Part shown: positions 1-64,000 of the stretch, in pieces | Numbering within the stretch: position 1 is the stretch's first letter | How the letters are laid out: every line of letters begins with the position of its first letter | Assembly (NCBI GenBank): GCA_016401345.1 | Contig: JAEACG010000001.1 | Location: forward strand, 868,001-932,000 | From: Fictibacillus nanhaiensis | Lineage (GTDB): Bacteria > Bacillota > Bacilli > Bacillales > Fictibacillaceae | Length of the DNA stretch: 64,000 nt | Reading direction: 5' to 3' | The notes under the pieces: generated by a model | What the model was told of the DNA's origin: nothing | The model's database searches: none | The model's input: the letters and a program-made list of their open reading frames with translations, nothing else | Made by a program: the position numbers and the translations under genes

Positions 1-34
1 AAATCCAGAATAGTACGTTTTGAAAAGTTGCCAT
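1..34 (-). CDS. Start of an unidentified gene, cut by the window edge
   Basis: Only the first eleven codons lie in the window, reading MATFQNVLFWI. An ATG at 32-34 is preceded on the minus strand by a strong CGGAGGGG ribosome site (about 41-48), which is why I accept a fragment this short. It starts about 50 bases downstream of the MFS gene on the same strand, so the two may be co-transcribed. The product cannot be identified from eleven residues. Confidence 0.5.
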   Translation of the reverse strand, partial: MATFQNVLFWI

Positions 35-85
35 GACTTCCCCTCCGCTTTTCATTATAAAAGGGCTTCGCCATAATCTCCAGCT

Positions 86-1369
86 TTAAACTGGTACTTT
101 TTCTAATTCCAAATCATTTTTGTTATCATTTTCTTCAATATCATACCTGGGTAGAGTGAACATGTAGAATAGTCCAACAAGAATCAGACATCCTCCCACA
201 ACCCAGAACAGCATTTCTACGGTTAGAATTTTCGGGAAAAACACAGCGATTAAACCGAGTGTCATGGTGTGAGATAGCATGTTGATCGGTGTAATCCATC
301 CTTGAACACGTCCCATCATTTTAGGATCTACGATCTTAGGTAACCAGCCACCGATTCCAATATTGATTAATGGAATGCTAAACCCAGCCAATCCTGTAAA
401 AATAAAGAATGTCAACACATTTGGCGCGATGGCGCATAAACCAAGTGACAATCCACTTACGAATAGTCCAAGAACAATCGCATACGAGAGTCTGATCTTT
501 TTAGCGAGCATCGAACAAATAACACTCCCTGTAAGGATAGATACACCAAACACCACACCCATCCACATCATCATTTGTTCGTAATTATCTGGAGCGAGTT
601 TATATTTCATGATAAAAGCCGGCATAACTGACAATCCACCATTTACTATACCAAACAAGAAAAAACCAAAGATTAATGAAAGTAGAAGCTTAGATTGTTT
701 AATGTAATTGAACCCCGCAACAAAATCCTTCCATACCATCTTTACACGAATATCTTTGAACCTGTGTTGTCCGTTCGGCAGACGAACATCTTCATCAACT
801 CTCATACTCATAATTAATAATGCTGATATAACATATGTAATAAGGTCAAATGCAATTGCTCCTTGTATTCCTATACTCCAATAAATAAAAATGGCGATCA
901 TGTTCCCAAAAAGCATAAATAAACTACCTACCATTTGATTCAATCCAGCTGCAATTGCATACTCCTCTTTCGAGAGTACACCTTGTACCATCGCTTGATC
1001 AGCAGGAAAAAAGAATTTACCTACTGCACTTCTTAAGAATAAGATAGCAAAAATCAAAGGCATCCAGTCTAGCCATATAGCACCCATTAATAAGAGGCAC
1101 AGCCCTGCACAAATCCAATCACAATAAAGCGCGATTTTTTGACGATCCATTCGATCGGCTAATACCCCTACGATAAAGAAAACAGCTAGTGTTGGCAGAG
1201 AATACATCAATTCTGCAAGTGTGGCATAAAACGGCTGTTCACCGAACTTATCCAACAAATAAAACATAAAAGCTGTAACGCCGATAATACTTCCCATCAT
1301 TGAAGTAAAACCAGCAAAAAACAGCTTGCTGAAGTTTTTATTCTGAAACACTTTCAGAAACTCCTTCAC
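86..1369 (-). CDS. MFS transporter (drug/macrolide-efflux-like)
   Basis: A 427-residue polytopic membrane protein with about twelve hydrophobic segments. The conserved loop after the second segment reads GVLADRMDRQ (about residues 63-72), the usual MFS signature between helices 2 and 3. Length and style resemble the DHA3 macrolide-efflux-like exporters, but the substrate is unknown. The start is GTG at 1369, with a GGGGG ribosome site 8 to 9 bases upstream; the nearby ATGs run into a stop. A long perfect palindrome about 70 bases upstream (1439-1464) is a candidate operator. The family call is firm; the efflux role is inferred. Confidence 0.85.
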   Translation of the reverse strand: MKEFLKVFQNKNFSKLFFAGFTSMMGSIIGVTAFMFYLLDKFGEQPFYATLAELMYSLPTLAVFFIVGVLADRMDRQKIALYCDWICAGLCLLLMGAIWLDWMPLIFAILFLRSAVGKFFFPADQAMVQGVLSKEEYAIAAGLNQMVGSLFMLFGNMIAIFIYWSIGIQGAIAFDLITYVISALLIMSMRVDEDVRLPNGQHRFKDIRVKMVWKDFVAGFNYIKQSKLLLSLIFGFFLFGIVNGGLSVMPAFIMKYKLAPDNYEQMMMWMGVVFGVSILTGSVICSMLAKKIRLSYAIVLGLFVSGLSLGLCAIAPNVLTFFIFTGLAGFSIPLINIGIGGWLPKIVDPKMMGRVQGWITPINMLSHTMTLGLIAVFFPKILTVEMLFWVVGGCLILVGLFYMFTLPRYDIEENDNKNDLELEKVPV

Positions 1370-1438
1370 ATCATAACCCCCAACTTTAAATAATTTTCAT
1401 CATTACCATTTTCTACCTAATGAAATCAATTGTAAATA

Positions 1439-1464
1439 AATTCTTGTGAAATTTCACAAGAATT
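1439..1464. promoter_or_regulatory. 26-bp perfect palindrome, candidate operator
   Basis: The arms AATTCTTGTGAAA and TTTCACAAGAATT abut with no spacer between the divergent MFS and DHH genes. It lies about 70 bases upstream of the MFS start and 136 bases before the DHH start. There is no T-run, so a terminator is unlikely. The position suggests a dimeric repressor site for the MFS gene; no regulator gene is adjacent. Confidence 0.5.
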
Positions 1465-1599
1465 ATTTAGCATATTCATCCGGTTTCGGTGTTAAAATCA
1501 GCTGAATTTGTAAATGAAAAGAATACTACGATATAAAGGTTGAACTTTATGCTTTATGACGATACTCTAGACAGAGAGCATAATAGAGAGGATACTAAC

Positions 1600-2784
1600 A
1601 TGATTCATTTATTTTCACACAACGATTTAGACGGAAAATCGTGCGGTTATTTAGCACAACTAGCATTTGGAGACAACTGTAAAATATCGTATTGTTCACA
1701 TGGAACGATTAATGACCGTGTAGAGATGCTGCTTGATAATCCGAGAGAAAGAAAAACAGAAATTATCATTACAGATATTGCGGTTAACGAAGAATTAATG
1801 ATGCGACTTGATGAACGATCTAATGCAGGTGGAAAAGTAAAGCTGATCGACCACCATGCAACAGCGCTTCATTTCAATGGGTTTGATTGGGGGCATGTTC
1901 AAGTTCGTTATGATGATGAACGTTTAACATGTGCTACTTCCCTTTTCTATGAATATTTGATCGAGAACGGTAAGCTTAAACCAACAGGTGCGCTCGATGA
2001 ATATGTAGAACTTGTGCGTTTATATGATACGTGGGAATGGTTTGACCAAAAAGTTGAAGCTAAGCGTCTTAACGACTTATTCTTTATCCTTCCTCCTGAT
2101 AAATTTGAGGATCAGATCATGGATCGTTTAAAAGGTGATTCTTTTCAGTTTTCAGAAACAGAAACAACGATTCTGGATCTTGAAGAAGAAAATATTGCAG
2201 ATTATATTAAAAAGAAACAACGTCAGATGGTCGAAATCTGGGATACTTGGTCTTTAGGCGAAGGATTTGAAGAGAAAACGTATAAGGTTGGTATTCTTCA
2301 TGCCGAACGTTATCACTCTGAGCTTGGGAACGAGATCAATCGTGAGAATCCTCACTTAGACTTGATTGTAATTCTAAATATCGCTAACAAACGGATCGGT
2401 CTTCGTACCATTCATGAAGAGGTGGATTGTTCGATCTACGCCAAACAATATGGCGGCGGCGGGCATCCAAAAGCTTCTGGCGGAAACATGACTTCTGAAG
2501 CATTTGAAAAGTTTGTTGTTGCTGCATTCCATGAACAACCTAGACGAATCGATGCACCGAAAAACGAGCACAACGTGAAGGAAAATCCTGATGGCAGCTT
2601 ATATGTGAACAATCATCGTGAAGTATCTAAGATCTATTCAGAAGATAATCAAACATGGCTGATCACACATAAGACACATCCGGTCGATGAAATTTTCGAT
2701 ACGTATCAAGCAGCGGAAAATTACGTGAAGCGCCATTTTGAGGGCTGGTTAATGCGAGATGATGAAGCGAATAACAATAACTAA
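1600..2784 (+). CDS. DHH-family phosphoesterase
   Basis: A 394-residue cytosolic protein of the DHH phosphoesterase superfamily, which includes nano-RNases, RecJ and cyclic-dinucleotide phosphodiesterases. The first motif is SHNDLDG near the N-terminus, the family triad appears as LIDHHATA, and a C-terminal DHHA1-type glycine/histidine motif reads GGGGHPKASGG. These supply metal ligands and substrate contacts in characterised members. I start at the ATG at 1600 because GAGAGG lies 8 to 9 bases upstream; the longer frame from 1540 has no ribosome site. Substrate (short RNA, cyclic dinucleotide or other) cannot be told. A terminator follows directly, so it is monocistronic. Confidence 0.85.
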   Translation: MIHLFSHNDLDGKSCGYLAQLAFGDNCKISYCSHGTINDRVEMLLDNPRERKTEIIITDIAVNEELMMRLDERSNAGGKVKLIDHHATALHFNGFDWGHVQVRYDDERLTCATSLFYEYLIENGKLKPTGALDEYVELVRLYDTWEWFDQKVEAKRLNDLFFILPPDKFEDQIMDRLKGDSFQFSETETTILDLEEENIADYIKKKQRQMVEIWDTWSLGEGFEEKTYKVGILHAERYHSELGNEINRENPHLDLIVILNIANKRIGLRTIHEEVDCSIYAKQYGGGGHPKASGGNMTSEAFEKFVVAAFHEQPRRIDAPKNEHNVKENPDGSLYVNNHREVSKIYSEDNQTWLITHKTHPVDEIFDTYQAAENYVKRHFEGWLMRDDEANNNN

Positions 2785-2795
2785 TTTATAGTAAA

Positions 2796-2826
2796 TACCT
2801 TGGCTACAATTGCCAAGGTATTTTTA
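2796..2826 (+). terminator. Intrinsic terminator after DHH gene
   Basis: A perfect 9-bp stem, TACCTTGGC with GCCAAGGTA, closes a 7-base loop and is followed by TTTTT. It lies 12 bases past the DHH stop. Confidence 0.85.
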
Positions 2827-2931
2827 ATTTTGTAGATCACTTGTCATCATTTTCAATGACTCTGAATATCGAATATCTATGTTACATCACTCATGTGAAT
2901 AGAATTGTGTTTTAGTTAGGATAAAAATTGT

Positions 2932-2964
2932 AAAGACGCTTAGAACCAATGCTAAGCGTCTTTT
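2932..2964 (-). terminator. Hairpin downstream of ohrR
   Basis: A perfect 12-bp stem (AAAGACGCTTAG with CTAAGCGTCTTT) around an 8-base loop lies just past the ohrR stop. On the minus strand the stem ends in TTT, so the U-tract is short. Confidence 0.7.
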
Positions 2965-2970
2965 CGTTTA

Positions 2971-3411
2971 TTATTTTGAATGATCTTGCAACTGTTCTAA
3001 CATACTCGTCAATGTTTTATTCAATATTGTGAGTTCATCTTTTCCCATCGGAATATTATCAACAAGCTGATCCGGTATACACTCCGCTTTTTCTTTTAGT
3101 GCTTCTCCTTTTTCAGTCACAGAAACAATTACACTGCGCTCATCTTGTTCTGATCGTTTTCTTTCAACAAGACCATTTAGCTCCATGCGTTTTAACATTG
3201 GTGTTAAAGTTCCGGAATCTAAAAACAAGCGCTGGCCTAATTCTTTTACAGACAATGAATGTTTTTCCCATAAAAGAAGCAAAACTAAGTATTGTGGATA
3301 TGTGACGTTGAGTTCTTTTAACAACTCTCGATAAAGCTTTGTAATCTCACGTTCTGCTGTATAGATTTTAAAACATATCTGATTTTCTAATTTTAACGTT
3401 TCACTTTTCAT
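2971..3411 (-). CDS. ohrR: OhrR-type MarR peroxide-sensing repressor
   Basis: A 146-residue MarR-family winged-helix protein. Near the N-terminus the sequence ENQICFKIY places one cysteine where OhrR has its peroxide-reactive thiol; the recognition region reads DSGTLTPMLKRMELNGLVERKRSEQDERSV in segments typical of MarR proteins. Known OhrR represses ohr until organic hydroperoxide oxidises the cysteine. It is divergent from ohr, and the shared intergenic region carries two copies of a TACACAATT-type operator. I use the ATG at 3411 because GAAAGGAAA lies just upstream; the longer frame begins inside the operator. Identity is well supported by cysteine, context and operator together. Confidence 0.9.
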   Translation of the reverse strand: MKSETLKLENQICFKIYTAEREITKLYRELLKELNVTYPQYLVLLLLWEKHSLSVKELGQRLFLDSGTLTPMLKRMELNGLVERKRSEQDERSVIVSVTEKGEALKEKAECIPDQLVDNIPMGKDELTILNKTLTSMLEQLQDHSK

Positions 3412-3450
3412 GATGTTTCCTTTCTTTTTGTAAAGGGTAATTGCATTATA

Positions 3451-3480
3451 ACACAATTTAGTTTTACACAATTAAATTGT
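3451..3480. promoter_or_regulatory. OhrR operator, copy 1 (upstream of the ohr -35)
   Basis: An AT-rich dyad built from ACACAATTTA and TTACACAATTAAATTGT elements resembles the known B. subtilis OhrR operator (TACAATTTAATTGTA-like). It sits between the ohr -35 box and the ohrR start, well placed to act on ohrR transcription. Confidence 0.7.
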
Positions 3481-3509
3481 TTGACTCTACAAAAAGTATG
3501 CGTTATGAT
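3481..3509 (+). promoter_or_regulatory. SigA-type promoter of ohr
   Basis: TTGACT at 3481-3486, a 17-base spacer and TATGAT at 3504-3509 give a near-consensus promoter. Operator copies flank it on both sides. Confidence 0.8.
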
Positions 3510-3526
3510 GATTACGAGTTATTTAG

Positions 3527-3552
3527 TTGTACACAATTTAATTTTACACAAA
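3527..3552. promoter_or_regulatory. OhrR operator, copy 2 (start of ohr transcript)
   Basis: TTGTACACAATTTAATTTT followed by ACACAA repeats the copy-1 pattern and starts about 17 bases after the -10 box, so a bound repressor would block ohr initiation or clearance. The ohr ribosome site AAGGAG follows immediately. Confidence 0.7.
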
Positions 3553-3564
3553 GGAGTGTTTGGA

Positions 3565-3987
3565 ATGGAAGCATTATACACAGCAAAAGCAACAGCTGAA
3601 GGTGGAAGAGCAGGTACAGTAAAGAGTGATAACGGTGTTCTAAATCATGAGTTAGCTATGCCTAAAGCACTTGGAGGATCTGGAAGTGAGAACGCAACAA
3701 ACCCTGAGCAACTATTTGCAGCAGGATATGCCGCTTGCTTTGATTCAGCACTAAACCTTGTTGCGCGTCAAAGCAAAAAACGAATTGAATCGAAGGTTAC
3801 TGCTGAAGTTTCTATCGGAAAAGATACAGATGGCGGGTTTAAGCTAGCAGTAGTACTAAACGTTGGTGTTAACGGTGTAACACAAGAAGAAGCTGAGGAA
3901 TTAGTAAAGACAGCTCACGGTGTTTGTCCATATTCTAAAGCAACAAGCGGCAACATTGACGTAGAGTTGAAAACTGAACTTCTATAA
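3565..3987 (+). CDS. ohr: Organic hydroperoxide resistance protein Ohr
   Basis: A 140-residue OsmC/Ohr-family thiol peroxidase that reduces organic and lipid hydroperoxides in the cytosol. The two catalytic cysteines are visible at C58 (AACFDSAL) and C121 (HGVCPYSKAT), with the conserved early arginine in GRAG and a PEQL segment holding the glutamate. Length matches the family. The ATG at 3565 follows AAGGAG at 3551-3556; the longer frame would begin at the -35 box and is not credible. It is divergent from ohrR and closed by a terminator. Induction by peroxide through OhrR is established for the family and inferred here from the operators. Confidence 0.95.
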   Translation: MEALYTAKATAEGGRAGTVKSDNGVLNHELAMPKALGGSGSENATNPEQLFAAGYAACFDSALNLVARQSKKRIESKVTAEVSIGKDTDGGFKLAVVLNVGVNGVTQEEAEELVKTAHGVCPYSKATSGNIDVELKTELL

Positions 3988-3996
3988 TTAAAGTTT

Positions 3997-4027
3997 AAAG
4001 GATCATTCATTTTGGTCCTTTTTTTAT
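3997..4027 (+). terminator. Intrinsic terminator after ohr
   Basis: AAAGGATC pairs with GGTCCTTT (one G-T pair) around a short loop, followed by seven T. Confidence 0.8.
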
Positions 4028-4113
4028 TTGTATCCCCCTCTCCTTTCTTCAAATCACCTCTTTTAAAATTAAAATATTCTCAGTTTCTATATTCAATCAC
4101 AGTGAGTAGTCGT

Positions 4114-4158
4114 ATAATTATTCATAAATAAATAATTATTCAGAAATGAATATTATTT
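4114..4158. promoter_or_regulatory. Repeated ATAATTATTCA elements upstream of the sigma-54 activator
   Basis: ATAATTATTCA occurs at 4114-4124 and 4132-4142, 18 bp apart, and an inverted near-copy (TGAATATTATTT) follows at 4147-4158. The array ends about 18 bases before the activator start. It could be an autoregulatory binding site; nothing proves which protein binds. Confidence 0.4.
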
Positions 4159-4175
4159 AACTGATAAAAGGACTG

Positions 4176-5558
4176 ATGAACTTGAATCAATCAAAAGATT
4201 GGAACGAAAATGAACAAATTCTTCATTCTTTAAAAGACGATATCTTAGTTACGAATGTAGAGGGTATAATCCTTAAAGTAAGTGAAGTTACAGGAAAGAT
4301 CTACGGAGTAGAATCAGATAGTTTAATCGGAAAATCCGTTTATGATCTAGAAGCTCAAGGATTATTTACACCGATTCTCACTCCAATGGTTGTAAAAGAA
4401 AATAAAAAGATTACGTTTGTTCAAACAACGAATAAAGGAAAAAAACTGCTTGTTACAGGAATCCCTGTTTATAACGAACAAGGCGAATTATATAGAATTG
4501 TAAGCTACTCACACGACATTACAGAACTGGCTCAGTATAAAGAGTTTTTGTTTGCTATGGAAGAAGAGATGCAGCGTGTAAAAACGGAGCTTGGACTATT
4601 GAGAAACAAACAGCTTCATGATGCTGGAATCATCGCTAAAAGTGAAGATATGAAAAAAGCTGTTTCAACAGCACTTCAGTTGTCTGAAGTAGATGTGAAT
4701 GCACTCATCTTAGGAGAATCTGGTGTCGGGAAATCATTGTTAGCTAAATTCATTCACAATAAAAGTCACCGATCAAAAGGTCCATTCATTGAGGTTAACT
4801 GTGGTGCTATTCCAGATTCATTATTTGAAGCTGAATTATTTGGTTATGAACCTGGCGCTTTTACAGGTGCACATCAAAAAGGCAAAGTCGGTCTTATTGA
4901 ACTATCGAACGGAGGCACACTCTTCTTAGATGAGATCGGTGAACTTCCCCTACAGCACCAAGTAAAAGTGTTAAAAGTCATACAAGAAAAACAGTTTTAT
5001 CGTGTTGGAGGAACGAAACCAATCAAAGTAGATTTCCGTTTGATCTCAGCTACGAACAAAGATCTGCAGAAGGCGATCCATGAGAAACAGTTTCGCGAAG
5101 ATCTCTATTTTCGTTTAAACGTAGTACCTGTAACGATTCCCCCACTCAGGAAGAGAACCGAAGATATCGTACCACTTATACATATGCTCTTACAGCAATT
5201 CGAAGAAAAATATAACAAGAAGAAAAGGTTAGATGAAGCTGTCATTCATCATCTTCTGCACTATGATTGGAGGGGAAATGTACGAGAACTAATCAACATC
5301 ATGGAACGATTAGTGGTACTCTCCCCTACGACTCTCATTACGGATGAACATCTTCCTGATCATGTAAAAGAAGGTACATCTACACCCTCGCCAACTATTC
5401 ATGCAGAACAAACACTTAAAGAAATGTTAGATGAAACAGAGAAACAAATTTTATTAACAGCAAGAAAGAAATTTAAAACGACCATACGGATGGCAGAAGC
5501 ACTCGGCACTAGTCAGCCTTCAATCGTAAGAAAAATGAAAAAATATCAGATTATTTAG
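4176..5558 (+). CDS. Sigma-54-dependent transcriptional activator (PAS / AAA+ / Fis-type HTH)
   Basis: A 460-residue enhancer-binding protein. A PAS-like sensor spans about residues 10-120. The AAA+ domain has Walker A GESGVGKS (180-187), the sigma-54-contacting GAFTGA loop (227-232) and Walker B GTLFLDEIGE (247-256); a helix-turn-helix lies at about 436-457. An intact GAFTGA means it should remodel sigma-54 holoenzyme. The ATG at 4176 follows AAAAGGAC. Immediately downstream is a consensus sigma-54 promoter ahead of an aminotransferase and a symporter, so it very likely activates them, as RocR and BkdR do for their amino-acid operons. The signal sensed by the PAS domain is unknown. Confidence 0.9.
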   Translation: MNLNQSKDWNENEQILHSLKDDILVTNVEGIILKVSEVTGKIYGVESDSLIGKSVYDLEAQGLFTPILTPMVVKENKKITFVQTTNKGKKLLVTGIPVYNEQGELYRIVSYSHDITELAQYKEFLFAMEEEMQRVKTELGLLRNKQLHDAGIIAKSEDMKKAVSTALQLSEVDVNALILGESGVGKSLLAKFIHNKSHRSKGPFIEVNCGAIPDSLFEAELFGYEPGAFTGAHQKGKVGLIELSNGGTLFLDEIGELPLQHQVKVLKVIQEKQFYRVGGTKPIKVDFRLISATNKDLQKAIHEKQFREDLYFRLNVVPVTIPPLRKRTEDIVPLIHMLLQQFEEKYNKKKRLDEAVIHHLLHYDWRGNVRELINIMERLVVLSPTTLITDEHLPDHVKEGTSTPSPTIHAEQTLKEMLDETEKQILLTARKKFKTTIRMAEALGTSQPSIVRKMKKYQII

Positions 5559-5562
5559 TTTT

Positions 5563-5580
5563 TTGGCATGATCCTTGCAT
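5563..5580 (+). promoter_or_regulatory. Sigma-54 (-24/-12) promoter
   Basis: TTGGCATGATCCTTGCAT contains the invariant GG and GC exactly ten bases apart and matches the consensus TTGGCACNNNNNTTGCA at all but one defined position. It starts 4 bases after the activator's stop codon and 63 bases before the aminotransferase start. Confidence 0.88.
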
Positions 5581-5642
5581 GGATATTCTATATAGAAATT
5601 ATTTATACAACATGAGAATGGAATATCAAGGAGGTAATACAC

Positions 5643-6986
5643 GTGTCAATGAACAACTGGAGCAACCTTGTAACCGAAATGCCTAACCTTTTAGCGCCTA
5701 GTATGGCAAAAGATCATCCGAACCTACCCGTCGTAAAAGCAGAAGGCTGCTACTATTATGGATTGGATGGAAAGCAATATCTTGATTTCACATCTGGTAT
5801 CGCAACAGCCAATACTGGCCATCGTCATCCAAAGGTGGTCCAAGCTATCAAAGATGCAGCAGATCACCTCATGCACGGGCCATCTGGGGTCATCATGTAT
5901 GAATCAATCCTGAGACTTTCAAAGGAACTAGCTCATGTTCTACCAGGTGATTTGGACTGTTTCTTTTTTGCCAACAGTGGAACCGAAGCCATAGAAGGTG
6001 CTCTGAAACTCGCTAAGCACGTGACTAAAAGACCTTACGTTATTTCTTTTACAGGATGCTTTCATGGTCGATCACTAGGTGCGTTGAGCGTGACAACTTC
6101 CAAAAGTAAATACCGCAAGTTTCTACAACCGAACGGTCTTGCCTATCAAGTTCCGTATGCCGATGTAAAAAGTGCTCCAGCTGGTGAAGATCCAGAAACG
6201 TATGTCATCGAGAAGCTTGAGAAAGATTTTGAAACACTTTTCAATCATCAAGTAACACCAGAAGAAGTCGCCTGTATGATTGTGGAACCTGTTCTAGGTG
6301 AAGGAGGCTACATCGTTCCACCGAGTGGCTGGCTGAAGAAAATTAGAGAAGTTTGTGACAGACATGGCATTCTGCTAATTTTCGATGAAGTTCAGACCGG
6401 TTTTGGAAGAACAGGTGAATGGTTCGCTGCTCAATCATTTGGAGTTACACCAGACATCATGGCTATCGCAAAAGGGATTGCTTCAGGACTGCCACTAAGT
6501 GCAACGGTTGCTTCTAAAGAACTGATGCAACAATGGCCCCTCGGCAGTCATGGTACAACATTTGGTGGAAACCCAATCGCTTGTGAAGCAGCGCTCGCTA
6601 CAATAGATGTTTTAACAAAAGAAAATCTCATAGAAAACTCAAAAAACATGGGGAATTATGCAGTTGCAAGATTGAAAGAACTTCAAGAAAAGACTCCTTT
6701 GATCGGGAGTATCCGTGCAGTAGGACTTATGATCGGAATTGAAATCATCGATCCTTTTACAAGTAAACCAGACGGTCAAGCACTAATGAAAATTCTAGAC
6801 AAGTGTTTAGAGAAAGGCGTTCTTTTTTATCTTTGTGGAAATCATGGTGAAGTAATTAGAATGATCCCTCCTCTTACCATCAATCATGAGCAGATTGATC
6901 AAGGTCTTGCAGTCCTTGAAGAGTCACTTGAAGAATATTTGGATGAGGTTCATGCTCAACTGTCGGAAAACTATCAAAACGCTTAA
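5643..6986 (+). CDS. Class III aminotransferase, 4-aminobutyrate aminotransferase-like
   Basis: A 447-residue PLP enzyme of the GabT/ornithine aminotransferase class. The PLP-phosphate motif NSGTEA is at 111-116, the cofactor-binding aspartate in [12 protein letters not shown] at D248, and the Schiff-base lysine in AIAKGIASG at K277. GTG at 5643 is chosen because AAGGAGG ends 8 bases upstream; the ATG two codons later is less well spaced. It is driven by the sigma-54 promoter and followed 43 bases later by a sodium symporter gene, suggesting uptake and transamination of one substrate. GABA is likely, but another omega-amino acid is possible. Confidence 0.85.
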
Positions 6987-7029
6987 ATAACATGGTTAAA
7001 GCATTACACTAAAAAGGTGGTTTTTTATT

Positions 7030-8472
7030 ATGCAAACTTTTGATACAGTTATTATTCTTTTGTATTTTGCCGTATTGATCGGTGCAGGAATCATTGGCTC
7101 TACTAAAGCAAAGACTTCTGAAGATTTTACTCTTGCAGGACGAAACCTTGGCATGTTTATGTATCTTGGATGTTTGTCTGCCGTTATTTTAGGCGGTGCA
7201 GCTACGATTGGAACGACAAAGCTAGGATATCAGTTTGGAATTTCCGGCATTTGGTTTGTATCTATGATCGGTTTAGGCATTATTCTTTTAGGTACTATAT
7301 TTATAAAAAAGATCGATTCATTAAAAGTTACAACAATCAGTGAATTATTAGGAAAACGATACAAATCCGAAACACGTCTGTTAAGTGCCATCGTGGCATC
7401 CATATATACTTTGATGATTGCAGTTACCCAAGTAATCGGGATGGGAACGATTATTAATGTACTCTTAGGCTGGAGCTTAACGACTTCCATGTTAGTAGGC
7501 GGAGGAATCGTTCTCTTCTACACAATCCTTGGCGGTATGTGGAGTGTTACAGTTACGGATATTATTCAATTTATCGTAATGACGGTCGGTGTCTTCTTCA
7601 TTATGGTTCCTATGAGTCTTTCAAAAGTCGATGGTTTAGGAAATCTATTAACAGAACTTCCTCAGTCTCACTTAGATTTCACAGGTATCGGTTATCAGCA
7701 GATCTTCCAATACTTTTTGTTGTTTGCACTTGGTATGGTCGTATCACAAGACATCTGGCAACGAGTATTCACAGCAAAATCTAGTAAGATTGCTAGAAAC
7801 GGCTCTATCTTCGCGGGTGTTTATAGCTTTGCATACGCGATTGCAGGAAGCATCATCGGAATGTGTGCATTCTTGGTGCTGCCTACCCTAGATAATCCGC
7901 AGAACACGTTTGCTGAGATGGCTCTTACCATTCTCCCTACTGGTATTTTAGGACTTGTACTTGCAAGTGTGTGTTCAGCACTTATGTCAACCGCATCTGG
8001 TTCGTTACTTGCGTCTTCTACTTTAATAACGAACGACATCCTAAAACAGTATTTCTTAAAATCTCCTACTGACAAACAAATGATTAGAGCATCAAGGATC
8101 ACAACGCTTATTATCGGTTTAATCGCCATTACCTTTTCCATATGGATTCAAGATGTACTCGTTGCACTTGATGTGGCTTATGCAATACTATCTGGAGCAA
8201 TCTTCATCCCACTTGTTATGACATTCTTTTGGAAACGAGCGACTCCTAATTCAGGATTCTACGCTATCTTAATTTCTACAGTTGTTGTACTAGCAGGATT
8301 GTTTATTGAAGGACTTACAGCTACGAATCCCATTCTTTATGGTATGTCTGCTGGATTGGTGAGTATAGTGGGTATTTCCTTATTCACCGCTCCAATTTCA
8401 ACTGAGTTCGACACACCTTTCGATGAAGATGTAGCACTTGATGATGTAGAAGAAGGAAGAAAACAAGCTTAA
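7030..8472 (+). CDS. Sodium:solute symporter (SSS family)
   Basis: A 480-residue membrane protein with about thirteen hydrophobic segments. The N-terminal pattern SEDFTLAGRNLG (about residues 30-41) is typical of the SSS family that includes PutP and PanF. It should import an organic solute with sodium. AGGTGG lies upstream of the ATG at 7030. The gene follows the aminotransferase under the same sigma-54 promoter and is closed by a terminator. By context it probably imports the amino acid consumed by the aminotransferase. The C-terminus is acidic (EDVALDDVEEG). Confidence 0.88.
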   Translation: MQTFDTVIILLYFAVLIGAGIIGSTKAKTSEDFTLAGRNLGMFMYLGCLSAVILGGAATIGTTKLGYQFGISGIWFVSMIGLGIILLGTIFIKKIDSLKVTTISELLGKRYKSETRLLSAIVASIYTLMIAVTQVIGMGTIINVLLGWSLTTSMLVGGGIVLFYTILGGMWSVTVTDIIQFIVMTVGVFFIMVPMSLSKVDGLGNLLTELPQSHLDFTGIGYQQIFQYFLLFALGMVVSQDIWQRVFTAKSSKIARNGSIFAGVYSFAYAIAGSIIGMCAFLVLPTLDNPQNTFAEMALTILPTGILGLVLASVCSALMSTASGSLLASSTLITNDILKQYFLKSPTDKQMIRASRITTLIIGLIAITFSIWIQDVLVALDVAYAILSGAIFIPLVMTFFWKRATPNSGFYAILISTVVVLAGLFIEGLTATNPILYGMSAGLVSIVGISLFTAPISTEFDTPFDEDVALDDVEEGRKQA

Positions 8473-8478
8473 ATATAG

Positions 8479-8506
8479 AAAAGCCTCTCCCTCGGGAAAG
8501 GCTTTT
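8479..8506. terminator. Bidirectional terminator between symporter and small membrane gene
   Basis: AAAAGCCT and AGGCTTTT form the stem with a C/G-rich inner part. T-rich tracts lie on both sides, so it can serve the symporter and the convergent gene. Confidence 0.8.
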
Positions 8507-8545
8507 CTCTTTTTATCCAACAATTTCAATAGCTAATGCATAAGA

Positions 8546-8827
8546 TTATTTACCACCGATTCCTAACGATAACAACAGCAGACCGAATATAGAGATCAAA
8601 GCCATGAACAAGATAAAAAACAGTCCAAAAAACTTAGCTTTTCCAGCTTCTTTCTTTACAATAGCTATAACGCTAAAGATGACACCGATAAAATACAACA
8701 TGATTCCACTAAAAAGAAAGACAGCAACCTGTTGAGCTACATCATCTCGAACGATGAATGGCCAGCCAGCAAGAACAATTCCCGCTATGCAAAACCATAA
8801 TGATAAACGACCAAAACGCAGATTCAA
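8546..8827 (-). CDS. Small membrane protein, unknown
   Basis: About 93 residues with three hydrophobic segments and a glycine-rich end (SLGIGGK). No family recognised. The frame opens at GTG 8839, but the AGGAG ribosome site is only one base from it. A TTG at 8827 is 11 bases from AGGAG and is my preferred start; the alternative adds four residues. It is convergent with the symporter gene. Confidence 0.6.
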   Translation of the reverse strand: MNLRFGRLSLWFCIAGIVLAGWPFIVRDDVAQQVAVFLFSGIMLYFIGVIFSVIAIVKKEAGKAKFFGLFFILFMALISIFGLLLLSLGIGGK

Positions 8828-8910
8828 TATATGGCACACTCCTGTTTAAATTCTTCAAATGAAGTTCAATATCCATTGTTGCCATTTTTATATCAAAAAT
8901 CAACTATCTA

Positions 8911-9231
8911 CTAAATAAAATAATCTTTATAATAAACAAAGATGGAGACAAACGAAACAAGCGTATAAATAATAGCTGTATAATAAGGATAACTTGGTTT
9001 GAACGTAGCTTTTTCTTCTTCAATCTTGATTCCGGTCATAGCTTGTGCCTGCATGCGAACCATGTTTGATGAAAGTCCACCTTTCGAAGTGAAAAATCGA
9101 ATCGTGAGAGCAAAAATCAAACCAACAAATAATGAAGTATCAATAAACGCCACTCCTAATAGATTTGCAACCACATAATTAACGACTAGCATTAATATTA
9201 CGGTTACGATGCAGCTTATTACGTGTTTCAT
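8911..9231 (-). CDS. Membrane protein, unknown, 106 residues
   Basis: Hydrophobic segments cover about residues 5-25, 30-47 and 84-105, with a basic/acidic cytosolic loop (RMQAQAMTGIKIEEEK) between. The start is well supported by GGAGGGGATG just upstream of ATG 9231. I do not recognise the family. It lies between another small membrane gene and the comK terminator on the same strand. Confidence 0.65.
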   Translation of the reverse strand: MKHVISCIVTVILMLVVNYVVANLLGVAFIDTSLFVGLIFALTIRFFTSKGGLSSNMVRMQAQAMTGIKIEEEKATFKPSYPYYTAIIYTLVSFVSIFVYYKDYFI

Positions 9232-9302
9232 AACATCCCCTCCTTAACTGGTTATACGCATCACAAGGAAGAAAGTTCCAGATAAATGAAAAACATTGAA
9301 TG

Positions 9303-9333
9303 AAAAAACGCCCATGCATATTGCATCGGGCGT
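9303..9333 (-). terminator. comK terminator
   Basis: ACGCCC-ATGCA pairs with TGCAT-CGGGCGT, and on the minus strand the stem is followed by TTTTTT. Confidence 0.8.
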
Positions 9334-9354
9334 GATTCTATTATTCTACTTCTC

Positions 9355-9849
9355 TTAATATCTTATTATTCTTTCACTCACTCGCTCACTAAGAATATAT
9401 CTATATTGTGCTGTTCGGAAAAGTTTAGCCTCTAATGCATATTTAGATTGGGGTAAGATTAAATTTGCGGTGTTTTTAAAGTGGACACTGCATGTGTCGG
9501 AATCTATAGAATCTATCCGTTGAACATGTGATTGGGATAACCAGATGCACGTTTCATTCTTAGGAGATTCTACAGGAAAAAAGAAAATGCCAAGTTCGAG
9601 GTTAATCATGATAGGAGATAGACTAACATAGCCCATTGAACGACGCACTGCTTCACGCCTGCCTTCATAGCTAGATCCAAAGAACAAACAGCTCTCGTTA
9701 ATGATCTTGATTGGACTGAGTGCAACTCTTTCGTTTTTTTCGCTTTCTAATATCTCGGTTTGAACCTCTCCGTATTCGTTATAAAACGGTAAGAGTGCCA
9801 TCGTGCTCGTGTTAATTTCGTAGGATCGAAGAAGTAATGTTTTTTCCAT
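9355..9849 (-). CDS. comK: Competence transcription factor ComK, short form
   Basis: A 164-residue protein recognised by the ComK core: SYEIN at 9-13, SCLFFGSSYEGRR at 53-65, PIMINLELGIFFFP near 79-92 and LFRTAQYR near 143-150. ComK activates DNA-uptake genes by binding AT-boxes in minor grooves. B. subtilis ComK is about 192 residues; this one stops after RIIRY and lacks the C-terminal tail that carries the FMLYPK-type MecA contact. A terminator follows quickly, so the short end looks natural rather than broken. The upstream AT-rich palindrome may be regulatory. It is divergent from the cyanophycin genes. Confidence 0.85.
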   Translation of the reverse strand: MEKTLLLRSYEINTSTMALLPFYNEYGEVQTEILESEKNERVALSPIKIINESCLFFGSSYEGRREAVRRSMGYVSLSPIMINLELGIFFFPVESPKNETCIWLSQSHVQRIDSIDSDTCSVHFKNTANLILPQSKYALEAKLFRTAQYRYILSERVSERIIRY

Positions 9850-9980
9850 TTATACATCCTCCCTTTAAATAGTTAAACGAATCATAACTCCTCCCCTTTA
9901 AAAAATTAGAAAGTAAAATACTCCCAATAGGTAAATTATACTAATTGTTTTGACAAGAATCTATATAATTTTACAAAAAT

Positions 9981-10006
9981 TTTAACTATTTAAATAAATA
10001 GTTAAA
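9981..10006. promoter_or_regulatory. AT-rich palindrome between comK and cphB
   Basis: Arms TTTAACTATTT (9981-9991) and AAATAGTTAAA (9996-10006) flank AAAT. The same half-site AAATAGTTAAA recurs at 9867-9877, beside the comK ribosome site. The 272-base gap between comK and cphB holds nothing else I can name. It could be a repressor site for comK; I do not find clear AAAA-N5-TTTT ComK box pairs. Confidence 0.45.
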
Positions 10007-10121
10007 TAATTCCTCAAATAGGTTTGAATACTAGCGGATCGTGGAATACATAACAGGGCGAAATGGACGATTATTTCGACCTGTTTTTCCTACTACTTAA
10101 TGAATAAGAGGCTGATGAAAG

Positions 10122-10916
10122 ATGGCAAAAGGTGATCTGCTGATCATTGGTGGCAATGAGGACAAGAGCGAAAAGAAAATAATCTTATCTAGATTCTCTG
10201 CACTATGTAAAAATCGTCAGGGACCGATCGGAATCCTGACAACTGCATCCGGCTATCCGGAAGAAGTAGGCAGTGAATACTATCAACTGTTTCAAACATT
10301 GCATGGTACGAAGCCACTACTTTTCCATTTAGATTCCCGTGAAAAAGCGGAAGATCCTGAATTACCCGAACAGCTTTCTTCCCTGTCTGGTCTTTTCATG
10401 ACAGGCGGCGATCAATTACGATTAACAAGCATTTTAGGTGGGACATCTTTTTATAAACACCTCTTTCGAGAATGGAAAGACGGTTTGATCATCGGTGGAA
10501 CGAGTGCCGGTGCTGCTGTAATGAGCAGATTGATGATAATATCATCAAAACTGTTTGAAAAAGAAGATGTTTCCATACTTGAGTTAGGTTCAGGCTTTGG
10601 ATTTTTAGAGGACGTAATTATTGATCAGCACTTTTCTCAGCGTGACCGTTTTAGTCGTCTCATGCGAGCTATCGCGTTAAATCCTCAGATCATTGGCATC
10701 GGAATTGATGAAAACACGGCAATCTGGGTTCATAACGACGGTAAGCAGTTTGAGGTAATCGGTGAGTACAACGTCAGCATATTTGATGGCAAAACCTCGA
10801 CTTACGTAGACATCGCTGAGAATAAAGGAAATATGACGATTTCCGATATCCGTTTCCATACATTAGGAGCAGGTGCTGTTTTTGACTTATACAAACGAGA
10901 ATTAATCATCACTTAA
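10122..10916 (+). CDS. cphB: Cyanophycinase
   Basis: A 264-residue S51-family serine peptidase that cleaves cyanophycin, the multi-L-arginyl-poly-aspartate polymer, to beta-Asp-Arg dipeptides. The nucleophile elbow GGTSAGAA places the serine at S128, and a glycine-rich MTGGDQ segment at 93-98 is conserved in the family. The length matches cyanobacterial CphB. The gene is followed 15 bases later by cphA, whose ribosome site overlaps the cphB stop, so the two form an operon. The pairing makes the function call firm. Location should be cytosolic; there is no signal peptide. Confidence 0.92.
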   Translation: MAKGDLLIIGGNEDKSEKKIILSRFSALCKNRQGPIGILTTASGYPEEVGSEYYQLFQTLHGTKPLLFHLDSREKAEDPELPEQLSSLSGLFMTGGDQLRLTSILGGTSFYKHLFREWKDGLIIGGTSAGAAVMSRLMIISSKLFEKEDVSILELGSGFGFLEDVIIDQHFSQRDRFSRLMRAIALNPQIIGIGIDENTAIWVHNDGKQFEVIGEYNVSIFDGKTSTYVDIAENKGNMTISDIRFHTLGAGAVFDLYKRELIIT

Positions 10917-10931
10917 GGAGAGAACGTCTTA

Positions 10932-13559
10932 GTGAAAATCAACCGCGTCAATTACTTAACAGGACCGAACCTTTACAGCTTTAAACCTACTATATGGATT
11001 GAGCTTGATATAGAAGAATTTGAGGAAAAACCCTCTAATACATTACCAGGGTTTGTAGATTCATTGTTAAAAGTCATTCCATCCCTTCACACACATACTT
11101 GTTCAAGGGGTTATGCGGGCGGATTCGTAGAACGCCTTCATGAAGGAACGTGGATTGGCCATATATTAGAGCATATCGCCCTTGAGATTCAACATCTTGC
11201 TGGTATCTCAGTCAAACGTGGCAAAACGATCACAAGTGAACGAAAAGGAATTTATTTTGTAACCTATGATTATGCAGAACCGAAATCAGGTCTATACGCT
11301 TTCGAAGCTGCACTTGAAATTGTAACCGCTATCTTAGCAGGAGATGAAATCAGCGCTGACTCGTACATCTCGCACACCTCTGACCTGTACCATCTACATA
11401 AATTAGGTCCGAGTACAGAGGCCATTTATGAAGCTGCTAGAAAACGAAAGATTCCAGTAGAGCGTATCGGAACAAACAGCTACTTAAGAATCGGAACAGG
11501 TAAAAAGCAAAAATCCGTCCAGGCAACCATCTCCTCCCAAACGTCATATTTAGCAGTAGAAAATTCTTGTGATAAAGATATGACCAAAGCATTAGTAAGA
11601 GGTGCTGGGCTCCCAGTTCCGAAAGGTGATGTAGTTTCCAATGAATATGAGTTGCTGCAATCTGCTGAGAAAATTGGTTATCCGCTTGTCATTAAACCGC
11701 TTAATGGGAGACAGGGTCAGAACATCATAACAAATATTCAAAATGATACAGATTTAATTGCTGCTTTCCGCTGTGTGTTCAGCGAAGGTACTTCATATAT
11801 TCTAGAGCGATATTATGCAGGCAACGATTACCGTTTTTTCGTTGTAAATAACGAGTTAGTTGCAGCAAGTCTTCGTCTCCCGCCATTCGTAATCGGTGAC
11901 GGATATAAGACGATAGCTGAACTTATTGATGAAGAAAACTTAAATCCATTGCGCGGTGATGGTCATGAAAAAGCGATGAGCAAGATTCCTTTAGATGAAC
12001 GTACGGTCGTTCATCTTGAGAAGAGTGGCTATTCTCTTCAATCCGTATTGAACAAAGGAGAGTCTCTAGAAGTATTAGGTAACGCAAACCTGTCTACAGG
12101 TGGTTCGGCAATCGATGTGACAGAAGACGTTCACCCTGACTACCGTAACATGGCCATTGAAGCTGCGGCTGCAGTAGGTCTTGATATTGCAGGAATCGAT
12201 ATTTTATCGCCCGATGTAACGGTTTCCTTTATTGAAGGTGAAGCTGCCATTCTTGAAGTAAATGCAGCTCCTGGTATCCGTATGCATCTTCATCCATCAC
12301 AAGGAAAAAGTAGAGATGCTGGTGGAGCAATCGTGGACTATCTGTTTGGTTCTCGTGAGGAAGCTGCGGTTCCCGTTGTGGCTGTAACAGGTACAAATGG
12401 AAAAACGACGACCACTCGTCTTGTATCACATCTTTTACAAAAGGAAAACATCACGGTTGGATATACGTGCTCTGATGGGGTTTGGATTGGTGATCAGCAA
12501 CTAGACGAAGGAGATTGCAGCGGACCAAGAAGTGCTCGTAAAGTTCTATCTCATCCTTCTGTAGATATTGCCGTCTTAGAGACCGCTCGTGGTGGAATGC
12601 TGCGCGAAGGCCTTGCGTTTCGCTATTGTGATGTTGGAATCGTAACAAACGTTAGTGAAGATCATCTTGGCTTAAATGGGGTAGAAACATTAGACGATTT
12701 GAAGAAATTAAAGCAAACAGTTGCTGAAGTTGTTCTTCCTGAAGGTACATGTGTTTTGAACGCTGACGATTCACGATGTGTGGATATGGCAAATCATACA
12801 AATGGCAAAGTAATCTTTTTCTCCCTATCAGTATTGAATCCAGTTATTCAAGATCAGTTAAAGCAAGGGTTAAAAGTTTGGTATCTAGAAGATGACTGGG
12901 TGGTATTTAACGAGAACGGTAAAGCGGAAAGGTTCCTTCCTGTATCACACATTCCGATTACGATTAATGGCGCTGCCCGACACAATATCGCAAATGTCCT
13001 AGGCGCACTCGCAGCCGCTCATTCTTTAGGAAGACCTTTGTCTGAATTAAGAAGCAAAGTGATCACTTTTCTTTCATCGGAAAATCAAAACAGAGGACGC
13101 TTTAATGTACTAAACATTCATGATCGTACAATTGTAGTAGATTATGCGCATAACCCTGCTGGCTTGAAGGCACTTTTTGAAACGGTAGATCAACTAAAGA
13201 GTGGTCGAGTAATAACGGTTGGATCAGCAGCTGGAGACAGACAAGACCAAACGATACAAGAGATGGGCCGAATCTTTGGAGCTCACTCTGATATTTTTAT
13301 CATCAAAGAAGATGTAAACCTAAGGGGACGGATTCCTGGAGAAACGGTTCATCACCTATATACAGGTGTAAAAGAAGCGGAGGGCATTACATCCGTTTCT
13401 GTTTATCCTAAAGAAGCTGAGGCCTTGATCCAAGCATGGGAATGCTCAGAGCCTGGTGATACACTTGTTTTCCTCTATGACGAATACACGTCCATTCAAG
13501 GTATTCTGCAGAAAATCAGAAACTCAAAAGCTGTCGGTGTCCTGCAGAAGGCAGAATAA
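10932..13559 (+). CDS. cphA: Cyanophycin synthetase
   Basis: An 875-residue enzyme that extends a poly-aspartate backbone and attaches arginine side chains using ATP. It has the usual three parts: an N-terminal domain to about 160, an ATP-grasp domain (VIKPLNGRQGQN near 253-264; EVNAAPGIRMH near 442-452) and a Mur-ligase-like domain with the P-loop TGTNGKTTT at 486-494. Length equals characterised CphA enzymes and no motif is missing. GTG at 10932 follows AAGGAGAG. With cphB it gives a complete synthesis/degradation pair for a nitrogen and carbon reserve. A strong terminator closes the operon. Confidence 0.95.
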   Translation: MKINRVNYLTGPNLYSFKPTIWIELDIEEFEEKPSNTLPGFVDSLLKVIPSLHTHTCSRGYAGGFVERLHEGTWIGHILEHIALEIQHLAGISVKRGKTITSERKGIYFVTYDYAEPKSGLYAFEAALEIVTAILAGDEISADSYISHTSDLYHLHKLGPSTEAIYEAARKRKIPVERIGTNSYLRIGTGKKQKSVQATISSQTSYLAVENSCDKDMTKALVRGAGLPVPKGDVVSNEYELLQSAEKIGYPLVIKPLNGRQGQNIITNIQNDTDLIAAFRCVFSEGTSYILERYYAGNDYRFFVVNNELVAASLRLPPFVIGDGYKTIAELIDEENLNPLRGDGHEKAMSKIPLDERTVVHLEKSGYSLQSVLNKGESLEVLGNANLSTGGSAIDVTEDVHPDYRNMAIEAAAAVGLDIAGIDILSPDVTVSFIEGEAAILEVNAAPGIRMHLHPSQGKSRDAGGAIVDYLFGSREEAAVPVVAVTGTNGKTTTTRLVSHLLQKENITVGYTCSDGVWIGDQQLDEGDCSGPRSARKVLSHPSVDIAVLETARGGMLREGLAFRYCDVGIVTNVSEDHLGLNGVETLDDLKKLKQTVAEVVLPEGTCVLNADDSRCVDMANHTNGKVIFFSLSVLNPVIQDQLKQGLKVWYLEDDWVVFNENGKAERFLPVSHIPITINGAARHNIANVLGALAAAHSLGRPLSELRSKVITFLSSENQNRGRFNVLNIHDRTIVVDYAHNPAGLKALFETVDQLKSGRVITVGSAAGDRQDQTIQEMGRIFGAHSDIFIIKEDVNLRGRIPGETVHHLYTGVKEAEGITSVSVYPKEAEALIQAWECSEPGDTLVFLYDEYTSIQGILQKIRNSKAVGVLQKAE

Positions 13560-13560
13560 G

Positions 13561-13593
13561 AAAAGCAGTTCCCTTTTAGGGAGCTGCTTTTTA
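13561..13593. terminator. Terminator after cphA, shared with convergent gene
   Basis: AAAGCAGTTCCCT pairs with AGGGAGCTGCTTT (one G-T pair), followed by TTTTT. It is nearly symmetric and may stop transcription from both sides. Confidence 0.85.
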
Positions 13594-13597
13594 CCGT

Positions 13598-14002
13598 TTA
13601 TGCTTTAAGTGTTTTAACAACAATCGCTTGTGAAGCACTCTTAATTAAGCACCCTTCCAAATCTCCTTCACTTAACAAGCCGAGCATGATCGCAGACTTT
13701 ACCTTTTCCTCATCTGGTTTTGGTACATGATGAATGAGATCTGTCATATTCAACTGAGTGAGTCTATTCACTGTCTTTTCTTCGTGAAACTTCTCTGATT
13801 TTCGGATCTGCCGCTGCAATTTGTAGTTGTTTACTGTTACTTCACCTTTCTCGTTTTGGCCAACTAAATGATCAAAATAAATATGAAAGACTTTTTTTAG
13901 TTCATCTAGTTCTTTTTCTAATTCTTTTTTCTTCTCGCTAAGTTTGTTATATTTTATGATCAAGTCTTCTGATATGGTATAGTTCGTATTTTGTGTAGTC
14001 AA
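13598..14002 (-). CDS. Coiled-coil protein, unknown
   Basis: A 134-residue charged protein. Residues about 15-45 (KLSEKKKELEKELDELKK and onward) look like a coiled coil, followed by a basic segment (YKLQRQIRKSEKF) and a more hydrophobic C-terminus. No family recognised. The start is TTG at 14002, with GGGAGGG 9 bases upstream. It is convergent with cphA and next to the DUF3934 micro-protein gene on the same strand. It may be a structural or DNA-associated protein; there is no direct evidence for either. Confidence 0.65.
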   Translation of the reverse strand: MTTQNTNYTISEDLIIKYNKLSEKKKELEKELDELKKVFHIYFDHLVGQNEKGEVTVNNYKLQRQIRKSEKFHEEKTVNRLTQLNMTDLIHHVPKPDEEKVKSAIMLGLLSEGDLEGCLIKSASQAIVVKTLKA

Positions 14003-14118
14003 AGCTCGTCCCTCCCATTTACCAATGAATAGTTCATCTTATGGTAGATTTGAGTGATTTATTCCAAAATAAAAACCACCTAACTTTAGTAGTCAGATGG
14101 CCCACTGTTCTATTTTTA

Positions 14119-14277
14119 TTAATTGTTTTCTGTTCCACTTTCGTTCTCTGGTTTATTCTTACCTTTACTCACATAAGGCTTTGGACCTTTTTTCTTACTG
14201 CTGGATTTCCAACGGTTCCATCCCTTTTTCCCAGTTCCTTGCCCTACGCCGCTTTTCTTGCCTTTTGCTTTACTCAT
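14119..14277 (-). CDS. DUF3934-like basic micro-protein
   Basis: A 52-residue, lysine- and glycine-rich protein beginning MSKAKGKKSGVGQGTGKK and containing GWNRWKSSSKKKG. The pattern of a KGKKSG start, a GTGKKGWNRW core and a KPY segment matches what I know of the Bacillus DUF3934 family, whose role is unknown. ATG 14277 has GGAG 8 bases upstream. A plus-strand frame across the same bases (14041-14364) lacks a ribosome site and is a shadow. The high charge suggests nucleic-acid or ribosome association, which is inference only. Confidence 0.75.
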   Translation of the reverse strand: MSKAKGKKSGVGQGTGKKGWNRWKSSSKKKGPKPYVSKGKNKPENESGTENN

Positions 14278-14387
14278 TTTAATCACTCCATGACCGTTCT
14301 TGTGCTTATTTCAAGCAGTAATTTGAATTATACTACATTAGCGGCGGCGGGGATAGTTCCGTAGACAGTGCTAGGAGCTCTGGATTA

Positions 14388-14485
14388 TAAAATTATGTGA
14401 TGTCGGCCATTTTTTATGTGATAATCCCCATTTTTTATGTGATGAGTGCAAATTTTTATGTGATTTCCCTAAGAAATTATTTGAT
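14388..14485. repeat. Tandem array of an ATTTTTTATGTGAT-type unit
   Basis: Units occur at about 14388 (degenerate), 14409-14422, 14430-14443, 14451-14464 and 14472-14485 (degenerate), giving a period of 21 bp, two helical turns. The shared core is TTTTTATGTGAT; intervening bases differ. The array lies about 100 bases upstream of the NERD gene in an otherwise empty 300-base gap. Confidence 0.7.
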
Positions 14486-14583
14486 TCACACTATTTTAAG
14501 GTTCAGTTATTCAGAAACTCGTTTATTGAAAGCCAAATTATGGAGTCCTATAATGAGTTCATAAGCCTAAAGGAGGTTATTTT

Positions 14584-15552
14584 ATAAAAAAACAACCGCA
14601 CATCCCCTATGTCATACAAAAACTCAGCACAGTTATTGACAGATTAGAAAGCTGTCATCAAAAACGTTCAAAATTGGAAGGAAATCTGGCAAAATATATG
14701 GCTGGCCATAACGGTGAAAAATCCCTACAGTATTTTTATCGGTATCTACCAAAACAAGAGGCTGATATTATCCATAATATTCGAATTAAGCACATGGAAT
14801 TCTTTTTTCAGATCGATACACTTATTATTACTTCTAAATTTCTTATTCTGTTAGAGATAAAAAACTATACAGGAGATCTGTTCTTTGATGATAAATATGG
14901 ACAACTCATTCGGACTTCAAGTAAAGGAAGAGAAATATTCGAAGACCCTATTCAACAAGTAAAACGACAATCTTTCCATTTAAATCAAGTGCTTGAACAG
15001 CACAAAATCCCTAAGATCCCCATTGAAACATTAGTTGTTATTACTAACTCACGAACTTTTGTTGATAGTTCAGAGACATATAGAAATGCATTAAAGTTAG
15101 TAATTAAAAGCCCGATGTTACTTAGTAAGTATGAAGAATTCAATGCTCAATATAAAAAGGATGTGCTCTTTATGAAAGAAAGAAAAAAGATCAAAAGATT
15201 ATTGATGAAGTTAAACGAACCATATAACCCCGATATCTTAAGCTATTATGGAATTGATAAAAGTGAGTTGATAACAGGGGTGCTTTGCTCAAAATGTAAC
15301 ACTCAAATGAATCGGATAAACGCTAAATGGGAGTGTGCAGCCTGTTTTCATACCTCTAAGACTGCACATGTTGGAGCATTGAGGGATTACGCTCTTATCA
15401 TTTCGATGGATATAACAAATAAAGAATGTAAAGATTTTTTACATTTATCAACAAGTATGCAAGCTTACTATCTGCTCAACTCACTAAATCTTCCATACAC
15501 TGGAACATCCCGCAGGACTCGAACCTATCACCTAGACTCCCTCATCACTTAA
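14584..15552 (+). CDS. NERD-domain protein with C-terminal zinc-ribbon-like cysteines; apparent AUA start
   Basis: A nuclease-related-domain protein of about 322 residues. The NERD core is visible: GHNGEKSLQYFY, then FFQIDTLIITSKFLILLEIKNYTGD in segments, where the D and E-x-K residues match the NERD active-site pattern. Near the C-terminus CSKCNTQ and CAACF form a CxxC pair of pairs. A perfect AGGAGG at 14571-14576 is followed 7 bases later by ATA at 14584, and the frame is open and conserved-looking from there (KKQPHIPYVIQKL). The first standard start is TTG at 14674, which would lose 30 residues and has no ribosome site. I therefore place the start at ATA, with doubt. Function is unknown; the family is thought to process DNA. 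Confidence 0.7.
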   Translation: MKKQPHIPYVIQKLSTVIDRLESCHQKRSKLEGNLAKYMAGHNGEKSLQYFYRYLPKQEADIIHNIRIKHMEFFFQIDTLIITSKFLILLEIKNYTGDLFFDDKYGQLIRTSSKGREIFEDPIQQVKRQSFHLNQVLEQHKIPKIPIETLVVITNSRTFVDSSETYRNALKLVIKSPMLLSKYEEFNAQYKKDVLFMKERKKIKRLLMKLNEPYNPDILSYYGIDKSELITGVLCSKCNTQMNRINAKWECAACFHTSKTAHVGALRDYALIISMDITNKECKDFLHLSTSMQAYYLLNSLNLPYTGTSRRTRTYHLDSLIT

Positions 15553-15931
15553 TCTGCTTCTTCAACTTTTCAGCATCTTCCCTACTAAGCTTCACATACT
15601 TGTGTTCATTTGAATCCACGATTTCCGCAACCCTATCATCATGAAACCAAATTTTATATTCTTCCAATCTCTCAGGCATGTTAGGATCATACAGATAGAA
15701 AAGAGTTAAAGTCATATCTTCTCTTCTCGACATCTGCATTTTAGCGTTTTCCCACTTCACTTTTTCAAATAACGCACCAATCGATTTCACCTGCTCCTCA
15801 TCCGTTATGATTCCACCATCACCCGTTCGCATCTCACTTAGTTGATAATCAACACGGATCAGCTTCTCAGCCTCGTTGTACCCAGCTAAACTCATCATTA
15901 GTGAGAGCACGAGCATCCATTTTTTCATCAA
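15545..15931 (-). CDS. Secreted or membrane-bound protein with a degraded lipobox, unknown
   Basis: A 128-residue protein with a signal-peptide-like start (MMKKWMLVLSLMMSLAGY). The lipobox would read LAGC, but residue 18 is tyrosine (TAC where TGC or TGT would be expected). It may be a former lipoprotein now exported or membrane-held. The mature part is charged and unrecognised. Its ATG overlaps the upstream GNAT stop by 4 bases, so the genes are translationally coupled. Its 3' end overlaps the convergent NERD gene by 8 bases. Confidence 0.65.
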   Translation of the reverse strand: MMKKWMLVLSLMMSLAGYNEAEKLIRVDYQLSEMRTGDGGIITDEEQVKSIGALFEKVKWENAKMQMSRREDMTLTLFYLYDPNMPERLEEYKIWFHDDRVAEIVDSNEHKYVKLSREDAEKLKKQIK

Positions 15932-16494
15932 TCAGCAGGATTGATAATAGCCATTTGTTGATGATCTTCCCACTTTCCATTAATCTTTACATTCTTACGA
16001 GCTAGTCCTTCTTTTTCAAAACCAGCTTTTTCTAACACTCGAATAGAACCAACGTTGTGCGGCATCACACCCGCTTCCACTCTATGAAGGTTAATCTCTT
16101 CAAATGCGTATTTTACAATCAAACGCACAGCTTCTGTCGTATAGCCTTTTCCATTGTGCTTTTCATCTAAAAAGTATCCGACAAAGGCACTTTGAATGGA
16201 TCCGCGCATTACCGCAAACAGGTTGACCGTCCCAATCAGTACCTCTTCTCCTACTGTAAAAATACCAAAATAGTAATCTAAATCTTGCTTTGCATTCTCT
16301 ACTAACATCTGAATTCGTTTCTGCTGATTTTCAAGGGAATAAAAATCATCGCTACGTTCCATGGCAAACTTACTGAAGAACTCCCGGTTCTCTAATTGAA
16401 GATTCACCATATCCTCTGCATCCTCAACGGTCAATAATCTAATATAAATATTGTCTCCTGATAATTTAACATTTGTTTCCACGCTTTGATTCAT
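15928..16494 (-). CDS. GNAT acetyltransferase (RimJ/RimL type)
   Basis: A 188-residue N-acetyltransferase. The N-terminal strand IYIRLLTVEDAEDM, the segment GTVNLF, and YFLDEKHNGKGYTTEAVRLIVKYAF, where the GKGYTTEA part is the acetyl-CoA pyrophosphate loop, are typical of RimJ/RimL-like enzymes. LHRVEAGVMPHNVGSIRVLEKAGF (in pieces) is the usual second half. Such enzymes acetylate ribosomal protein termini or small amines; the substrate here is unknown. It is the middle gene of a three-gene minus-strand unit. GGAGAG precedes the ATG. Confidence 0.85.
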   Translation of the reverse strand: MNQSVETNVKLSGDNIYIRLLTVEDAEDMVNLQLENREFFSKFAMERSDDFYSLENQQKRIQMLVENAKQDLDYYFGIFTVGEEVLIGTVNLFAVMRGSIQSAFVGYFLDEKHNGKGYTTEAVRLIVKYAFEEINLHRVEAGVMPHNVGSIRVLEKAGFEKEGLARKNVKINGKWEDHQQMAIINPAD

Positions 16495-16512
16495 TATATT
16501 TCTCTCCGTTTC

Positions 16513-17361
16513 TTATGTAAGTTTCTTCTCGGCAAGCCTCACTCTTAATTTTCTCATCTTGCCTAATGTTCCTTCATATTCAAGTTTTCCTTGCTCGATC
16601 AAATAATGAATCCGGTTAAAAATAAAAGCATCACCCACATATTGTTCGATATGGCCGAGTATATCGCCTACGAGACGTGAGCAACCTCTAAATCCTTCTC
16701 CATACTTCCACTCCAAACGTCTTACGGAATGAATGATGTACGCATCTAAATGGTCAACACTAACGCTTCTTATTGCACCGTCTTCCCAAAGTCTAAGCAC
16801 TTCTTCTGATTCACTCAAAGTCTTCCATTTTTCTACAAATTTTTTCTTAGCATCTAATGAGATAGGATCGTAACTATCCGATTTCTCTAAAATGATCTTA
16901 AGATGATCTGGAGAAACTTCACTCGTGTGCAGTGATGTATAGAAGACATCAAGAGGTTTGCAATATTTGTTAAAACATTCATTGGTATCAACCACAAAAA
17001 TCTTGTTTTCTCGATCTTCGAGTAACTTCATCACAAATCTCAAACCCGTTTGTTCAGTCGCATTGTCAGCTGTCCAGATTATAATTGTCGCATCTTTAGG
17101 AATATCACCAATTTCCTGAAGTGCTTGCCTAAAACTAGATTCATAATCGTTTGAATAATATTCTGCCATGTCACCAATTGACAAATTGTCTTTGAACCAT
17201 TGAATCCGTCCAACTAATCCCTTTTCAGTTTCCAGTTCACGAATAGGTCCGATCGCAAAAGAATCAGGAAATCCAATTACATGTTCCTGGCGTTTTTCCT
17301 TACTTAGCATCCATTTCATTGCGCCAGCCATAGTTTCTCCAAACACTATATGAACGTTCAT
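16513..17361 (-). CDS. DUF1835/DUF3658-type protein
   Basis: A 282-residue cytosolic protein. The N-terminus NVHIVFGETMAGAMKW is characteristic of DUF1835, and the C-terminal half (about 180-280) looks like the DUF3658 partner domain common in Bacillus. Biochemical role unknown. AAGGAGC lies 7 to 8 bases before ATG 17361. It leads an operon with the GNAT gene (18 bases downstream) and the former lipoprotein. Confidence 0.75.
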   Translation of the reverse strand: MNVHIVFGETMAGAMKWMLSKEKRQEHVIGFPDSFAIGPIRELETEKGLVGRIQWFKDNLSIGDMAEYYSNDYESSFRQALQEIGDIPKDATIIIWTADNATEQTGLRFVMKLLEDRENKIFVVDTNECFNKYCKPLDVFYTSLHTSEVSPDHLKIILEKSDSYDPISLDAKKKFVEKWKTLSESEEVLRLWEDGAIRSVSVDHLDAYIIHSVRRLEWKYGEGFRGCSRLVGDILGHIEQYVGDAFIFNRIHYLIEQGKLEYEGTLGKMRKLRVRLAEKKLT

Positions 17362-17458
17362 TTTACAGCTCCTTACTTACAATCCACCAAGACCATCCTA
17401 ACCATTCTCTAGTCTACCTGTAATACCCTCTTTATTTCCAAAATTTATTACAGAATTT

Positions 17459-17486
17459 AAAAAAGAGCTGAGTATGTTCAGCTCCT
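17459..17486 (-). terminator. Terminator after lipoprotein gene
   Basis: GAGCTGA pairs with TCAGCTC and the minus strand continues into TTTTTT. Confidence 0.8.
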
Positions 17487-17495
17487 CAAACCCAA

Positions 17496-17981
17496 TTATT
17501 TTAAATCTGTTTCTTCTAATGTAAAGTTGTTTTCTTCCGCAAACTTCTCTAATTCACTCTGACTTTTTTCGCTCATTTTTTCTGCTTCCTCGAGCATTGT
17601 ATACGACTTTTCATCTAATTCTACATCTTGTTCTTCTATTGCAGTTAAACTTAATTTCATCGCTTCTGCTCTAGTCTTTATATCTTTCACAAAAAGATCT
17701 TGTGATTTTTTTAAATCGTCTAATTCATTCAAGCTTATTCCTTCAGCTTCTTTTGCCAATGCTTCATAATCGGCAATTGTGGTCTCTAGTTCTTCTTTCG
17801 CAGTAGGGTCTTGTAACATTTTTTCAAAATTAGCTTCCACTTGTTTAGATAATTCCATATCTTTTTTTATTAGTTTATTGCGATCATCCAAATACGCATT
17901 AAAATCATCTTCAATCAACATGTTACAACCACCTAAAACGATTACACTTAGCGCTACTACCATCACCAATAACTTTTTCAT
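17496..17981 (-). CDS. Lipoprotein with long helical region
   Basis: A 161-residue lipoprotein. The signal peptide MKKLLVMVVALSVIVLGGC ends in a clean lipobox LGGC (C19). The remainder is rich in E, K and L and should be almost entirely helical or coiled-coil, similar in style to the YkyA/putative cell-wall-associated lipoproteins of Bacillus. No enzymatic motif. It should be anchored to the outer face of the membrane. Monocistronic, with its own terminator. Confidence 0.75.
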   Translation of the reverse strand: MKKLLVMVVALSVIVLGGCNMLIEDDFNAYLDDRNKLIKKDMELSKQVEANFEKMLQDPTAKEELETTIADYEALAKEAEGISLNELDDLKKSQDLFVKDIKTRAEAMKLSLTAIEEQDVELDEKSYTMLEEAEKMSEKSQSELEKFAEENNFTLEETDLK

Positions 17982-18049
17982 ATTTTCTTTTCACCTCATG
18001 GATAATTTTGGAGTCTATTTCTTGATACCCTTTATCCACGAGTTACTAA

Positions 18050-18081
18050 ACCAAAGTTTTACATTTTTATAAAACTTTGGT
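18050..18081 (-). terminator. Hairpin overlapping the MerR gene stop
   Basis: ACCAAAGTTTTA (18050-18061) and TAAAACTTTGGT (18070-18081) form a perfect 12-bp stem. The U-tract on the minus strand is short, so termination strength is uncertain. Confidence 0.6.
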
Positions 18082-18830
18082 CATGCGTTGATGGTCTGAT
18101 AACTAATGATTGCTCTATCCAAAAATTCTAAGACTTCGTTGCTAATGGGATATAAATTTAGTGAGTGTGATGAACCTTCGGATTTTCGAGCGTTCCAAAA
18201 CTTTTCCTCTAATTCGGTGTCACCCTGGAACATTTCATGAGATAAGAGTAAAACATCTGATGCAATTAATAGACCTTCTTCTGACGTTGGTTCACTATTC
18301 TTTCTTAAACAGATTTCTATTCTTTTTAAAATGTTCACCCATTTTGCAGTACTTGCATCCTCAAGCTTCGGTAAAGAAGATTGAAGCGTTTTTCTCTCGT
18401 TGTCTGAAAAGAACTTTTCCCAGTTTTTATCCTTATCAGAAATCTTAACACCTTCATTTGTTTGGACGAGAGATAGGATATGTTCCCAATTCAACTCTCC
18501 CTCAATCTCTAGAATATGGAGAAGTGTATTTATCTTTTCAGACGCTGATTGAAGCTGATTCAGCTGTGTCTGTACATCTTTTTTCTGAGCTGCAAGAATA
18601 TCTTTTATCGTTACTTCACCTATTATTTTTTTTATCTCTGTTAAAGGTAGAGACAAAGATTTTAAGAGTGTAATCTTTTCTAATAGTTGCAGATCTTCTT
18701 TCGTATACATTCTTGTACCGCTATCACTCTTGATACTCGGTAAAAGCAGTCCAATTTGGTCATAGTATCGTAGTGTTCTTACCGAAACGCCATATTGTTT
18801 TGAAACCTCTCCTGTTGAAAATAAGCTCAT
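18081..18830 (-). CDS. MerR-family regulator with effector domain
   Basis: A 249-residue regulator. The N-terminal winged helix reads FSTGEVSKQYGVSVRTLRYYDQIGLL, the classic MerR signature (residues about 4-29), followed by a coiled-coil dimer helix to about 115 and a helical C-terminal effector domain resembling TipA/SkgA-type drug-binding modules. There are no cysteine clusters, so metal sensing is unlikely; small hydrophobic compounds are more plausible. It is divergent from a CPBP protease gene, with a MerR-type promoter between them. AAAGGAG precedes ATG 18830. Confidence 0.88.
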   Translation of the reverse strand: MSLFSTGEVSKQYGVSVRTLRYYDQIGLLLPSIKSDSGTRMYTKEDLQLLEKITLLKSLSLPLTEIKKIIGEVTIKDILAAQKKDVQTQLNQLQSASEKINTLLHILEIEGELNWEHILSLVQTNEGVKISDKDKNWEKFFSDNERKTLQSSLPKLEDASTAKWVNILKRIEICLRKNSEPTSEEGLLIASDVLLLSHEMFQGDTELEEKFWNARKSEGSSHSLNLYPISNEVLEFLDRAIISYQTINA

Positions 18831-18854
18831 GATTAATAAACTCTCCTTTTTCTC

Positions 18855-18885
18855 TTGCAGGTTACGTTACGTCACCACTTACTAT
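18855..18885 (+). promoter_or_regulatory. MerR-type promoter with 19-bp spacer and dyad operator
   Basis: TTGCAG (18855-18860), a 19-base spacer, and TACTAT (18880-18885). The spacer contains the dyad GGTTACGT-T-ACGTCACC (18860-18876, one mismatch). An overlong spacer holding a dyad is the hallmark of promoters that MerR proteins activate by twisting. It drives the CPBP gene, 38 bases downstream. Confidence 0.75.
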
Positions 18886-18923
18886 TAACATATTATAACA
18901 AGTTAATCAGGAGGAACAATACA

Positions 18924-19610
18924 ATGATAGTTACTACAGAGAGAAAATGGAATGGTCGTGAACTCATACTTTTATTGAGTCTTTGTTTAGTTGGCGTACC
19001 CATTCTATTGGAGAAAGTACTTTATGATCAGTTGCTTCAATGGCTGGATAGCACATTGTACGCGGGAACATTAACTGGTTTCTGCATGGCAATCGTATTT
19101 ACTTTAGGTGTTTATTGGATCGCGTTAAAACCAAACAAGTTAGGATGGCGTGCAGTGGGTATTGCACCACTCACAAAAAAAATGTGGAAAACAATTGTTC
19201 TATTGACAATACTTCTTATACTCATTAGTATCGCAATTGTCGTAGTGATGGATTTCCTCACCATAGGAACAAATAATGCTAAGACAGACAGTTTAAAGGC
19301 TGATCTTACACCATTTACATTTGTGATTGGTTTCCTATCCGCTGCTGTGGTTTCTCCTATTTATGAAGAGATTTTTTACCGTGGTTTTTTGTATACATGG
19401 TTCAGACGATGGGGTGTTAAAAAGGCGATGATTTTAAGTTCGTTCATTTTCATGATCGTTCATATACCTACTTATAACACATTGCCAGTAAACTTTGCAT
19501 CAGGTCTTGTCTTTTGCTGGGTATATGAAAAGACGGGTTCCATTATTCCAGCGATCATCATTCATGGAGTTGTGAACGGAATCGGAATCTCGTTGTCTGT
19601 TTTAGGATAA
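18924..19610 (+). CDS. CPBP/CAAX-type intramembrane metalloprotease
   Basis: A 228-residue membrane protein with about six to seven hydrophobic segments. The CPBP motifs are complete: EEIFYRG (E148, E149, R153), H180 in IVHIP and H214 in IIHGVVN. Members are glutamic-type intramembrane proteases related to Rce1; in Bacillus and lactic bacteria some confer peptide or bacteriocin self-protection. ATG 18924 has AGGAGG 9 to 10 bases upstream. The longer frame from 18855 would start at the -35 box and is rejected. Control by the divergent MerR regulator is inferred from the promoter. Confidence 0.88.
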   Translation: MIVTTERKWNGRELILLLSLCLVGVPILLEKVLYDQLLQWLDSTLYAGTLTGFCMAIVFTLGVYWIALKPNKLGWRAVGIAPLTKKMWKTIVLLTILLILISIAIVVVMDFLTIGTNNAKTDSLKADLTPFTFVIGFLSAAVVSPIYEEIFYRGFLYTWFRRWGVKKAMILSSFIFMIVHIPTYNTLPVNFASGLVFCWVYEKTGSIIPAIIIHGVVNGIGISLSVLG

Positions 19611-19628
19611 TCCAAAAAAATAAAACAA

Positions 19629-19660
19629 AAAAAGCGAAGATCCCCTAAGGTCTTCGCTTT
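19629..19660 (+). terminator. Terminator after CPBP gene
   Basis: AAAGCGAAGA and TCTTCGCTTT form the stem around a short loop, with a T-rich tail. It may also serve the convergent micro-protein gene. Confidence 0.8.
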
Positions 19661-19685
19661 CTTCATATTTCATATATAGCGTCTT

Positions 19686-19829
19686 TTATTTCGGATTCAA
19701 AGGCGTTAATTCAAATTCTGGCTTGCGCTTTTCTTGTTCAACTACAGACTGTTCTTTAAGCACGTATCGTGATACTGGCAAATCCAAAGGCTTTATCGTT
19801 TGCTGGTTATAATTGGTCATAGTAAGCAT
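19686..19829 (-). CDS. Micro-protein of 47 residues, unknown
   Basis: An open frame starting MLTMTNYNQQTIKPLDLPVS and ending TPLNPK. AAGGAGGG lies 7 to 8 bases before ATG 19829, an ideal spacing, and the frame ends 26 bases before the shared terminator. The composition is polar, with no membrane segment. The ribosome site and terminator make a real gene likely. The family is not recognised. Confidence 0.6.
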   Translation of the reverse strand: MLTMTNYNQQTIKPLDLPVSRYVLKEQSVVEQEKRKPEFELTPLNPK

Positions 19830-19925
19830 AACTCATCCCTCCTTACCAGGTTTTAACTTCTATTTACCCCGTATGTTATAGTAAGAAACCTTTTTCTACA
19901 AAAATAGTGCGACAGTCCTCATTAT

Positions 19926-19955
19926 TTGTCTAAATCATGACTATAGGAGTAGAAT
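19926..19955 (+). promoter_or_regulatory. Candidate promoter for the Gfo/Idh oxidoreductase
   Basis: TTGTCT (19926-19931), an 18-base spacer and TAGAAT (19950-19955), 55 bases before the start codon. The -35 is one base off consensus and the spacer one base long. Confidence 0.45.
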
Positions 19956-20010
19956 ACATACTATGATAAGCAACAGGTACTGCCTACAGCGTGTGAAAGG
20001 ATGAGTCATC

Positions 20011-21003
20011 TTGAAATTTGGAGTTATTGGAACGAATTGGATTACAGAGAGCTTTATTGCTGCCGCTAAAGAAGTTAAAGGTTTTACATTGAGCGCAGTT
20101 TATTCGCGTACAGAAGAAAAAGCGAAAGAATTTGCTGAGAAGAATGGTGCTGAACATACGTTTACAGATTTAGAAAAGATGGCAGCTAGTGATGTAATTG
20201 ATGCGGTGTATATTGCCAGCCCGAACTCTTTCCATGCAGAGTATGCCATCACGCTCATGAACCATGGCAAGCATGTAATATGTGAAAAACCTATGGCATC
20301 GAATGCACGAGAAGTAGAAAAAATGATCGCTGTCGCTAAAGAAAACAACGTACTGCTGATGGAAGCTATGCGTTCGACCGTGACACCGAACTTTAAGAGC
20401 ATTCAAGAGAACCTGCATAAAATCGGTAAGATCCGCCGTTATTTTGCAAACTCCTGCCAGTATTCTTCCCGTTACGATAAATATAAAGAAGGCACGATCC
20501 TTAACGCTTTCAAACCTGAGTTCTCAAATGGATCGTTAATGGATATCGGAATTTATTGTTTGTATCCGATGGTCGTCCTTTTCGGAGAACCTGCAGATAT
20601 TAAAGCAAACGCCTACCTGCTAGAGTCTGGCGTCGATGGTGAAGGGAGTATACTCTTAAACTATGGCGAAAGTGAAGCCGTTGTGATGTACTCCAAAATC
20701 TCAAACTCTTACGTACCTTCTGAAATTCAAGGAGAGAACGGAAGTATTTTGATCGATCATATACAGGACATGACAAAGATTGCAATCCGCTACCGTGATG
20801 GAAGTACGGAGGACATTACAGTAGAGCAGAACAAACCAAAGATGTATTACGAAGCAAAAGAATTTATCGAGCTGGTCGAACGTGGTGAACTTGAGTCTAA
20901 AGTGAACTCACATGCGAATTCACTTGCAGTAATGAAGATTATGGATGAGGCTAGAAGACAGGTTGGACTTGCTTATCCAGCTGACCGATCAAACAACGTG
21001 TAA
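20011..21003 (+). CDS. Gfo/Idh/MocA-family oxidoreductase
   Basis: A 330-residue NAD(P)-dependent dehydrogenase. The Rossmann start GVIGTNWITESF, the conserved SRTEEKAKEFAEK after strand 2, and HVICEKPMASNAREVE (the EKP motif) are diagnostic. The C-terminal alpha/beta domain carries the substrate pocket. Members act on sugars, inositols and related polyols, and the exact substrate is unknown. TTG at 20011 is the start, about 10 bases after AAAGG. The FrnE-like gene follows 54 bases later on the same strand with its own ribosome site. Confidence 0.88.
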   Translation: MKFGVIGTNWITESFIAAAKEVKGFTLSAVYSRTEEKAKEFAEKNGAEHTFTDLEKMAASDVIDAVYIASPNSFHAEYAITLMNHGKHVICEKPMASNAREVEKMIAVAKENNVLLMEAMRSTVTPNFKSIQENLHKIGKIRRYFANSCQYSSRYDKYKEGTILNAFKPEFSNGSLMDIGIYCLYPMVVLFGEPADIKANAYLLESGVDGEGSILLNYGESEAVVMYSKISNSYVPSEIQGENGSILIDHIQDMTKIAIRYRDGSTEDITVEQNKPKMYYEAKEFIELVERGELESKVNSHANSLAVMKIMDEARRQVGLAYPADRSNNV

Positions 21004-21057
21004 AAATAATCGAATCCTTATATACTATAGGTGAAATAATAAATTGGGGGGATACCT

Positions 21058-21759
21058 ATGTTGCACATTGAAATGTGGACAGACTTTGCTTGACCATTCT
21101 GCTATATTGGCAAAAAGCGTCTGGAGGACGCTATTAAAAAGATAAATCATCCTATTGAAGTAACGTATCGCTGCTTCGAACTGGATCCTACAATGGAACG
21201 TGACGTTAACGAAAACATCTATGAAAAATTATCTAAAAAGTATGGCATGAGTATTGACGCCGCTAAAGCAAACACGCAAAACGTGATACAAATGGCAAAG
21301 GATTCCGGACTAGAGTATCACATGGATACGATGATTCTAACCAATACCTTTGATGCTCACCGTTTGACGATGCTTGCTAAAAAAGAAGGTAAGATGCAGG
21401 AGATGACAGAACGCATCTTATATGCCTTTTTTACAGAATCCAAACATATTGGAGATCATGAAACATTAGCAAATCTTGCAGAAGATGTTGGTTTAAATAG
21501 AGAAGCTGTCAGACAGATGCTTTCAAGCGATAAGTTGTCTGATGAGGTTAGAGCTGATGAAGAAACAGCAAAAGCTTATGGAGTAACAGGTGTACCCTTC
21601 TATCTCATCGACAAAAAATATGCGCTTACTGGTGCACAGCCGACAGATGTTTTTGTACAAGCGTTGAACAAAATCATAGCTGAAAACAAAATCACGATAC
21701 TAAACAATGAAGATGGAATGAGCTGCGACGATGATGGCTGTGAAATTCCCAAGAAATAG
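21058..21759 (+). CDS. FrnE/DsbA-like thiol oxidoreductase with in-frame TGA at the active-site cysteine
   Basis: A 233-residue DsbA-superfamily protein if the TGA at 21091-21093 (codon 12) is read through. Before it: MLHIEMWTDFA; after it: PFCYIGKKRLEDA. Homologues such as B. subtilis YwbO have a CPFC motif here, so TGA sits exactly at the first catalytic cysteine. The rest is intact: a cis-proline GVPFYLI segment and a C-terminal C-x4-C (MSCDDDGC) as in FrnE. ATG 21058 follows GGGGGGAT. A 6-bp hairpin begins 22 nt after the TGA. Either this is selenocysteine (U-P-F-C) or a TGC-to-TGA mutation left a dead gene whose only remaining start is near 21193. Which one cannot be settled from this window. 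Confidence 0.7.
21116..21132 (+). other. Candidate bacterial SECIS hairpin
   Basis: AGCGTC (21116-21121) and GACGCT (21127-21132) form a perfect 6-bp stem with the 5-nt loop TGGAG. The loop begins 28 nt after the TGA and has G at its second position, within the loose rules for bacterial SECIS elements (loop roughly 16 to 37 nt after UGA, G in the first two loop positions). Hairpins of this size are common by chance, so this supports but does not prove selenocysteine. Confidence 0.45.
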
Positions 21760-21790
21760 CAGATCATTAGTATGGCAAATCGCATATTAG

Positions 21791-21826
21791 AAAAACGCAG
21801 AGGGATTAGTATCCTCTGCGTTTTTT
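21791..21826. terminator. Strong terminator between FrnE-like and nucleosidase genes
   Basis: AAAACGCAGAGGGAT pairs with ATCCTCTGCGTTTT around TAGT, with A-runs and T-runs on the two sides, so it is bidirectional. Confidence 0.9.
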
Positions 21827-21848
21827 CACTAAAGCCATAATTCCTTAA

Positions 21849-22520
21849 TTATATAAACTTCTTTAAATATTCACCGAATATTTTGTTCATCACTTTGGGA
21901 GTATTTTCTAAATAAACATTAATCTGTTCCTTGTTTGATACGAATTTATCAGAGTTACTTTCATCTGTTGGAAAATCAGATATACCTTTGATAATAATAC
22001 ATTCAACGTCATTCTTCTTACAGATATAAGCAATTGCACTCGCTTCTGTATCGGCGATTGTTATTTGATTTTCTTTAAGCTCTAAATAGTCCTTCCACAT
22101 AACGACTGCTTTATCAGCTGTGCCAATTATTCCCGTGTTAAAATCATTTCCGTATTTCGATAAATCAATATCAACGATGAAGGATTGCTTAATAAAAGGT
22201 TCAACTTCTTTTACTGTACAATCATATTGAACGGCTTTATCGGGTACGAAGATATCCAAATTACTAAACGCATCGTCTATGCCTGCACATGTTCCAGCTA
22301 CGATTACCTTCGTTAAGTTGAATCTTGAAATCATATACTGATTACCACCAACACCATTTACTTTCCTTACACCTGTACAATAAAAAACAAGTTCGGAATC
22401 ATTCATTATTCTCATGAAATACTCGCCATAAGGATATTCGAAGCGTTCTTTCTCTTTTATGCTGAAATATTCTAAGGTCGCTTCATATTCCCACTTCGTC
22501 GCTATACTTATTCCTATCAT
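21849..22520 (-). CDS. Nucleoside phosphorylase-like protein (MTA/SAH nucleosidase fold)
   Basis: A 223-residue protein of the PNP/UDP phosphorylase superfamily. The start IGISIATKWEY, the glycine-rich VIVAGTCAGID (strand with phosphate/ribose loop), and DTEASAIAYICKKNDVECIIIKGISDFP (in pieces) parallel the M-E-A-x-A and KxISD motifs of 5'-methylthioadenosine/S-adenosylhomocysteine nucleosidase. A threonine replaces the usual methionine before the substrate-binding glutamate, so specificity may differ from Pfs. AGGGGAT precedes ATG 22520. Monocistronic. Confidence 0.75.
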   Translation of the reverse strand: MIGISIATKWEYEATLEYFSIKEKERFEYPYGEYFMRIMNDSELVFYCTGVRKVNGVGGNQYMISRFNLTKVIVAGTCAGIDDAFSNLDIFVPDKAVQYDCTVKEVEPFIKQSFIVDIDLSKYGNDFNTGIIGTADKAVVMWKDYLELKENQITIADTEASAIAYICKKNDVECIIIKGISDFPTDESNSDKFVSNKEQINVYLENTPKVMNKIFGEYLKKFI

Positions 22521-22583
22521 AAAACTTATCCCCTATAACGCTTAAGATTAAAAAGCCTTTTACATCTGAGCCAAAATCTAGAT

Positions 22584-23066
22584 TTATACGCTTCTCTCGA
22601 CCTTCAATTCAAAATTAGGTTTGGTCACATATTCTTTGTAGATAACTTTTCCTTCATTTTTTAAGTAATCACTAAAACGTGTCAGATATGCCTCTCCTGT
22701 TAACATGCCTAAAACATCTTCTTTTGGCACCCACCGGCTATCTGTCGTTTCATCAGACACCCCTAGTTCCCCGCCAATCGGTTTACACACAAAATCAAAC
22801 ATCACTTTCGTTGGAACGTTCGTGACTCCATCATGCCATGTATATTGTGCCGTGTTCGAGTACACACCCGAGAGATATGAAACGGTAGTATCAATACCGC
22901 TCTCTTCCTTTATTTCACGAACCAATGCGTCGATTAAATTTTCTCCTGCTTCTACTTGTCCTCCAGGAAACACCCAGCCGTTATGTATCGTTTTTACTAA
23001 TAATACATTCCCTTTACCATCTTCCACATATCCTGCCACTGCCACAATATGAGTTGGCATTATCAT
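22584..23066 (-). CDS. Nudix hydrolase
   Basis: A 160-residue Nudix protein. The complete Nudix box runs from GGQVEAGEN to REIKEESGI, giving the metal-binding RExxEE. Members hydrolyse nucleoside diphosphates linked to another group, often as housecleaning. I start at ATG 23066, 8 bases after GGAGG; the longer frame begins at a TTG that overlaps this ribosome site. The C-terminus YVTKPNFELKVERSV is unremarkable. Substrate unknown. Confidence 0.85.
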   Translation of the reverse strand: MIMPTHIVAVAGYVEDGKGNVLLVKTIHNGWVFPGGQVEAGENLIDALVREIKEESGIDTTVSYLSGVYSNTAQYTWHDGVTNVPTKVMFDFVCKPIGGELGVSDETTDSRWVPKEDVLGMLTGEAYLTRFSDYLKNEGKVIYKEYVTKPNFELKVERSV

Positions 23067-23179
23067 CACTATGACCTCCAATAAATAGATTTCTATTACC
23101 CTATTTCATCATAGGTTCAATTAGAAGTTATTCCCATGATTTCGTGATGATAGGTCGATGATAAGACGGCCATATTTAA

Positions 23180-23419
23180 TCATTTTTCAAAATCAACGCT
23201 TACATAAATGAATGAAAAAAGAAAAAGCAAAGCTTCGATGATATTTGTAGCAAGTTTTATTGTGGGATTAAAAGAAAGATCAAATATGATATGCACTACA
23301 CAATATAAACCTGTAACAATGATTAGAACTAGCAGGACAGATTTGTTAATTATCGCCTTAAATTTTATTTTATTCACTTCCCTATTAAACAACTTATCAA
23401 TACCTGCACAACGCTTCAT
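23180..23419 (-). CDS. Small two-segment membrane protein, unknown
   Basis: Up to 79 residues with two hydrophobic segments (about 26-48 and 56-76). The frame starts 23 bases inside the upstream gene's 3' end, suggesting coupling, but the ribosome site is weak. Internal GTG/TTG codons offer shorter starts. The gene is plausible because of its membrane-protein composition and same-strand overlap; there is no recognised family. Confidence 0.45.
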   Translation of the reverse strand: MKRCAGIDKLFNREVNKIKFKAIINKSVLLVLIIVTGLYCVVHIIFDLSFNPTIKLATNIIEALLFLFSFIYVSVDFEK

Positions 23420-24146
23420 TTAAAAAGTCTTTCCGATAGCCGCTTTTCTGATGAATGACTTCCACCCAATGTTCAATTGAATCGGTTTGATCTCCCTTAA
23501 TCAAGCCTTCACTCGTACTTAAAAAACTTTCCCAATCGAAGAACTCCCAGTGTGCAGTCTCATCTTTATAAGGTACTCTACATTCAAAGAGAGGCTTTGG
23601 ATATATAAGATTCTGCGAATATTCAGCTCCTCTTAAGAAGATATCAGTATCAATAGGAGTCAGATCAAATATTTGATTTGAAACTTTGCCATTTGGTCTA
23701 TGATAAAGGATTTCAATCTGGTTTTGATTTCTAGACTGGACTTGGATTTCAGCCGCAGGAAAGAACCCTTTTAACTTTTCATTTGAAAAGTCTTTACTAT
23801 TTGTTTCAACGAGGATGGGCTGCAGCCACTGATCACCTAAATCACACAAATAGCGGTTACCATTCTCGTCTAATGCCACAACAGCTACATGTGCTTCATC
23901 GGAATGAAACTTTGAACCAATTGGATAGGCTTTGATTCTATCTTGTTTACATTCATCTAATAACCATAGTGCTAGATCAAAGCAGTTTCCCGTATTGCCG
24001 TATTGAATCCTATGCTCTTTCATCAACGAGACGTCTCTTTGTTTTTTTGCCGTTCCCTTATGGAAGTACCAAGCCTTCGTTAAGGTTTCCATAGGAAAAG
24101 AATCGAACTTCTTCCACGTTTCAAGAATATGATGTGTTGGATACAC
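23397..24146 (-). CDS. Arylamine N-acetyltransferase-like / cysteine-protease-fold protein, unknown
   Basis: A 249-residue protein with a probable Cys-His-Asp triad: GNCFDLALWLL (C near 55), EAHVAVV (H near 86) and YLCDLGDQW (D near 102). This order and spacing recall arylamine N-acetyltransferases and transglutaminase-like folds, although overall similarity is too low for me to name the enzyme. GTG 24146 follows AGGGGGGAT. The small membrane protein downstream overlaps its 3' end. Substrate unknown. Confidence 0.6.
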   Translation of the reverse strand: MYPTHHILETWKKFDSFPMETLTKAWYFHKGTAKKQRDVSLMKEHRIQYGNTGNCFDLALWLLDECKQDRIKAYPIGSKFHSDEAHVAVVALDENGNRYLCDLGDQWLQPILVETNSKDFSNEKLKGFFPAAEIQVQSRNQNQIEILYHRPNGKVSNQIFDLTPIDTDIFLRGAEYSQNLIYPKPLFECRVPYKDETAHWEFFDWESFLSTSEGLIKGDQTDSIEHWVEVIHQKSGYRKDFLNEALCRY

Positions 24147-24236
24147 CTAAAATCCCCCCTTACACTCATACTATATATTTACAATTAAGTATATCATCAT
24201 CAATTAGCACCGTTAACATGTTAAGGAGGTTATGAA

Positions 24237-24503
24237 TTGGAAAGCGTTATTTTTGTCAGTGAACTATTTTTATTTACCTCGTTTATACTTATTCTCTTTC
24301 TAAGAAAACACACTTCTAAAAACGTATGTACGACTCTATTCCTTTACCTAATCGGAGCACTCCCCCTTATTATTGCAGGTTTGACTAGTCCTCGGGATAA
24401 TCTTAGTACACCTTTAGGACTCGGCCTTTCGTTGATTTACACATGGCTTATCGTAGGGATCGCTATGCTTTACTGCATTGTATTATTACTGAAAACAAAA
24501 TAA
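24237..24503 (+). CDS. Small membrane protein, unknown
   Basis: An 88-residue protein with three hydrophobic segments (about 4-22, 33-49 and 64-85). AGGAGG lies 7 bases before TTG 24237; an out-of-frame ATG at 24232 gives only a short peptide. It is divergent from the acetyltransferase-like gene and ends at a shared terminator with pheA. Confidence 0.6.
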   Translation: MESVIFVSELFLFTSFILILFLRKHTSKNVCTTLFLYLIGALPLIIAGLTSPRDNLSTPLGLGLSLIYTWLIVGIAMLYCIVLLLKTK

Positions 24504-24513
24504 GTGACCAAAT

Positions 24514-24544
24514 AAAAAGAGCCCCCACATTCTCGGAGCTCTTT
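24514..24544. terminator. Terminator between small membrane gene and pheA
   Basis: AAAGAGC and GCTCTTT form the outer stem with a C-rich/G-rich inner part. It can serve both convergent genes. Confidence 0.75.
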
Positions 24545-24549
24545 CCCAG

Positions 24550-25374
24550 TTATAGCTTTGTAGTTCTGTAGCTTCCCAATACTCGTACATCATGTCCGAA
24601 GGCTTCAAGTATCGTAATTGCTTTGTTCATTTTCTCTTCATGAAAACCATTTTGAGCTTCTACAAAAAAATGATACGTCCCAAGCTGCTTTTTCGTGGGT
24701 CTCGATTCAATCCACGTTAAGTTGATAGATAGCGCTGTAAATACGTTCAATATGGATGAAAGGACACCCGAATAATCTGATGTTGGTGAAATCAACAACA
24801 TCGTTTTTGTGTTCTCGGGGTGAATTTCTTTATTCTCCTTGCTGATCACAACAAAGCGCGTATGGTTATTGCTGTTGTCTTGAATCCCACTTTTAATGAT
24901 TTCTAGATCAAAGACTTCGGCAGCATATTTGGATGCAATGGCGGCAACATCTTTTCTTTCTTGATTGTTAACAGCTTGTGCCGCTGCAGATGTGCTATCA
25001 TAATGCTTGCTCTTTACTTTTGCTTCTCGAATAAAATCTCTACACTGCGCGAGAGCAGGAACGATTGACCATACTTCACGTATCTCTTCTAAATGAGCTC
25101 CTTTTAATGCCAGAAGGTGCAAGGAAACGGGAAAGATGATCTCAGCTTCTACAAAGAGATCATGTCTCAACAATCCGTCTGCCGTAATATTAATCGTGCC
25201 TTCAATTGAGTTTTCAATGGGTACGATCCCTTTATCTGCTATACCCTCTTCTACGGCTTCAAGTACATCTACAATAGAATCACATTTATGCCATTCATTC
25301 TCTTGATCTGCAAAATAACGAAAGGCAGCTTCTTCCGAGAAACTTCCCTGTGGACCTAAGTATGCAACTTTCAT
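24550..25374 (-). CDS. pheA: Prephenate dehydratase
   Basis: A 274-residue monofunctional prephenate dehydratase, converting prephenate to phenylpyruvate in phenylalanine synthesis. The N-terminal AYLGPQGSFSEEAA, GIVPIENSIEGT and the catalytic TRF motif in NNHTRFVVI are all present. The C-terminal ACT domain has the ESRP motif (WIESRPTKKQLGTYHFFVE in pieces), the feedback site for phenylalanine. No chorismate mutase is fused. It stands alone between terminators, unlike many pheA genes that follow obg/pheB. Confidence 0.95.
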   Translation of the reverse strand: MKVAYLGPQGSFSEEAAFRYFADQENEWHKCDSIVDVLEAVEEGIADKGIVPIENSIEGTINITADGLLRHDLFVEAEIIFPVSLHLLALKGAHLEEIREVWSIVPALAQCRDFIREAKVKSKHYDSTSAAAQAVNNQERKDVAAIASKYAAEVFDLEIIKSGIQDNSNNHTRFVVISKENKEIHPENTKTMLLISPTSDYSGVLSSILNVFTALSINLTWIESRPTKKQLGTYHFFVEAQNGFHEEKMNKAITILEAFGHDVRVLGSYRTTKL

Positions 25375-25581
25375 GAATTAGATAACGCCTGCCTTTAGTT
25401 TTTCATATCAGTATACAACGATTAAGGACGTACACCAACCTTTTTTCACTAAAAGATTTGTCTTATTTAACTTCAACGACGATACTGCTGAATCTTTTCC
25501 CTCAATTTTCTTGTTTTTTGTACTGTTGTACAAGCCATTTTCACCAAGAACCATATATTGAAACAGAGGGGGGGTGATTAC

Positions 25582-26010
25582 TTGGCTAAATTTCTTGATT
25601 TAAGAACAAGTCAAAATGCAAGTTACTCTAACTCGATTGCCCAACCGATTACTGTAGCAGGTGCTCCCCAATTATTCGGAAGAATCGGTTTAGGTACAGT
25701 TGGAGCTGGCCCTAATATTAGGGTGCTCTTACAAGGTGCCGTTTCGCTGCAGCTGCCATTACTTCCTGCCGTCACTACGATAACGATTCAAGTCGTGCGG
25801 GGTACAAGCCCAAACTCTCCTCTAGTTTATTCCGCCAGTGAAAATATGGACTTGAATATTTTAGGACCACAGACTTTTGCATTTAACGCGCTTGATTTTA
25901 ATCCTCCAGCGGATATTCAACAAACATATTCAGCTTATATTTCAGTAAGTTTAGTTGGCGTTGTCCGAGTAGGACCTGAAAGCTTCTCCGGGGTTGCGGT
26001 AAGCGATTAA
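25582..26010 (+). CDS. Spore-surface/exosporium-like beta-rich protein
   Basis: A 142-residue protein, rich in valine, serine, asparagine and proline with no signal peptide, lysine-poor and predicted to be almost all beta strand. The style (ASYSNSIAQPITVAGAPQLFG, then LLQGAVSLQLPLLP and YSAYISVSLVGVV) resembles exosporium proteins such as BxpB/ExsF and BclA C-terminal jelly-roll domains, though I cannot prove homology. I start at TTG 25582, following GAGGGGGGGTG. The frame from 25558 overlaps this ribosome site. A terminator follows. Expression in the mother cell late in sporulation would fit, but I see no convincing SigK promoter. Confidence 0.6.
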   Translation: MAKFLDLRTSQNASYSNSIAQPITVAGAPQLFGRIGLGTVGAGPNIRVLLQGAVSLQLPLLPAVTTITIQVVRGTSPNSPLVYSASENMDLNILGPQTFAFNALDFNPPADIQQTYSAYISVSLVGVVRVGPESFSGVAVSD

Positions 26011-26017
26011 CGATATA

Positions 26018-26049
26018 GAAACAACCTTCTTTGCGAAGGTTGTTTTTTT
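26018..26049 (+). terminator. Terminator after the spore-surface-like gene
   Basis: AACAACCTTC and GAAGGTTGTT around a 5-base loop, followed by T7. Confidence 0.88.
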
Positions 26050-26139
26050 ACAAGAATTATTGAAACAGAGAGCCCCATTATTCCAGAACAACATTGTAAG
26101 TTAAATTATCTAAACTTTAGACGTACCATCAAGCAACGA

Positions 26140-26445
26140 TTGCAGAGAATGTACGAATGGTTTAGAAAGAGCTCTTCTATATTATTTATTAGATGGTCGC
26201 TTATTGATATCGATGAAGAGCAACTGAAAAAAGAAACTGCTGAATTAGAGATGGTATTATCCACATGTGTAAAAGGTGATTTTATCATTCTAATGATTTA
26301 TCCTACAGACAAGGTAGGACAACTAACAGAAGTAAATTGGGGTATGAAGCATGTGTGTGTCATTTATGTACCTGTAAAAATAGATCCCATTACACATAAT
26401 GATACTTGGGACCATTTATTAAATGGCGTATCAATAAAATATTAA
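26140..26445 (+). pseudogene. Possible gene remnant, start not supported
   Basis: A 101-residue frame (IDIDEEQLKKETAELEMVL, then DFIILMIYPTDKVG and HVCVIYVPVKIDPIT) with protein-like composition. No ribosome site precedes the TTG at 26140 or the ATG three codons later. The frame is open upstream, without a start codon, back to the terminator near 26048. It may be a 5'-truncated relic of a larger gene, or a real short gene with a weak start. Family not recognised. Confidence 0.4.
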
Positions 26446-26595
26446 TTCTACAATATGGGTGTGCAAGTTTATTCTAACGCTATCCAGGTTTTTCTTAATA
26501 TATTTATAAAATTTAATAAAAAGTTTACAGTAGAAGGTTTCCTAGTTAATCACTATGTGCTACGCTCTTATATAGGATAATATAACTAGACTAGG

Positions 26596-26751
26596 ATGTT
26601 TTTAAAGATGTGTGATGACCAAATAGCAATAAAAATAATAAAAAAATTAGGTCTATTGTTTGAAGAATATAAATGCTGTAAATGTGAAAAACACAAACAA
26701 AAGTTAGTACGCGATATTCAGCTTTTGGGTGAAAAACTAGAAGAAATTTAA
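26596..26751 (+). CDS. Cys-rich micro-protein of 51 residues, unknown
   Basis: A 51-residue frame from ATG 26596 (MFLKMCDDQIAIKI onward) containing KCCKCEKHK, a C-C-x-C-x2-H cluster, and a charged helical tail (DIQLLGEKLEEI). A second ATG at 26608 is also possible. The ribosome site is only AGG, weak for this genome. It is followed within 16 bases by a terminator hairpin, which favours a real transcript. A role in metal binding or regulation is speculation. Confidence 0.45.
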   Translation: MFLKMCDDQIAIKIIKKLGLLFEEYKCCKCEKHKQKLVRDIQLLGEKLEEI

Positions 26752-26766
26752 GACTGTTCTATAAAT

Positions 26767-26806
26767 GAAGCTTAACATTTATACATGTTGAGCTTCTTGT
26801 CTTTTT
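26767..26806 (+). terminator. Terminator after the Cys-rich micro-protein
   Basis: GAAGCTTAACAT pairs with ATGTTGAGCTTC (one mismatch) around TTATAC, followed by a T-rich tract. Confidence 0.75.
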
Positions 26807-26811
26807 AAAGC

Positions 26812-26844
26812 AAAAAAGCCATCCAAAATCTGGACGGCTTTTTT
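26812..26844. terminator. Terminator of the LtaS-family gene
   Basis: AAAAAAGCC-ATCCA pairs with TGGA-CGGCTTTTTT. Symmetric A/T runs allow use from both directions. Confidence 0.85.
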
Positions 26845-26847
26845 GTG

Positions 26848-28794
26848 TTAGTCGTTTGTTTCACTTTTAGGTTTTTCTTCTTCTTTGATGTTGTAATCAT
26901 ATTTAGAAGGATCAACTGGCTTGAACCCTTTTACTTTATGGAATCGAAGCAAGTCACCGTAAACGGTTCGGTCAGATAGGTCCAACTTCGTCTCTGCTTC
27001 TTTTTCGATGGCTTTAATTTCTTTTGTTTCCTTAACAGACTCACCGGATTTAGAGTCGTAATATTTGCCATCAATTCCGGTTACAGTAGGTGAAACAAAA
27101 TCTCCATTACGCAACGGAAGGACTTGGTCATGATTCTTAGACAATAGATCAGTACCAAACTGAATGTACTCTTTCGTATCCATTCCTAACAAATGCATTA
27201 GCGTTGGACGAATGTCGATCTGACCTCCAACTTTATCAATGGTTCCACCTTTTAAACCTGGTGCATGAATAAATAATGGTACCTTTTGAAGTTGTGTGTT
27301 CTCAAAAGGTGTAATCTCTTTTCCGAGTACTTTTTCCATTGATTTATTACGTGTTTCGGCAATCCCGTAATGGTCACCATACATCACGACCATAGTGTTA
27401 TCATATAATCCCGCTTCTTTTAAGTCCGTAAAGAACTGTTGAAGAGCTTCGTCCATATATCTTGCCGTTTGGAAATAACGGTCTACCGTTCCATCTCCTG
27501 TTGTGTGAGGCTCAATCGTAGCTTCCTCTTCTGTGATCGGATAAGGGAAATGGTTCGATAGTGTAATGAATTTAGAGTAGAACGGCTGCTTTAACGATTT
27601 AAGCATCGGCATAGATTCTTCAAAGAACGGCTTATCTTTTAGACCATAATTCTCAACATCTTCCTCGTTCATATCGTAATGTTCTGCATCAAAGAACTTT
27701 TGATAACCAAAGCGCTTATAGATCACATCTCGATTCCAGAACGACTTGTAGTTACCATGGAAGACAGCTGTTGAATAACCTTGTTGCTCCATAATGGCTG
27801 GTGCTGCTTGATAAGTGTTTTCGCCTTTTGTTGTAAACGCTGTTCCTTGTGGTAATCCATATAACGAGTTCTCAATCATAAACTCAGCATCAGCTGTTTT
27901 ACCTTGTGATGTTTGATGATAAAAATTGTTAAAATACAACGTGTTTTTATCTTGTGTTAACGAGTTTAAGAAAGGTGTTACTTCTTGTCCGTTCAATTTG
28001 TAATTAATCGCAAAATTTTGCAGCGACTCTAAGTGAAGATAGATGACGTTCATGCCTTTTGCTTTTCCGAAATATTCCGGATTAGGTTCAGCATAATTAG
28101 CCTTCACATAGTTCTCTACTTCTGTAACATCATCTGTGTCTGCAAGTGCACGCTGTGCGGAAGATTTCGAGCTTAGTACAGCATCATAGAGCGTGTAGTT
28201 ATACATCCCTAAGTATTTTACGATATAGTTTCGGTCAAACGTTCTAGTCAACAACTGCGGGCGATCCATCTCCGCTAACAATAAGTTTGCAGATAATGCA
28301 ATAACTGCAGCTAGACCAACCGTTAAGATACTTTTTCGTTTTACTCTGATTGGTTCTGGATTAATTTTCTTTGTTAAGACTAATACTAATAATACAACGA
28401 TATCTAGAAAAAACAGGACGTCATACGGATTGAACAGAGCTCCTATACTATTTCCGATTGTTCCTGCATTTTTTGTCTGCGTTAATGTTGGCAGCGTAAT
28501 AAAGTCTGTGAAAAAGCGATAATAAAGCATATTTGCAAATAACATTAAAGTCATTGCTGTATTGATGATAATCATCCAAACGTATGATTTTCTTCCCTTT
28601 GCAAACAAGGCAAAGCCTACAAATAAGAGTGCTGAGCCAATTGGATTGATAAACAAGATGAATTCTTGAAATCCACCTTCAACTCCCAAATTAAATTCCG
28701 TTTTATAAGCGGCATAAGATTTTATCCAAACTAAAACAACTGTAAGCAGAAAAAATCCCATATGTTTGTTTAATAATTGTTTTTGGTTAATCAT
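26848..28794 (-). CDS. Lipoteichoic acid synthase family protein (LtaS/YfnI/YqgS/YvgJ group)
   Basis: A 648-residue membrane sulfatase-fold enzyme that polymerises glycerol-phosphate from phosphatidylglycerol, or primes that reaction. Five N-terminal membrane segments lie before residue about 175. A signal-peptidase-like site SSAQRALA (211-218) precedes the extracellular catalytic domain. The metal-binding E256 is in LHLESLQN and the nucleophile T300 in HQTSQGKTADAEF. All catalytic signatures look intact. Which of the four Bacillus paralogues it corresponds to cannot be decided here. AGAGGTG precedes ATG 28794. Monocistronic. Confidence 0.92.
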   Translation of the reverse strand: MINQKQLLNKHMGFFLLTVVLVWIKSYAAYKTEFNLGVEGGFQEFILFINPIGSALLFVGFALFAKGRKSYVWMIIINTAMTLMLFANMLYYRFFTDFITLPTLTQTKNAGTIGNSIGALFNPYDVLFFLDIVVLLVLVLTKKINPEPIRVKRKSILTVGLAAVIALSANLLLAEMDRPQLLTRTFDRNYIVKYLGMYNYTLYDAVLSSKSSAQRALADTDDVTEVENYVKANYAEPNPEYFGKAKGMNVIYLHLESLQNFAINYKLNGQEVTPFLNSLTQDKNTLYFNNFYHQTSQGKTADAEFMIENSLYGLPQGTAFTTKGENTYQAAPAIMEQQGYSTAVFHGNYKSFWNRDVIYKRFGYQKFFDAEHYDMNEEDVENYGLKDKPFFEESMPMLKSLKQPFYSKFITLSNHFPYPITEEEATIEPHTTGDGTVDRYFQTARYMDEALQQFFTDLKEAGLYDNTMVVMYGDHYGIAETRNKSMEKVLGKEITPFENTQLQKVPLFIHAPGLKGGTIDKVGGQIDIRPTLMHLLGMDTKEYIQFGTDLLSKNHDQVLPLRNGDFVSPTVTGIDGKYYDSKSGESVKETKEIKAIEKEAETKLDLSDRTVYGDLLRFHKVKGFKPVDPSKYDYNIKEEEKPKSETND

Positions 28795-28959
28795 TCTATC
28801 ACCTCTGAAGTTTCAGTAACCAATCTATCATTCTAGTTTATTTTTAGATCTTTATCAATTACTTTCGCGGAAAACAATATAAAAGATAGTACACCTTATT
28901 AACTAAAAAGTCAACGAAACATACCTTCCTCTATTACCATGAGATATTATGCATACCAG

Positions 28960-28988
28960 AAAAAGCTACTCTTCTGAGCAGCTTTTTA
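28960..28988 (-). terminator. Terminator after selO
   Basis: AAAAGCTACTC pairs with GAGCAGCTTTT (one mismatch) around TTCT; the minus strand continues in T-rich sequence. The rest of the 28795-29018 gap shows no other feature. Confidence 0.75.
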
Positions 28989-29018
28989 TCTATATGTTCT
29001 TCATTTATTTTTATGTGA

Positions 29019-30476
29019 TCATGTCCCACAAAATGTTCGGTACGGTCCTTCTGTTTCAGGTGGTAGTTGCATGTATTCTTCTTGATCTGGTAAATAATCG
29101 TAAGGCATAGATAAGACATGATGAAGTCTTTCCAGTACGCTGTAATCACCATTTTCAGCTGCTTGAATAGCCTCTTCCACTCTATGATTTCTTGGAATGA
29201 TGGATGGATTGTTGTTTCGCATCAACTGCAATGTTTCTTCCTTGGACTTTGGTTGTCTCGTTTTTCTTTCTTCCCACTTTTGATGCCAAGTCTTAAAATC
29301 TTCCCCTTCAAAAAGATCAGAACAATCTTTGTTGCCAAGCGTTAAGGAACGGAATGTATTTGTATAGTCAGCTTTATAGGTAGTCATGAGTGAAAGTAGT
29401 TCTTCTATAAGAGATTGATCTTCTTTCTCTTTATTATATAGTCCAAGCTTTGATCGCATACCTCTAAAATAGTTAGCATGATACAGATCAGAGAATCCAT
29501 ATAAAACTTCTTGTGCCAATTCAACTGCCTTTTCTTGTTCATCGTGTAAGAGTGGCAATAATGTTTCAGCGAATCGAGCAAGATTCCAACCTGCAATACG
29601 AGGCTGGTTAGCGTAAGCATAACGCCCTTCTCTATCAATTGAACTGAAAACAGTTAGTGGATCATATTTGTCCATGAATGCACAAGGACCATAATCAATC
29701 GTTTCTCCGCTGATTGTCATATTGTCGGTGTTCATAACGCCGTGGATAAAACCAACAAGCTGCCACTTCGAAATTAAATACGCCTGCTGTTCAATCACTT
29801 TTTTGAGTAAACTCAAATATGGATTTCCGTCACTCTCCACTTCAGGATAATGGCGCTTCAAACTATAATCTGCTAACTCTTTCAATTCATCGAGTGTTCC
29901 CCATTTTGATGCAAACTCAAACGTACCCACTCGTAGATGGCTTGACGCTACCCTGGTCATGATTGCTCCTGAAAGAGCCGTTTCACGCATGATTGATTCA
30001 CCAGTGGTCACAACCGCTAGACTTCGGGTCGTTGGAATGCCTAATGCGTGCATCGCTTCACTCACAATATATTCACGAAGCATCGGACCAAGAGCTGCCC
30101 GTCCGTCTCCTCCTCTAGAATAGGGAGTCCTTCCTGAACCCTTTAGTTGAATGTCAAAACGTTTCCCATCAGGAGTGATCTGCTCTCCTACCATTAATGC
30201 TCGTCCATCACCTAACATATTAAAATAACCAAACTGATGTCCCGCATAGGCTTGCGCTATAGAAGATCCACCTTCCGGAAGCTCGTTGCCTGCAAATACG
30301 TTTACAGCATCTTCATCTCGAAGGAATTCTGCGTTCAATCCAAGAGACATAGCCACCGATTCATTAAGCACAACTAATTTTGGTGAAACAACTGGATTTG
30401 GGTAGATGATAGAGAAAAATTTATCTGGAAGTTCAGCATAACTGTTATCTAAATTCCAGCCTTTTACTTTCGTCAT
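29019..30476 (-). CDS. selO: Protein adenylyltransferase SelO (YdiU/UPF0061 family)
   Basis: A 485-residue pseudokinase-fold AMPylator. Family hallmarks: [42 protein letters not shown] (in pieces) and [25 protein letters not shown] (in pieces), the last carrying the inverted-ATP metal-binding N and D residues. SelO transfers AMP to Ser/Thr/Tyr of metabolic proteins and is linked to redox stress in other organisms. Eukaryotic SelO has selenocysteine near its end; here the third residue from the C-terminus is cysteine (RTFCGT). Start ATG 30476 follows AAGGTGTTCTTCTC. Monocistronic. Confidence 0.92.
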
Positions 30477-30644
30477 GAGAAGAACACCTTCTTTTATATG
30501 ATTATATCCTTGATTTCTAATTCCACCTTAACATATTAGATCTGTCCTTGTTTGTTATCTGTATATTACTCTGATTAGAAAGTAATTGATCATAAGAAAA
30601 CTCGGAAAAATTTAATCCGAGTTCTGTCTAAACGATATCATTCC

Positions 30645-30896
30645 TTAAGCACTTAGTTTTTTCATAATAGCTGATGGATTAGAAGTAAACAAAATATAGG
30701 TTTGTTTTTTTGTCTCAATAAAAACCCGATCTGTCATTCCATACTGGAAACCGATACGGATAGCTTCCTTATTTTCTCCACCATATGTATCGTCTAATCC
30801 TACATTAAGAATTTCATCGGCAGGAATCTCTACCCTTAATAGCTGCCATCGAATAATAAAGTTGTTATCTATCTTTTTTACACTAACCTCAATCAT
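30645..30896 (-). CDS. PH-like domain protein (SunI/YnzG type)
   Basis: An 83-residue protein, all-beta with a final helix, starting MIEVSVKKIDNNFIIRW and containing EIPADEILNVGLDDTYGG and KQTYILFTSNPS. This order resembles the bacterial PH-like domain of B. subtilis SunI/YnzG, one of which gives immunity to sublancin. There is no lantibiotic gene here, so immunity is not implied. ATG 30896 is 4 to 5 bases after GGGGTGGAG; the longer frame overlaps this ribosome site. Confidence 0.6.
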   Translation of the reverse strand: MIEVSVKKIDNNFIIRWQLLRVEIPADEILNVGLDDTYGGENKEAIRIGFQYGMTDRVFIETKKQTYILFTSNPSAIMKKLSA

Positions 30897-30968
30897 TACT
30901 CTCCACCCCAATTTTTTGTCTTATTATTTAATACGTTATAGGTGATGGAAAGTTTCGGTAATCGTTAT

Positions 30969-31691
30969 CTAAAGCTGAATGATTGCATGTTTATTTAAGA
31001 ATAATTCTAAAATCTTTGTATATATTTCTGGTTGCTCTGAATGCACTAAATGAGATGCATAAGGGATAATCGAAACATGAACATGTTTATTTAACTTTGG
31101 ATAGATAATTGCCCCTTTTGTTTCATTAACATTACCTTCTCCAACTAAAAATAAAATAGGTAGACTCATCTCTTTCAATCCACTAGTTTCTTTAAAAGGA
31201 TACCAATCTTCTTTTCTACCCATAAGAATAAACTGCTTCCATCCTTCACCATGGAGATTATTAAAATAATCGATTATTTCTTGATTCTCTAAGATACTCG
31301 ATTGATTTGCTACGTCTTTTTGATGTAGTTCTAACCAGTTAGAAGGCTTTTCTGGTAAAACACCTGAAATTGTTAATGACTGAACTTTATGGGGATAATT
31401 TTGTGAAAGAATCAAACCCACTAATGCACCTAGCGAACAACCAACTATGTGCGCTTTTTTTATGTGTAAATGTTCCATTGTTTCTAGGAGGTCAGTGGCA
31501 GAGTCTTGAAAGAAATTAGAACAATCATTTGTATATGACTTTCCATGACCTCTTAAATCAGGTTTAATTACTTTATAGTTGTTTTTAAAATATTCACTTT
31601 GGTATTCATAATCTGTATTACCTGTTTGTAAACCTGTATGCAGGAAGATTACAGGTTCTCCCATTCCTATAACTTCAGTATGTAAAATCAT
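30969..31691 (-). CDS. Alpha/beta hydrolase
   Basis: A 240-residue alpha/beta-hydrolase-fold enzyme. The oxyanion strand VIFLHTGLQTG, the DLRGHGKS loop and the nucleophile elbow GCSLGAL (Ser near 94) are present; the catalytic histidine is in YASHLVH near the C-terminus and the acid follows LPILFLVGEGN. The sequence is closest in style to pimeloyl-ester/carboxylesterase-like proteins, but the substrate is open. TGGGGGAC precedes ATG 31691. Single gene. Confidence 0.85.
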   Translation of the reverse strand: MILHTEVIGMGEPVIFLHTGLQTGNTDYEYQSEYFKNNYKVIKPDLRGHGKSYTNDCSNFFQDSATDLLETMEHLHIKKAHIVGCSLGALVGLILSQNYPHKVQSLTISGVLPEKPSNWLELHQKDVANQSSILENQEIIDYFNNLHGEGWKQFILMGRKEDWYPFKETSGLKEMSLPILFLVGEGNVNETKGAIIYPKLNKHVHVSIIPYASHLVHSEQPEIYTKILELFLNKHAIIQL

Positions 31692-31754
31692 TTAGTCCCC
31701 CATAGTTTGAGAATTCTTGAGATAACTTATTACTCTTTTCTACAAATGTCTCAC

Positions 31755-32024
31755 TTAATTTCCGAATCCACCATTTCGCCACGCTAATCCGACCATCTCC
31801 ATAAGTAAAAGAGGAACTCCGAGAATGAGTGCTGCTGTAATTGCCAATCCCCGAATACCGATCTTTTTAGGTGACCGAAATGCAAAATACATGGCAGAGA
31901 GTACTCCTACCCACAAGATAAACCGCAAATACTCTATAGAAAAGGCATATGTTTGTATAAAAAGAAAGAAAGCGACTGTAGTAGCACTTAAGAGTAACGA
32001 AATATAACTGTATTTTTCACTCAA
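31755..32024 (-). CDS. Small membrane protein, unknown
   Basis: About 89 residues with three to four hydrophobic segments. TTG 32024 lies 8 bases after GGAGG, whose bases overlap the stop of the upstream lipoprotein gene; GTG 32033 is too close to this ribosome site. Coupled to the lipoprotein gene. No family recognised. Confidence 0.6.
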   Translation of the reverse strand: MSEKYSYISLLLSATTVAFFLFIQTYAFSIEYLRFILWVGVLSAMYFAFRSPKKIGIRGLAITAALILGVPLLLMEMVGLAWRNGGFGN

Positions 32025-32036
32025 AATAAACACCTC

Positions 32037-32531
32037 CTAATAGTCCATCGAATTTGCTGATTTCAAAAGATCCTCCATCTTAAATTCAGAACCCATCAAC
32101 ATCATCCCGTAATAAACATCGTCTTTACTCCAACGAATGGATTTAACGTCAGATGTTTCAGCTTCAATAACAACCTCAGTTCCATCTTTCAATTTTGTTG
32201 TCTTCTTCTCACCTTCATCATTAAAAGTTGCCTTCTTATTTTGAAACGTGGTTACATGAAGGACAGAACCTTTTTCATTACCATAAATAAATTCAGTATG
32301 TAAGATATCCCCTTTTGGATCTCCCGCCGGTTCTGCAGCATATGTTAATTGGACATCTTTTGGCTGAAAAGGAAGTTTTTCTGGAGCTGCCATTTTATTC
32401 TGCACCTCTGTCGACATTTGCTCTATCTCTTTCTTTACACTCGGATAATTCATTTTCAGCTTTTCTACGGCTCCTTTTTCACTGCAAGCTGCCAACATGA
32501 TTAAAAGTAAAAAGCCAAGTATTTTTTTCAT
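32037..32531 (-). CDS. Lipoprotein, unknown
   Basis: A 164-residue protein whose signal peptide MKKILGFLLLIMLAAC ends in a lipobox (LAAC, C16). The mature part is polar with alternating strands (TEFIYGNEKGSVLHVTTFQNK in pieces). No catalytic motif. It should sit on the outer membrane face. Its stop overlaps the ribosome site of the small membrane gene, so they form a two-gene unit. Confidence 0.7.
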   Translation of the reverse strand: MKKILGFLLLIMLAACSEKGAVEKLKMNYPSVKKEIEQMSTEVQNKMAAPEKLPFQPKDVQLTYAAEPAGDPKGDILHTEFIYGNEKGSVLHVTTFQNKKATFNDEGEKKTTKLKDGTEVVIEAETSDVKSIRWSKDDVYYGMMLMGSEFKMEDLLKSANSMDY

Positions 32532-32606
32532 ACAATCACCTCTAATTCTCTATATTCTCCTTCTGGAATTTAATTCCTGTTACTGTAAATCACATTTATT
32601 AGAATG

Positions 32607-32642
32607 AAAAAAAGCTCAGAGTCACCATGACCCTAAGCTTTA
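32607..32642 (-). terminator. Terminator after GNAT gene
   Basis: AAAGCTCAGAGTCA pairs with TGACCCTAAGCTTT (two mismatches); the minus strand continues in TTTTTTT. Confidence 0.75.
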
Positions 32643-32667
32643 CCACAAACCTATATTTAATAATGTT

Positions 32668-33132
32668 CTATAAGATGAATTCCATTGATATTCTTGTATT
32701 TTTATACCCTAATTTCTTATATAACTGATAAGCGGCTTCATTTTCCCCAAAAACACTTAACCCAATAGAGTCTATACCTGACTGTTTTAACATACTTTGA
32801 AGCTTTTCTAATGTACCTTTTCCGTATCCTTTTCTTCTATAGAGCTCGTCTATGAAAATATGATACACGTAGGCTTGATTGATTTCTGGTATCAATCCAT
32901 ACCAGAGGATTCCTACTTTTTCATTGGTTTTGGAGTCTTTAATTTTGTATAAATACTGACCTTCAGTAAACAACCCATCTTTCCATAGGTCCTTCATCAT
33001 CATTTCTGATTCTTCTAATGCTGACTGTAACGATAGGTTAAAGTTCTTAGTGATTTCAAGGGCATAATCTGAAATCATGAATGTTTGATATTCCTTAAAC
33101 TCTTGCTCAGTTAGTAGGTTTAAATGAATCAT
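32668..33132 (-). CDS. GNAT acetyltransferase
   Basis: A 154-residue GNAT-fold protein. The acetyl-CoA loop is in YRRKGYGKGTLEKL, after the strand VYHIFIDE, and the C-terminal LSVFGENEAAYQLYKKLGYKNTRISM is the usual last helix and strand. Substrate unknown. ATG 33132 follows TGGAGAG. The 216-base upstream gap shows no clear element. Confidence 0.82.
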   Translation of the reverse strand: MIHLNLLTEQEFKEYQTFMISDYALEITKNFNLSLQSALEESEMMMKDLWKDGLFTEGQYLYKIKDSKTNEKVGILWYGLIPEINQAYVYHIFIDELYRRKGYGKGTLEKLQSMLKQSGIDSIGLSVFGENEAAYQLYKKLGYKNTRISMEFIL

Positions 33133-33348
33133 GCTATCTCTCCATTCTATTTTTTTATCATTAGAAGGGAGTAAACAGAGACATCATTCATAGAGAATCG
33201 GTGAAAATAAACATTAACCCTTCATGAATAAACATCTTTGTCTACTCATGAGACCATGTTACACAATTTGTATGTGACATTCTTATATGCTCCTTTAGCT
33301 TTCATATTCCAATAGAGTTAATTTTAACATAAAAATCCAATAAATGAA

Positions 33349-34113
33349 TCAGTCCATTATTGAACCGCACGTTACATTCATAACGGCACCCGTTATTGCG
33401 CTTGCTCGGTCAGAAGCAATAAATACTGCTGCATCTGCAACTTCCTTTAATTTTGGAAGACGTCCTAGTGCTGTTCCTTCCTCCATATACGCCTGAATAT
33501 CATTATAATCTGGAGTCCATGTTTCTGGAATAGCGTCTGATCTTATAGCTACGACACGAATGCCTTTTGAACCGAGCTCACCGGCTAAGCTCCTTGTAAA
33601 TCCTTCAATGGCTGAACATGCGGTCGCAAAACCTCCTGTTAAATGATAGGTTCGGTCTCTGCCTGACAATGCTGCAGTTGAAGCAGAGAGAGTTAGGATA
33701 ACCCCTGATTTTTGGTTGATCATATGCTTTGCCGCTGCAGTACTTGTTAGAAAATGAGTTTGGACACCTGTCAGAATAGGAGTCATAAAGTCTTCCTTTG
33801 ACATTTCAATTAGTGGAGTTCCTTGAAGGTCCCCACGTATTCCTATTGCATTAAAGGAAATATCTATTTGTCCCACATGTCGAACGATTCGATCCAGATG
33901 TCCTACTATTTCATTTTGATTCAGAGCATCTACTTTTGTAACTTTTGCTTTGCCTCCAGCATTTGTTATCTCATCTGCTACAATTTGAAGTGAATCCATA
34001 GATCTTCCTGCCAGAAATACAGAAGCTCCTTCTTCTGCAAAAGCGCGTGCAACAGCACCGCCAATTGCACCACCAGCACCATAAACGACTGCGATTTTGT
34101 TTTTCAACAACAT
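33349..34113 (-). CDS. Atypical short-chain dehydrogenase (SDR) lacking YxxxK
   Basis: A 254-residue Rossmann-fold protein. The cofactor loop YGAGGAIGGAVA (11-22) and NADP-type AGRS are normal. In classical SDRs the catalytic YxxxK lies ten residues before LTRSLA; here the matching stretch is FATAC (F162, C166) before GFTRSLAGEL, so tyrosine and lysine both appear replaced. A tyrosine a few residues earlier (TYHLTG) has no lysine partner. Start ATG 34113 is 9 bases after AAAGGAGG; the longer frame overlaps that site. It may be a divergent oxidoreductase with another mechanism or a non-catalytic binder. Confidence 0.78.
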   Translation of the reverse strand: MLLKNKIAVVYGAGGAIGGAVARAFAEEGASVFLAGRSMDSLQIVADEITNAGGKAKVTKVDALNQNEIVGHLDRIVRHVGQIDISFNAIGIRGDLQGTPLIEMSKEDFMTPILTGVQTHFLTSTAAAKHMINQKSGVILTLSASTAALSGRDRTYHLTGGFATACSAIEGFTRSLAGELGSKGIRVVAIRSDAIPETWTPDYNDIQAYMEEGTALGRLPKLKEVADAAVFIASDRASAITGAVMNVTCGSIMD

Positions 34114-34197
34114 CTTCAGTCCTCCTTTTTTCATTCTTTCAATCAGTATTGCACCTAAACCGAAACTTTCATTCTTGTTATCCTCATTTCATTCAAT

Positions 34198-34232
34198 AAA
34201 AAAAGTACATCCTCCTCCTTGGAGAATGTACT
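34198..34232 (-). terminator. Terminator after DinB-like gene
   Basis: AGTACAT-CCTCC pairs with GGAG-AATGTACT; T7 follows on the minus strand. Confidence 0.8.
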
Positions 34233-34246
34233 GACCGTTATCTATT

Positions 34247-34735
34247 TTAAAGACTTAACTTTTCTTTCACTTCTTTAATTTGAAGGATATGTCGTTGTTC
34301 ATGGTAGGCCACAAATGGAATCCATTGTTTTAAACTTATGTCACCGAAGATAGGATGGGGATAGCCTTTTGCTTCTAAATCTTTTGCATCAGCAGTCTTC
34401 TCGATATCTAGTAAATTTTTATGCGTCGCAGCCAATTTCATTTTTAGCTCTTCAATAGATGCATATTCTGAAGTTGGCACTGCAAATTCTGGAGCATCTA
34501 CCTTAATATCTCTATTGATTGTTGCTTCGATTGGCTTCTTGTCTGCGTTTACCACTTTACCATTTTGGAGTTGATGGTTAATGTTTCTTGCGATTCCACC
34601 TTCCATTAAATATAGATGTTCCAAAATTTGCTTAATGGACCATTCATTTTCCGAAGGTTTTTGATTTAGATTTTCGTCATTTATTCCTTCCACTTCTGCA
34701 AACAAATCTTGGCGTATCTTATCATTAATTAGCAT
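34247..34735 (-). CDS. DinB-family protein
   Basis: A 162-residue four-helix-bundle protein. The first helix has KPSENEWSIKQILEHLYLMEGG, where the histidine is the first metal ligand, and the last has YHEQRHILQIKEV with the paired histidines of DinB/YfiT metal sites. Many members bind divalent metals; bacillithiol S-transferases are in the same superfamily. Reaction unknown. ATG 34735 lies 9 bases after AAAGGTGAT; the longer frame from 34795 has no site. Confidence 0.78.
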   Translation of the reverse strand: MLINDKIRQDLFAEVEGINDENLNQKPSENEWSIKQILEHLYLMEGGIARNINHQLQNGKVVNADKKPIEATINRDIKVDAPEFAVPTSEYASIEELKMKLAATHKNLLDIEKTADAKDLEAKGYPHPIFGDISLKQWIPFVAYHEQRHILQIKEVKEKLSL

Positions 34736-34919
34736 CTCATCATCACCTTTAATGTATATGACTTGTCCTCGTAGTGTAGCATAATCAACTGCCATAATTC
34801 TCGTTTGAGAACTTTATCTAATCGTTTATCTAATAGATTCCTAATCATTTCAATACTTGTTCCGATATAACAAAGGGTTCTTGATGAAATAAATTTAATT
34901 ATTATAGGAGTCACGTTTT

Positions 34920-36548
34920 ATGTCTATCAAAATTCAAACGTATCTGTCCGTGAGCATCTCATTGATCATATTAGCCACATCATTATTTCTTAGTATCTTT
35001 ATCAGTGATAAATCTAGCGAATTATTAGAAAAAGAAATAGGTAATTCTTTAGCTTCTTCAGCTTTTCAACTATCCCACAACCTTGATTCTTTTATGTGGT
35101 CCAGATACCAGGAACTACAAGTTTTGAGTGAACAGGAAGTTCTGAAAGACCCAAGAAGAATAAATGAAGCACAATTTCTGATCGATCAGCTTCAAAATAA
35201 AATTCCCTCCTTCTCTTGGGTTGGAATAACGAATCAACAAGGAGTCATTCAAGCTTCAACAAAGAAACTTCTCATCAACCAAGATATATCTGCTCGTCCC
35301 GTTTTTCAAAAAGCAACTGAACAGCCTTTTATCGGTGATGTACATGATGCCCTTTTGTTATCCAAACTGATTCCAACCAAGGATGGTTCACCTTTACAAT
35401 TAGTTGATATCAGTACACCATTAACAGATAAAAATGGTGTTTTCCAAGGTGTGTTAGCCGCCCATCTCAGCTGGGAGTGGTCTAAAGAAGTGGAAGCTGC
35501 GATTCTAAAGCCCATTAAAGAGCAGAAAAAAGATGTGGAAGTGTACATAATCAGTAAAGAAGATACAGTATTATTAGGCCATAAAAATGATCTAGGTAAA
35601 AAAATAAAGATAAGTGATCTCGATAATAAAGGAAAGAGAAACGAGTGGAATTTTGTACGTTGGCCAGATGGAAAAGAGTATGTGACAGGCTATGCTTTTG
35701 GCGACGGATATCAAAATTATCCAGGATTAGGCTGGACGGTTGTCATTCGTCAATCAGAACAAGCGGCTTATGCATCCGTCCAATATCTGCAAACATTCAT
35801 TTTAGTCTGTGGTATTGTGATTTCTCTACTTATGGCTGTAATAGGATGGTTTATCACTAAGAGAGTTTCTCGTCCTCTTTTTGACTTGGCTATTTCTGCT
35901 GACAAGTTGAAAGATGGTGAGATCGTAGAGATTCCTTTGTTGCGAGGAATCAAAGATATAGAAGTTCTAAGTTCTTCTTTTAGAAGCTTAATCTCATCAT
36001 TAAAACAAACAGAAAAACAGTTAGACAAGATGGAGAACATGGCACATACCGACTTTCTGACAAGTATGCCGAATCGGTTAGCTCTTTTAGAGTACATGAA
36101 TTCAGTTCGCTTTGATTGTTCTAATGGTAGCTATGGGGTGCTTTATTTGGACCTGGACGGTTTTAAATCAATCAATGATTCACATGGACATCATGCAGGA
36201 GATCTACTTTTAATAGAAGTTGGTAAGCGTATCATTGATTCATTAATAAAGAAGGAACATTTTGCAGCACGTTTGGGTGGAGATGAATTTGTAGTTGTAC
36301 TTCCGATTCAGGAGAATTATCTGAATGAAATAACCGAGATCTCACAATTCCTCATAGACACTCTTAACCGACCATTTTTTATTCAGGAACATTCTATAAA
36401 AATTGGATGCAGCATGGGATCAGCAGAATGGGTAGCTCAGGACGTTTCACCACAAACCATACTTGAATATGCAGATGAGGCATTATACGTTTCAAAGAAC
36501 ACAGGCAAGAATAAGTTGAGTTTTTACCCATTTCGAAAAACATCATAA
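34920..36548 (+). CDS. Membrane diguanylate cyclase with dCache-type sensor
   Basis: A 542-residue GGDEF protein. Membrane segments at about 8-28 and 292-312 bracket an extracellular Cache-like domain (VGITNQQGVIQAST; DISTPLTDKNGVFQGVL). A HAMP-like linker runs to about 365, then the GGDEF domain with RLGGDEFVVVL (GGDEF at 453-457). The intact GGDEF predicts cyclic-di-GMP synthesis; no RxxD inhibitory site sits five residues before it. Ligand unknown; Cache domains often bind amino acids or carboxylates. Monocistronic, with a terminator at its end. Confidence 0.9.
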   Translation: MSIKIQTYLSVSISLIILATSLFLSIFISDKSSELLEKEIGNSLASSAFQLSHNLDSFMWSRYQELQVLSEQEVLKDPRRINEAQFLIDQLQNKIPSFSWVGITNQQGVIQASTKKLLINQDISARPVFQKATEQPFIGDVHDALLLSKLIPTKDGSPLQLVDISTPLTDKNGVFQGVLAAHLSWEWSKEVEAAILKPIKEQKKDVEVYIISKEDTVLLGHKNDLGKKIKISDLDNKGKRNEWNFVRWPDGKEYVTGYAFGDGYQNYPGLGWTVVIRQSEQAAYASVQYLQTFILVCGIVISLLMAVIGWFITKRVSRPLFDLAISADKLKDGEIVEIPLLRGIKDIEVLSSSFRSLISSLKQTEKQLDKMENMAHTDFLTSMPNRLALLEYMNSVRFDCSNGSYGVLYLDLDGFKSINDSHGHHAGDLLLIEVGKRIIDSLIKKEHFAARLGGDEFVVVLPIQENYLNEITEISQFLIDTLNRPFFIQEHSIKIGCSMGSAEWVAQDVSPQTILEYADEALYVSKNTGKNKLSFYPFRKTS

Positions 36549-36565
36549 AATTGCTTCAAATAAAG

Positions 36566-36600
36566 AAAGCATCCGAATGAAGACATCCGGATGCTTTTTG
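36566..36600. terminator. Terminator between GGDEF and aldehyde dehydrogenase genes
   Basis: AAGCATCCG and CGGATGCTT form the stem around an 8- to 10-base loop, followed by T5 on the plus strand and A-rich sequence on the other side. Confidence 0.85.
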
Positions 36601-36607
36601 TACTTAT

Positions 36608-38092
36608 TTACTTTAATTGGCTAATGAAAGGTCCATAATTTCTTGGATTACGTTGCACAGATAACCATTTTAGAGTAGTGAATTCTTCTAACACCCACTC
36701 ACCATTAAATCGACCAAGTCCTGAATCTTTTTCTCCACCAAATGGCATGTGAGGTTCATCGTTAACAGATTGGTCATTGATGTGAATCATACCTGTATGA
36801 ATGTCATGAGCTATGTCTGTTGCATGTTCAATGTTTTTAGAGTGAACGGCTCCGCTCAGTCCGTACGGATAAGCATTTGCCATTTGAACAACGTCTTCAT
36901 CCTTTTCAAACGGAATAAGAATAGCTACTGGTCCAAAAATTTCATTCTTCGCTAAAGGCATTTCGTTATTCACATCTGTTATTACAGTAGGTTCTAAAAC
37001 ATTTCCGTCGGCATCTCCACCAATACGAATCTTCGCACCCTGTGAAACACTCGCTTCAATATCTTTTAAGATTCGATCAACTTGGTCTCTATTGATTAAT
37101 GGACCAACGTTCGTATCTTTTTTGGACGGGTCACCAAATTTTAGATTTTTTGCACGTTGAACAAAGGTTTCTGCAAATTCTTCATAAATATCTTGATGAA
37201 CAAAGATACGATTGATCGCCATACATATTTGCCCTTGGTGATAGAACTTTCCAAACAGGGCTGAATCTACGGCTTGATCAATGTCTGCTTCTTTTAACGC
37301 GATAAATACGTTATTACCGCCTAATTCAAGAGCAGATTTCTTTAAGTTCTTACCAGCAAGTTCACCGATGTGTCTGCCGACTTCCGTTGAACCTGTAAAC
37401 GAGATCAGACGCGGAGTTGGATGTGTAACAATTTCATCCCCAATTTCTGAACCGCGTCCTACAATAACGTTTATCAGACCTTTTGGAAGGCCAGCCGCTT
37501 CAAAAATACTCGCAAAGATTAATCCACCTGTTACCGGTGTGTCTGTAGCTGGTTTAATTACGACAGCATTTCCAGTCGCGATAGCAGGTGCGATGGATCG
37601 AATAGCCAGATGGAACGGAAAATTCCAAGGACTGATAATTCCAATTACACCTAATGGATTACGGTACACTCTATTTTCCTTCCCTGCTGTTTGTGATGGA
37701 AGAATCTTTCCTTCCATACGATAAGGATATGTTGTTGATTCTTTTAAAATATTGATAGATGCCCGAAATTCTGAGATAGCTTTCATATACGTTGAGCCTG
37801 ATTCTTTGATGATCCAATCAATAATAAGCTCCTCATTCTCTTGCATAACGTCAGCTACTTTTTCTAAAACAGCACGCTTGTTTTGTGGAAGTTCGTTTGC
37901 CCATTCAGCTTGAGCAATTCTCGCCGCTTCATAAGCTTCGTCCAAGTCTTCTTTCGTCGCAGCTTGAATCGTAACAAGCTCCTCATCTGTGAACGGATTT
38001 GTGTTTTTCATGAAGCTATCACTGCTTCCTTTTCTCCATTCGCCGTTAATATATATATTTGAAAAATCGGTGTTCATTTTATTCATCTTCAT
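36608..38092 (-). CDS. NAD(P)-dependent aldehyde dehydrogenase
   Basis: A 494-residue ALDH-superfamily enzyme. The general-base glutamate is in ALELGGNN (about residue 256) and the nucleophilic cysteine in GQICMAINR (about 290); the NAD-site PWNFPFH and FTGSTEVGRHIG are intact. It resembles the B. subtilis YcbD/YwdH and benzaldehyde/vanillin dehydrogenase group rather than betaine or succinate-semialdehyde enzymes, but the substrate cannot be fixed. AAAGGAG precedes; ATG 38092 and ATG 38086 are both possible, and GTG 38098 is too near. Confidence 0.88.
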   Translation of the reverse strand: MKMNKMNTDFSNIYINGEWRKGSSDSFMKNTNPFTDEELVTIQAATKEDLDEAYEAARIAQAEWANELPQNKRAVLEKVADVMQENEELIIDWIIKESGSTYMKAISEFRASINILKESTTYPYRMEGKILPSQTAGKENRVYRNPLGVIGIISPWNFPFHLAIRSIAPAIATGNAVVIKPATDTPVTGGLIFASIFEAAGLPKGLINVIVGRGSEIGDEIVTHPTPRLISFTGSTEVGRHIGELAGKNLKKSALELGGNNVFIALKEADIDQAVDSALFGKFYHQGQICMAINRIFVHQDIYEEFAETFVQRAKNLKFGDPSKKDTNVGPLINRDQVDRILKDIEASVSQGAKIRIGGDADGNVLEPTVITDVNNEMPLAKNEIFGPVAILIPFEKDEDVVQMANAYPYGLSGAVHSKNIEHATDIAHDIHTGMIHINDQSVNDEPHMPFGGEKDSGLGRFNGEWVLEEFTTLKWLSVQRNPRNYGPFISQLK

Positions 38093-38436
38093 TTCCACTC
38101 CTTTTACTTACAAAAGATTAGTTAAGACCTTACTCCTATTTTTAGACGATGTAAATCAATCTGCTTATTACTTTACCCAAATACATATAGATACTACACA
38201 TGATTAGTTGAACTAAAGTGTTTTACGGTACGTGCTTTTATATTTGTTACACGTTCTCCGATAAAAGGAGTGTAATCACCTAAGAATTATTTTGAGCACC
38301 GGTAAACACTTAACTTTCACTGATAATGTTAACCTATTCACCTGAGATCAAGGCACCTTCACCTGTAAATATACTGTTTAATGTTGCAGGCGTACTCAGC
38401 TACTACATTCTGGTCCTAATTCTTAAAGAAAAAGAA
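38093..38436. other. Gene-poor 340-base stretch
   Basis: No supported gene. A plus-strand frame from ATG 38326 (58 codons, one hydrophobic segment, SYYILVLIL) runs through the following terminator stem and has no ribosome site; I do not call it. No convincing promoter for the aldehyde dehydrogenase was found by eye. Confidence 0.5.
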
Positions 38437-38487
38437 AAAACCGACACTAAATTGGGTATTAATCGTACCCAATTTAGTGTCGGTTTT
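38437..38487. terminator. Very long bidirectional terminator after the EmrB-like pump
   Basis: A perfect 22-bp stem: the left arm 38437-38458 begins AAAACCGACACTAAATTGGG, and the right arm 38466-38487 is its exact complement. The loop is 7 bases. A-run and T-run flank it. It sits 12 bases past the stop of the pump gene. Confidence 0.9.
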
Positions 38488-38498
38488 ATAAGTATATT

Positions 38499-40019
38499 TT
38501 AAGCTGTAACTGACTTAGTTGATGTTTTGTTACCTTTTTCAATCTTATTTACTGCTTCAGCACTTGTATCTACGCGTTTAACGAAAAAGGCTAGCACTAA
38601 AGCAACAATGTTGATTCCAAATGCAACAAAAAATGAGTATTGAATACCTGACAGAAGAGCCTGTTGTGTTAAAGCAGCGGTTGAGGCTTCGGTAATCGTC
38701 GCTGGATCTACTCCGCTCATTAAGCTTTCTGCCTCTGTTTTTGTAACAGTGTTCATAATCGTAACAAGGATTGCTGTACCGATTGAACCTGAAACTTGCT
38801 GTGCTGTATTATTAACGGCTGTACCGTGCGGATTTAAGCTCGTTGGAAGCTGATTAAGACCATTCGTCATAATCGGCATCATGACCATTGATAATCCAAA
38901 CATGCGCATGGAATAGATCAGTATGATGTAAGAATAAGCCGAATCAGCTTGTAAGTGAGCGAGCATATAAGTTGATACCGCAGTGATTGAAAGTCCGACA
39001 ACCGCTAAAGCACGAGGTCCAAATTTATCAAAAAGTTTACCAGTAATCGGAGACATGATACCCATAATGATTGCTCCAGGCAGCATCATCAACCCTGAAT
39101 CTAACGGCGATATGCCTCGCACGCTTTGGACGTAAGCTGGTGTTAAAATCATGCCTGAAAACATGGCAACCGCATTAACAATCGCAATTACAGATGCAAG
39201 GGCAAACATTGGATACTTATATACTCGAATGTTCAACAACGGTTCATCTAACTTCAATTGTCTCAGGATAAAGATAACCAACGCAATTCCACCAATAATC
39301 AGTGTCGATAGAACTACTGTATCCGTCCATCCGTCCGAACTTGCCGTGCTACATCCGTATAGAATACCTCCAAAACCGATGCTAGATAATACGAGAGAAA
39401 GATAATCCAACGAAACATTTTTGTTCTGCTTCATCACGTTTTCAAGCTTCCACACTGCAAATAATAAACTTAGGATAGCTAGAGGCAGAATCATTTCAAA
39501 AAGGAGACGCCAGTCGTAATATTCTACGATATACCCTGACAATGTTGGTCCGATCGCAGGAGCTGTAATCATGACCAACCCGAAAATCCCCATGGCAATA
39601 CCTCGTTTTTCGCGTGGAAAACTAACGAGCATAACGTTCATTAGGATTGGTCCCATCACAGATGAACCTACAGCTTGCACCATTCGTCCAGTTAATAACA
39701 AACCAAAGTTAGGAGCAAAAGCCGATAGCGCTGTACCGATTGTAAAGATAGCCATCGCTGTAATAAATAACATTCTATTTGAGAATCGAGTGATTAAAAA
39801 TGCCGAAGCAGGTATCAAAACACCGCTCACTAGCATGAATCCGGTTACCAACCATTGAACGGTCGAATAGTCTTTAACATTTAAATCCACCATGATGGTA
39901 GGCAATGCTACGTTCAGCAATGAATTATTTAAGAAAGCTACGAACGCTCCAACGAACAAGATCGCAAGCATCAAATAGGGCGGTTTTTTATGTTGTAAAG
40001 TGGAATCTGTATTCCCCAT
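38499..40019 (-). CDS. MFS drug pump, EmrB/QacA (DHA2) family
   Basis: A 506-residue exporter with fourteen hydrophobic segments. NNSLLNVALPTIMVDL (about 30-45) is the DHA2 motif in helix 1, and GRMVQAVGSSVMGPILM is the conserved loop and motif C region (about 110-126). It resembles Bacillus Mdr/LmrB-like multidrug pumps. It is divergent from a TetR repressor gene, and two TetR-type operators sit over its upstream region, so substrate-induced derepression is likely. Its substrate is unknown. Confidence 0.9.
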   Translation of the reverse strand: MGNTDSTLQHKKPPYLMLAILFVGAFVAFLNNSLLNVALPTIMVDLNVKDYSTVQWLVTGFMLVSGVLIPASAFLITRFSNRMLFITAMAIFTIGTALSAFAPNFGLLLTGRMVQAVGSSVMGPILMNVMLVSFPREKRGIAMGIFGLVMITAPAIGPTLSGYIVEYYDWRLLFEMILPLAILSLLFAVWKLENVMKQNKNVSLDYLSLVLSSIGFGGILYGCSTASSDGWTDTVVLSTLIIGGIALVIFILRQLKLDEPLLNIRVYKYPMFALASVIAIVNAVAMFSGMILTPAYVQSVRGISPLDSGLMMLPGAIIMGIMSPITGKLFDKFGPRALAVVGLSITAVSTYMLAHLQADSAYSYIILIYSMRMFGLSMVMMPIMTNGLNQLPTSLNPHGTAVNNTAQQVSGSIGTAILVTIMNTVTKTEAESLMSGVDPATITEASTAALTQQALLSGIQYSFFVAFGINIVALVLAFFVKRVDTSAEAVNKIEKGNKTSTKSVTA

Positions 40020-40063
40020 GTCATTTCTCCTCTGTATTAAAATAATTACTTAACTTTATTAAG

Positions 40064-40113
40064 TTTATACCCTCAGTATAAAAATATCAACTATTTTATA
40101 CCGTCAGTCTAAA
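40064..40113. promoter_or_regulatory. Two TetR-type operators, 31 bp apart
   Basis: TTTATAC-CCTCA-GTATAAA (40064-40082) is a perfect 7-5-7 palindrome, and TTTATAC-CGTCA-GTCTAAA (40095-40113) is a copy with one mismatch. Centre spacing is 31 bp, close to three helical turns. They lie between the pump gene and the divergent tetR gene and are probably bound by its product. Confidence 0.75.
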
Positions 40114-40176
40114 AGCGTTGTGTTTCCATCTGAAGAAATTTATACTAGCTATAAGGGTTGGACTTAGGAGGAACAA

Positions 40177-41052
40177 ATGAATAACAGGAAAAGAAAAGTT
40201 GCTGACACCGCTTTAAAGCTTTTTATAGAAAAAGGTATTCAGCAGACTTCTATACAGGAAATCATTGATAAAGCCAATATATCTAAAGGTACGTTCTATA
40301 ACTATTTCTCATCAAAGAGTGACTGTATTGCAGATATATTAGAATTTTTACGCTATGACGCCAGTCAACAGCGAATAGCCGTTCAGATTGGTAAGGATAC
40401 AGGCGATCGGGATGTTTTCATCGAACAAATTGTAATCATTATGCGATTAAACCAGGAAAGAAACCTTCAGCCACTTTTTGAAGCGATTCTATCTTCTAAT
40501 GAAGCTGACCTCAAAAAACTCGTTATGCAGCACCGGTTATACGAGATGGAATGGATATCCGATCGATTTATTGAGATCTTAGGCGACGAAGTTCGGGAGC
40601 ATGTTTTTGAAGCTACCATCCTGTTCTTCGGAATGATGCACCATATGTTGTTTACATTAAAAATTACAAATACGACATACTCATTAGAGCATGTCGTTGA
40701 TACACTTCTTTCTTATATTGAATTGATCGTACCGAAGATGATGACGAACGAATCTGTTCTCATCCCTCTTTCAGCTATTGATTTACTTCGTACAAATGCA
40801 AATAAAAAACAAGTTAAAATAGATGACATTCTATCACTCGCTGATCAACTACAGCAGGATTATACCTTTACAGAAGAACAGCAAGACCTTTTTGATGCGA
40901 TTATGAGTGAACTTCAACGTGAGCGTATTCGTAAGATTGTTCTTCAGCCATTATTGAAGCCATTTCAAAAGTGCTTTGAAGAATCACCTATTTCTTCTCA
41001 AGCCCAAAAGTTTACTAATTTGGTATGGTACTTTTTAAGAAATTTAGGTTAA
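40177..41052 (+). CDS. TetR-family repressor
   Basis: A 291-residue regulator. The N-terminal helix-turn-helix reads AALKLFIEKGIQQTSIQEIIDKANISKGTFYNYFSSK in the usual TetR order (residues about 10-46; here ADTALKLF). The C-terminal domain is longer than average (about 240 residues), with a helical extension (LQRERIRKIVLQPLL). AGGAGG lies 6 bases before ATG 40177. It is divergent from the DHA2 pump and presumably binds the twin operators between them. The ligand is unknown. Confidence 0.9.
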   Translation: MNNRKRKVADTALKLFIEKGIQQTSIQEIIDKANISKGTFYNYFSSKSDCIADILEFLRYDASQQRIAVQIGKDTGDRDVFIEQIVIIMRLNQERNLQPLFEAILSSNEADLKKLVMQHRLYEMEWISDRFIEILGDEVREHVFEATILFFGMMHHMLFTLKITNTTYSLEHVVDTLLSYIELIVPKMMTNESVLIPLSAIDLLRTNANKKQVKIDDILSLADQLQQDYTFTEEQQDLFDAIMSELQRERIRKIVLQPLLKPFQKCFEESPISSQAQKFTNLVWYFLRNLG

Positions 41053-41059
41053 AGAAGAA

Positions 41060-41100
41060 GGCTGGTCGGTGTATTCCTTCCGATCAGCAATTTTATGTTT
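41060..41100. terminator. Hairpin between tetR and LLM genes
   Basis: GCTGGTCGG pairs with CCGATCAGC (one G-T pair) around a 10-base loop. The T-tract after it is weak. Confidence 0.55.
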
Positions 41101-41195
41101 GCACAGGAGCCATACTGCGGACAGTCATGAGTGCAATGATTTTCAAAATATTTACACTTTAGAAAAATTTTCTTCAAGACTTTCTATATTACGAT

Positions 41196-42155
41196 TTAAA
41201 GTTTCAAAGCTGGAAAATGCGGTATCACTTCTTCACCAAGTTCTTGTATAACTTCCTTCGCAGGTCTTTCACTATCAAAAAGCGCAAAGAACAAGTGATT
41301 TACTCCAGATTTTTTATACACATGCAACAGCTCGATCAATGGATTGCGGCCAATTCTAAATCCTAAACGAATCGGTTTCGGAGCTTCATTAGGATTTTCT
41401 GCTAGATCAAGATGCATCGGCTGAGTGAATGGTTTGAACGTATCAGGATGATAACCCTCTAGTAATTCTCTCCATCTCTTGATCGTTACTTCTTGATATT
41501 TTGGACTACGAGGATAGTACATCCACCCATCTCCATGCTCTGCAAACCACTCCATTTCCTGTTGTGCATAGCCTGTAATAAATGTTGGAATTCGTTTTGT
41601 TGGCTTAGGTACAAGGTTCGATCCTTGCACGATTCCTCGAGATGAACGGATACTAGGATACTCTTTGTATAGCACCTCGTTAAGATATTGAAAAGCCTCC
41701 ACAAACGCTTCCCCTCTTGTTTCGTGCGCTACGCCTAATGCAGAAAAATCAGCACGCCTGTCACCTGAAGATACACCGAGTAATACACGTTCTGGGAACA
41801 ATTGATCCAATGTTGCGATCTCTTTTGCAACACGCAACGGATGCCTTAACGGTAAGACTGCAGCTGCTGTTCCTAGAGCGATTTCCTTCGTCTGACTTGC
41901 TAAATAAGTCATATAGATCATCATATCGTAAATCTGTCCTACCGCTGGATCTCCAAAATTCGGATCTTCCATCAGAACATCACGAAACCATAAACTTGTA
42001 AAACCTAATTGTTCAGCTAACTGCGACAGTTCAACTTGTTGTTCCATCGTCGGTGTGGCAAATCTATAATTTTCAAGAGGTATGTGTAACCCAAGTGTCA
42101 ATTCACCCTCTTTATACATTCGATTGTAAGAACGATGATACTTGAATGGATTCAT
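41196..42155 (-). CDS. LLM-class flavin-dependent oxidoreductase (BA3436-like)
   Basis: A 319-residue bacterial-luciferase-like monooxygenase. TLGLHIPLENY opens the barrel, LWFRDVL follows, GTAAAVLPLRHPLRVAKEIATLDQL (in pieces) is the classic LLM segment, and LLGVSSGDRRADF carries the flavin-phosphate region. It matches the BA3436 subgroup in style. It should use FMN or F420-like flavin; the substrate is unknown. ATG 42155 is 11 bases after AGGAGGG; the longer frame has no ribosome site. Two direct repeats sit about 80 to 110 bases upstream. Confidence 0.85.
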   Translation of the reverse strand: MNPFKYHRSYNRMYKEGELTLGLHIPLENYRFATPTMEQQVELSQLAEQLGFTSLWFRDVLMEDPNFGDPAVGQIYDMMIYMTYLASQTKEIALGTAAAVLPLRHPLRVAKEIATLDQLFPERVLLGVSSGDRRADFSALGVAHETRGEAFVEAFQYLNEVLYKEYPSIRSSRGIVQGSNLVPKPTKRIPTFITGYAQQEMEWFAEHGDGWMYYPRSPKYQEVTIKRWRELLEGYHPDTFKPFTQPMHLDLAENPNEAPKPIRLGFRIGRNPLIELLHVYKKSGVNHLFFALFDSERPAKEVIQELGEEVIPHFPALKL

Positions 42156-42233
42156 TGTTGGTCGTGCCCTCCTATGAAAAAAATTGTCGTTTATAATTGT
42201 AATCATACGCTCTTTAACCATGATTAAAAGTAC

Positions 42234-42265
42234 GCACTTTCAAGTACGATAGGCACTTTCAAGTA
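42234..42265. promoter_or_regulatory. Direct repeats GCACTTTCAAGTA upstream of the LLM gene
   Basis: Exact 13-bp copies at 42234-42246 and 42253-42265, 19 bp apart. The core ACTTTCAAGT is nearly palindromic. The HxlR-gene operator at 56057-56068 (CACTTTAAAGTG) has the same core, hinting at an HxlR-type regulator. Confidence 0.55.
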
Positions 42266-42297
42266 ACATTTGTTTATACAAACACACTTATAACAAA

Positions 42298-42345
42298 AAA
42301 AAGCCGACAGCAAAAAGGTATGTTAAAACCTTTTCGTGTCAACTT
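42298..42345 (-). terminator. Terminator after GNAT gene
   Basis: On the minus strand GTTGACA-CG-AAAAGGT pairs with ACCTTTT-TGC-TGTCGGC through G-U pairs, followed by T8. Confidence 0.7.
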
Positions 42346-42356
42346 TCATTAACATC

Positions 42357-42911
42357 CTAGTTATTTTGTTTCCATTCTTCAGACAATAGGCCATATATCA
42401 CATGATCAACATAATGATCATAAAGCCATTCTGCTTGGCGAATTTTGCCCTCTTCCTGAAATCCTAGTTTCTCAGGAATCACACGGCTTTTTTTATTTTC
42501 TTCAGCTACTCGTATTTCAATTCGATTAAGATCGAGATCATGGAAGCCATATTTTATATAAGCTTTACACGCTCTCATCATAATTCCTTTTCCTTGAAAC
42601 TGTTGACCGAGCCAATAACCCATAACACCGATCTTATGTAACCTACTAATTTCGTTAAACCCAATAATTCCAGCGATTTTTCCTTTATAGATGATTGCTG
42701 TAGTCTTTGGATAGCCCCCTGTTTCTTTTACTCCGTTTAAGGTTGCTTTTATAAACGCTAAAGAGTCCTCTTCTTCATTTGTATAATCTAACCAGCCTAA
42801 CCATTCTTTCAAATACTCTTTAGATTGTATGGTTAGTTGGAAGAACTCTGTTGCATCTTTTTCATTGAACATACGAAGAGATAGCTCCTCGTCAATTTTA
42901 TAAACAAACAT
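42357..42911 (-). CDS. GNAT acetyltransferase (RimL type)
   Basis: A 184-residue protein. LSLRMFNEKDATEFFQL begins the fold. GVMGYWLGQQFQGKGIMMRACKAYIKYGF holds the acetyl-CoA loop (QGKGIM), and LNRIEIRVAEENKKSRVIPEKLGFQEEG (in pieces) completes it. It is close to Bacillus YdaF/RimL-like proteins. Substrate unknown. I start at ATG 42911, 2 to 6 bases after GAGGTT; the longer frame from 42992 has no better site, so the start is uncertain. Confidence 0.8.
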   Translation of the reverse strand: MFVYKIDEELSLRMFNEKDATEFFQLTIQSKEYLKEWLGWLDYTNEEEDSLAFIKATLNGVKETGGYPKTTAIIYKGKIAGIIGFNEISRLHKIGVMGYWLGQQFQGKGIMMRACKAYIKYGFHDLDLNRIEIRVAEENKKSRVIPEKLGFQEEGKIRQAEWLYDHYVDHVIYGLLSEEWKQNN

Positions 42912-43084
42912 AACCTCTGACCCCTTTTTTCCTAATTTTAGCACATAGGTAGGCAAAATAGAGGTTATTAGTGATTTTAAGAAAAGTTTCAATTTACTTC
43001 GAATTACATATTCTAAATATATTGAATTTTAAGTTTCGTTGAATTAGAATAAAAACTAGAATTCATTACATTTAGGAGGTCGAA

Positions 43085-44122
43085 ATGAAAAATATCCATT
43101 CTCCTCATTCTCATGAAACGGTATCACTGTCAATCGAAAGTTCACCGATATGGGAGCTAGCTTTAGGAATTGCGGGTTATACATATGCGAAGCTGCGTCA
43201 CACATTTGAGCAAGATGAACAGTGGACGAATCGAAAGTCCTTAATGACTGTATCCTTGGAGAACAATCTAGATAAAATTGAGCAGACAAATTTGTGGTAT
43301 GGAATGATCATGCTGCAGAACAAGGTTTCAGCTTCTTCAATTAGAGAATTTTCAGTAAAGGTTTCTGAATTACCATCTACCGTTTTCTATGAAACACTTT
43401 TACCTTATAAAAATCGTTCATATGAGTCGCACAGAACTGAGACAGCGAAAAGTTATGAACAGCCTGATGCTTTCTATCAATATGCGTCTCTATTTAAAGA
43501 ACACGATTATTTAGAGGGATATGTACGAACGCTTGGGAGTATTAGCCGCGATGAACTGCACTCCTTGCTAACTGATACACTTTCGGAATGGTACAACTGG
43601 CTCAGCCAAAATACGGATTGGAAAAAATGGATGCAAGCTCTCTCATTTGAAAAAAAACAGCATGGTCTTCTTGATAACCAAAAACCATTAGAAGAAATTG
43701 AACGTATTACAAGAGGCGCAAAATACGTACCAGAACCTTCCGTGTGGAACATAAAACTCATTCCACATGTCTCGTACAGACCATGGATTTTGGAACAAAA
43801 AACAACAGATACAAAGCTGATCTTCTATCCATTAACTGATGAAGCATTATTAGAGCCCGGTTCTCCTCCAAACGAGCTTGTACGAGGTCATAAGGCACTA
43901 GGTGACGAGCTGCGATTAAAGGTATTGTATCAACTAATGAGAGGACCACTCTCTCTTCAAGAATTAACCATTCAGTTCAACGTATCAAAAACAACTCTAC
44001 ATCACCAGCTTTCACTTTTAAAAGCTGCTAAATTTGTTAAGGTTGAAAGAGGTATTTATTCAGCTAACACACACCAGATTCATTCGTTCTCCAACCAACT
44101 TCAGCACTATTTAGGAGAATAG
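43085..44122 (+). CDS. ArsR-type winged-helix regulator with long N-terminal domain
   Basis: A 345-residue protein. The C-terminal 90 residues form an ArsR winged helix: HKALGDELRLKVLYQLMRGPLSLQELTIQFNVSKTTLHHQLSLLKAAKFVKVERG (in pieces), without the cysteine metal ligands of ArsR/SmtB. The first 240 residues are a helical domain of unknown role, common in Bacillus regulators paired with exporters. GGAGG lies 6 to 7 bases before ATG 43085. The MFS gene follows after only 4 bases, so the pair is co-transcribed and the regulator likely controls it. Confidence 0.82.
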   Translation: MKNIHSPHSHETVSLSIESSPIWELALGIAGYTYAKLRHTFEQDEQWTNRKSLMTVSLENNLDKIEQTNLWYGMIMLQNKVSASSIREFSVKVSELPSTVFYETLLPYKNRSYESHRTETAKSYEQPDAFYQYASLFKEHDYLEGYVRTLGSISRDELHSLLTDTLSEWYNWLSQNTDWKKWMQALSFEKKQHGLLDNQKPLEEIERITRGAKYVPEPSVWNIKLIPHVSYRPWILEQKTTDTKLIFYPLTDEALLEPGSPPNELVRGHKALGDELRLKVLYQLMRGPLSLQELTIQFNVSKTTLHHQLSLLKAAKFVKVERGIYSANTHQIHSFSNQLQHYLGE

Positions 44123-44126
44123 ACAA

Positions 44127-45359
44127 ATGAAGAATAAGTCATTATCCAGACCATTTAAAGCTCTCTGGATCGGAGAAATCATATCCGAATTCGGAGGTGC
44201 TGCCGGTGGAATCATAAACGGACTTCTATTGTTTGAGATAACTGGTTCAAAAGAGTGGATGGGAGCACTTTGGCTAGTTTACTTTCTTCCTTCCTTAATT
44301 CTGCAAGGCATTAGTGCTCCGTTCTTAAATCAAGTTATCAAAGAACGAATGCTTAAAAATATTCAACGGGTCCGCTCATTTGCTTATATCCTTCCTTTGA
44401 TCGGATACGTAAGTGGTACAGAAATGGGTACGATAGCTGGATTAGTAGTATTGCAATGTGTGTTGGGACTTTTGCAGCCGATCTACGCTAGTCTTTCGTT
44501 CTCCTTACTACCCGACCTTTGTGAAGAAATAGAATTAGTTTCAGCCAACAGCATACTCGACGGAACTATGCGCCTCATGAGTTTTATCGCACCAGGCGTT
44601 ACATCCTTACTTCTCTTAGTCAGTCCTCTATATATCATCTATGGGTTATCCAGTCTTATGTTCTTACTTAGTTCAATATCGCTTTCTCAAATTCCTCAAG
44701 TAAGCACAAAAAGAGTAGCGACATGGTCAAAAAAGTTCTGGTGGCAAGAAACAAAAGCTGGGTATCAAACTTTCATTCAATTTCCACAGCTATTAAGACT
44801 TACTCTATTATCATCTTCTGTGCAATTTGCAGTGGGAGCTACTTTGGTATTAAACGTGCCTTTTATAAGAGGAGAATTATCCGGAGAAGCTTGGGAATAT
44901 GCCATTTTCGCGGGAATGTTTCCGATCGGATATGCGCTTGGCATGCTACTTCTTACAAAGTTACCTAAGAACAACAAAACCATGTACGCTGGTCTTTTAG
45001 GCGGTGGATTGTCTTTCATCGCGTTATACTTTGCACCTACCATTTATATTGCATGGGGATGCGAGCTTTTAGGAGGAATCTTATTCCCTATGTTCAATGC
45101 GCAAAGCTCTGCTCTATTTCAACAGAAAGCCCCTAGAGAACGCTTAACACAATTAAGCGCGGTAAGGTTACTTTTTCTACGTATAACCATGCCACTCGGA
45201 ATTTTATTTGCTTCTTCCAGTTTCTTAGGAATGAGTACGCGCATGACTTACCTTCTTATTGGAGTGATTATTGCCGTTCCAGGTATATATTACTTAATAC
45301 GTACCCGTTTGCAGATTGACGATAATGCTATAGAGGATCAAGTAAAAAGAACAAGTTAA
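44127..45359 (+). CDS. MFS exporter
   Basis: A 410-residue membrane protein with about twelve hydrophobic segments, starting with SRPFKALWIGEIISEFGGAAGG, the usual opening of DHA3-type MFS proteins. Substrate unknown. It begins 4 bases after the ArsR-like gene and its ribosome site (TTAGGAGAA) lies inside that gene's end. The operon ends at a strong terminator. Confidence 0.85.
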   Translation: MKNKSLSRPFKALWIGEIISEFGGAAGGIINGLLLFEITGSKEWMGALWLVYFLPSLILQGISAPFLNQVIKERMLKNIQRVRSFAYILPLIGYVSGTEMGTIAGLVVLQCVLGLLQPIYASLSFSLLPDLCEEIELVSANSILDGTMRLMSFIAPGVTSLLLLVSPLYIIYGLSSLMFLLSSISLSQIPQVSTKRVATWSKKFWWQETKAGYQTFIQFPQLLRLTLLSSSVQFAVGATLVLNVPFIRGELSGEAWEYAIFAGMFPIGYALGMLLLTKLPKNNKTMYAGLLGGGLSFIALYFAPTIYIAWGCELLGGILFPMFNAQSSALFQQKAPRERLTQLSAVRLLFLRITMPLGILFASSSFLGMSTRMTYLLIGVIIAVPGIYYLIRTRLQIDDNAIEDQVKRTS

Positions 45360-45364
45360 ATGAC

Positions 45365-45405
45365 AAAGGCTGCCTAAAAATTAAGAACACTTAATTTGGG
45401 CAGCC
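45365..45405 (+). terminator. Terminator after ArsR-MFS operon
   Basis: GGCTGCC and GGGCAGCC are the base of a stem continued by AATTAAG/CTTAATT around a short loop. The T-tract is weak. Confidence 0.65.
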
Positions 45406-45459
45406 CATTCTTCACTTTTGGTGTGAACTAGTTTTACTTCCTTTTTCAAGACATATGAA

Positions 45460-46494
45460 CTAAGGAATTAATACAATCTTTCCTAACTTTCCAGCTTTCT
45501 TAAAATACGTTTGAGCTTCTCTCGCCTCTTGGAGAGGAAACGTTCGATCTATAACTGGCACAATCTTGCCTTGAGAAATCGCTTGAAGCATTCGAACAAA
45601 TTCAGTCCTTGTTCCTAAGACAGAACCATAAAGTGTTATGTGTTTTAAATATAAGGTTCTAAAATCAAGTTCTGTTTTCTGTCCACCGGCAGATCCTGAA
45701 ATACAGTACTTGCCTCCATTTTTTAATGCTTGGAGAGAAATAGAAAACAACGCGTCCCCAACTACATCTAATACAGAGTCAATTGGACCCCCGTTTATTT
45801 GTTGAATCTCTTTTGCAAGGTCACTCGATTTATATGACAAGACATGAGTTGCACCGAGTTCTTTTAGTTTTCCCTCTAACGTTAGGTCACCTACTACTGC
45901 AATTACTTTAGCACCAAAAACTTTAGCAGCAATCTGTACATTCAATGAGCCTACACCACCGTTGGCACCTGTTACAAGGATGGTCTCATTCGGTTGAATT
46001 TGTATCTGTTCAACCATGTGCCAAGCAGTTAAACCGCTCACTGAGAAAACTGCACTTTCTGTGAAACTTTGTAAAGGCATATCAAAACACAGTTCAGCTG
46101 GCCACACTACGTATTCAGCATATCCTCCGTCATACTCTGACCCTATAAAAGACATATCATCAGAAATATGTTCGAAGCCGTCTTCTCCAGTTGATGTAAA
46201 AGGGAACAGAACAACATCCTTTCCTATTATAGAAGTCGCAACTTGTTTACCTGTTTTCACAACTGTACCTGTAATATCGGATCCCGGAATTCTCGGAAAT
46301 TGAACGCCTTCTGGACGCCATCCGGATTTGGAATCCTTCCCATATGCTCCTTCTCTCATCCAAATTTCAGTATTATTGATGCCACAAGCCTTTACCTGTA
46401 CCAATACTTCATTTTCTCCTGGCTCTGGAATGTCTATTTCAACAACTTCTAATTTGTTTACATCCCCATAACCAGTCACTTGAACGGCTTTCAT
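45460..46494 (-). CDS. Zinc-less MDR / quinone oxidoreductase-like protein
   Basis: A 344-residue medium-chain dehydrogenase/reductase. The N-terminal GroES-like domain has KACGINNTEIWMREG, where the catalytic-zinc cysteine of true alcohol dehydrogenases is missing, and the Rossmann motif VTGANGGVGSLNVQIA is intact. This combination fits NADPH:quinone oxidoreductases or related reductases. SGSAGGQKTELDFRTLYLKH is typical of the same group. Substrate unknown. Monocistronic, with no regulator beside it. Confidence 0.85.
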   Translation of the reverse strand: MKAVQVTGYGDVNKLEVVEIDIPEPGENEVLVQVKACGINNTEIWMREGAYGKDSKSGWRPEGVQFPRIPGSDITGTVVKTGKQVATSIIGKDVVLFPFTSTGEDGFEHISDDMSFIGSEYDGGYAEYVVWPAELCFDMPLQSFTESAVFSVSGLTAWHMVEQIQIQPNETILVTGANGGVGSLNVQIAAKVFGAKVIAVVGDLTLEGKLKELGATHVLSYKSSDLAKEIQQINGGPIDSVLDVVGDALFSISLQALKNGGKYCISGSAGGQKTELDFRTLYLKHITLYGSVLGTRTEFVRMLQAISQGKIVPVIDRTFPLQEAREAQTYFKKAGKLGKIVLIP

Positions 46495-46717
46495 ATCATC
46501 AATTCCTTTTCAATACATATTTTTACATTGATCAACAACAATATAAATTATTGTTCTATCGCTACATCTCTTATAGTAGCCCAAAAATAAAGTGATAAAA
46601 CCGCTACTTGAATGTCATTTAAAACAACTTTAGCTTTTACAATACTTCCCTTAGCTTTTATCCTTTAAAACTAGTACACTAATAGAAATACATACCCGAG
46701 AGTTGTGATGATTTAAA

Positions 46718-47284
46718 ATGAATATGAACGAGTTGTTTAAACAAAGAAGAAGTGTTCATGTGCTTTATTCTTACAATGGAATGAAAAATTACATGGAACA
46801 AATTGTTAGTTATATACAAGAAGGTACCTCTCTAGGAGAATACGTTGTGGTTATAGAAAACGAACGAATCTATCGAATGGTTCATAAAGAGCTTACTACT
46901 TGTTTAACACCAGAACAAATGAAGCTTGTCCATCATGTAAATAACTTCGATTTTTACTATTCAAGCGGCAGTTATCATCCGCCTGCAATAATTGATTACT
47001 TTTTCAAAACGGTTAAATCATATGTAGATAATAACCAACCTTTTCGCTCATGGGCACATGTTGAATGGGGCACGATGGAAGATCCCCTTCATCTGGTCGA
47101 GGATCTTGAGAGAGTCGTGGATGGTGCGGTAAATGAACTTGCATTCCCACTCATTTGTGCATATGAAGGTGAAAGGATGCCAGAACATTTACAGACAAGT
47201 TTATTGAAAACACATCCTTATATACTTATAGACGAGAAATTCAATATATCAGACCAATATATTTTGAATGATAACAATAAATAA
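46718..47284 (+). CDS. MEDS-domain sensor protein, orphan
   Basis: A 188-residue protein matching the MEDS (DcmR-like sensory) domain: HVLYSYNGMKNYMEQIVSYIQEG at the start, VIENERIYRMVHKEL, and ICAYEGERMPEHLQ near the end. MEDS domains are usually fused to kinases, MerR or STAS-type regulators; here the domain stands alone with no DNA-binding or kinase part. It may act on a partner elsewhere, such as a sporulation or stress kinase. The start ATG 46718 lacks a strong ribosome site, and ATG 46724 is an alternative. Closed by a good terminator. Confidence 0.8.
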   Translation: MNMNELFKQRRSVHVLYSYNGMKNYMEQIVSYIQEGTSLGEYVVVIENERIYRMVHKELTTCLTPEQMKLVHHVNNFDFYYSSGSYHPPAIIDYFFKTVKSYVDNNQPFRSWAHVEWGTMEDPLHLVEDLERVVDGAVNELAFPLICAYEGERMPEHLQTSLLKTHPYILIDEKFNISDQYILNDNNK

Positions 47285-47313
47285 AACACTGCGATATTTT
47301 GCAGTGTTTTTTA
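47283..47313 (+). terminator. Terminator after MEDS gene
   Basis: AAACACTGC and GCAGTGTTT around an 8-base loop, followed by TTT. Confidence 0.85.
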
Positions 47314-47372
47314 TCTATAGATATCTCAAAGTCAAAGTAGTATAACAAGTGGAATTCGTTTATTTTTATTTG

Positions 47373-47705
47373 CTAATTATACGTTTTGTCTTTCTTTCGT
47401 CGTGTAACATATTGTTCTATGGCAGAAACCACACTTCCGATTATATAGAGAGCACCGTTTGCAATAAGGACTATAGCTATAATCGCTCCTGCTATTCCTG
47501 CTCCGAACCCGTCGCTACCATCCCGATGAGCTTCATCTAATAGATAAGATCCTACCCCCATTGCAACCAGTGGTCCTAAAAAGCAAATGAGGATACCTGA
47601 AACCCAATAAGGCAGTCTGAGCTTTTCTTTCAAAGTATATGGAAAGTAGTTAAACACAAAAAGACTTAGAGTCAATACAATTCCGAACACAGCACCTGAA
47701 TTCAT
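47373..47705 (-). CDS. Membrane protein, unknown, 110 residues
   Basis: Three hydrophobic segments, the middle ones glycine-rich (GAGIAGAIIAIVL), and a basic C-terminus (YVTRRKKDKTYN). AAGGAGGAG precedes ATG 47705. It resembles small Bacillus membrane proteins of unknown role. Divergent from the next small gene. Confidence 0.65.
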   Translation of the reverse strand: MNSGAVFGIVLTLSLFVFNYFPYTLKEKLRLPYWVSGILICFLGPLVAMGVGSYLLDEAHRDGSDGFGAGIAGAIIAIVLIANGALYIIGSVVSAIEQYVTRRKKDKTYN

Positions 47706-47789
47706 AAGCTCCTCCTTGATGGAATATAATGGTACAATAATACATATGTTACTCGATAAATAAATATATGAATGGGAGTGCTAAGTTGT

Positions 47790-48026
47790 ATGAATAAAAC
47801 ATTGCTCTCACTAATTTTCGGAGCAATCATCGGAAGTGTTCTTTCTTATTTTCTATTAGACTATGAAAACCAAACAATGGAATTACTAAACTATTATGGT
47901 GAAGAATCTAAAATCGTTCATGAATTAGATTTTAATTATATTTCTAACACTGCAGCCTTCATTATAGTAGCTTCTCTTACCGTATTCTTAACGATTTCGT
48001 TGATTGAAAGAATAAATAATAGGTGA
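47790..48026 (+). CDS. Small membrane protein, unknown, 78 residues
   Basis: Two hydrophobic segments (residues about 3-20 and 51-70) separated by an acidic loop (DYENQTMELLNYYGEES). ATG 47790 is 11 bases after GGGAG; the ATG at 47772 lies at that ribosome site and is rejected. The C-terminal RINNR is basic. No family recognised. Confidence 0.6.
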   Translation: MNKTLLSLIFGAIIGSVLSYFLLDYENQTMELLNYYGEESKIVHELDFNYISNTAAFIIVASLTVFLTISLIERINNR

Positions 48027-48038
48027 TTATACTCAACA

Positions 48039-48782
48039 TTATGCAAGATAGTCTAAAGGATTTACAACACTAAATGAGTTACTCTCTTTTAAAAATTGAG
48101 TAACTAGATGTACATGAGCCGCACCGATAATTAATAAGGTACGATCTGATGTTGATGTAATCTGAGTTAAATTGTAATAAAGAATTAGATTTCGTTGATA
48201 CCACCATCTGATCCAATCAATGCCAATGTATTCTACGTTAGAGCCAATTCGTGCTATCGCCATATACATCTCATGCTGTTTCTCTATAAATGACTCATGA
48301 TTTTGTGATTTGATAATATCATATACACTCTTTTTCCCTATTGACAGCTCATGATTAGAACGATAGTTTTCATTTATATAACGAAAGTGCTCAGGTTGAT
48401 TCTTTTCTGCCCACTCAAAAACCTGACCCAATCCTCTATTCCCTACTGTATCCATCCAATCCACAGCATGAACTTTTTCATGTTGAAGATCTGAAGCTAT
48501 TCGAAACCCAAGCTGGTGAACTTCATCAACCTCTAGTTTCAGTTCACCTTCTCTGTATTGATGAAATTCCCGATTTAATTTATCCTCTTCACTTTTCACC
48601 ACCTCTAATGCAACCTTTGATGGCTTGAACTTCTTTAATTGCTTCACCACCGTAAGAATTTCTTGTTGTCTGGAATCAGCTAATAAATCATCTAAGTCCA
48701 TACGTTGAAGGTCCGGTGTGTATCTCATATGAAAAGTACCTACTATCATAATCAAGGGTTTCTCTTGTTTCATGCTCATCAC
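48039..48782 (-). CDS. DUF5694 protein (TraB/PrgY/GumN-like)
   Basis: A 247-residue cytosolic protein. The opening MIVGTFHM and the late IIGAAHVHL motifs match the TraB/GumN fold, in which paired histidines and glutamates may bind metal; KVALEVV lies at the expected place. Family activity is not firmly established (peptidase-like or pheromone-quenching in relatives). GTG 48782 overlaps the upstream stop by 4 bases, so it is coupled to the metallopeptidase-like gene; ATG 48779 or 48773 are alternatives. Confidence 0.72.
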   Translation of the reverse strand: MMSMKQEKPLIMIVGTFHMRYTPDLQRMDLDDLLADSRQQEILTVVKQLKKFKPSKVALEVVKSEEDKLNREFHQYREGELKLEVDEVHQLGFRIASDLQHEKVHAVDWMDTVGNRGLGQVFEWAEKNQPEHFRYINENYRSNHELSIGKKSVYDIIKSQNHESFIEKQHEMYMAIARIGSNVEYIGIDWIRWWYQRNLILYYNLTQITSTSDRTLLIIGAAHVHLVTQFLKESNSFSVVNPLDYLA

Positions 48783-49654
48783 ATCAGTTCCAAATGATTA
48801 TTTCTTATTCCTGAGCGTTGGCGAACCCAAGTTTCAGCTTTCTTTATGAAATCATCATCTTTCCAAGCAGTTATCGCATCTCGCTCACCCAGCATTTTGA
48901 CTTGGTCTTGAAAGAACAGATACGCTAAGTAATAGCCAAATCTACTGTAACCAAATTTCTTTCCACCATTTATGGAGAACCATTCAGAAAAGATCGTTTG
49001 AGAGGGCAATGAATTGTAATCATTTGCAAATGCAAGTAAGATTTTATCTTCATTTTTTTGAGCAAACTCAAACCAATCACATCCATGATTATCAAAAGAA
49101 AAGTATACGGAGGGATGGAGTCCTGCTACAATTTGTTGAGAAAAATGGGTTGCAGCGCCTTCTTGATTCAACCAGGTCATTGGACTGCTCCAATTCACTC
49201 TCTCCCAATTCATAATTGTTTTATCTGTCAAAATATTTTGTGTGGTATGCCCAAATTCGTGAGCTACGATGGTTTTTAAATGATGGCAGTCTGGAGACAA
49301 CCTTTCTAACGCAAACGTAATATTAGGTATAATCTGTCTATGCGTGTAAGCATTAGAGCCATAACCACCAACGATTAGATTTACTTCAACAGGAAAAATT
49401 ACACCATATGCTTCTTCATAAGCTTGAACAACTTCCCGAATAATCGGCTTTATCATCTCGTGAACACGTTGTATAGACGACCAAGAGTCTTGATACTTTT
49501 CAATTGATGAATTATGTCTTTCCTCTGTGTCTTTGCAGTGATAAGAAAAATATTCATGAAAGATACATGGATTCCTCTTATAATATTCTTTTAAAAATGA
49601 AATGGACGGTTGATAGTTTTCTAGAAAAAATGGAACAGTATCAATAATTTTCAT
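48779..49654 (-). CDS. Zinc-metallopeptidase-like protein (HEFGH)
   Basis: A 291-residue protein with IVAHEFGHTTQ, an HExxH zinc motif, and EGAATHFSQQ about thirty residues later, which supplies a third glutamate ligand as in gluzincins (DUF2268-like). No signal peptide, so it should be cytosolic. Substrate unknown. It is coupled with the downstream DUF5694 gene by a 4-base overlap, so the two may act together. Confidence 0.7.
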   Translation of the reverse strand: MKIIDTVPFFLENYQPSISFLKEYYKRNPCIFHEYFSYHCKDTEERHNSSIEKYQDSWSSIQRVHEMIKPIIREVVQAYEEAYGVIFPVEVNLIVGGYGSNAYTHRQIIPNITFALERLSPDCHHLKTIVAHEFGHTTQNILTDKTIMNWERVNWSSPMTWLNQEGAATHFSQQIVAGLHPSVYFSFDNHGCDWFEFAQKNEDKILLAFANDYNSLPSQTIFSEWFSINGGKKFGYSRFGYYLAYLFFQDQVKMLGERDAITAWKDDDFIKKAETWVRQRSGIRNNHLELM

Positions 49655-49763
49655 TATGATCCCTCTTTTTTATCCTTCTTGCTTTCACAATTCAATAAAA
49701 TCCATAAAATTCCTTTAAATTAAAAAAACTGCCCTATTGGACAGCTTATAGTCTTATTTTTTA

Positions 49764-50288
49764 CTACTTGATCATCTTTTCCATTCGAATATCCGCCCAC
49801 ATTCGATCTTGATAATACGTGAATGCCTCGACCCTACCAATTTCTGAGTATCCCAGTTTTTGATAAAGCATTTGTGCGGTGGTGTTGAATTCAAATACAC
49901 CAAGCTCAATGCGTTTCAAACCATTTCTTTTCATTTCATTCTCTAAGTACGACAACGCTTGGTAACCAATTCCTTTACCTCTTCCAACCGATTCACCTAT
50001 TGTAATACCTAACCATGCCGTTCCTTCCGTTCTCTTAAAAAGGTGAGGAGGATCGACCATATAGTTCATCTCACCTACTAATTGATCATCTACAAAGATC
50101 AAATAAATCTCGTGAAACTCTAAACGTTGATACAAGTCTTCCATCGTGATAATTCGTTTATTTTCGAGTTCTACTCTATCCTTATTCGGTCGTGTTAATG
50201 GAACAAGCTTTGTGTCGTTCTCCCAACGATTTAAAGCTTCTACTACGTTTTCTTCAGGTTTTAACATCTTTCTAAAGTGAATGTTCAT
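49764..50288 (-). CDS. GNAT acetyltransferase (RimL type)
   Basis: A 174-residue GNAT protein. LVGEMNYMV, WLGITIGESVGRGKGIGYQALSYLE (acetyl-CoA loop GRGKGIG) and IELGVFEFNTTAQMLYQKLGYSEIGRVE (in pieces) are the fold signatures. Substrate unknown. Its ATG overlaps the stop of the upstream PP-loop gene by 4 bases, so both form an operon. Confidence 0.82.
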   Translation of the reverse strand: MNIHFRKMLKPEENVVEALNRWENDTKLVPLTRPNKDRVELENKRIITMEDLYQRLEFHEIYLIFVDDQLVGEMNYMVDPPHLFKRTEGTAWLGITIGESVGRGKGIGYQALSYLENEMKRNGLKRIELGVFEFNTTAQMLYQKLGYSEIGRVEAFTYYQDRMWADIRMEKMIK

Positions 50289-50977
50289 TTCATAACAGCC
50301 TCCGTATCCTTATCTATGAACCTGCATGAATGTATGTCGAGCGACCATAATCCTGAATTTAAGATAACATCTGAGTGAACAATCTCAAGCCTTTTTCCGA
50401 AGATTGGTCCGTCTACAACAAATGTATGATATTCTCCATGTTCACCCATAGAGCAGCTCTTGGTAACTTCAATATCCTCACAAAAACTTGTATTCAACTC
50501 GCGACCTGTCCAAGTCGAGTCCAATATATCTGCTGAAGCTCGACAAACAATCGACTGAAAACCTAATGAAATAAATTCTTCCAATAGTTCAGAGGCTTGT
50601 TCTTTTAAGATCCATACGGGGAAAAGAGCATCCAGACCTGCTTTTTCCGCAACCTGTTCATTCCATTTCCGGTCTTCTTCCATATACAAACTGCCGAATG
50701 CGATCGCATCTATCCCAAACTGTTCCTTTATAGAAGTTAAAGACTTTACCAAAGAAACTTCATACTCCCCAGCTGAATCCACCATAATTAAAGGAAGGTC
50801 GATCGCATCTGCTTGTAATTGTAATATTTCTAATGGAATACCATGGGCATGATTTCGGACATCTTCTTCAGAAACCATGGATATCAAGCATACAACTTCA
50901 TGCTTTTCTTGAAGCAATCGATATAGAGCTAAGCAGCTGTCTTTCCCGCCGCTCCAGCTAACAGCTACTTTTTTCAT
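50285..50977 (-). CDS. PP-loop ATP pyrophosphatase, diphthine-ammonia-ligase-like (Dph6 family)
   Basis: A 230-residue protein with the PP-loop AVSWSGGKDSCLALYRL at the N-terminus and the family segment FGSLYMEEDRKWNEQVAEKAGLDALFPVW (in pieces). In eukaryotes and archaea Dph6 amidates diphthine on elongation factor 2, a target bacteria lack, so the bacterial version must act on something else. It is upstream of and coupled to a GNAT gene. No signal peptide. Confidence 0.8.
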   Translation of the reverse strand: MKKVAVSWSGGKDSCLALYRLLQEKHEVVCLISMVSEEDVRNHAHGIPLEILQLQADAIDLPLIMVDSAGEYEVSLVKSLTSIKEQFGIDAIAFGSLYMEEDRKWNEQVAEKAGLDALFPVWILKEQASELLEEFISLGFQSIVCRASADILDSTWTGRELNTSFCEDIEVTKSCSMGEHGEYHTFVVDGPIFGKRLEIVHSDVILNSGLWSLDIHSCRFIDKDTEAVMK

Positions 50978-51001
50978 GTGAAAATCCTCTCTCCCTCTAT
51001 T

Positions 51002-51205
51002 TTAGTCTTCAATATATTCGATGAGATCGCCTGGCTGACATTCTAGTACTTTACACAAGGCATCTAGTGTTGAAAAACGAATCGCTTTTCCTTTTTCATT
51101 TTTAAGTACAGAAAGATTAGCAGGGGTGATATCAACCAGTTCAGACAATCGGTTCAATGACATTTTTCGCTGTGCCATCATAACATCTAATTTTATTCTA
51201 ATCAT
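51002..51205 (-). CDS. Xre-family small HTH regulator (YozG-like)
   Basis: A 67-residue protein that is almost all helix-turn-helix: MMAQRKMSLNRLSELVDITPANLSVLKNEKGKAIRF (in pieces), ending in CQPGDLIEYIED. This matches the YozG/YvaO-type Xre regulators found beside DUF2975 membrane proteins in Bacillus. The upstream gene is exactly such a protein, 19 bases away. It probably represses its own operon. Confidence 0.85.
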   Translation of the reverse strand: MIRIKLDVMMAQRKMSLNRLSELVDITPANLSVLKNEKGKAIRFSTLDALCKVLECQPGDLIEYIED

Positions 51206-51224
51206 TGCAATCCCTACTCCACTT

Positions 51225-51797
51225 TTAGATTGTGTGTTTATTTTCTTCTACTGCCTCTACGGCAACCTTTAGTGCAGAGGCTAGAATCATTACGAAAATC
51301 CCTGTGAAAAACGTATCAACATAAGCTAATCCTGTATATGTTACAGAAGCGTTCGTTACATGTATTTCCTTAAGTGCTTTTGTCATTAAAAGCTCGTCCA
51401 TAAAGGTAAAAGCTGACCCAAGTACAAGAATGGTGATACCCATCTTGAATAAAACCTTAACGTTCTCCATCATAAATAAACTCTCTTGGTGTAAATTCTG
51501 TAACAATTTTCTCATGAGTCTTAAGAAAATTAATGCAAAAACAAACATAATGATAGAGGTCACCAATGAGAGGACGATGAATTCTTCATCCTTATAAAGT
51601 AAAGGTTGAGTATCAAAAACTAACGTTAAGTTGCTGTACACAGGATCAAATGCACCGAAAGACTTTGCCAATTCCCCTGTTGGACTCATTAAATAAGACA
51701 AATGATATACCAAGGTAAAAATACCAATAAGACCAATAACATAAAAAAGAACTGAGCATAATTTCGCTCCATATTTATAAAAAATTTTCCACTTCAT
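51225..51797 (-). CDS. DUF2975 membrane protein (YoaS-like)
   Basis: A 190-residue membrane protein with four hydrophobic segments (about 10-32, 58-82, 105-122 and 145-170). The layout and the Xre gene directly downstream match the B. subtilis yoaS-yozG pair. ATG 51797 is about 6 to 8 bases after GAGGAGC; the longer frame contains that site. Function unknown. Confidence 0.78.
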   Translation of the reverse strand: MKWKIFYKYGAKLCSVLFYVIGLIGIFTLVYHLSYLMSPTGELAKSFGAFDPVYSNLTLVFDTQPLLYKDEEFIVLSLVTSIIMFVFALIFLRLMRKLLQNLHQESLFMMENVKVLFKMGITILVLGSAFTFMDELLMTKALKEIHVTNASVTYTGLAYVDTFFTGIFVMILASALKVAVEAVEENKHTI

Positions 51798-51899
51798 CTT
51801 TCTGCTCCTCTTCTTTAATTTCATAAATTTAACATACCATAAAAGAAGGATAAAATCTCAATAATCATTATTTTTTTATTGTAAAACAATAAATAATTG

Positions 51900-51928
51900 T
51901 TGAATTTTATAAAATGCGCTGTTATAGT
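51900..51928 (+). promoter_or_regulatory. Promoter of the DUF418 gene
   Basis: TTGAAT (51900-51905), a 17-base spacer and TATAGT (51923-51928), about 60 bases before the start codon. Confidence 0.6.
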
Positions 51929-51987
51929 TATGTCGTCGACGCATTTGTTAGGTATTGGTAATTATGTAGAAAAAGGGGATCATTAAC

Positions 51988-53184
51988 ATGTCATTGGTCA
52001 AACAGAGAATTAACATCATCGATGGTATTAGGGGATTTAGTTTATTAGGGATTCTTTTAGCAAACCTACTCATTTTCCAGTTCGGAATCTTTGGGAAGGA
52101 CGAAATTCACTATTACAAGTTATCAACAGCTGATACATATGCTTACTACTTCACAAAAGTGGTGATTGAAGGCGCATTCCTTCCCATCTTCATGTTCATC
52201 TTTGGGTACTCTCTCATTCTTATGCGTAACAAGTTAAAGGAAAATAACAAACGCGTAAAGTGGCATCTTTTCAGAAGATTTGCTTTCCTGATGACTCTTG
52301 GGATCTTGCATAGTACGTATTTATGGGAAGGAGATATTCTTTTTGTATATGGGCTTATGGGTCTTCTGCTTTTGGTCATGGTAAATCGCAAACCAAAGAC
52401 ACTATTGATTTGGGCTGTTCTACTATTCTCTCTTCTCTTCATTGGCTCTCTGTTTGAGGCAGAAGAAATCAAAATGATTCGTGCTGATAAGATAGATTTA
52501 TACATGAAACAAACACAAGAGATCTATGGATCAGGAACGTACTCAGAAATAAGAGCACACAGTCTTGATGACGAAATGCTTGATATGAGTGGTGGTGAAG
52601 CCGCCTTCATGTTATTATTAACTCCTTTTGTTCTTAGTCCGATGTTTCTGATTGGTATGTATGCAGCACATCGAAAATGGCTGCAAAACACGTCTTCTAA
52701 GATCAAACAGTTCACAATCCTAAGTGGTTTATTTATACCAATCGGTCTCTTACTAAAAGCTACCCCTCTCCTCAGCAAGCAGTGGGATTATCGTTTAGAT
52801 ATGAGTATGATCGGAGGAAGTATGCTTGCTATCGGTTATATCAGTCTGTTCGTTTACATGTACAACCATCAGAAGTTCAGACGCTTTTTAAGTGGTTTTG
52901 AAAGTATGGGAAAACTATCATTAACAAATTATTTAATGCAATCGATGATTTGTACATTTCTTTTTTACGGCTATGGTTTAGGTTGGTTTGGTGATCTTGG
53001 TGTAATACTGGCCACTGTAGTAGGTGTTATTATCTTTGGAACACAAGCATTCCTTAGTTCCGTTTATTTAAAACATCTGCCCATCGGTCCCGTTGAATAT
53101 CTTGTACGCTTGGTCGTCTACTTAAAGATACCTATGTTCAAAAAACATACTTCTTTAGAGGATGATTATAGAAAAGCGATATAA
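51988..53184 (+). CDS. DUF418 membrane protein (YeiB-like)
   Basis: A 398-residue polytopic membrane protein with about ten hydrophobic segments. The start RINIIDGIRGFSLLGILLANLLIF is the DUF418/YeiB hallmark, and MGKLSLTNYLMQSMICTFLFYGYGLGWFG (in pieces) near the C-terminus is the second conserved block. The family is distantly related to acyltransferase-3 membrane proteins; role unknown. AAAGGGGA precedes ATG 51988. Single gene with its own promoter and a very good terminator. Confidence 0.85.
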   Translation: MSLVKQRINIIDGIRGFSLLGILLANLLIFQFGIFGKDEIHYYKLSTADTYAYYFTKVVIEGAFLPIFMFIFGYSLILMRNKLKENNKRVKWHLFRRFAFLMTLGILHSTYLWEGDILFVYGLMGLLLLVMVNRKPKTLLIWAVLLFSLLFIGSLFEAEEIKMIRADKIDLYMKQTQEIYGSGTYSEIRAHSLDDEMLDMSGGEAAFMLLLTPFVLSPMFLIGMYAAHRKWLQNTSSKIKQFTILSGLFIPIGLLLKATPLLSKQWDYRLDMSMIGGSMLAIGYISLFVYMYNHQKFRRFLSGFESMGKLSLTNYLMQSMICTFLFYGYGLGWFGDLGVILATVVGVIIFGTQAFLSSVYLKHLPIGPVEYLVRLVVYLKIPMFKKHTSLEDDYRKAI

Positions 53185-53187
53185 ATA

Positions 53188-53222
53188 AAGATAGCTGTCT
53201 ACACAGAGACAGCTATCTTTTG
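53188..53222 (+). terminator. Terminator after DUF418 gene
   Basis: A perfect 12-bp stem, AGATAGCTGTCT with AGACAGCTATCT, around ACACAG, followed by TTTT. Confidence 0.9.
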
Positions 53223-53230
53223 TTTCATGA

Positions 53231-53371
53231 TTATTTCTCATCTAGTCGATCCGCTATTCTTTTTAGTGATTGATTCATTCGATACAGCATGACCAATACA
53301 AAGGTTCCTACAGCTATTGGAAAAATAAAAGTAAATAAGCCCATAAACGCTAGCCCAGATGCTCCACCCAT
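53231..53371 (-). CDS. Small single-pass membrane protein, 46 residues
   Basis: MGGASGLAFMGLFTFIFPIA begins a single hydrophobic helix of about 24 residues, followed by a charged tail (RMNQSLKRIADRLDEK). ATG 53371 is preceded by GGTGGTGAG. A short membrane helix with an amphipathic tail is typical of Bacillus small regulatory membrane proteins. It lies 22 bases downstream of the nucleotidyltransferase-like gene on the same strand, so the two may be co-transcribed. Confidence 0.6.
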   Translation of the reverse strand: MGGASGLAFMGLFTFIFPIAVGTFVLVMLYRMNQSLKRIADRLDEK

Positions 53372-53393
53372 ACACTCACCACCTCATTCAAGT

Positions 53394-54245
53394 TTAAAAA
53401 TTAAATAGGACCTTTTTCAAAATATCTTCTTCCCAATTCTGGTCATACGTAATTTCAACAACTTCACATAACTCTTTATGTAACTTTTGAAATTGAGGTA
53501 AGATGTTTATTAAGACTCGTAACATGTCCTCTTCGTTTGAATTGTAGCGCCATTCAGATAGAAGCATGCGCTGCCAGTCAGCTAACGGACTCCTCATTCC
53601 TTCAACCTTAGACCAATCAGCAAAGTTATTTGGCTGTAGACCTGCCATCATATACCATCCAGACACCATAGAATAGATCCCGTTTTCTAAACATTGTTTT
53701 GCGTATGAGAGTTCACCCCGCATGACTCGCCTATAGAACTCATGAACGTATGCGAAGAATTTAGTACGCCAAATCTCTACTTCTTCTATCGTTGGTGAGT
53801 AGGATAGCTGAAGTGATTGTTGCTTTATTGAGTTTACATGACCTTCAGGATCGTAAACTATTTTTAAATGCTGCATCCATATAGAAGGCTGAAGATCTTT
53901 TTTCTTGTAATAGAAAGTATCCACTTTAATAAAGAAGTCATAATGAGCGATAGAATAGTTTGTCCAAGGAAAATCTTCATAGAAAAGAACTTGCCCCCAA
54001 TTGGCCGCTCTTTTCTTTTTATTCTCTCGAAACTTCTCAAAAACGCCATCTCGCACGACAACACGAAGATCAATATCTGAATAGAGATCTGTGCTTTCTT
54101 TTCCGATCGACCCGCCATAAAAAACGGCTAAAACATTTTTATCTGCCACTAGGTCTTGTTCTATAGTTCTCATTAATTTTTTCCGCTGTAACGGCAGTTC
54201 TCCATCCCTCTTCTGATAAAAATTCCGTAAAGCTTCAAATCCCAC
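53394..54245 (-). CDS. Nucleotidyltransferase-like protein (aminoglycoside 6-adenylyltransferase fold)
   Basis: A 283-residue protein. FYGGSIGKESTDLYSDIDLRVVV has the GS-x10-DxD motif of polymerase-beta-like nucleotidyltransferases, as in AadK-type aminoglycoside adenylyltransferases. The rest (VDTFYYKKKDL; FYRRVMRGELSYAK) is helical and similar in layout to that group, but I cannot say it acts on antibiotics. GTG 54245 follows an in-frame stop; the ribosome site (GGGAG) is about 15 bases away, so the start is uncertain. Confidence 0.72.
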   Translation of the reverse strand: MGFEALRNFYQKRDGELPLQRKKLMRTIEQDLVADKNVLAVFYGGSIGKESTDLYSDIDLRVVVRDGVFEKFRENKKKRAANWGQVLFYEDFPWTNYSIAHYDFFIKVDTFYYKKKDLQPSIWMQHLKIVYDPEGHVNSIKQQSLQLSYSPTIEEVEIWRTKFFAYVHEFYRRVMRGELSYAKQCLENGIYSMVSGWYMMAGLQPNNFADWSKVEGMRSPLADWQRMLLSEWRYNSNEEDMLRVLINILPQFQKLHKELCEVVEITYDQNWEEDILKKVLFNF

Positions 54246-54339
54246 TCATCGAAAACCAGCTCCCTATTATCATCTTCATTTCATATTTCTCTTAAAGGAG
54301 GATGGTACCTTCTTTTTCATTTGTTAAAGAAAATAAAAC

Positions 54340-54378
54340 AAAAAAGTCTCATTTCCCTCAAAATGGGAAATGAGCTTT
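54340..54378 (-). terminator. Terminator after small membrane gene
   Basis: CTCATTTCCC and GGGAAATGAG around TCAAAAT; the minus strand continues into TTTTTTG. Confidence 0.8.
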
Positions 54379-54397
54379 ATAGTGTACCAGAATTCTC

Positions 54398-54598
54398 TTA
54401 ATTTCTGTTTAGATTCGTACGTTTTTGCGCCTGCCAAACGTGGATCATACTAGGAACCCCAACGCTCATACTCACGATGAAACTCCACATCACGAAGCGC
54501 CATTCACCGGAATAAATAGCGATTATTATAAAAAACAACAGCTGTCCTATAAGAGCAAATAACGCAGCAATCCAAGCTAGTGTAAGGTTCTCCTTCAT
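54398..54598 (-). CDS. Small membrane protein, unknown, 66 residues
   Basis: MKENLTLAWIAALFALIGQL begins the first of two hydrophobic helices (about 6-26 and 30-52), followed by a basic tail (WQAQKRTNLNRN). ATG 54598 is about 7 to 9 bases after AGGAGAG; the longer frame contains that site. Not recognised. Confidence 0.6.
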   Translation of the reverse strand: MKENLTLAWIAALFALIGQLLFFIIIAIYSGEWRFVMWSFIVSMSVGVPSMIHVWQAQKRTNLNRN

Positions 54599-54700
54599 TT
54601 CATCTCTCCTAGCGGAAAATGATTTTATACATGAAGTCATGCCATATGTGCCTACACTTTAATTTTAACATAATTATCCAATTGGTCGTTAATATTACTT

Positions 54701-55351
54701 TTATTCCTCTTTTACCTTTAATCCTAACAATGTTGAAAACACGATTGCCTGTTCTCGAGATACTGTGCATCCCTTTAAACTTGTGATGTCCACATTAATG
54801 TTATTGAATTTACAAGTACTAATATCAATCCCGTTTAATGCTGTTTCTGTAAAATCGATTTCCTCGATATTACACGTCTCAAATTTCACTTTATTAAGTT
54901 TTGTTTCATAAAAGTTAGCATTCTTAAGCGAAGATTGATCGAACAAAACGGGTTTAAGATCTGTTTCTACAAACTCACTCATGTCTAACATGCAGTTCTC
55001 AAACGTTACATTTCTAAGATTCGCCTTTTCGAAGTCTACACCCATCAGCTTACATTCTTTAAAATGAACGCGGTAAAGGATACCTTCTTTAAAATTTGTG
55101 TTGGAAAGATCACAGTTTTCAAATACAACATCAGTCATGTCCACTTTATAAAAACTGGAGTGGATTAGTGTCACATTATTAAATTTCACTTTGGATAGGA
55201 TGAGTTTGTCGATTTCTTCATTCTCTAAAAAAGCTCCCGTTATCGAGCAGTCATGAAGATAAGGATCTTCCTCCAAATACAAATCCCGAAATCTTGCTTC
55301 TTCTAAATCTCCCTGAATTTTAGGCAGATCCACCTTGAATTTCTTTGTCAT
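54701..55351 (-). CDS. Pentapeptide-repeat protein
   Basis: A 216-residue protein made of A(D/N)LxX-like repeats through most of its length: DVVFENCDLSNTNFKEG, GVDFEKANLRNVTFENC and LKNANFYETKLNKVKFETC are typical. They fold into a right-handed quadrilateral beta helix that can mimic B-form DNA; some relatives (Qnr, MfpA) bind gyrase, most are uncharacterised. ATG 55351 follows TGGAGTG by about 7 bases; the longer frame is hydrophobic but lacks a site. Role unknown. Confidence 0.82.
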   Translation of the reverse strand: MTKKFKVDLPKIQGDLEEARFRDLYLEEDPYLHDCSITGAFLENEEIDKLILSKVKFNNVTLIHSSFYKVDMTDVVFENCDLSNTNFKEGILYRVHFKECKLMGVDFEKANLRNVTFENCMLDMSEFVETDLKPVLFDQSSLKNANFYETKLNKVKFETCNIEEIDFTETALNGIDISTCKFNNINVDITSLKGCTVSREQAIVFSTLLGLKVKEE

Positions 55352-55445
55352 TTTCTTCACTCCATTACGTAATCTCATTAAATCAAGCTTACAGAAGTAA
55401 AAAAATAAATAGTAGTCTTTTCTTTTCTTTGATTTTCTGTGCAAT

Positions 55446-55479
55446 GAAAAAACCGCTGAACAAAAATAGTCAGCGGTTC
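55446..55479 (-). terminator. Terminator after VOC gene
   Basis: AACCGCTGA and TCAGCGGTT around a 10-base loop; T-rich sequence follows on the minus strand. Confidence 0.85.
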
Positions 55480-55488
55480 TCTTGTATA

Positions 55489-55989
55489 TTAATATGCTCC
55501 TTGAGAGTAGGTTAGCTCATAACTATGCGTATAGATTTCAAAGATGTTGCCGAATGGATCTTCTACATAGACCATTTTATAAGGCTTTTCGTTCGGATAA
55601 TATTCACGAATTGGCATGCGCTGTTTGCCGCCATACTCTTTAATTTTAGCTACAATTCCTTCAATATCCGGATCTTGGATGCAGAAATGGAACAAACCTG
55701 TTTTCCAATATTCAAAATTATTTTCAGGCTTTTCGTTATGAGGAAACTCAAAAAGCTCTACTCCAATCTTGTCACCTGTTGCTAAATGTGCAATTCGAAA
55801 TGTTTCCCAGTCATCACCGAAAACATCACGGCACATTTGACCGATTGGTGTATCGTCATTCTCTACATCTGAAGGCTCCATGATAACGTACCATCCGAAA
55901 ACCTCTGTGTAAAATTTAATGGCTTCTTCTAGATTTGGCACGGACAATCCAATATGAGAAAATGTTCTTGGATAGATTGGCATATTCAT
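55489..55989 (-). CDS. VOC/glyoxalase-family protein
   Basis: A 166-residue vicinal-oxygen-chelate protein. HIGLSVPNLEEAIKFYTEVFGW opens the fold with the first metal histidine, GVELFEFP and GLFHFCIQDPDIEG carry the middle ligands, and EDPFGNIFEIYTH the last glutamate. Candidate functions are glyoxalase, ring-cleavage dioxygenase or resistance protein. It is divergent from an HxlR regulator with a palindrome between, so it may respond to a reactive electrophile. Confidence 0.82.
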   Translation of the reverse strand: MNMPIYPRTFSHIGLSVPNLEEAIKFYTEVFGWYVIMEPSDVENDDTPIGQMCRDVFGDDWETFRIAHLATGDKIGVELFEFPHNEKPENNFEYWKTGLFHFCIQDPDIEGIVAKIKEYGGKQRMPIREYYPNEKPYKMVYVEDPFGNIFEIYTHSYELTYSQGAY

Positions 55990-56056
55990 CTTCCTCCCTG
56001 TTTTTGTTGATTACAGGAATCATTATACCCAGACACTCTCCTACTATGTAAGAGCG

Positions 56057-56068
56057 CACTTTAAAGTG
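56057..56068. promoter_or_regulatory. Palindrome CACTTTAAAGTG, candidate HxlR operator
   Basis: A 12-bp perfect palindrome in the 116-base gap between the divergent VOC and HxlR genes. Its core is close to HxlR/YodB-type sites and to the LLM-gene repeats at 42234-42265. Confidence 0.6.
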
Positions 56069-56105
56069 ACATACTATCCTAGAAGTAAGAAAGGATGTTA
56101 GTTTC

Positions 56106-56441
56106 GTGAAAATATCAACACATGACGATGGCAAGCTAAAATGTTCAATTGAATATACATTACAAAAAATCGGTGGTAAATGGAAAACGGTTATTCTATG
56201 GCACTTAGGTGTAGATGGTACTTTACGATACAACGAATTAAGAAACCTGTTGTCAGGAGTGACACATAAAGTTCTTTCTCAGCAATTAAAGGAACTTGAA
56301 GAAGACGGATTCATTGATCGGAAATCGTACAATACAGTACCTCCGAAGGTAGAATATACATTGACTGCATTCGGTTCGACAATAATGCCCATTTTAAAAC
56401 AGATGCATGAATGGGGAACAGAGCACGGAGATTTAGCATAA
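56106..56441 (+). CDS. HxlR-family regulator
   Basis: A 111-residue winged-helix regulator. LKCSIEYTLQKIGGKWKTVILWHLGVDGTLRYNELRNLLSGVTHKVLSQQLKELEEDG (in pieces) is the HxlR signature; a cysteine near position 13 could serve as a redox sensor as in YodB/HypR. GTG 56106 follows AAAGGATG. It probably controls itself and the divergent VOC gene, and perhaps the LLM gene 14 kb away, through a shared operator motif. Confidence 0.88.
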   Translation: MKISTHDDGKLKCSIEYTLQKIGGKWKTVILWHLGVDGTLRYNELRNLLSGVTHKVLSQQLKELEEDGFIDRKSYNTVPPKVEYTLTAFGSTIMPILKQMHEWGTEHGDLA

Positions 56442-56442
56442 C

Positions 56443-56482
56443 AAAAGGAGGTTCAGTGCTCTAAACCAATGGCGTGCCTCCT
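56443..56482. terminator. Convergent hairpin after hxlR-like gene
   Basis: AAAGGAGG and CCTCCTTT pair around a 24-base loop in the gap between two convergent genes. Because the loop is large and T-runs are weak, termination strength is uncertain. Confidence 0.5.
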
Positions 56483-56491
56483 TTAGCTTGT

Positions 56492-57340
56492 TTAAATTTT
56501 TGATAAGCATTTTTGAATCGTATGTTGTAATGAGTTACATATTGGATCATCACTAATTCCTATGAAGAGGCTTTTTAGCAGGGACTTACAGTTAGCCATA
56601 ACGAACCAATACTTTTCAGATGACAATTCTTCTTTTTGAGATTTTAAAAAACCAGGAATACCTTCGACAAACATTTTTAATTCTTCTAATCCAACCTCTT
56701 TTTTGAGCATTGTTAGAACAGCAATAACAACACGATCGTCTTCTCCATGCAAAAATCCAGTCGGAGTCGTACAATATTTTTTCAAAAGAATTTCAATGAT
56801 AGGAAAGTATTCAACTTCGGCAATTTTTTCACTCTTGATCAATTCATCACATGTATCCGCCACATGAGCAATGCTGTGTGCCCAACCTTTTACGGGTACA
56901 TAACCTCTAACATCACGTTCCAGCTCTATGTACTTCTTGATTTCATTTTTCACTTCAGTGAGGGTGTTTTTTGGAAGAAAATCCTTTTCGATATCTTTAT
57001 TGATGATGACCGCTATCAATATCGTTGTGAAAGCACGGGTGAAGACAGAATCTGTCCCACTTTCGCCGATTCCTTTAAATAAAAGGTGCGTTACACTATA
57101 ATCTAGAAGTTTCTTTAATGTCTCGTAGTCGAGTTGATCGTGGATAATTGACATATAGAACGATCGATAAACCATCTCTCGTAGATCACTATTAGGTGAC
57201 CCAATATGTAGAATCATCGCATCTAAAACAACTTCCTGATCTACATCTTCCCATGTCTTTTCCTTGTTATTTATTGAAGTCAAAAGCCTTAATAATTCGC
57301 TTTCTTCAACGGTTTTGTCGCTTTGGAACAAAGTAGTCAT
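56492..57340 (-). CDS. DUF2785 protein
   Basis: A 282-residue helical, cytosolic protein. EVVLDAMILHIGSPNSDLREMVYRSFYM (in pieces) and VPVKGWAHSIAHVADTCDELI (in pieces), with its H-x3-H pattern, fit DUF2785, whose role is unknown. ATG 57340 lies about 10 bases after TGGGGGTAG. Single gene. Confidence 0.75.
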   Translation of the reverse strand: MTTLFQSDKTVEESELLRLLTSINNKEKTWEDVDQEVVLDAMILHIGSPNSDLREMVYRSFYMSIIHDQLDYETLKKLLDYSVTHLLFKGIGESGTDSVFTRAFTTILIAVIINKDIEKDFLPKNTLTEVKNEIKKYIELERDVRGYVPVKGWAHSIAHVADTCDELIKSEKIAEVEYFPIIEILLKKYCTTPTGFLHGEDDRVVIAVLTMLKKEVGLEELKMFVEGIPGFLKSQKEELSSEKYWFVMANCKSLLKSLFIGISDDPICNSLQHTIQKCLSKI

Positions 57341-57516
57341 AATCTTTCTACCCCCATTTTGTATTTCTATATTTTCATTATACAAAAAGATGGTATAATA
57401 CAGGTTTATTTTTGGAAAAATTTGTTTAACTCGTTACAATTCTGTGGAAAGCTTGTTAGTTGTTATTGGAATTTTGGATACAATGATACAATAAAGAAAA
57501 TGAATCGAAAGAGTGA

Positions 57517-58044
57517 ATGCACTTGAAAAAATATATAATTGTTGCGATATCTATATTGTTTTTAGCAGGCTGTAGTTTTAACAAACAAGAGACTACAAAC
57601 AACATCTTTTTAATTCCAGAAGGCTTTGAGGGCTCTATCTTTACGTTCTATAACATGCCAGACGAACCCGCTTTAAAAAAAGAAGATGATTACACAGTAA
57701 TTCCTGTAAAAGAAAAGACTTTGGATGTACTAAAAGATACTGAGATCAGTCAGTATGGTGTTTCATTCACCTCAACGAAGGACATGATCTATGGGGTTGT
57801 GAATGATAAATATTATTATGTTGATAAAAACGGCAAACGAAAAGAAATCAATGACCAGTGTATCAGTCTTGGATCAAACGGTGGTTTTTCAGGTAGAAAC
57901 GGTGAAGATATTAAGTATTCCGTTATTCAAGTAACGTCTTCTAGTTGTGGTCCTTCTTTTAAAGAAAATGGAAGAAATGATTTTAACGCGCAAGTGAACC
58001 ATGTAGGAAAATATTATTTTCAAAAGCTAGCTATAAAGAAATAA
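57517..58044 (+). CDS. Lipoprotein, unknown
   Basis: A 175-residue protein. The signal peptide (KKYIIVAISILFLAGC) ends in a lipobox (LAGC). The mature part is beta-rich and acidic (FLIPEGFEGSIFTFYNMPDEP in pieces), of a type seen in small Bacillus lipoproteins annotated DUF6843-like; I cannot assign a function. ATG 57517 and TTG 57523 are both possible starts, with AAAGAG upstream. Closed by a terminator. Confidence 0.7.
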   Translation: MHLKKYIIVAISILFLAGCSFNKQETTNNIFLIPEGFEGSIFTFYNMPDEPALKKEDDYTVIPVKEKTLDVLKDTEISQYGVSFTSTKDMIYGVVNDKYYYVDKNGKRKEINDQCISLGSNGGFSGRNGEDIKYSVIQVTSSSCGPSFKENGRNDFNAQVNHVGKYYFQKLAIKK

Positions 58045-58049
58045 GTAAC

Positions 58050-58088
58050 GGTGCTAGGGGATTTCAAATCCTCCTGCACCCTTTTTTT
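58050..58088 (+). terminator. Terminator after lipoprotein gene
   Basis: GGTGCTAGGGGATTT pairs imperfectly with AAATCCTCCTGCACC, followed by T7. Confidence 0.75.
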
Positions 58089-58202
58089 ATTTAGCATTCT
58101 TCACCTCATGACATGTTAAGAACAGCTAGAAATAACTTCAGAAAGTGGATAAATGATACCGTTTCCATACTACCTTGTGCTGGTTCATTTAAAATTTATG
58201 TG

Positions 58203-58232
58203 TTGACAAGCCCAAGATACAGCCTTTATAGT
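58203..58232 (+). promoter_or_regulatory. Promoter of the T-box/permease unit
   Basis: TTGACA (58203-58208), an 18-base spacer and TATAGT (58227-58232). It sits about 35 bases before the T-box leader. Confidence 0.75.
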
Positions 58233-58265
58233 AATCCATATTATTCTGAATAATCATTTTGATAA

Positions 58266-58527
58266 AAGCAACGAACGGGAGTAGTAAAAGTCATTTTGTA
58301 GTCTAGAGAGCTGCGGGTTGGTGGAACGCAGTCTATGAAAACTTTGAACTCGCCCTGGAGCAGCAAGACAAAAAGAACGCGTTCTCTATGTTTTGACGAC
58401 TAACCTTCGTTAACAGGTTCTACAAGCAGGATTCTATGACGAATCAACAAGAGTGGTACCGCGGTCAGCCAAAGGCTTATCGTCTCTTTTCTCACAAATG
58501 AGATCAGAGATGGTAAGCCTTTTTTTG
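58266..58527 (+). promoter_or_regulatory. T-box riboswitch, leucine specifier (CUC)
   Basis: A tRNA-sensing leader. AACGAACGGGAGTAGTAAAAG begins stem I in the usual way, AGAGAGCTGCGG-GTTGGTGGAA gives the AG-bulge and distal loop, and GAACTC at 58346-58351 contains the specifier CTC (58349-58351). The T-box AGTGGTACCGCGG at 58452-58464 includes TGGT, which matches an ACCA tRNA end. The terminator pairs AAAGGCTTA with TAAGCCTTT and ends in T7. The neighbouring gene resembles YvbW, a leucine T-box gene in B. subtilis, which supports CUC/Leu. Uncharged tRNA-Leu should turn on the gene. Confidence 0.9.
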
Positions 58528-58574
58528 TTATTTGTTTTATAGATTCTAACATCACTTTAAGAGAGGTTATGAAG

Positions 58575-59942
58575 ATGAAAAAAAGCACAGAGAACTTACA
58601 ACGAACGATGACTTCTCGTCATATTTTGATGATGGCTCTTGGAGGCAGTATCGGAGCTGGACTTTTTAAAGGCAGCAGTGCGGCTATTGATTCAGCTGGT
58701 CCCTCTGTTGTTCTAGCCTATTTGATCGGCGGAATCATTTTATTATTTGTGATGCAAGGTTTAGCAGAGATGGCTGTTCAAAACAGTGGTGCCCGAACGT
58801 TTCGTGACCTTGTTCAATCTGTATTAGGCATGTTCCCAGCTTATTTTCTTGATTGGATTTATTGGAAGATGTGGGTGCTAAACATTGCGGCAGAAGCTGT
58901 GGTGGCAGCGATATTTCTTCAATATTGGTTCTCGGATACGCCAATTTGGCTGCTAGCCTTTTTGGTTTCAATCGCCGTCACCATCGTAAATCTATTATCC
59001 GTTAAAATATTTGCTGAGACGGAGTATTGGTTAGCACTTATTAAGATCAGTGTCATCGTCATCTTTATTCTTTCAGGACTTTTGCTTTTATTCGTATCGT
59101 TTGGTGATCATATTGCACCGAATTTTACGAACTTAACAGAGCAGGGGGGATTCTTCCCGAACGGTTCAGCCGGTCTTATGACAGCTATGTTAGTCGTGAT
59201 CTATTCGTATGGTGGAACGGAGATTATCGGTGTAACCTTAGCTGAAACGAAGAATCCAGAACAAGTAGTACCACAAGCTGTTCGCAGTACATTAACTCGT
59301 ATCATTGCGTTTTACTTGTTTCCTTTCTTTATCATTGTTGGCTTAATTCCTTGGAATCAAGTAAATGGCGTGAATGAAAGTCCTTTTGTCATGGTGTTTC
59401 AGATGATCGGAATTCCTGGTGCAGATCATGTGATGAATGGTGTGATTCTTCTTGCGATCATCTCATCCATGAACTCAGGGTTATATGGTTCATCACGTGT
59501 GTTGTATACACAAGCCGTTGATGGTCGTGTTCCTAAGATTTTCGCTCGACTTTCATCTAAAAAAGTTCCTTTTGTCGCAATTCTGCTGTGTACAGCATCT
59601 CTGTATGCAGGTGTACTCATTTCTATTTTTGCAGGCGACAAAACCTTTAACTATCTTATGGGATCACTTGGCTATACCGTATTGTTTATATGGTTAATCA
59701 TTGCCTTTGCACATTTAAAGTCACGAAATAAGAATGAACAGCTTTCCGGCTATTATGTAAGATGGTTTCCTTATACCACTTGGATTGCTATTCTGTCTTT
59801 ACTTGCTATATTGATCGGCATTGTACTCACCACTTCAATTATAATCACTAGTGTAACCCTAGGCATTTATTTATTGATAAGTGCAACGTATGTGTTTAGA
59901 AGAAAATCACTTAACCCGAATAAAGAAAAGATGGTGAGTTAA
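58575..59942 (+). CDS. Amino-acid permease, YvbW-like (probable leucine transporter)
   Basis: A 455-residue APC-superfamily transporter with twelve hydrophobic segments. TSRHILMMALGGSIGAGLFKGSS is the family signature in the first helix, and YSYGGTEIIGVTLAET in helix 6 is typical of amino-acid/polyamine permeases. ATG 58575 is 8 bases after GAGAGG; the ATG at 58569 is too close. The upstream leucine T-box makes leucine the probable substrate, inferred from regulation. The gene is monocistronic and ends at a strong terminator. Confidence 0.88.
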   Translation: MKKSTENLQRTMTSRHILMMALGGSIGAGLFKGSSAAIDSAGPSVVLAYLIGGIILLFVMQGLAEMAVQNSGARTFRDLVQSVLGMFPAYFLDWIYWKMWVLNIAAEAVVAAIFLQYWFSDTPIWLLAFLVSIAVTIVNLLSVKIFAETEYWLALIKISVIVIFILSGLLLLFVSFGDHIAPNFTNLTEQGGFFPNGSAGLMTAMLVVIYSYGGTEIIGVTLAETKNPEQVVPQAVRSTLTRIIAFYLFPFFIIVGLIPWNQVNGVNESPFVMVFQMIGIPGADHVMNGVILLAIISSMNSGLYGSSRVLYTQAVDGRVPKIFARLSSKKVPFVAILLCTASLYAGVLISIFAGDKTFNYLMGSLGYTVLFIWLIIAFAHLKSRNKNEQLSGYYVRWFPYTTWIAILSLLAILIGIVLTTSIIITSVTLGIYLLISATYVFRRKSLNPNKEKMVS

Positions 59943-59944
59943 CA

Positions 59945-59975
59945 AAAGAAAACGCTCGTAACCGAGCGTTTTCTC
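59945..59975. terminator. Bidirectional terminator between permease and metallophore operon
   Basis: AGAAAACGCTCG and CGAGCGTTTTCT form a perfect 12-bp stem around TAAC. It separates two convergent units. Confidence 0.9.
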
Positions 59976-59976
59976 C

Positions 59977-60873
59977 TTACCTTTTCGCACCTGTATTCAT
60001 CGCTACTTTATTTAACTTTAGTTTACCAACCTTTGTTTCCAGTGATCGTCTTCGAGATAAGAAGATGCATGAAGCAATAATCAACATACCTCCTAGAACC
60101 GTTTGACCATCTGGAATCTCTGACCAGAATAAAAACCCCCAAAAAGCGTTAAAGACGATTCCAATGTAACGGGTAACCTCTACAACAACGACATTTTCAT
60201 GCGTAAATGCACTTGTTAAGAATAACTGTCCTACTAAAGATACAACTCCGATACAGATCAGATAAAACAGTTCTAATGGTGAAGGTATTACAAATTGGTT
60301 CCACATTAAAGGTATACTAACTATCGTTGCTGTAGCGAGAAAATAAAATACGATTTCATAAGCATGATGTCTGCTGCTTAAATAGCGTATAGAAGTGGCC
60401 GCACAAGCTGCGAAAAAAGCACTTCCTACACCAATTAGCGCATACATGGAATAGGACGAGAAATCTTGTGGTTTAATCAGCAAGAGCGCCCCTGCTAACA
60501 CGACAGGAAGAATATATAGAAGCGTTTTCGTTAGTTTTTCTTTTAAAAACAAACCTGCTAATACTACGGCAAAAATGGGAGACAGATGGGCCAGGATACT
60601 AGCATCTGCTAATGGAATTTTTGCGATTGTATAAAAATAGGCTAATAGATACAACGCGCCAAAGACTCCTCGAACCATAAGCATTGGTACACCTGTCTTT
60701 GAGAAGGCTACCTTTTTCTTTTTCATAATAATGTAGATAATGATTGTGCCTATCAAACTTCTAAAGAATACACTTTCTGAATAAGGGATGTTTAGACTTA
60801 CTGCCTTAACGAGAACGTTCATAATACTGAAAACAAAGGAAGATAGGATGGCGAGCAAAACACCGTTTTTCAT
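59977..60873 (-). CDS. EamA/DMT-family exporter, CntI-like (probable metallophore exporter)
   Basis: A 298-residue membrane protein with ten hydrophobic helices, built of two EamA repeats (starts NGVLLAILSSFVFSIMN; second half SSYSMYALIGVGSAFFAA). Its ATG overlaps the dehydrogenase stop by 4 bases, so it is translated with it as the last gene of the operon. In Pseudomonas, EamA transporter CntI exports pseudopaline; in Staphylococcus an MFS protein does this job. By context it should export the opine metallophore made by the two upstream genes. The family call is firm; the role is inferred. Confidence 0.8.
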   Translation of the reverse strand: MKNGVLLAILSSFVFSIMNVLVKAVSLNIPYSESVFFRSLIGTIIIYIIMKKKKVAFSKTGVPMLMVRGVFGALYLLAYFYTIAKIPLADASILAHLSPIFAVVLAGLFLKEKLTKTLLYILPVVLAGALLLIKPQDFSSYSMYALIGVGSAFFAACAATSIRYLSSRHHAYEIVFYFLATATIVSIPLMWNQFVIPSPLELFYLICIGVVSLVGQLFLTSAFTHENVVVVEVTRYIGIVFNAFWGFLFWSEIPDGQTVLGGMLIIASCIFLSRRRSLETKVGKLKLNKVAMNTGAKR

Positions 60874-62198
60874 GAATAACGCCTCTCTCTTTCCTTCATG
60901 ATGTCTGTTACTTCTCGCAATGAAGATAGTCTTCTAGCTTCAATCAATGACTCTGTTATTCCTAACATCTTTTCAATCTGTTGACACTCTATTTCAAAAT
61001 TCTTTATGAGCATCTTCATCTCAGGCATTGATATCCCTAACCTCTCTGCAAGACCATAGATTAGGATTAATTTTTGGTAGTCTTCAAAGGGTATCCTAGG
61101 GTTACTCCATACTCCCTCTTCTTCTTCTGCTTTTTTAAAGGGAACTGCTGAGAATTCAAAATATCTTCCTTCATGATCAGGCTTTGAAAATGGGTCGATT
61201 AGAATAGAAGCATAGCGTATATAGAGCAGATACTCCTGTTTGACTTCCTCATATTCTGAAAAGTTATCAATATCTTCTCTTGGTATAGATTCGATTGGTA
61301 CTGGATAATTATCGTCATTTAAAAACTTTAATAAATTTATGGGATCCGCTCCTAATTCTTTTATTAAAGTTGAGATTTCTTTCCAGAGCCGTACCATTGT
61401 TTTTATTCTTTGCTGTGTGATTGGCCCTTCAGGATACAACTTATACATATACTTCTTATCTTTCGGTTGAACATCGAATATTTCATTTAAAGTAAATGTA
61501 TTTAAAAAGAAGGCTGGATGCACATAGGTTGTAATATTTCTGCATTCCGCGTCGAGCGGATGATCAACGATCACCCCATCAATATTCAACGATTTTAGAA
61601 ATTCTTTCAGGACACCTACCATACGGCTATTGCCTTTTGAAGAACCTAAGTAAATCCGTTTTTTAAATGCTTTCGTATGAGCAGTGACTGCAGAATCAAC
61701 ATGAAATTTAGTTGCAGCATAATAAGTTGACATACTGATTACTTCAACTGTTTCTTTTGCTATCAAACTTTTTACTAAATCGTTTGAACCAATGTTAGGA
61801 GCTAAGAGGATTATAGTTCTTACTCGCTTTAATTCTGCAGTTTGAAGAGACTTCATTACATTTGCATAACTCGTACAGGGAGTTGCTAGAATTATGGTGT
61901 CCCATTCATCAGGTAAACTGGATACATCATCAAAAAAACAATCAATCTTTGCAGTTGATTCCGCCTCTTTACCTTGGATAGTCAGGCTAACTTCAAAATT
62001 ATTATGAATCAGTTCTTTTTTTATACGTTGCGCATGTACACCAGGGCGATTATACAGTCCTATCCTTTCACTAAAACCTGAATATAGTTGGACGGCTGTC
62101 TGAATAGCAGCTGGCCCAGCGCCTGCGATTAGGGTATTCCCTAAGTCGCTTGGCCTAATATCATTCATGATTTCACTCACTTCCTTCATTACATTCAT
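60870..62198 (-). CDS. Opine metallophore dehydrogenase, CntM-like
   Basis: A 442-residue protein of the staphylopine/pseudopaline dehydrogenase family, which condenses the aminobutyrylated histidine with an alpha-keto acid (pyruvate or 2-oxoglutarate) using NAD(P)H. The N-terminal Rossmann motif is LIAGAGPAAIQTAV (about 23-36); TYVHPAFFLNTF in the centre carries the conserved histidine of the catalytic domain. The start ATG 62198 overlaps the upstream stop as ATGA; ATG 62168 is possible. The adjoining nicotianamine-synthase-like gene makes the assignment strong. Keto-acid preference cannot be read from the sequence. Confidence 0.85.
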   Translation of the reverse strand: MNVMKEVSEIMNDIRPSDLGNTLIAGAGPAAIQTAVQLYSGFSERIGLYNRPGVHAQRIKKELIHNNFEVSLTIQGKEAESTAKIDCFFDDVSSLPDEWDTIILATPCTSYANVMKSLQTAELKRVRTIILLAPNIGSNDLVKSLIAKETVEVISMSTYYAATKFHVDSAVTAHTKAFKKRIYLGSSKGNSRMVGVLKEFLKSLNIDGVIVDHPLDAECRNITTYVHPAFFLNTFTLNEIFDVQPKDKKYMYKLYPEGPITQQRIKTMVRLWKEISTLIKELGADPINLLKFLNDDNYPVPIESIPREDIDNFSEYEEVKQEYLLYIRYASILIDPFSKPDHEGRYFEFSAVPFKKAEEEEGVWSNPRIPFEDYQKLILIYGLAERLGISMPEMKMLIKNFEIECQQIEKMLGITESLIEARRLSSLREVTDIMKERERRYS

Positions 62199-62986
62199 AC
62201 ATTCATTTTCTCTAAGACCATCGTGTCATAGATACCTTCTGATCTCTTTACACTCTTCAGTTCCCAATCGTTAGTCAACTTCATCTCTAACGGATAGTTA
62301 AAGATTGATTTTAAACCGTTTCCGTATCGGAGTATAATTTTTGTATGAGGATGTAATAAATCCTTTATTTCATTTAGTACTTCCCGTTTGTTTCTAACTA
62401 GAGAAGCGATTATTACATGAGTCGTTCTTTTAGCAAAAGGCACATCGTTTCGAACGGACTTAGAAAATCTAACAGTTTCTTGAAGTCCTGTAATCTCAGA
62501 AACTTTTCTGCCCATCTCAACCGCTTCTTCGTCAATGTCTATACAATGAACTTCTGCATTCTTTTCACTCGCAATGGTAAGAGCGGAAATGGGAAACGCT
62601 CCTGAACCTATAAATAACACTTTTGAATTCTCGTTAATATGTAATTCATCTAATTCTTGTTTCACCGTTTGTGAAAGTGTAGTTATGTATTCACTTGCAT
62701 TCAATTGATGATTACATGTTCGCAAACTCTGATATTTTTCCATCTCACAAAGAGCTTGTACGGAAGCTTCCCGCAGCTTTTCAGATAAAGACACTATGTC
62801 CTTATCTTCACCCCACTCTCGCCATCGATGCAGGTTAGTAGGATCTCTCATAAAATGATGAAGACTATCAAGTTTTACTTTTAATAGCTCATAACACTCA
62901 TCACATTCTTTGGCAAACTTTGAAAGTTCATTGATCTCATACTCAGTGACTTTCAAAGATAGTAATAATTGAAATCTCTCTTTCAC
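62195..62986 (-). CDS. Nicotianamine-synthase-like aminobutyryltransferase, CntL-like
   Basis: A 263-residue enzyme that transfers the aminobutyrate group of SAM to histidine in opine metallophore synthesis. The SAM-binding strand and loop read VLFIGSGAFPISALTIA, followed by VHCIDIDEEAVEMG, as in nicotianamine synthases. The best start is GTG 62986, with GGAGG 5 bases upstream; the ATG at 62998 lies at that ribosome site and has none of its own. It leads the operon under a Zur-type palindrome at 63010-63032. No histidine-racemase (CntK) gene is nearby, so substrate could be L-His as in pseudopaline or yersinopine. Confidence 0.87.
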   Translation of the reverse strand: MKERFQLLLSLKVTEYEINELSKFAKECDECYELLKVKLDSLHHFMRDPTNLHRWREWGEDKDIVSLSEKLREASVQALCEMEKYQSLRTCNHQLNASEYITTLSQTVKQELDELHINENSKVLFIGSGAFPISALTIASEKNAEVHCIDIDEEAVEMGRKVSEITGLQETVRFSKSVRNDVPFAKRTTHVIIASLVRNKREVLNEIKDLLHPHTKIILRYGNGLKSIFNYPLEMKLTNDWELKSVKRSEGIYDTMVLEKMNV

Positions 62987-63009
62987 TAGAACCTCCATAT
63001 ACTTTATTG

Positions 63010-63032
63010 TAAATCGTAATTATTACGATTTA
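63010..63032. promoter_or_regulatory. Zur box (23-bp perfect palindrome)
   Basis: TAAATCGTAAT and ATTACGATTTA flank a single T. The core TCGTAAT-N-ATTACGA equals the B. subtilis Zur consensus. It lies 8 bases past the -10 and 24 bases before the GTG start, so bound Zur-zinc would block the promoter. Repression should lift when zinc is scarce. Confidence 0.88.
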
Positions 63033-63040
63033 ATTTTTAA

Positions 63041-63070
63041 ATAATATCATCACTTCATCACACGAGTCAA
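63041..63070 (-). promoter_or_regulatory. Promoter of the metallophore operon
   Basis: On the minus strand, TTGACT (63065-63070), an 18-base spacer and TATTAT (63041-63046), immediately upstream of the Zur box. Confidence 0.75.
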
Positions 63071-63116
63071 TGATAATTATTCTTGAACGTTACAATCACT
63101 GCACTTTTACCTAAAA

Positions 63117-63150
63117 CAAAAAAAGCACTGCAAAATGCGCAGTACTTTTA
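63117..63150 (-). terminator. Terminator after the sortase gene
   Basis: On the minus strand AGTACTGC pairs with GCAGTGCT (one G-U pair) around GCATTTT, followed by T7. It insulates the metallophore promoter from the sortase gene. Confidence 0.85.
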
Positions 63151-63159
63151 ATGAGGTCA

Positions 63160-64000
63160 TTATTTTACCTTAGCAATTGAAGAAGGTTTCGATTCTTTTC
63201 CTAAAGTATCAATGGATGTAACATAATAATAGTAACTCTCTGCATTTTCATCTGTGAAATTCTTTCTTTCATGAGCAGAGATGCTTCCAACTTGTTCGAA
63301 CTTCCCATCTTTTTGTTCACTTCTATAAATTCGATAACCAACGATGTTATCCTTTCGAACAGCATGCCAGGTTACAAAGCTTCCGTTAACCTCCACATTC
63401 TCAGGAGCTTCAGGCGGTGTAACGGGTTTTTCAAGGTTTTCTTTCTTTAATTCAGCAAATACAACAAGTCGTTCTTCGTGTGTACCTTCTGTTCGATCAA
63501 AAACGCCAGAGCAAGTAATTAGATTCAGATTCTGGCCACTAGTAGTTTGAAAGATCTCATTGATAGGGGCTGAGTTTCTCTGATAGCTTTTTTGTTTGTT
63601 CACCACAAACGTCAGTGCTGCTCCATTTTTATCGGTAATAATGATCTCATCACCCTGCTTTAATTTCTTGAGATCAAAGAAAATAGCTGGCCCCGTTTTG
63701 CTATCAACATGTCCTGCCAAAACTGAGCTTCCTCTTCCACCAGGTTTTGCACCCGGTTCAAACCATCCTACACTATTGGTATCTTCTGGAACACCCATCT
63801 GTCCGTTTTCTAAAATACCTACCTGCTCAATAGGTGCTTTAACATTGATTGCGGGAATCTCAATGCGAACAGGAACAATGCCTCTCATTTCCGCAGACTC
63901 TTTTGCTTGAGCTTCAGTCAGCTTTTTTACTTCAGACTTTAAAAGTGTGAACTCTTTTGCTAAAGGACTCTTAGTTGTATCAGGTGTTTGTGTTGCATTC
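63160..64000 (-). CDS. Class F-like sortase fused to a fibronectin III-like domain, partial
   Basis: The open frame continues past the window edge, so the N-terminus (probably a signal anchor) is missing; at least 280 residues are visible. The sortase part has VRIEIPAINVKAPIE, then LAGHVDSKTGPAIFFDL (catalytic histidine), LITCSGVFD (cysteine) and EERLVVFAE (arginine), the class F pattern. A proline-rich linker (EKPVTPPEAPENVEV) leads into an FN3-like module (FVTWHAVRKDNIVGYRIYRSE; YYYYVTSIDTLG). Such a C-terminal fusion is unusual for sortases. Substrates would be wall proteins with a sorting signal; none is in the window. Confidence 0.82.
   Translation of the reverse strand, partial: NATQTPDTTKSPLAKEFTLLKSEVKKLTEAQAKESAEMRGIVPVRIEIPAINVKAPIEQVGILENGQMGVPEDTNSVGWFEPGAKPGGRGSSVLAGHVDSKTGPAIFFDLKKLKQGDEIIITDKNGAALTFVVNKQKSYQRNSAPINEIFQTTSGQNLNLITCSGVFDRTEGTHEERLVVFAELKKENLEKPVTPPEAPENVEVNGSFVTWHAVRKDNIVGYRIYRSEQKDGKFEQVGSISAHERKNFTDENAESYYYYVTSIDTLGKESKPSSIAKVK

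Follow-up and report, generated by a model that had tools for sequence, protein, structure and literature searches.

A UGA-containing FrnE-type oxidoreductase gene of Fictibacillus as a candidate selenoprotein gene conserved in Bacillaceae and related families

Gene organization and encoded protein

The window analyzed here is a 64,000-nucleotide stretch of the Fictibacillus nanhaiensis genome. The locus under study (Table 1) consists of a DsbA-family gene with an in-frame TGA, here called Sec-FrnE, two small hairpins within its frame, and a terminator-like hairpin behind it. The frame begins with ATG at 21058–21060, preceded by a G-rich stretch, GGGGGGATACCT, which is plausible as a candidate ribosome site. 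Codons 1–11, including the ATG, read MLHIEMWTDFA; TGA follows as codon 12, and then come a total of 221 sense codons, opening with PFCYIGKK, before the stop codon TAG at 21757–21759. The protein thus has 233 residues (MLHIEMWTDFA-U-PFCYIGKK...SCDDDGCEIPKK). This agrees with a first-pass annotation, made from the letters of the window, which had read an ATG at 21058, eleven codons, TGA, PFCYIGKK, and about 220 stop-free residues. Codon 12 coincides with the first active-site cysteine position of FrnE/DsbA proteins. FrnE proteins are predicted to be cytoplasmic, and no signal peptide was seen on inspection of the Sec-FrnE protein.

Table 1. Features of the Sec-FrnE locus, in window coordinates.
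Feature	Position	Strand	Description and basis
Sec-FrnE gene, DsbA-family thioredoxin-fold oxidoreductase	21058..21759	+	233 residues, U12-P-F-C15; frame, PF01323, FrnE structure matches
UGA codon, candidate selenocysteine	21091..21093	+	TGA kept in relatives at codon 12
Small hairpin between UGA and SECIS stem	21100..21112	+	fold
Bacterial SECIS hairpin	21116..21132	+	6-bp stem, loop UGGAG, UGA to loop 28 nt; folds, pair counts, synonymous freeze
C-terminal C-x4-C pair (C-DDDG-C)	21724..21741	+	translation, alignment to 5cnw; corresponds to Cys239/Cys244 in Deinococcus FrnE
Terminator-like hairpin and T run, 3' of the Sec-FrnE gene	21795..21826	+	fold of 21781–21840, −21.0 kcal/mol

The terminator-like hairpin is absent from the list given by a consensus terminator scan. 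A conserved neighborhood that might hint at function was sought around the gene and not found: nine neighbors from the window recur next to a Sec-FrnE gene in no more than 5 of 80 loci, and clustering of the proteins encoded around these 80 loci gave no group larger than 11 members. Because its neighbors hardly recur, the Sec-FrnE gene is considered to stand alone. Elsewhere in the window, a T-box leader lies at 58262–58490 on the plus strand (125.6 bits).

Similarity to FrnE proteins

The Sec-FrnE protein contains the Pfam DSBA domain PF01323 (150.8 bits, cut-off 25.6, E 5e-44), with U-P-F-C in the place of the N-terminal C/U-x-x-C motif. Its sequence aligns over almost the full length with the PDB entries 5cnw (Deinococcus radiodurans FrnE; E 3.8e-46) and 3gl5 (Streptomyces SCO1869; E 9e-48), and residue 12 falls on the first active-site cysteine. 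A structure model built from 14 sequences has a mean pLDDT of 83.7, with values below 50 for the last 22 residues (212–233). Its best Foldseek match is the FrnE entry 5xwh (TM 0.89, E 3.7e-22, rmsd 5.0), and the top five PDB matches are all FrnE entries with TM values of 0.87–0.89 and rmsd values of 5 to 9; the model therefore has the FrnE fold.

The C-terminal C-x4-C pair of the window protein is common in FrnE proteins, although not universal. Within the last 25 residues it is present in 80 of the 97 distinct sequences with Sec and in 38 of the 45 with Cys; among the 17 Sec sequences in which it was not found, L126 has C-x5-C.

SECIS hairpin and frozen codons downstream of the UGA

Two sets of relatives were compared. 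The 107 close-family TGA loci, taken from both strands, gave 97 distinct Sec genes, with L143 kept apart. The Cys homologues, chosen for the absence of TGA at the codon, gave 45 distinct rows after the duplicates L128/L155, L129/L145, and L130/L156 were collapsed and L169, whose motif was not recognized, was dropped.

The bacterial SECIS rules, as outlined in a review (PMC13188914), comprise a loop of 3–9 nt, a stem of 4–16 bp, a G at loop position 1 or 2, a distance of 16–37 nt from UGA to loop, and a minimum free energy of at most −7.5 kcal/mol. In the window, AGCGTC (21116–21121) pairs with GACGCT (21127–21132) around the loop TGGAG, starting 22 nt after the TGA. The loop of 5 nt, the 6 bp, the G at loop position 2, the distance of 28 nt, and the energy of −9.2 kcal/mol all lie within the outlined rules, so that both the stem described by the first-pass annotation and the fit it had seen in spacing and loop G hold against this consensus. 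The 23-nt hairpin fold has a z value of −4.33, and none of 200 shuffles equaled it. The complete 54-nt segment that begins with the TGA is only modestly more stable than its shuffles (z −2.15, 6 of 200 equally stable).

The stem is kept among relatives. Indeed, 573 of 582 stem cells are paired in the 97 distinct TGA genes, and other registers reach at most 365. Compensatory exchange is seen in the outermost pair (A-T 26, G-C 45, G-T 18, unpaired 8) and in the fourth pair (G-C 75, A-T 16, G-T 5, unpaired 1). Where His CAT replaces Arg CGT, the facing Asp codon is GAT in 16 of 16 genes, which restores the pair. Across 48 distinct rows and both hairpins, 18 cells changed on both sides against a shuffled mean of 6.6, and the covariation score was 0.119; neither value was reached in 500 shuffles. 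Two of the five covariation measures did not exceed the shuffles (both-side-changed pairs, 256/500; further pair types, 381/500). In these rows three of the six SECIS pairs are invariant, as are four of the five pairs of the small upstream hairpin, for which no covariation support was found.

Synonymous codon choice close to the TGA differs sharply between the two sets. The Sec genes use TGC for Cys+3 in 97/97 cases (Cys homologues, 11/45), GGC for Gly+6 in 95/96 (4/45), CGT for Arg+9 in 81/81 (10/33), and CTG for Leu+10 in 97/97 (2/32); the exceptions at Gly+6 are one GGA and a Val in L077. Fisher p values are about 1e-23 or less, figures that overstate independence since ancestry differs between the groups. 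Farther downstream the Sec genes vary, as at Val+23 (GTG 42, GTA 36, GTT 10, GTC 8). A synonymous freeze just after the TGA with variation farther on is the pattern predicted by an RNA element within the frame.

Selenocysteine machinery and its co-occurrence with the UGA

The host genome (4.28 Mb) carries SelA, SelB, SelD, and tRNA-Sec, all on the contig of the window, as the search proposed in the first-pass annotation had called for. They are selA (C1:244732–246078; 540 bits, cut-off 268), selB (C1:251006–252868; 362 bits, cut-off 242), selD (L003:10478–11533; 411 bits), and tRNA-Sec (58 bits, gathering score 47), the last of which ARAGORN reports as tRNA-SeC with anticodon TCA. selD has one in-frame TGA, in SSKGG-U-GCKIG, and the GG-U-GC motif makes the SelD of this genome a selenoprotein candidate itself.

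The sel locus (L003:8718–17388, G000:C1:244717–253387) also holds, between selD and selB, a PhnC-PhnE-PhnD-like ABC transporter and a GT4 glycosyltransferase. The PhnD-like protein scores 185 bits against TIGR04553, a family of putative selenate-binding proteins (cut-off 250), and the glycosyltransferase scores 226 bits for NF038229 (cut-off 400) and 57 bits for SenB (cut-off 300); these proteins possibly serve selenium uptake or storage. The possibility that formate dehydrogenase explains the Sec pathway of this genome was considered and rejected, as both FDH-alpha matches above the cut-off are free of in-frame stops.

One hundred related genomes were searched for FrnE, and 91 gave some match. 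TGA stands at codon 12 in 27 of them at 55% identity or more (the host genome and 26 loci checked by sequence); a 28th, G065 (L143), has the same codon at 47% identity. SelA and SelB exceed their cut-offs in an identical set of 66 genomes, and tRNA-Sec was found in 65 of the 100. Every one of the 28 TGA genomes belongs to the SelA/SelB set, and 27 of them have a tRNA-Sec match at E 1e-9; in G065, an assembly of about 200 contigs, tRNA-Sec was not found at this threshold despite the presence of SelA and SelB. Among the 34 genomes lacking SelA/SelB, none has TGA in the close FrnE family, two are without any match, and the one TGA listed within a match, that of G022, belongs to a paralogue. The presence of 27/27 TGA genomes in the SelA/SelB set has a hypergeometric p of 1.3e-6; outside the genus the count is 10/10 (p 0.003) and by genus 9/9 (p 8e-4), kinship not being removed from any of these values.

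Conservation of the UGA and alternative readings

A contig scan confirmed 105 relatives, and the best 80 were analyzed further. In all 80 of these nearest named loci codon 12 is TGA and the frame behind it stays open for at least 180 codons, nowhere decayed; being the nearest relatives, they are uninformative on the frequency of the Cys form, which the search of 100 genomes addresses. Their genera include Fictibacillus, Rossellomorea, Neobacillus, Mesobacillus, Cytobacillus, Planomicrobium, Aquibacillus, and Halalkalibacter. The Sec-FrnE form is no peculiarity of the host genome but constitutes a group across Bacillaceae, Fictibacillaceae, and Caryophanaceae. In the 45 distinct homologues selected as lacking TGA, the codon is TGT (40) or TGC (5) and never Trp, in line with the earlier statement that relatives read CPFC. 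An in-frame UGA in 97 distinct genes thus stands opposite a cysteine codon in 45/45 homologues. Collectively, the sel genes and the 80 loci with TGA and intact frames support the U-P-F-C selenoprotein oxidoreductase first proposed from the sequence, and we are nearly certain that the Sec-FrnE gene encodes a cytoplasmic FrnE-type disulfide oxidoreductase with selenocysteine as its first active-site residue. Selenocysteine insertion, the chemistry, and the cytoplasmic location of the product are what we infer from these data.

Three other readings were weighed. Translation might start downstream of the UGA, in which case the product would be 217 or 188 aa long and would lack the first active-site residue, as in database proteins of 217 aa and 219 aa that start with MGKK or MGKR at the Ile codon five codons after the UGA (P0001, P0003, P0053) and in a 188-aa form (P0013). 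We regard this as very improbable: the residues I, E, W, T, D, and A on the 5' side of the UGA are invariant in 97/97 distinct genes, and a downstream start would remove the first strand and the U-P-F-C motif and leave the hairpin and the sel-gene link unexplained.

Even less probable is another decoding of the UGA, by a suppressor tRNA or as Trp. Some metagenome proteins do show Trp at the codon-12 position (P0010, P0012, P0016, P0028, P0037), which is taken to reflect the use of code 4 by the gene finder; against this reading, the host genome has a complete Sec pathway, a SECIS hairpin follows the UGA, and the residue is Cys, never Trp, in the distinct homologues. Finally, a nonsense mutation or sequencing error that changed TGC into TGA, leaving the gene dead or misread, would need a single base and would fit an in-frame stop as the usual sign of a pseudogene, but it is scarcely credible when the identical TGA with an intact frame recurs in every one of those nearest loci (best 80 of 105), in separate assemblies from several families.

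On the selenocysteine reading, the database start sites are an annotation fault. Among the best 120 database matches, those named by NCBI, as DsbA family oxidoreductase, are 208–222 aa long with query coverage of at most 93%, and the two such entries examined, P0003 and P0053, start past the active-site residue; for most relatives that bear an NCBI name the listed protein begins only shortly past the UGA, with the active site lost.

Origin of the Sec form and a FrnE-like paralogue

A quick tree was built from 73 rows, namely 25 Sec rows thinned at 80% identity, 47 Cys rows including three duplicates, and L143, with L147 excluded. A branch (98) sets the Sec rows apart on one side, next to a Cys row (92), and L143 of G065 is placed within the Cys rows (96). 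This placement is suggestive of a separate TGA origin in G065, but that origin was not adopted, since an AU test with all Sec rows forced together did not reject a single group (p 0.43); one or two origins of the Sec form are both compatible with this result. In addition, the database proteins P0017, P0021, P0025, P0076, and P0077 are full length and have CPFC in an otherwise Sec-like sequence, and they may be returns from Sec to Cys.

A FrnE-like paralogue family, 26–32% identical, shows a comparable arrangement. In 12 of 12 loci read (L131–L137, L139–L142, L144), which were chosen because TGA was listed within them, the motif is U-P-[FY]-C, and GCGGAG...CCGC behind the TGA folds as a hairpin in each. 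L138 and the paralogue copy of the host genome are Cys proteins; the latter (L020, C1:722140–722745) has TGT and CPYC and lacks the GCGGAG...CCGC hairpin. The paralogue TGA is retained in five genomes of the same genus (L131–L135). Judged from these sequences, the paralogue family changes between the Sec and the Cys form inside the genus. The paralogue of G022 (L139, G022:C17:167610–168782) carries the Sec-type TGA with its hairpin, and SelA, SelB, and tRNA-Sec were not found in this genome, a mismatch that we attribute to recent loss or an assembly gap. A second paralogue copy in G052 (L140, G052:C28:230762–232012) has more in-frame stops, and an apparently intact copy, L144, is present in the same genome; L140 is perhaps a decaying duplicate.

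A broader proposal, which we put forward tentatively as possible rather than probable, is that the Sec pathway of this group of spore-formers is kept largely for cytoplasmic thiol enzymes of the FrnE/DsbA type and not for formate dehydrogenase. It would then serve two Sec oxidoreductase families, Sec-FrnE and the FrnE-like paralogue, each with its own SECIS and with repeated exchange of Sec and Cys down to species of one genus.

Proposed mechanism and role

Selenium activated by SelD would be used by SelA to make Sec-tRNA-Sec. At UGA codon 12 SelB, docked on the hairpin that starts 22 nt farther on, would deliver Sec-tRNA-Sec to the ribosome, and translation would continue to residue 233. In the thioredoxin fold, U12-P-F-C15 is expected to sit at the start of the first helix.

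The catalytic steps are modeled on FrnE of Deinococcus, for which one report (PMC8945050) describes the active site Cys22-Cys25, an intermolecular Cys244-Cys22 bond in crystals, a C-terminal C-x4-C to which regeneration of the active site is ascribed, activity as a disulfide reductase or isomerase, and a mutant sensitive to cadmium and diamide. By analogy, U12 would attack the substrate or form a mixed bond with it, C15 would resolve this bond, and the C-terminal C-x4-C tail would assist in regenerating the active site. The window protein keeps both features of Deinococcus FrnE, Sec replacing Cys22, and would therefore be expected to act in the cytosol and to cycle via a selenenylsulfide. Again by analogy, the most probable role would be to protect against thiol oxidation or metals.

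Comparison with known systems

The literature matches listed for Fictibacillus, Neobacillus, Mesobacillus, Bacillaceae, and DsbA/FrnE selenoproteins contain nothing on the Sec-FrnE gene, nor do they describe the breadth of the Sec-FrnE group in Bacillaceae. The Sec-FrnE group contributes a candidate selenoenzyme with wide conservation in Bacillaceae and their kin, and close relatives that carry Sec or Cys at one position offer a direct test of the benefit of selenium in a cytosolic oxidoreductase. We take COG2761 to be the COG of FrnE. A 2005 study of the Sargasso Sea (PMC1088965) described a DsbA-like selenoprotein family of COG2761 with a UxxC motif, three DsbA forms were outlined from the Global Ocean Sampling (PMC2398784), and 'DsbA-like protein form 1' with PF01323 is listed in a 2026 review (PMC13188914). 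By 2016, 45 DsbA-like selenoproteins had been counted in 41 organisms (PMC5029168), among which Bacillaceae may be represented; a 2006 survey gives three selenoproteins in three families for Bacillales (PMC1794560). Sec-FrnE thus belongs to an enzyme family already known for Sec forms.

Likened by its description, the Sargasso Sea family shares the Sec-first UxxC motif and the Pfam domain with the window protein, but it comes from a marine metagenome, whereas the group reported here consists of spore-forming Bacillaceae and kin. The FrnE selenoprotein described for Mamiellophyceae green algae (PMC6627142) also contains Sec but is eukaryotic. Lmo1059 of Listeria monocytogenes, a DsbA-family protein with CPFC whose first Cys is described as crucial for diamide tolerance (PMC10715225), is a cysteine form, unlike the window protein; for these two as well the comparison is one of descriptions.

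The closest known counterpart by structure is Deinococcus radiodurans FrnE (DR_0659; 5cnw, 5co3, 5coh, 5cp1, 5xwh), with 36% identity and a TM value of 0.89 to 5xwh. The two proteins share the position of the CxxC motif and the C-terminal C-x4-C tail, yet the active site begins with cysteine in the Deinococcus enzyme and, by our reading of the UGA, with selenocysteine in the window protein.
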